From: Thermoanaerobacterales bacterium
GTDB lineage: Bacteria; Bacillota; Thermosediminibacteria; Thermosediminibacterales; Tepidanaerobacteraceae
DNA: 5,548 nt
Assembly (NCBI GenBank): GCA_012841995.1
Contig: DUTQ01000366.1
Location: 1-5,548 of the forward strand
Direction: 5' to 3'
This document shows, piece after piece, positions 1 to 5,548 of the stretch. The notes under the pieces were generated by a model. It had not been told where the DNA came from. It was given only the letters and a program-made list of their open reading frames with translations, and made no database searches. Numbering within the stretch: position 1 is the first letter of the stretch; the number at the start of each line of letters is the position of its first letter. A program made the position numbers and the translations under genes.

Positions 1-125
1 GTATTGTCGTTAGGCCATCAGGTACAGAGCCGTTGATAAGGGTAATGGTCGAGGGAGAGAATGAGAAAGAAATAAACGAAACCGCACAACAAATATGTGA
101 AGTCATAAGACAAGAACTTGCATAA
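1..125 (+). CDS. glmM: Phosphoglucosamine mutase, C-terminal fragment (5' end outside window)
   Basis: Only the last 40 codons are present, in the frame starting at base 3 and ending with TAA at 123-125. The fragment reads IVVRPSGTEPLIRVMVEGEN and then a charged helix ending in QELA. The RPSGTEP motif is the phosphate-binding loop of domain 4 in alpha-D-phosphohexomutases. The following RVMVEGE is the form typical of bacterial GlmM, which converts glucosamine-6-phosphate to glucosamine-1-phosphate in the cytoplasm for UDP-GlcNAc and cell-wall synthesis. The active-site serine and the metal-binding loop lie upstream of the window. Phosphomannomutase/phosphoglucomutase relatives share the RPSGTEP loop, so the choice of GlmM rests on the residues after it. 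The gene converges on the aminopeptidase gene, and a shared hairpin lies between them. Confidence 0.85.
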   Translation, partial: IVVRPSGTEPLIRVMVEGENEKEINETAQQICEVIRQELA

Positions 126-134
126 TATATGGAT

Positions 135-178
135 TAAATTAAAGCATCTCGCTCAATTTAGCGAGATGCTTTAATTTA
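135..178. terminator. Bidirectional rho-independent terminator between glmM and the aminopeptidase gene
   Basis: A perfect 19-bp stem pairs 135-153 with 160-178 around a 6-base loop (154-159). The core arm is AAGCATCTCGCT, G+C-richer near the loop, and the outer part is A/T so that either transcript ends in a U-rich stretch. It starts 10 bases after the glmM stop and lies 28 bases beyond the stop of the converging aminopeptidase gene, the expected position for a terminator serving both. Confidence 0.88.
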
Positions 179-205
179 CGATTTTATAAGCTACTAAAAC
201 CAAAC

Positions 206-1612
206 TTACCTTAAGAATGCGTAATACGCCCTTTTAGCTTCATATATATCGGCCTTGCTTGCGATTTCCCAAGGTGCATGCATGTTATGAAGGGCAATAC
301 CTGCATCGATTACCTCCATACCGTAATTTGCTAATATATAGGCAATAGTTCCTCCGCCCCCCTGGTCAACCTTTCCAAGTTCTGCCGTTTGCCATGATAC
401 ATTATTTTCATCCATAATTTGTCTGAGCTCTGCAATAAACTCGGGGTTTGCATCATTGCTTTCACTTTTTCCCCTTGAGCCTGTGTATTTATTAAAAACT
501 ATACCCCTTCCAAATTGTGCACAGTTTTTCTTTTCCATTACTTCAGGATAATTAGGATCAAAGGCAGCGCTTACATCAGAGGACATCATCTTTGAATTGG
601 CTAAAGCCCTTCTTACCTTGAGCTCACTGTAATCTCCCAACAGGTTTGCGATTTCTGCAACTGTATTCTCGAAGAACCTGGAATGCATACCTGTTGCTCC
701 AACACTCCCTATTTCCTCTTTATCAACAAGAAGGGTTACACATGTATTCTCTGGATTCTCTATTTCCAGCATTGCCTCAAAGGACGTATAGGCACAAACT
801 CTGTCATCTTGACCATAACACATGACCATACTGTTATCTAAACCATAATGTCTCGCTCTGCCTGCAGGCACTACTTCAATCTCTGCAGAAACAAAGTCTT
901 CTTCCACAATGCCGTATTTTTCATTTAACAGTTTTAATATGTTTTGTTTTACCCTATCTTTTGCCTCTTTATCTTGTATGGGAATACTGCCTACCAGAAT
1001 ATTCAGGTTTTCCCCCTCAACACCTTCTGCTAAAGTTTTTTTCATCTGGTCTTTTGCCAGGTGAATAAGTAAATCCGAGACTCCGAAAACCGGGTCATTA
1101 TCATCTTCACCGATTACTATGTTTATGCTTGAACCATCTTTTTTAACAATCACGCCGTGAAGGGCAAGTGGCAGTGTTACCCACTGATATTTTTTTATAC
1201 CGCCATAATAATGAGTATCTAGTAGGGCAAGGTCTGCATCCTCATATAGCGGATTTTGCTTTAAATCAAGTCTTGGTGAATCTATGTGAGCTCCAAGTAT
1301 CTTCATGCCCTCTTCCAAAGGCCTTTTACCTATAACAAATAGGGCGATTGTCTTTCCCATGTTTTCTGCATATACTTTATCTCCGGATTTAAGGCGTTTG
1401 CCTTGACTTATAAAATGGTTTAAATCCCTGTATCCTGCTTTTTCTGCTTGAGCCTTAAATTCTTCTACACATTCTCTTTCAGTTTTACAGCGAGACATAA
1501 AGTCGATATATCTTTGTGACAGGCTAAATACCTTTTCCAAATCCTCTTCTGAATACTTTTCCCAGGCTATCTGATCTTTTTTTTCCAGTGAGGACTTTGA
1601 CTTATCATTCAT
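206..1612 (-). CDS. M18 family zinc aminopeptidase (aspartyl aminopeptidase-like, ApeA type)
   Basis: This complete 468-residue protein is an M18 metallo-aminopeptidase, a cytoplasmic enzyme with two metal ions that removes N-terminal residues from peptides. The family metal-site motifs appear in order: AHIDSPRL (H109, D111), GQDDR (D269 as the bridging Asp), DKEEIGS (E299 as general base, E300 as ligand), SSD (D346) and HNMHAPWE (H445). Residue roles are assigned by analogy with human aspartyl aminopeptidase. The region between about 115 and 250 corresponds to the family's inserted dimerisation domain. Length is normal and no key residue is missing. The ATG at 1612 is preceded on its strand by GGGGGTAAAGGT, an adequate ribosome site, and no better start is visible. 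It is transcribed alone towards the terminator at 135-178; I found no convincing promoter between 1613 and 1739. Substrate preference (acidic or broader) cannot be read from the sequence. Confidence 0.95.
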   Translation of the reverse strand: MNDKSKSSLEKKDQIAWEKYSEEDLEKVFSLSQRYIDFMSRCKTERECVEEFKAQAEKAGYRDLNHFISQGKRLKSGDKVYAENMGKTIALFVIGKRPLEEGMKILGAHIDSPRLDLKQNPLYEDADLALLDTHYYGGIKKYQWVTLPLALHGVIVKKDGSSINIVIGEDDNDPVFGVSDLLIHLAKDQMKKTLAEGVEGENLNILVGSIPIQDKEAKDRVKQNILKLLNEKYGIVEEDFVSAEIEVVPAGRARHYGLDNSMVMCYGQDDRVCAYTSFEAMLEIENPENTCVTLLVDKEEIGSVGATGMHSRFFENTVAEIANLLGDYSELKVRRALANSKMMSSDVSAAFDPNYPEVMEKKNCAQFGRGIVFNKYTGSRGKSESNDANPEFIAELRQIMDENNVSWQTAELGKVDQGGGGTIAYILANYGMEVIDAGIALHNMHAPWEIASKADIYEAKRAYYAFLR

Positions 1613-1739
1613 TGACCTTTACCCCCAATTTTTAAATATATGTATATACTTTACCAAATCACAAATAAATACACAAAACCATCAGACATATGTGTTAAGT
1701 CATCAATAGCTTGGACTGTTTTAAAGCAGAGTTTAACTT

Positions 1740-1767
1740 TTGACAAGCCTCCTTAATAGAGTATTAT
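1740..1767 (+). promoter_or_regulatory. Sigma-A-type promoter for the ferritin-like gene
   Basis: TTGACA at 1740-1745 matches the -35 consensus exactly. TATTAT at 1762-1767 matches the -10 consensus in five of six bases, with a 16-bp spacer. Transcription would begin near 1774, giving a leader of about 23 bases before the ATG at 1797. The TTG in the -35 box also opens the longer reading frame of the downstream gene, which argues that this frame extension is not translated. Confidence 0.7.
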
Positions 1768-1789
1768 TAAAGACTATATTTAAGGAGGC
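1747..1789. repeat. 10-bp inverted repeat spanning the promoter and Shine-Dalgarno site of the ferritin-like gene
   Basis: GCCTCCTTAA (1747-1756) is the exact reverse complement of TTAAGGAGGC (1780-1789), with 23 bases between the arms. The right arm contains the AAGGAGG ribosome site (1782-1788), so any transcript starting upstream of 1747 could hide that site in a hairpin. A transcript from the promoter at 1740-1767 would lack the left arm. In that case the repeat could act only as DNA, for example as two half-sites with centres 33 bp (about three helical turns) apart. Confidence 0.6.
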
Positions 1790-1796
1790 CTTTATC

Positions 1797-2396
1797 ATGA
1801 GTGAAAAACTTCCCAATCTTACAGGATGTAACAGCCCCGAAATGTATAAATGTGCTCATCCTGCGCCTTACCCCGAAATCCGTGTGGTAAGACAAAATCC
1901 CCAATATGCAAACCTATTGCTGGAGGATTATACAGGTCAGGCAAGTGAACTTACAGCTATTACTCAATACAACTACCATCATTTTATGCTAGAGGAGGAA
2001 AACGAAGAAGCAGCTGCTCTATTGGAATGCATAGCATTGGTGGAGATGCATCACCTAGAGATACTCGCAGAGACGATATTGGCTCTTGGCGGCGATCCCC
2101 GTTATAGAACAATCAAGGCAAACGGAGAGGGAAGCTATTGGAATCCCAGCTATGTCTATTACGGTTCAGAACTCTGTGACAGAATAGCTGCTGATATTGC
2201 AAGTGAATGGGCAGCTGTAGTAAATTACCGCAAACACCAGCAAATGATAAATGACCCATATGTAAAGAAAATACTTGAGCGCATAATATTAGATGAGCTC
2301 TACCATATTGAGCTGTTTCACAAAGTAGTCAAGAAATATTGTCGTTCTTTTTTAAAAAGAGATCAGCTTAATTCAAGCACTAAAGATACTCCTTAA
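1797..2396 (+). CDS. Ferritin-like diiron protein (rubrerythrin/bacterioferritin-like four-helix bundle)
   Basis: The 199-residue protein carries the ferritin-like di-metal pattern, one ligand set per helix: E51 in helix A (QASELTAI), E83 and H86 in helix B (ExxH), E137 in helix C (ASEWAA), and E167 and H170 in helix D (ExxH). This is the E...ExxH...E...ExxH arrangement of diiron carboxylate proteins, so a cytoplasmic role in iron, oxygen or peroxide handling is likely. There is no C-terminal rubredoxin-type Cys4 domain, so it is not a classical rubrerythrin. The N-terminal 45 residues form a Cys/His/Pro-rich extension (C11, C19, H21) before helix A. I chose the ATG at 1797 because AAGGAGG ends 8 bases before it; the frame continues upstream to a TTG at 1740, but that codon is the -35 box. 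Its 3' end overlaps the converging DUF1002 gene by 24 bp. The exact subfamily and activity are not certain. Confidence 0.85.
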   Translation: MSEKLPNLTGCNSPEMYKCAHPAPYPEIRVVRQNPQYANLLLEDYTGQASELTAITQYNYHHFMLEEENEEAAALLECIALVEMHHLEILAETILALGGDPRYRTIKANGEGSYWNPSYVYYGSELCDRIAADIASEWAAVVNYRKHQQMINDPYVKKILERIILDELYHIELFHKVVKKYCRSFLKRDQLNSSTKDTP

Positions 2397-2443
2397 CCAC
2401 GCAAAAAGGCTGTTTATTGTATCCAATACTTTTTGAATTAAGC
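2366..2443. repeat. 11-bp inverted repeat across the overlapping gene ends, possible terminator
   Basis: GCTTAATTCAA (2366-2376) and TTGAATTAAGC (2433-2443) are exact reverse complements separated by 56 bases. One arm lies in the last codons of the ferritin-like gene and the other in the last codons of the DUF1002 gene. Smaller pairings are possible inside the loop, such as GATAC 2385-2389 with GTATC 2419-2423. A T-rich stretch follows the outer end of the arm on each strand (TTGTTTTC on +, CTCTTTTT on -). No ordinary terminator is visible for either gene, so this is the best candidate, though the large loop makes it weak. Confidence 0.35.
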
Positions 2444-3239
2444 CCTTGTTTTCTTCTACAGTCTCCTTTACCTTGTCAAGATTTAGATTGATTTTCTCTA
2501 GTTGTTGATTTATTTTTGCCAAATTCAGATCGAGTTTGCTGATGTTTTCCATCAACTTTAAAATTTTGTTGATTTGCTCCTCTGTAAGTTCTATGTCATT
2601 TTTTGCTGCTATTTTTTTAATTAATTCACGGATATCATCAGGGCTTTTGATTTTCTGTTTAACTACATCCTGTTTTATATCCTGAATAAGCTTTGCAGCA
2701 TTGTCTTTTCCTATTTTATCGCCCAGCTCTCCCGTCAAGACGAGTTCTTCGTTTGCTGTTTTTTTGGCTTGGGGAGAAAGTTTTCTTCCTTTTGCCTTTT
2801 CAAAAGCCTTCATAATGCCGGTAAGTGCCGCTGTTCCCGACACCTTAAAGGGGGCGGCGGCCACAACCTCAGCATCTTCAATCCCCGCAGTTATCATGGC
2901 ATTTGCGTACATCTCATCAGTAACCCAACTTATGTTATGTGTTTTAACATCTATACCTGAATTTTTTGGGGCGAGTTTTACGTATGCTGAGGATATGGCA
3001 CGTGTGCCTATCTGCTTTTCCGGTACAAGCCCCTTTAGATATTCTCTTTCCTCGTCGTTGGTTACAGTTAAAATTAGCACATCATCTTCACTGACCCCAA
3101 AAAAATCCAACATCTGTTCCTTATGAGCCTCGCTAAGGTCAGCTCCAAGGCTAACTACATCGGTTTGGTCGGCAATCGCAGGTTGACATGCCATTATCAA
3201 AAATCCGAATAAAATGAAGCAAGCCAATACCCTTTTCAT
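2373..3239 (-). CDS. Exported DUF1002 (YpuA-like) protein with C-terminal coiled coil
   Basis: The 288-residue protein matches the DUF1002 family, whose Bacillus member is YpuA. Recognisable stretches are VSLGADLS (29-36), TVTNDEEREYLKG (58-70), IGTRAISSAYV (77-87), NISWVTDEMYANA (102-114), AGIEDAEVVAAAPF (118-131) and VSGTAALTGI (133-142). The molecular function of the family is not known. The N-terminus is a signal sequence: MKR, a hydrophobic core to about residue 16, then either a lipobox-like IMAC (C18) or a signal-peptidase I site after AIA (21-23). Residues about 220-268 have Leu/Ile spaced for a coiled coil, and the tail (SLFAWLRSIF) is amphipathic. The ATG at 3239 lies 9 bases after GGAGG (3249-3253). 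An upstream TTG at 3248 abuts that site with no spacing and was rejected. The protein probably acts outside the membrane. Its 3' end overlaps the ferritin-like gene. Confidence 0.86.
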   Translation of the reverse strand: MKRVLACFILFGFLIMACQPAIADQTDVVSLGADLSEAHKEQMLDFFGVSEDDVLILTVTNDEEREYLKGLVPEKQIGTRAISSAYVKLAPKNSGIDVKTHNISWVTDEMYANAMITAGIEDAEVVAAAPFKVSGTAALTGIMKAFEKAKGRKLSPQAKKTANEELVLTGELGDKIGKDNAAKLIQDIKQDVVKQKIKSPDDIRELIKKIAAKNDIELTEEQINKILKLMENISKLDLNLAKINQQLEKINLNLDKVKETVEENKGLIQKVLDTINSLFAWLRSIFSA

Positions 3240-3327
3240 AAAACTCAACCTCCATGAAAAATAGTTTTTTCAAAATCTCATGAGTAATTTCGTCTAATAT
3301 CAATTGTGGTTAAAATCCCATTTTCTT

Positions 3328-3342
3328 TATAATTACATTATA
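3328..3342. promoter_or_regulatory. TATAAT-3-ATTATA dyad over the DUF1002 -10 box
   Basis: TATAAT (3328-3333), TAC, ATTATA (3337-3342) is a perfect 6-3-6 palindrome whose right half is the -10 box of the minus-strand promoter. It could be an operator or simply two -10-like hexamers facing opposite ways. It resembles the half-sites of a PerR box, but the spacing is 3 rather than the 1 base of the PerR consensus. Confidence 0.35.
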
Positions 3343-3364
3343 CCCAATATATTTATAAAGTAAA
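3337..3364 (-). promoter_or_regulatory. Probable sigma-A-type promoter for the DUF1002 gene
   Basis: On the minus strand TTTACT (3364-3359) and a perfect TATAAT (3342-3337) are separated by 16 bp. Transcription would begin near 3330 and give a leader of about 90 bases before the ATG at 3239. That leader contains a weak A/T hairpin (TGAAAAA 3255-3261 with TTTTTCA 3266-3272) just ahead of the ribosome site. Confidence 0.5.
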
Positions 3365-3395
3365 ATCATCATAATCCACGAAATCAAAAAATCAC

Positions 3396-3424
3396 TAGAT
3401 TCCAAACCTTATTGTTGGTATAAT
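3396..3424 (+). promoter_or_regulatory. Extended -10 promoter for the MerR-family gene
   Basis: TGGTATAAT (3416-3424) is a perfect -10 box with the extended TGn motif. TAGATT (3396-3401), 17 bp upstream, is only a three-of-six -35 match, as is common for extended -10 promoters. The start point would be near 3430, leaving a very short leader (about 15 bases) that begins almost at the AGGAGG ribosome site (3432-3437). Confidence 0.6.
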
Positions 3425-3444
3425 GTTTGAGAGGAGGCCAGTCT

Positions 3445-4284
3445 ATGGATTTGTTATCAATTGGCGAGATGGCCGAACTAAATAACATCTCAAGACAGGC
3501 TTTACGCCTTTATGACCGCATCGGGCTTCTTGCGCCATACTACGTTGATGAAAACACCGGTTACAGGTACTACGATATCAGACAGTGTGCAAGGCTTGAT
3601 ATGATTCAGTATATGAAAGAGCTTGGAATGAGTCTTAAACAGATTAAACAGCAACTAGACTTAAAAGATATCGGTGTAATTCAGGAAGTGCTTGAAAGAC
3701 AAAAAAACCTTATTGATAAAAACATTGAGGAATTAAAACACAAAAGAAAAGCTATTTGTCGTGCTATTAAAAGCTATAACGGATATACAACTTCCCCTCG
3801 TGAAGGTGTCATAGTAATAGAACATCTCCCGCAACGAAAAATTTTATGTTATAACTGTGGCATAAACATCTATGATTATGGCATTGATACATATGAATAT
3901 ATATTAAGAGAACTTAGGGAACATATAAAATTGAACGAGCTCCCGATGGTATATTTTTGCAATGTGGGCTCAATAGTAAGGAAACAAATGCTTGATAAAG
4001 GCAATTTTTTTTCCAATGAAATTTTTCTTTTTGTCGATGATGATTTTGAAACAAATGAAGATATTGAGATAATACCTTCAGGAACCTTTGCGTGCATTTA
4101 TTTTGACAGCTTTAGTTTTTCAAAAGAAAAAAAGTACGCAAGATTACTCATGGACAACATAAAGGAGAATAAATACAAGATCATCGGAGATTATATATGT
4201 GAAGCTGTAACAGAACTGCCGATTTTTCCACAAAATGAGCGAAATATGTTTATAAAATTGCAGATACCCATTAAATTCCGCTAA
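3445..4284 (+). CDS. MerR-family transcriptional activator with BmrR/BltR-like (GyrI-like) effector domain
   Basis: The 279-residue protein has three parts. Residues 4-71 are a MerR winged helix-turn-helix: LLSIGEMAELNNISRQALRL, then YDRIGLL (23-29), the wing YRYYD (40-44) and the second helix pair LGMSLKQIKQQL (60-71). Residues about 75-110 form the long antiparallel dimerisation helix. Residues about 120-279 resemble the GyrI-like small-molecule domain of BmrR and BltR, with hallmark pieces such as LPQRKIL, IIPSGTFACIYF and the closing strand FIKLQIPI. Family members bind a dyad inside an over-long promoter spacer and, when the ligand binds, twist the DNA to activate transcription. Length is typical. 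The ATG at 3445 is 7 bases after AGGAGG; the upstream TTG at 3427 lies just before that site and was rejected. The gene ends 5 bases before the -35 box of the dehydrogenase gene, which it very probably controls. The ligand is unknown. Confidence 0.93.
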   Translation: MDLLSIGEMAELNNISRQALRLYDRIGLLAPYYVDENTGYRYYDIRQCARLDMIQYMKELGMSLKQIKQQLDLKDIGVIQEVLERQKNLIDKNIEELKHKRKAICRAIKSYNGYTTSPREGVIVIEHLPQRKILCYNCGINIYDYGIDTYEYILRELREHIKLNELPMVYFCNVGSIVRKQMLDKGNFFSNEIFLFVDDDFETNEDIEIIPSGTFACIYFDSFSFSKEKKYARLLMDNIKENKYKIIGDYICEAVTELPIFPQNERNMFIKLQIPIKFR

Positions 4285-4289
4285 CCCCC

Positions 4290-4320
4290 TTGACCTTATA
4301 CCAAATATAGGGTTTATAGT
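4290..4320 (+). promoter_or_regulatory. MerR-type promoter/operator with 19-bp spacer upstream of the dehydrogenase gene
   Basis: TTGACC (4290-4295) and TATAGT (4315-4320) are five-of-six matches to the -35 and -10 consensus but lie 19 bp apart. A 21-bp dyad at 4293-4313 fills the spacer: ACCTTATA, five central bases CCAAA, then TATAGGGT. Seven of the eight arm positions are complementary; the odd pair is T4296 with G4310. The dyad begins in the last three bases of the -35 box and ends one base before the -10 box. Length and placement match the operators of CueR, ZntR and BmrR. Transcription would start near 4327, about 30 bases before the GTG start. Confidence 0.82.
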
Positions 4321-4356
4321 TAAAATAAGTTCAATATTTTGAAAGGGGAGATATTT

Positions 4357-5406
4357 GTGAAGGAAAAGGTAAGAGTTATTCAATATGGGTGTGGCAAGAT
4401 GGGCAGGGTTTTTCTGCGTTATCTTTATGAAAAGGGAGCGGAAATAGTCGGAGCGATTGACATGAATCCCGATTTAGCTGGGAAAGATGTAGGAGAAGTT
4501 GCAGAACTAGGGTTTAAATTAAATATTCCGGTCCGCTCAGATGCAGAAGAAGTCTTTAAGGAATGTGATGCAAATGTATGTGTAATTGCAACAAGGAGCC
4601 TTATGAGTGAAGTATACGAACCATTTGAACTTGCTGCACGATATGGAGTAAATGCCATAAGTACATGTGAAGAAGCTTTCTACCCTTGGAACACATCTCC
4701 TGCTATTACCAATAAGCTGGATCGGCTGGCAAAGGATAACAACTGTACACTGGCAGGTTCCGGTTATCAGGATGTTTTCTGGGGTAATTTAATAACTGCT
4801 CTGGCAGGTGCCACACATAATATTATAAAAATTGAAGGGTCCTCAAGTTATAATGTAGAGGATTACGGTATTGCACTTGCTGAAGCACACGGTGCCGGCC
4901 TTTCTCCAGAAGAGTTTGAAGAGCAAATTGCCAAAAACGACTCCCTGCCATCCTACATGTGGAATGCCAATCAATGGCTTTGTTCACAGCTTGGGTGGAG
5001 CATAAAATCTATGGAGCAAAAGCTAATTCCATTATTCCATGACAAAGATATATATTCTTCAACTTTGAATAAGACGATAAAAGCCGGTGATGCGCTAGGC
5101 ATGTCAGCGGTTGTGACTACAGTTACAAATCAAGGGCCGATAATTGAAACACAATGTATCGGAAAGGTTTACCCAGAAGGAGAAGTGGATACAAATAAGT
5201 GGACAATACACGGGGAACCAGATACAACAATAACGGTTGAACAACCTGCAACAGTAGAGCTTACTTGTGCTACGATTGTAAATCGCATCCCACAACTTCT
5301 GATGTCACCCCCGGGATTTTATACTACGGAAAAAATGCCTCCGGCAAAATACCTTGCATATCCTATGAATATTTATGTAGATGAAGACGATATTTACTAT
5401 TGCTAA
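4357..5406 (+). CDS. ord: 2,4-diaminopentanoate dehydrogenase-type NAD(P)-dependent amine dehydrogenase
   Basis: This 349-residue protein looks like Ord, 2,4-diaminopentanoate dehydrogenase, which oxidatively deaminates 2,4-diaminopentanoate to 2-amino-4-oxopentanoate in the oxidative branch of clostridial ornithine fermentation. The N-terminal half is a Rossmann domain: VRVIQYGCGKMGR with G11, G13 and G16 of GxGxxG, and D35 at the end of the second strand (VGAID), which favours NAD binding. This half resembles dihydrodipicolinate reductase. The remainder, including GSGYQDVFWG (134-143), DYGIALAEAHGAG (169-181) and MSPPGFYTTEKMPP (316-329), fits the DAP dehydrogenase C-terminal domain. The start is GTG at 4357, 6 bases after GGGGAG (4345-4350); the TTG at 4339 lies ahead of and too close to that site. 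The gene follows the MerR gene by 72 bp and has its own MerR-type promoter. No other ornithine-pathway gene is in the window, so the family is firm but the substrate is inferred. Confidence 0.8.
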   Translation: MKEKVRVIQYGCGKMGRVFLRYLYEKGAEIVGAIDMNPDLAGKDVGEVAELGFKLNIPVRSDAEEVFKECDANVCVIATRSLMSEVYEPFELAARYGVNAISTCEEAFYPWNTSPAITNKLDRLAKDNNCTLAGSGYQDVFWGNLITALAGATHNIIKIEGSSSYNVEDYGIALAEAHGAGLSPEEFEEQIAKNDSLPSYMWNANQWLCSQLGWSIKSMEQKLIPLFHDKDIYSSTLNKTIKAGDALGMSAVVTTVTNQGPIIETQCIGKVYPEGEVDTNKWTIHGEPDTTITVEQPATVELTCATIVNRIPQLLMSPPGFYTTEKMPPAKYLAYPMNIYVDEDDIYYC

Positions 5407-5421
5407 CAATAGATTAACCTC

Positions 5422-5462
5422 AAATAAAAGGGTTTCCAAATCAGATGGAAGCCCTTTTATTT
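5422..5462 (+). terminator. Strong rho-independent terminator after the dehydrogenase gene
   Basis: A 17-bp stem pairs 5422-5438 with 5446-5462 around a 7-base loop, with a single G-U pair (T5433 with G5451). The GGG/CCC core is followed by CCCTTTTATTT, giving the U-rich tail. It begins 15 bases after the stop codon and can close transcripts from both the MerR gene and the dehydrogenase gene. Confidence 0.88.
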
Positions 5463-5467
5463 AGTTT

Positions 5468-5492
5468 ACAAGCCAAATTTAAGGCTTGTTTT
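5468..5492 (+). terminator. Second, weaker hairpin terminator in tandem
   Basis: ACAAGCC (5468-5474) pairs with GGCTTGT (5483-5489) as a 7-bp stem with an 8-base A/T loop, followed directly by TTT. It sits 5 bases beyond the main terminator and may act as a back-up. Confidence 0.5.
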
Positions 5493-5519
5493 GTACTGCG
5501 CTATATTTTAGAATATAAT
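5491..5519 (+). promoter_or_regulatory. Candidate promoter reading out of the window
   Basis: A perfect TATAAT (5514-5519) lies 17 bp after TTGTAC (5491-5496), which is a three-of-six -35 match. The -10 box overlaps a small dyad, TATATT (5502-5507) with AATATA (5512-5517). It follows two terminators, so a new transcript starting near 5526 is plausible. The last 29 bases hold no start codon preceded by a ribosome site, so its gene would be beyond the window. Confidence 0.45.
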
Positions 5520-5548
5520 ACGCAGATGTAAATTTTTAAAGACTATAA

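Follow-up and report, generated by a model that had tools for sequence, protein, structure and literature searches.

Regulators of the MerR family activate transcription by untwisting their promoters, a mechanism treated as established in PMC7722741 and PMC9909328, and at the 21-bp sites of the heavy-metal subfamilies the centre lies 7 bp beyond the -35 box (PMC5045206). At the bmr promoter of Bacillus subtilis, BmrR controls an efflux pump, whereas the target at the locus described here is an enzyme that resembles the amine dehydrogenases. Sites of the BltR subfamily are said to have been studied by Zharov in 2011. This subfamily belongs to the same regulator class, but its targets are multidrug efflux genes (PMC9909328). 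On the side of the target there is a likeness to NmlR/AdhR, a MerR protein that controls aldehyde-handling enzymes and formaldehyde detoxification according to PMC9909328. MerR control of a metabolic or aldehyde-handling enzyme is thus already known, and the promoter type itself is textbook. The title of the HiNmlR entry 5d8c describes NmlR as being without a sensor domain, whereas a full BmrR-like ligand domain is predicted for the regulator of this locus, which scored 35.4 bits on the NCBIfam equivalog model for NmlR against a cut-off of 175.

Interest in native amine dehydrogenases comes from the synthesis of chiral amines (PMC11164908). The main text of this 2024 survey of the family contains neither 'MerR' nor 'regulator'. 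The survey assigns the 2,4-diaminopentanoate dehydrogenase group, presumably, to ornithine fermentation, and for G1, the group whose genomic context was analysed, it reports that no clear metabolic function emerged. A cassette of two genes could have scored below the synteny score of 3 that was required there. In the open-licence literature we found no BmrR-like regulator dedicated to native amine dehydrogenases and, among the titles listed, no MerR regulator of aldehyde ferredoxin oxidoreductase.

The window is an entire contig of 5,548 bases from a 1.71-Mb genome that is 84% complete, and a Tepidanaerobacteraceae bacterium and Tepidanaerobacter are its closest named relatives at this locus. 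Read from the left, the window contains the end of a gene, an M18 aminopeptidase gene, a ferritin-like gene, a DUF1002 gene, a MerR-family gene, a dehydrogenase gene and a strong predicted terminator. The last residues encoded by the incomplete gene at the left edge resemble a motif of phosphoglucosamine mutase. The ferritin-like gene (1797-2396), with Mn-catalase/ferritin Pfam matches, and the opposite-strand DUF1002 gene (2373-3239) overlap at their ends by 24 bases, and a TTGACA-16-TATTAT box (11/12) was seen upstream of the ferritin-like gene at 1740-1767. On the plus strand, the MerR-family gene (3445-4284, 279 aa) ends with its stop codon at 4282-4284, and the dehydrogenase gene (4357-5406, 349 aa) begins with GTG at 4357. 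The dehydrogenase gene is preceded by a predicted 5' leader (4327-4356, plus strand) with a Shine-Dalgarno-like GAAAGGGGAG, its start site being a prediction from the sequence, and is followed by a predicted rho-independent terminator (5422-5462, plus strand) with a 17-bp stem, a 7-nt loop, a folding energy of -22 kcal/mol and a z of -7.3. A riboswitch or structured leader was rejected, as the window had no Rfam match at gathering scores and the fold of the leader was ordinary.

Just 3' of the MerR-family gene, a -35 hexamer (TTGACC, 4290-4295, plus strand) and a -10 hexamer (TATAGT, 4315-4320, plus strand) are separated by a spacer of 19 bp (TTATACCAAATATAGGGTT, 4296-4314), as the preliminary description had stated. 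The 21-bp dyad that it reported was also found (ACCTTATACCAAATATAGGGT, 4293-4313, plus strand). The dyad reads ACCTTATA-CCAAA-TATAGGGT, with seven of eight arm positions complementary, and its arms, its conservation and a matrix scan point to an operator. It had been said to fill the spacer exactly, which was wrong: it shares its first three bases with the end of the -35 box and stops one base short of the end of the spacer. Its centre at 4303 lies 7 bp past the -35 box, as at the 21-bp sites of the heavy-metal subfamilies, and the promoter has the layout that PMC5045206 gives for the MerR type, a 19-20 bp spacer and a palindrome between -35 and -10. A pattern derived from the site itself, with up to three mismatches, was expected 0.04 times in the window and was found at two places, each on both strands. 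When the window was scanned with a matrix from other loci, built without the window's own site, the position 4293 scored highest (20.7 bits), followed by 3406 (20.3 bits) and, far below, a next match at 7.4 bits. A generic sigma-70 scan overlooks the site at 4290-4320 because its spacers are limited to 16-18.

The conservation of the promoter was examined in dehydrogenase loci that came from the best 80 of 287 confirmed in a genome scan and from 199 related genomes. Loci were selected by a codirectional regulator homolog upstream of the dehydrogenase gene; the promoter was no criterion, and the gaps were read only afterwards. All 27 codirectional MerR-dehydrogenase loci, which range over Tepidanaerobacter, Clostridium, Paenibacillus, Bacillus and Synergistota, contained TTGAC-19 bp-TAnnnT, and at least five of the eight arm positions were complementary in 26 of them. 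These loci are not independent and hold 25 distinct promoters, each of which has TTGAC. Any other spacing from 15 to 23 was found in 0, 1 or 2 of the 27 loci, and in 200 dinucleotide shuffles the geometry appeared in 0.11 of the 27 loci on average and in 2 at most. In nine loci the TGA of the -35 box is the stop codon of the regulator, so the regulator gene and the promoter overlap there. The regulator is cut by a contig end in three loci (L032, L047 and L086), which were left out of the regulator alignments. The preliminary description had proposed a MerR-activated promoter wired to the dehydrogenase gene that follows it and had suggested looking for the dyad and the 19-bp spacing among related MerR-dehydrogenase pairs; the conservation in 27 of 27 loci supports this proposal.

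Among dehydrogenase loci, the promoter goes with the regulator. In 81 loci without a codirectional regulator, a control that includes two loci with no usable upstream sequence (L013 and L035) and 24 dehydrogenases at 28-44% identity, TTGAC-19-TAnnnT was found upstream in seven, and five of these seven also had a dyad (at least 5/8). Of the five, L006 and L008 lie by regulator remnants, L051 and L062 have a divergent MerR gene, and the match in L080 is apparently a chance one. A tblastn search (E 0.01) found regulator pieces in three of the 15 loci given (L008, L010 and L012), and by eye the bases preceding the dyad in L006 resemble the last residues of the regulator. Of the loci with decayed regulator genes upstream of the dehydrogenase, L008 retains the promoter and L010 and L012 have it in degraded form, as judged by eye. 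At E 1e-8, the genomes of L005, L006, L008 and L012 contained no regulator at any other place, and in that of L010 the sole match was an incomplete copy interrupted by a stop codon. A regulator acting in trans for L006 and L008 was rejected on these grounds. MerR control is thus dispensable for the close dehydrogenases of L005, L010 and L012, because the regulator was lost and the promoter is damaged or partial.

These loci also bear on the explanation that the dyad and the spacing have no function and were kept by close kinship alone. Several of the 27 loci are indeed close relatives, but boxes and arms persist although the distance between the genes, counted with the stop and start codons, ranges from 77 to 451 bases and the identity of the regulators to that of the window falls to 43%. 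Next to decayed regulators the promoter is damaged (L010 and L012) or reduced to half a dyad by eye (L005), although the dyad promoter persists in L006 and L008. We consider retention by kinship extremely unlikely.

A second dyad, which the preliminary description did not mention, was found upstream of the MerR-family gene (ACCTTATTGTTGGTATAATGT, 3406-3426, plus strand) and is the second match of the matrix scan. It overlaps a TATAAT of the extended -10 type (TTGGTATAAT), preceded by TTGG, and none of 200 shuffles of the upstream region reached its score. A strong upstream site was present in five of 24 loci, namely the window, L002, L004, L007 and L034, where 1 of 200 shuffles reached the site in L002 and none did so in L004, L007 and L034. 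No strong site was found in the other 19 loci tested; weak ones were seen in L030 (2 of 200 shuffles, 3.1 bits) and L011 (6 of 200, 2.5 bits). Six Paenibacillus loci, among them L011, had no strong upstream site, and three of the five loci of the window's family had none. A second operator throughout the family was therefore rejected, and autoregulation via the upstream site is not general, because the site is strong in only 5 of 24 loci. No TTGAC box was seen at the left end of the five strong sites, which argues for autorepression over activation. The position of the 3406-3426 dyad suggests that it is an autoregulatory site of the MerR-family gene, probably for repression.

Judged by its sequence, the target enzyme belongs to the native type of amine dehydrogenase. 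It shares 56% identity with CfusAmDH, an enzyme of this type, and 10 of 14 checked positions match, comprising the catalytic Glu (E105, equivalent to E108 of CfusAmDH) and 9 of 13 others; the residue roles were taken from PMC9325545. The active-site residues Q138, F141, W142, Y165, Y170, L174 and Y200 are the same as in CfusAmDH, whereas F140, T166 and S206 of CfusAmDH are replaced by Y137, S163 and A204. In the cofactor loop, D35 and N37 are identical and M36 differs.

The enzyme had been labelled as 2,4-diaminopentanoate dehydrogenase-type in the preliminary description. If it were a true 2,4-diaminopentanoate dehydrogenase (Ord) of ornithine fermentation, the regulator would sense ornithine or 2,4-diaminopentanoate. 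The window enzyme does share with Ord the Pfam domain DAP_DH_C (2,4-diaminopentanoate dehydrogenase C-terminal domain), and in Clostridium simiarum (L004:3501-6816) the cassette adjoins a true Ord gene and an ornithine racemase gene. However, the window enzyme scored 162.8 bits on the Ord equivalog model NF040740, which has a cut-off of 400, whereas the C. simiarum neighbour, a gene separate from the cassette dehydrogenase, scored 480.5. Both kinds of enzyme thus coexist in C. simiarum. Given also the positions shared with CfusAmDH, an Ord function is very unlikely. The label did not hold, and 'amino-acid dehydrogenase' should therefore be read as 'amine dehydrogenase', in view of the likeness to CfusAmDH and the failed Ord cut-off.

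The regulon looks small. Among 13 genomes of the window's family, the exact site occurred once, at the dehydrogenase, in all five genomes with a close dehydrogenase and not at all in the other eight. Of 11 genomes reached via other loci, a set without the genome of L004, eight had exactly one exact site, again at the dehydrogenase; one of these eight, G199, appears identical to G005 of the 13-genome set. Fusibacter had two exact sites elsewhere and two mismatches in its own dehydrogenase site. Two mismatches were also found in the dehydrogenase site of G208, and G209 had no exact site, its own dehydrogenase site being absent among the matches listed. In Fusibacter G207, several near-identical sites (TTGACTCTATNNTWACTATAGGG) were observed away from the dehydrogenase on contigs C3 and C10, which suggests further BmrR-type promoters.

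A close regulator (E < 1e-70) was present in 7 of 199 genomes and a close dehydrogenase (at least 72%) in 6 of 199, and all six had both. In a neighbourhood survey that used genes from a mechanical ORF picker, no other gene family recurred beside the MerR-dehydrogenase pair outside close kin. A plasmid-borne cassette was rejected, since 72,556 plasmid records contained no regulator at E 1e-30; at E 1e-60, they contained one distant dehydrogenase (36.9%). Among 198 genomes from the order to which G203 (Paenibacillus) belongs, the known G203 locus was the only match at E 1e-50, and the cassette is therefore patchy. A strictly shared history of regulator and dehydrogenase was rejected; their distance correlation was 0.74. 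The Synergistota pairs have 56% identity for the regulator and 55-57% for the dehydrogenase, and the Paenibacillus pairs have 54-56% and 74-77%. In view of these uneven identities, the regulator and the enzyme may have been re-paired in evolution; support for the deep forks in the tree of dehydrogenases is weak.

The regulator has the winged helix-turn-helix of the MerR family, with 56 bits on PF13411 (cut-off 21.6) and 38.7 on PF00376 (cut-off 28.2). Its predicted fold consists of an N-terminal winged helix-turn-helix, a coiled coil and the C-terminal GyrI-like ligand domain of the BmrR-like subgroup, and it matches BmrR over the whole length, the two proteins being about 22-23% identical in the fold alignment. 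Many homologs exist (973 proteins at E 1e-40), and the names among the best 120 are generic, with one multidrug-efflux regulator. In a phylum sample of 398 genomes, the regulator was found at E 1e-35 in 11, and in seven of these it lies beside the dehydrogenase (including G273 = L051, G301 = L009 and G345 = L014).

The remaining four genomes (G113, G243, G307 and G390) have other genes downstream. In G113, the regulator (48%) is followed by ferredoxin and aldehyde:ferredoxin oxidoreductase genes, and a promoter with TTGACT-19-TATACT and a 7/8 dyad lies directly at its end. The regulator of G243 (45%) has the same arrangement, with TTGACC-19-TATACT and a 6/8 dyad. Two regulator copies in G307 (50% and 42%) precede genes for an aldehyde dehydrogenase and a B12-binding protein, with EamA in each run; one promoter is TTGACT-19-TAAGCT (5/8), and at the other copy there are two TTTACT dyads by eye. 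The regulator of G390 (32%) precedes P-II-type genes, and there is a 19-bp dyad promoter there as well. L177:1941-5432 and L191:2488-5812 each contain a regulator ortholog, a dyad promoter, a ferredoxin gene and an aldehyde:ferredoxin oxidoreductase gene. Further downstream, L177 has a gene with a Pfam match to a solute-binding protein and genes that look by eye like those of a permease and an ATPase. In L189:4662-10619 and L190:4359-9906, from one genome, each regulator ortholog stands before genes for an aldehyde dehydrogenase and a B12-binding protein of ~590 aa, with an EamA transporter. Searches around G243 (10 genomes), G113 (4 genomes) and G307 (46 genomes) found no further aldehyde-oxidoreductase-linked regulators.

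In a tree with a midpoint root and several weak deep forks, the aldehyde-linked regulators join the dehydrogenase-linked ones, apart from two efflux-linked regulators. The ligand domains were compared by a signature of 23 positions that are invariant in the dehydrogenase-linked set. It was defined on an alignment of 22 regulators, namely the 24 complete ones minus the near-duplicates L016 and L083. These 22 keep 23 of 23 by construction, and therefore only the aldehyde-linked, divergent and efflux-linked rows serve as a test; the G390 regulator was left out of the scoring. The oxidoreductase-linked regulators, from two genomes, kept 21 and 22 positions, the aldehyde-dehydrogenase-linked ones, from two loci of one genome, kept 20 and 15, and a divergent Enterococcaceae pair kept 19 each. 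In contrast to the window regulator, two paralogs linked to MatE and EamA genes kept only 8 and 6. Cys252 is invariant in all 30 rows of the clade and is not conserved in these two efflux-linked paralogs.

These comparisons weigh on whether the regulator is a general drug sensor of the BmrR/BltR type with the dehydrogenase as an incidental neighbour. Among solved structures, BmrR and other multidrug regulators match it best, EamA transporters lie in the aldehyde dehydrogenase loci of G307, and the distant MatE-linked paralog also has a 19-bp dyad promoter, with different arms. The geometry alone does not name the ligand, because distant efflux-linked paralogs share it, nor does it mark the clade, because it is found before the MatE gene and at the G390 locus. 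A general drug sensor is nevertheless unlikely, given that the dehydrogenase is a recurrent neighbour and has the only exact operator site in eight of the 11 genomes, and given the loss of the signature in the two efflux-linked paralogs.

From the targets, we infer one ligand for the whole regulator clade, at the aldehyde/amine node, and we favour an aldehyde over an amine. An aldehyde is substrate or product of all three types of target enzyme, and the G113 regulator precedes the aldehyde oxidoreductase gene in a genome with no relative of the dehydrogenase at E 0.001, although this may be a gap, as the G113 genome is only 85% complete. Alternatively, the mechanism would be the same and the inducer would be the amine substrate, a cationic alkylamine that binds in the pocket of BmrR type and so brings about its own oxidative deamination. 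This is in keeping with the family of the enzyme, which interconverts small aliphatic carbonyls and amines (PMC9325545 and PMC11164908). The regulator also has the fold of the drug sensor BmrR, and Glu253, which is invariant in 22 aligned orthologs and aligns with Glu253 of BmrR, would be no less suited to a cationic amine than to an aldehyde. However, this Glu is possibly common to the GyrI-like fold. Little-changed ligand domains are, moreover, found before genes for aldehyde:ferredoxin oxidoreductase and aldehyde dehydrogenase, whose substrate is an aldehyde. We therefore regard induction by the amine as possible but less likely.

The idea in the preliminary description of a regulator whose ligand is tied to the enzyme was supported in spirit, and its amino-acid-type enzyme was corrected to an amine dehydrogenase. 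The preferred reading, an aldehyde or amine sensor, can be stated at two levels. For the clade, it would mean that these BmrR-like MerR proteins of anaerobes and bacilli are dedicated sensors of the aldehyde/amine node, with one conserved ligand domain and one conserved operator of 19-bp spacer type for three alternative enzymes, namely native amine dehydrogenase, aldehyde:ferredoxin oxidoreductase and aldehyde dehydrogenase; we consider the chances of this about even. For the conserved two-gene cassette of the window, the analysis showed the promoter geometry, its conservation with the regulator, a predicted BmrR-like fold, the family of the enzyme, and regulator orthologs with a similar dyad before genes of the two aldehyde-oxidising enzymes, and we think it probable that the MerR protein binds the dyad, senses a small aliphatic aldehyde or its amine, untwists the promoter and switches on the amine dehydrogenase. 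Following established MerR biochemistry, the regulator without ligand would hold the promoter closed to RNA polymerase, with a spacer 2 bp too long. With ligand bound, it would kink the DNA at the dyad centre, which would make the spacer effectively shorter and realign the -35 and -10 boxes, and transcription would start near 4327. The dehydrogenase would then convert between a small amine and its aldehyde, and the dyad over the regulator's own -10 box would, by its position, serve autoregulation, probably repression.

With a dedicated and conserved regulator, the natural role of the enzyme becomes a question for a ligand screen, as the inducer of the promoter is likely the physiological substrate of the amine dehydrogenase or close to it. 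If the proposed mechanism is true, activation by DNA distortion of the BmrR type would extend from efflux to amine and aldehyde metabolism, and the promoter-regulator pair would provide a biosensor part. If the reading of the clade is true, finding its ligand would reveal which substrate the orphan native amine dehydrogenases use in nature.
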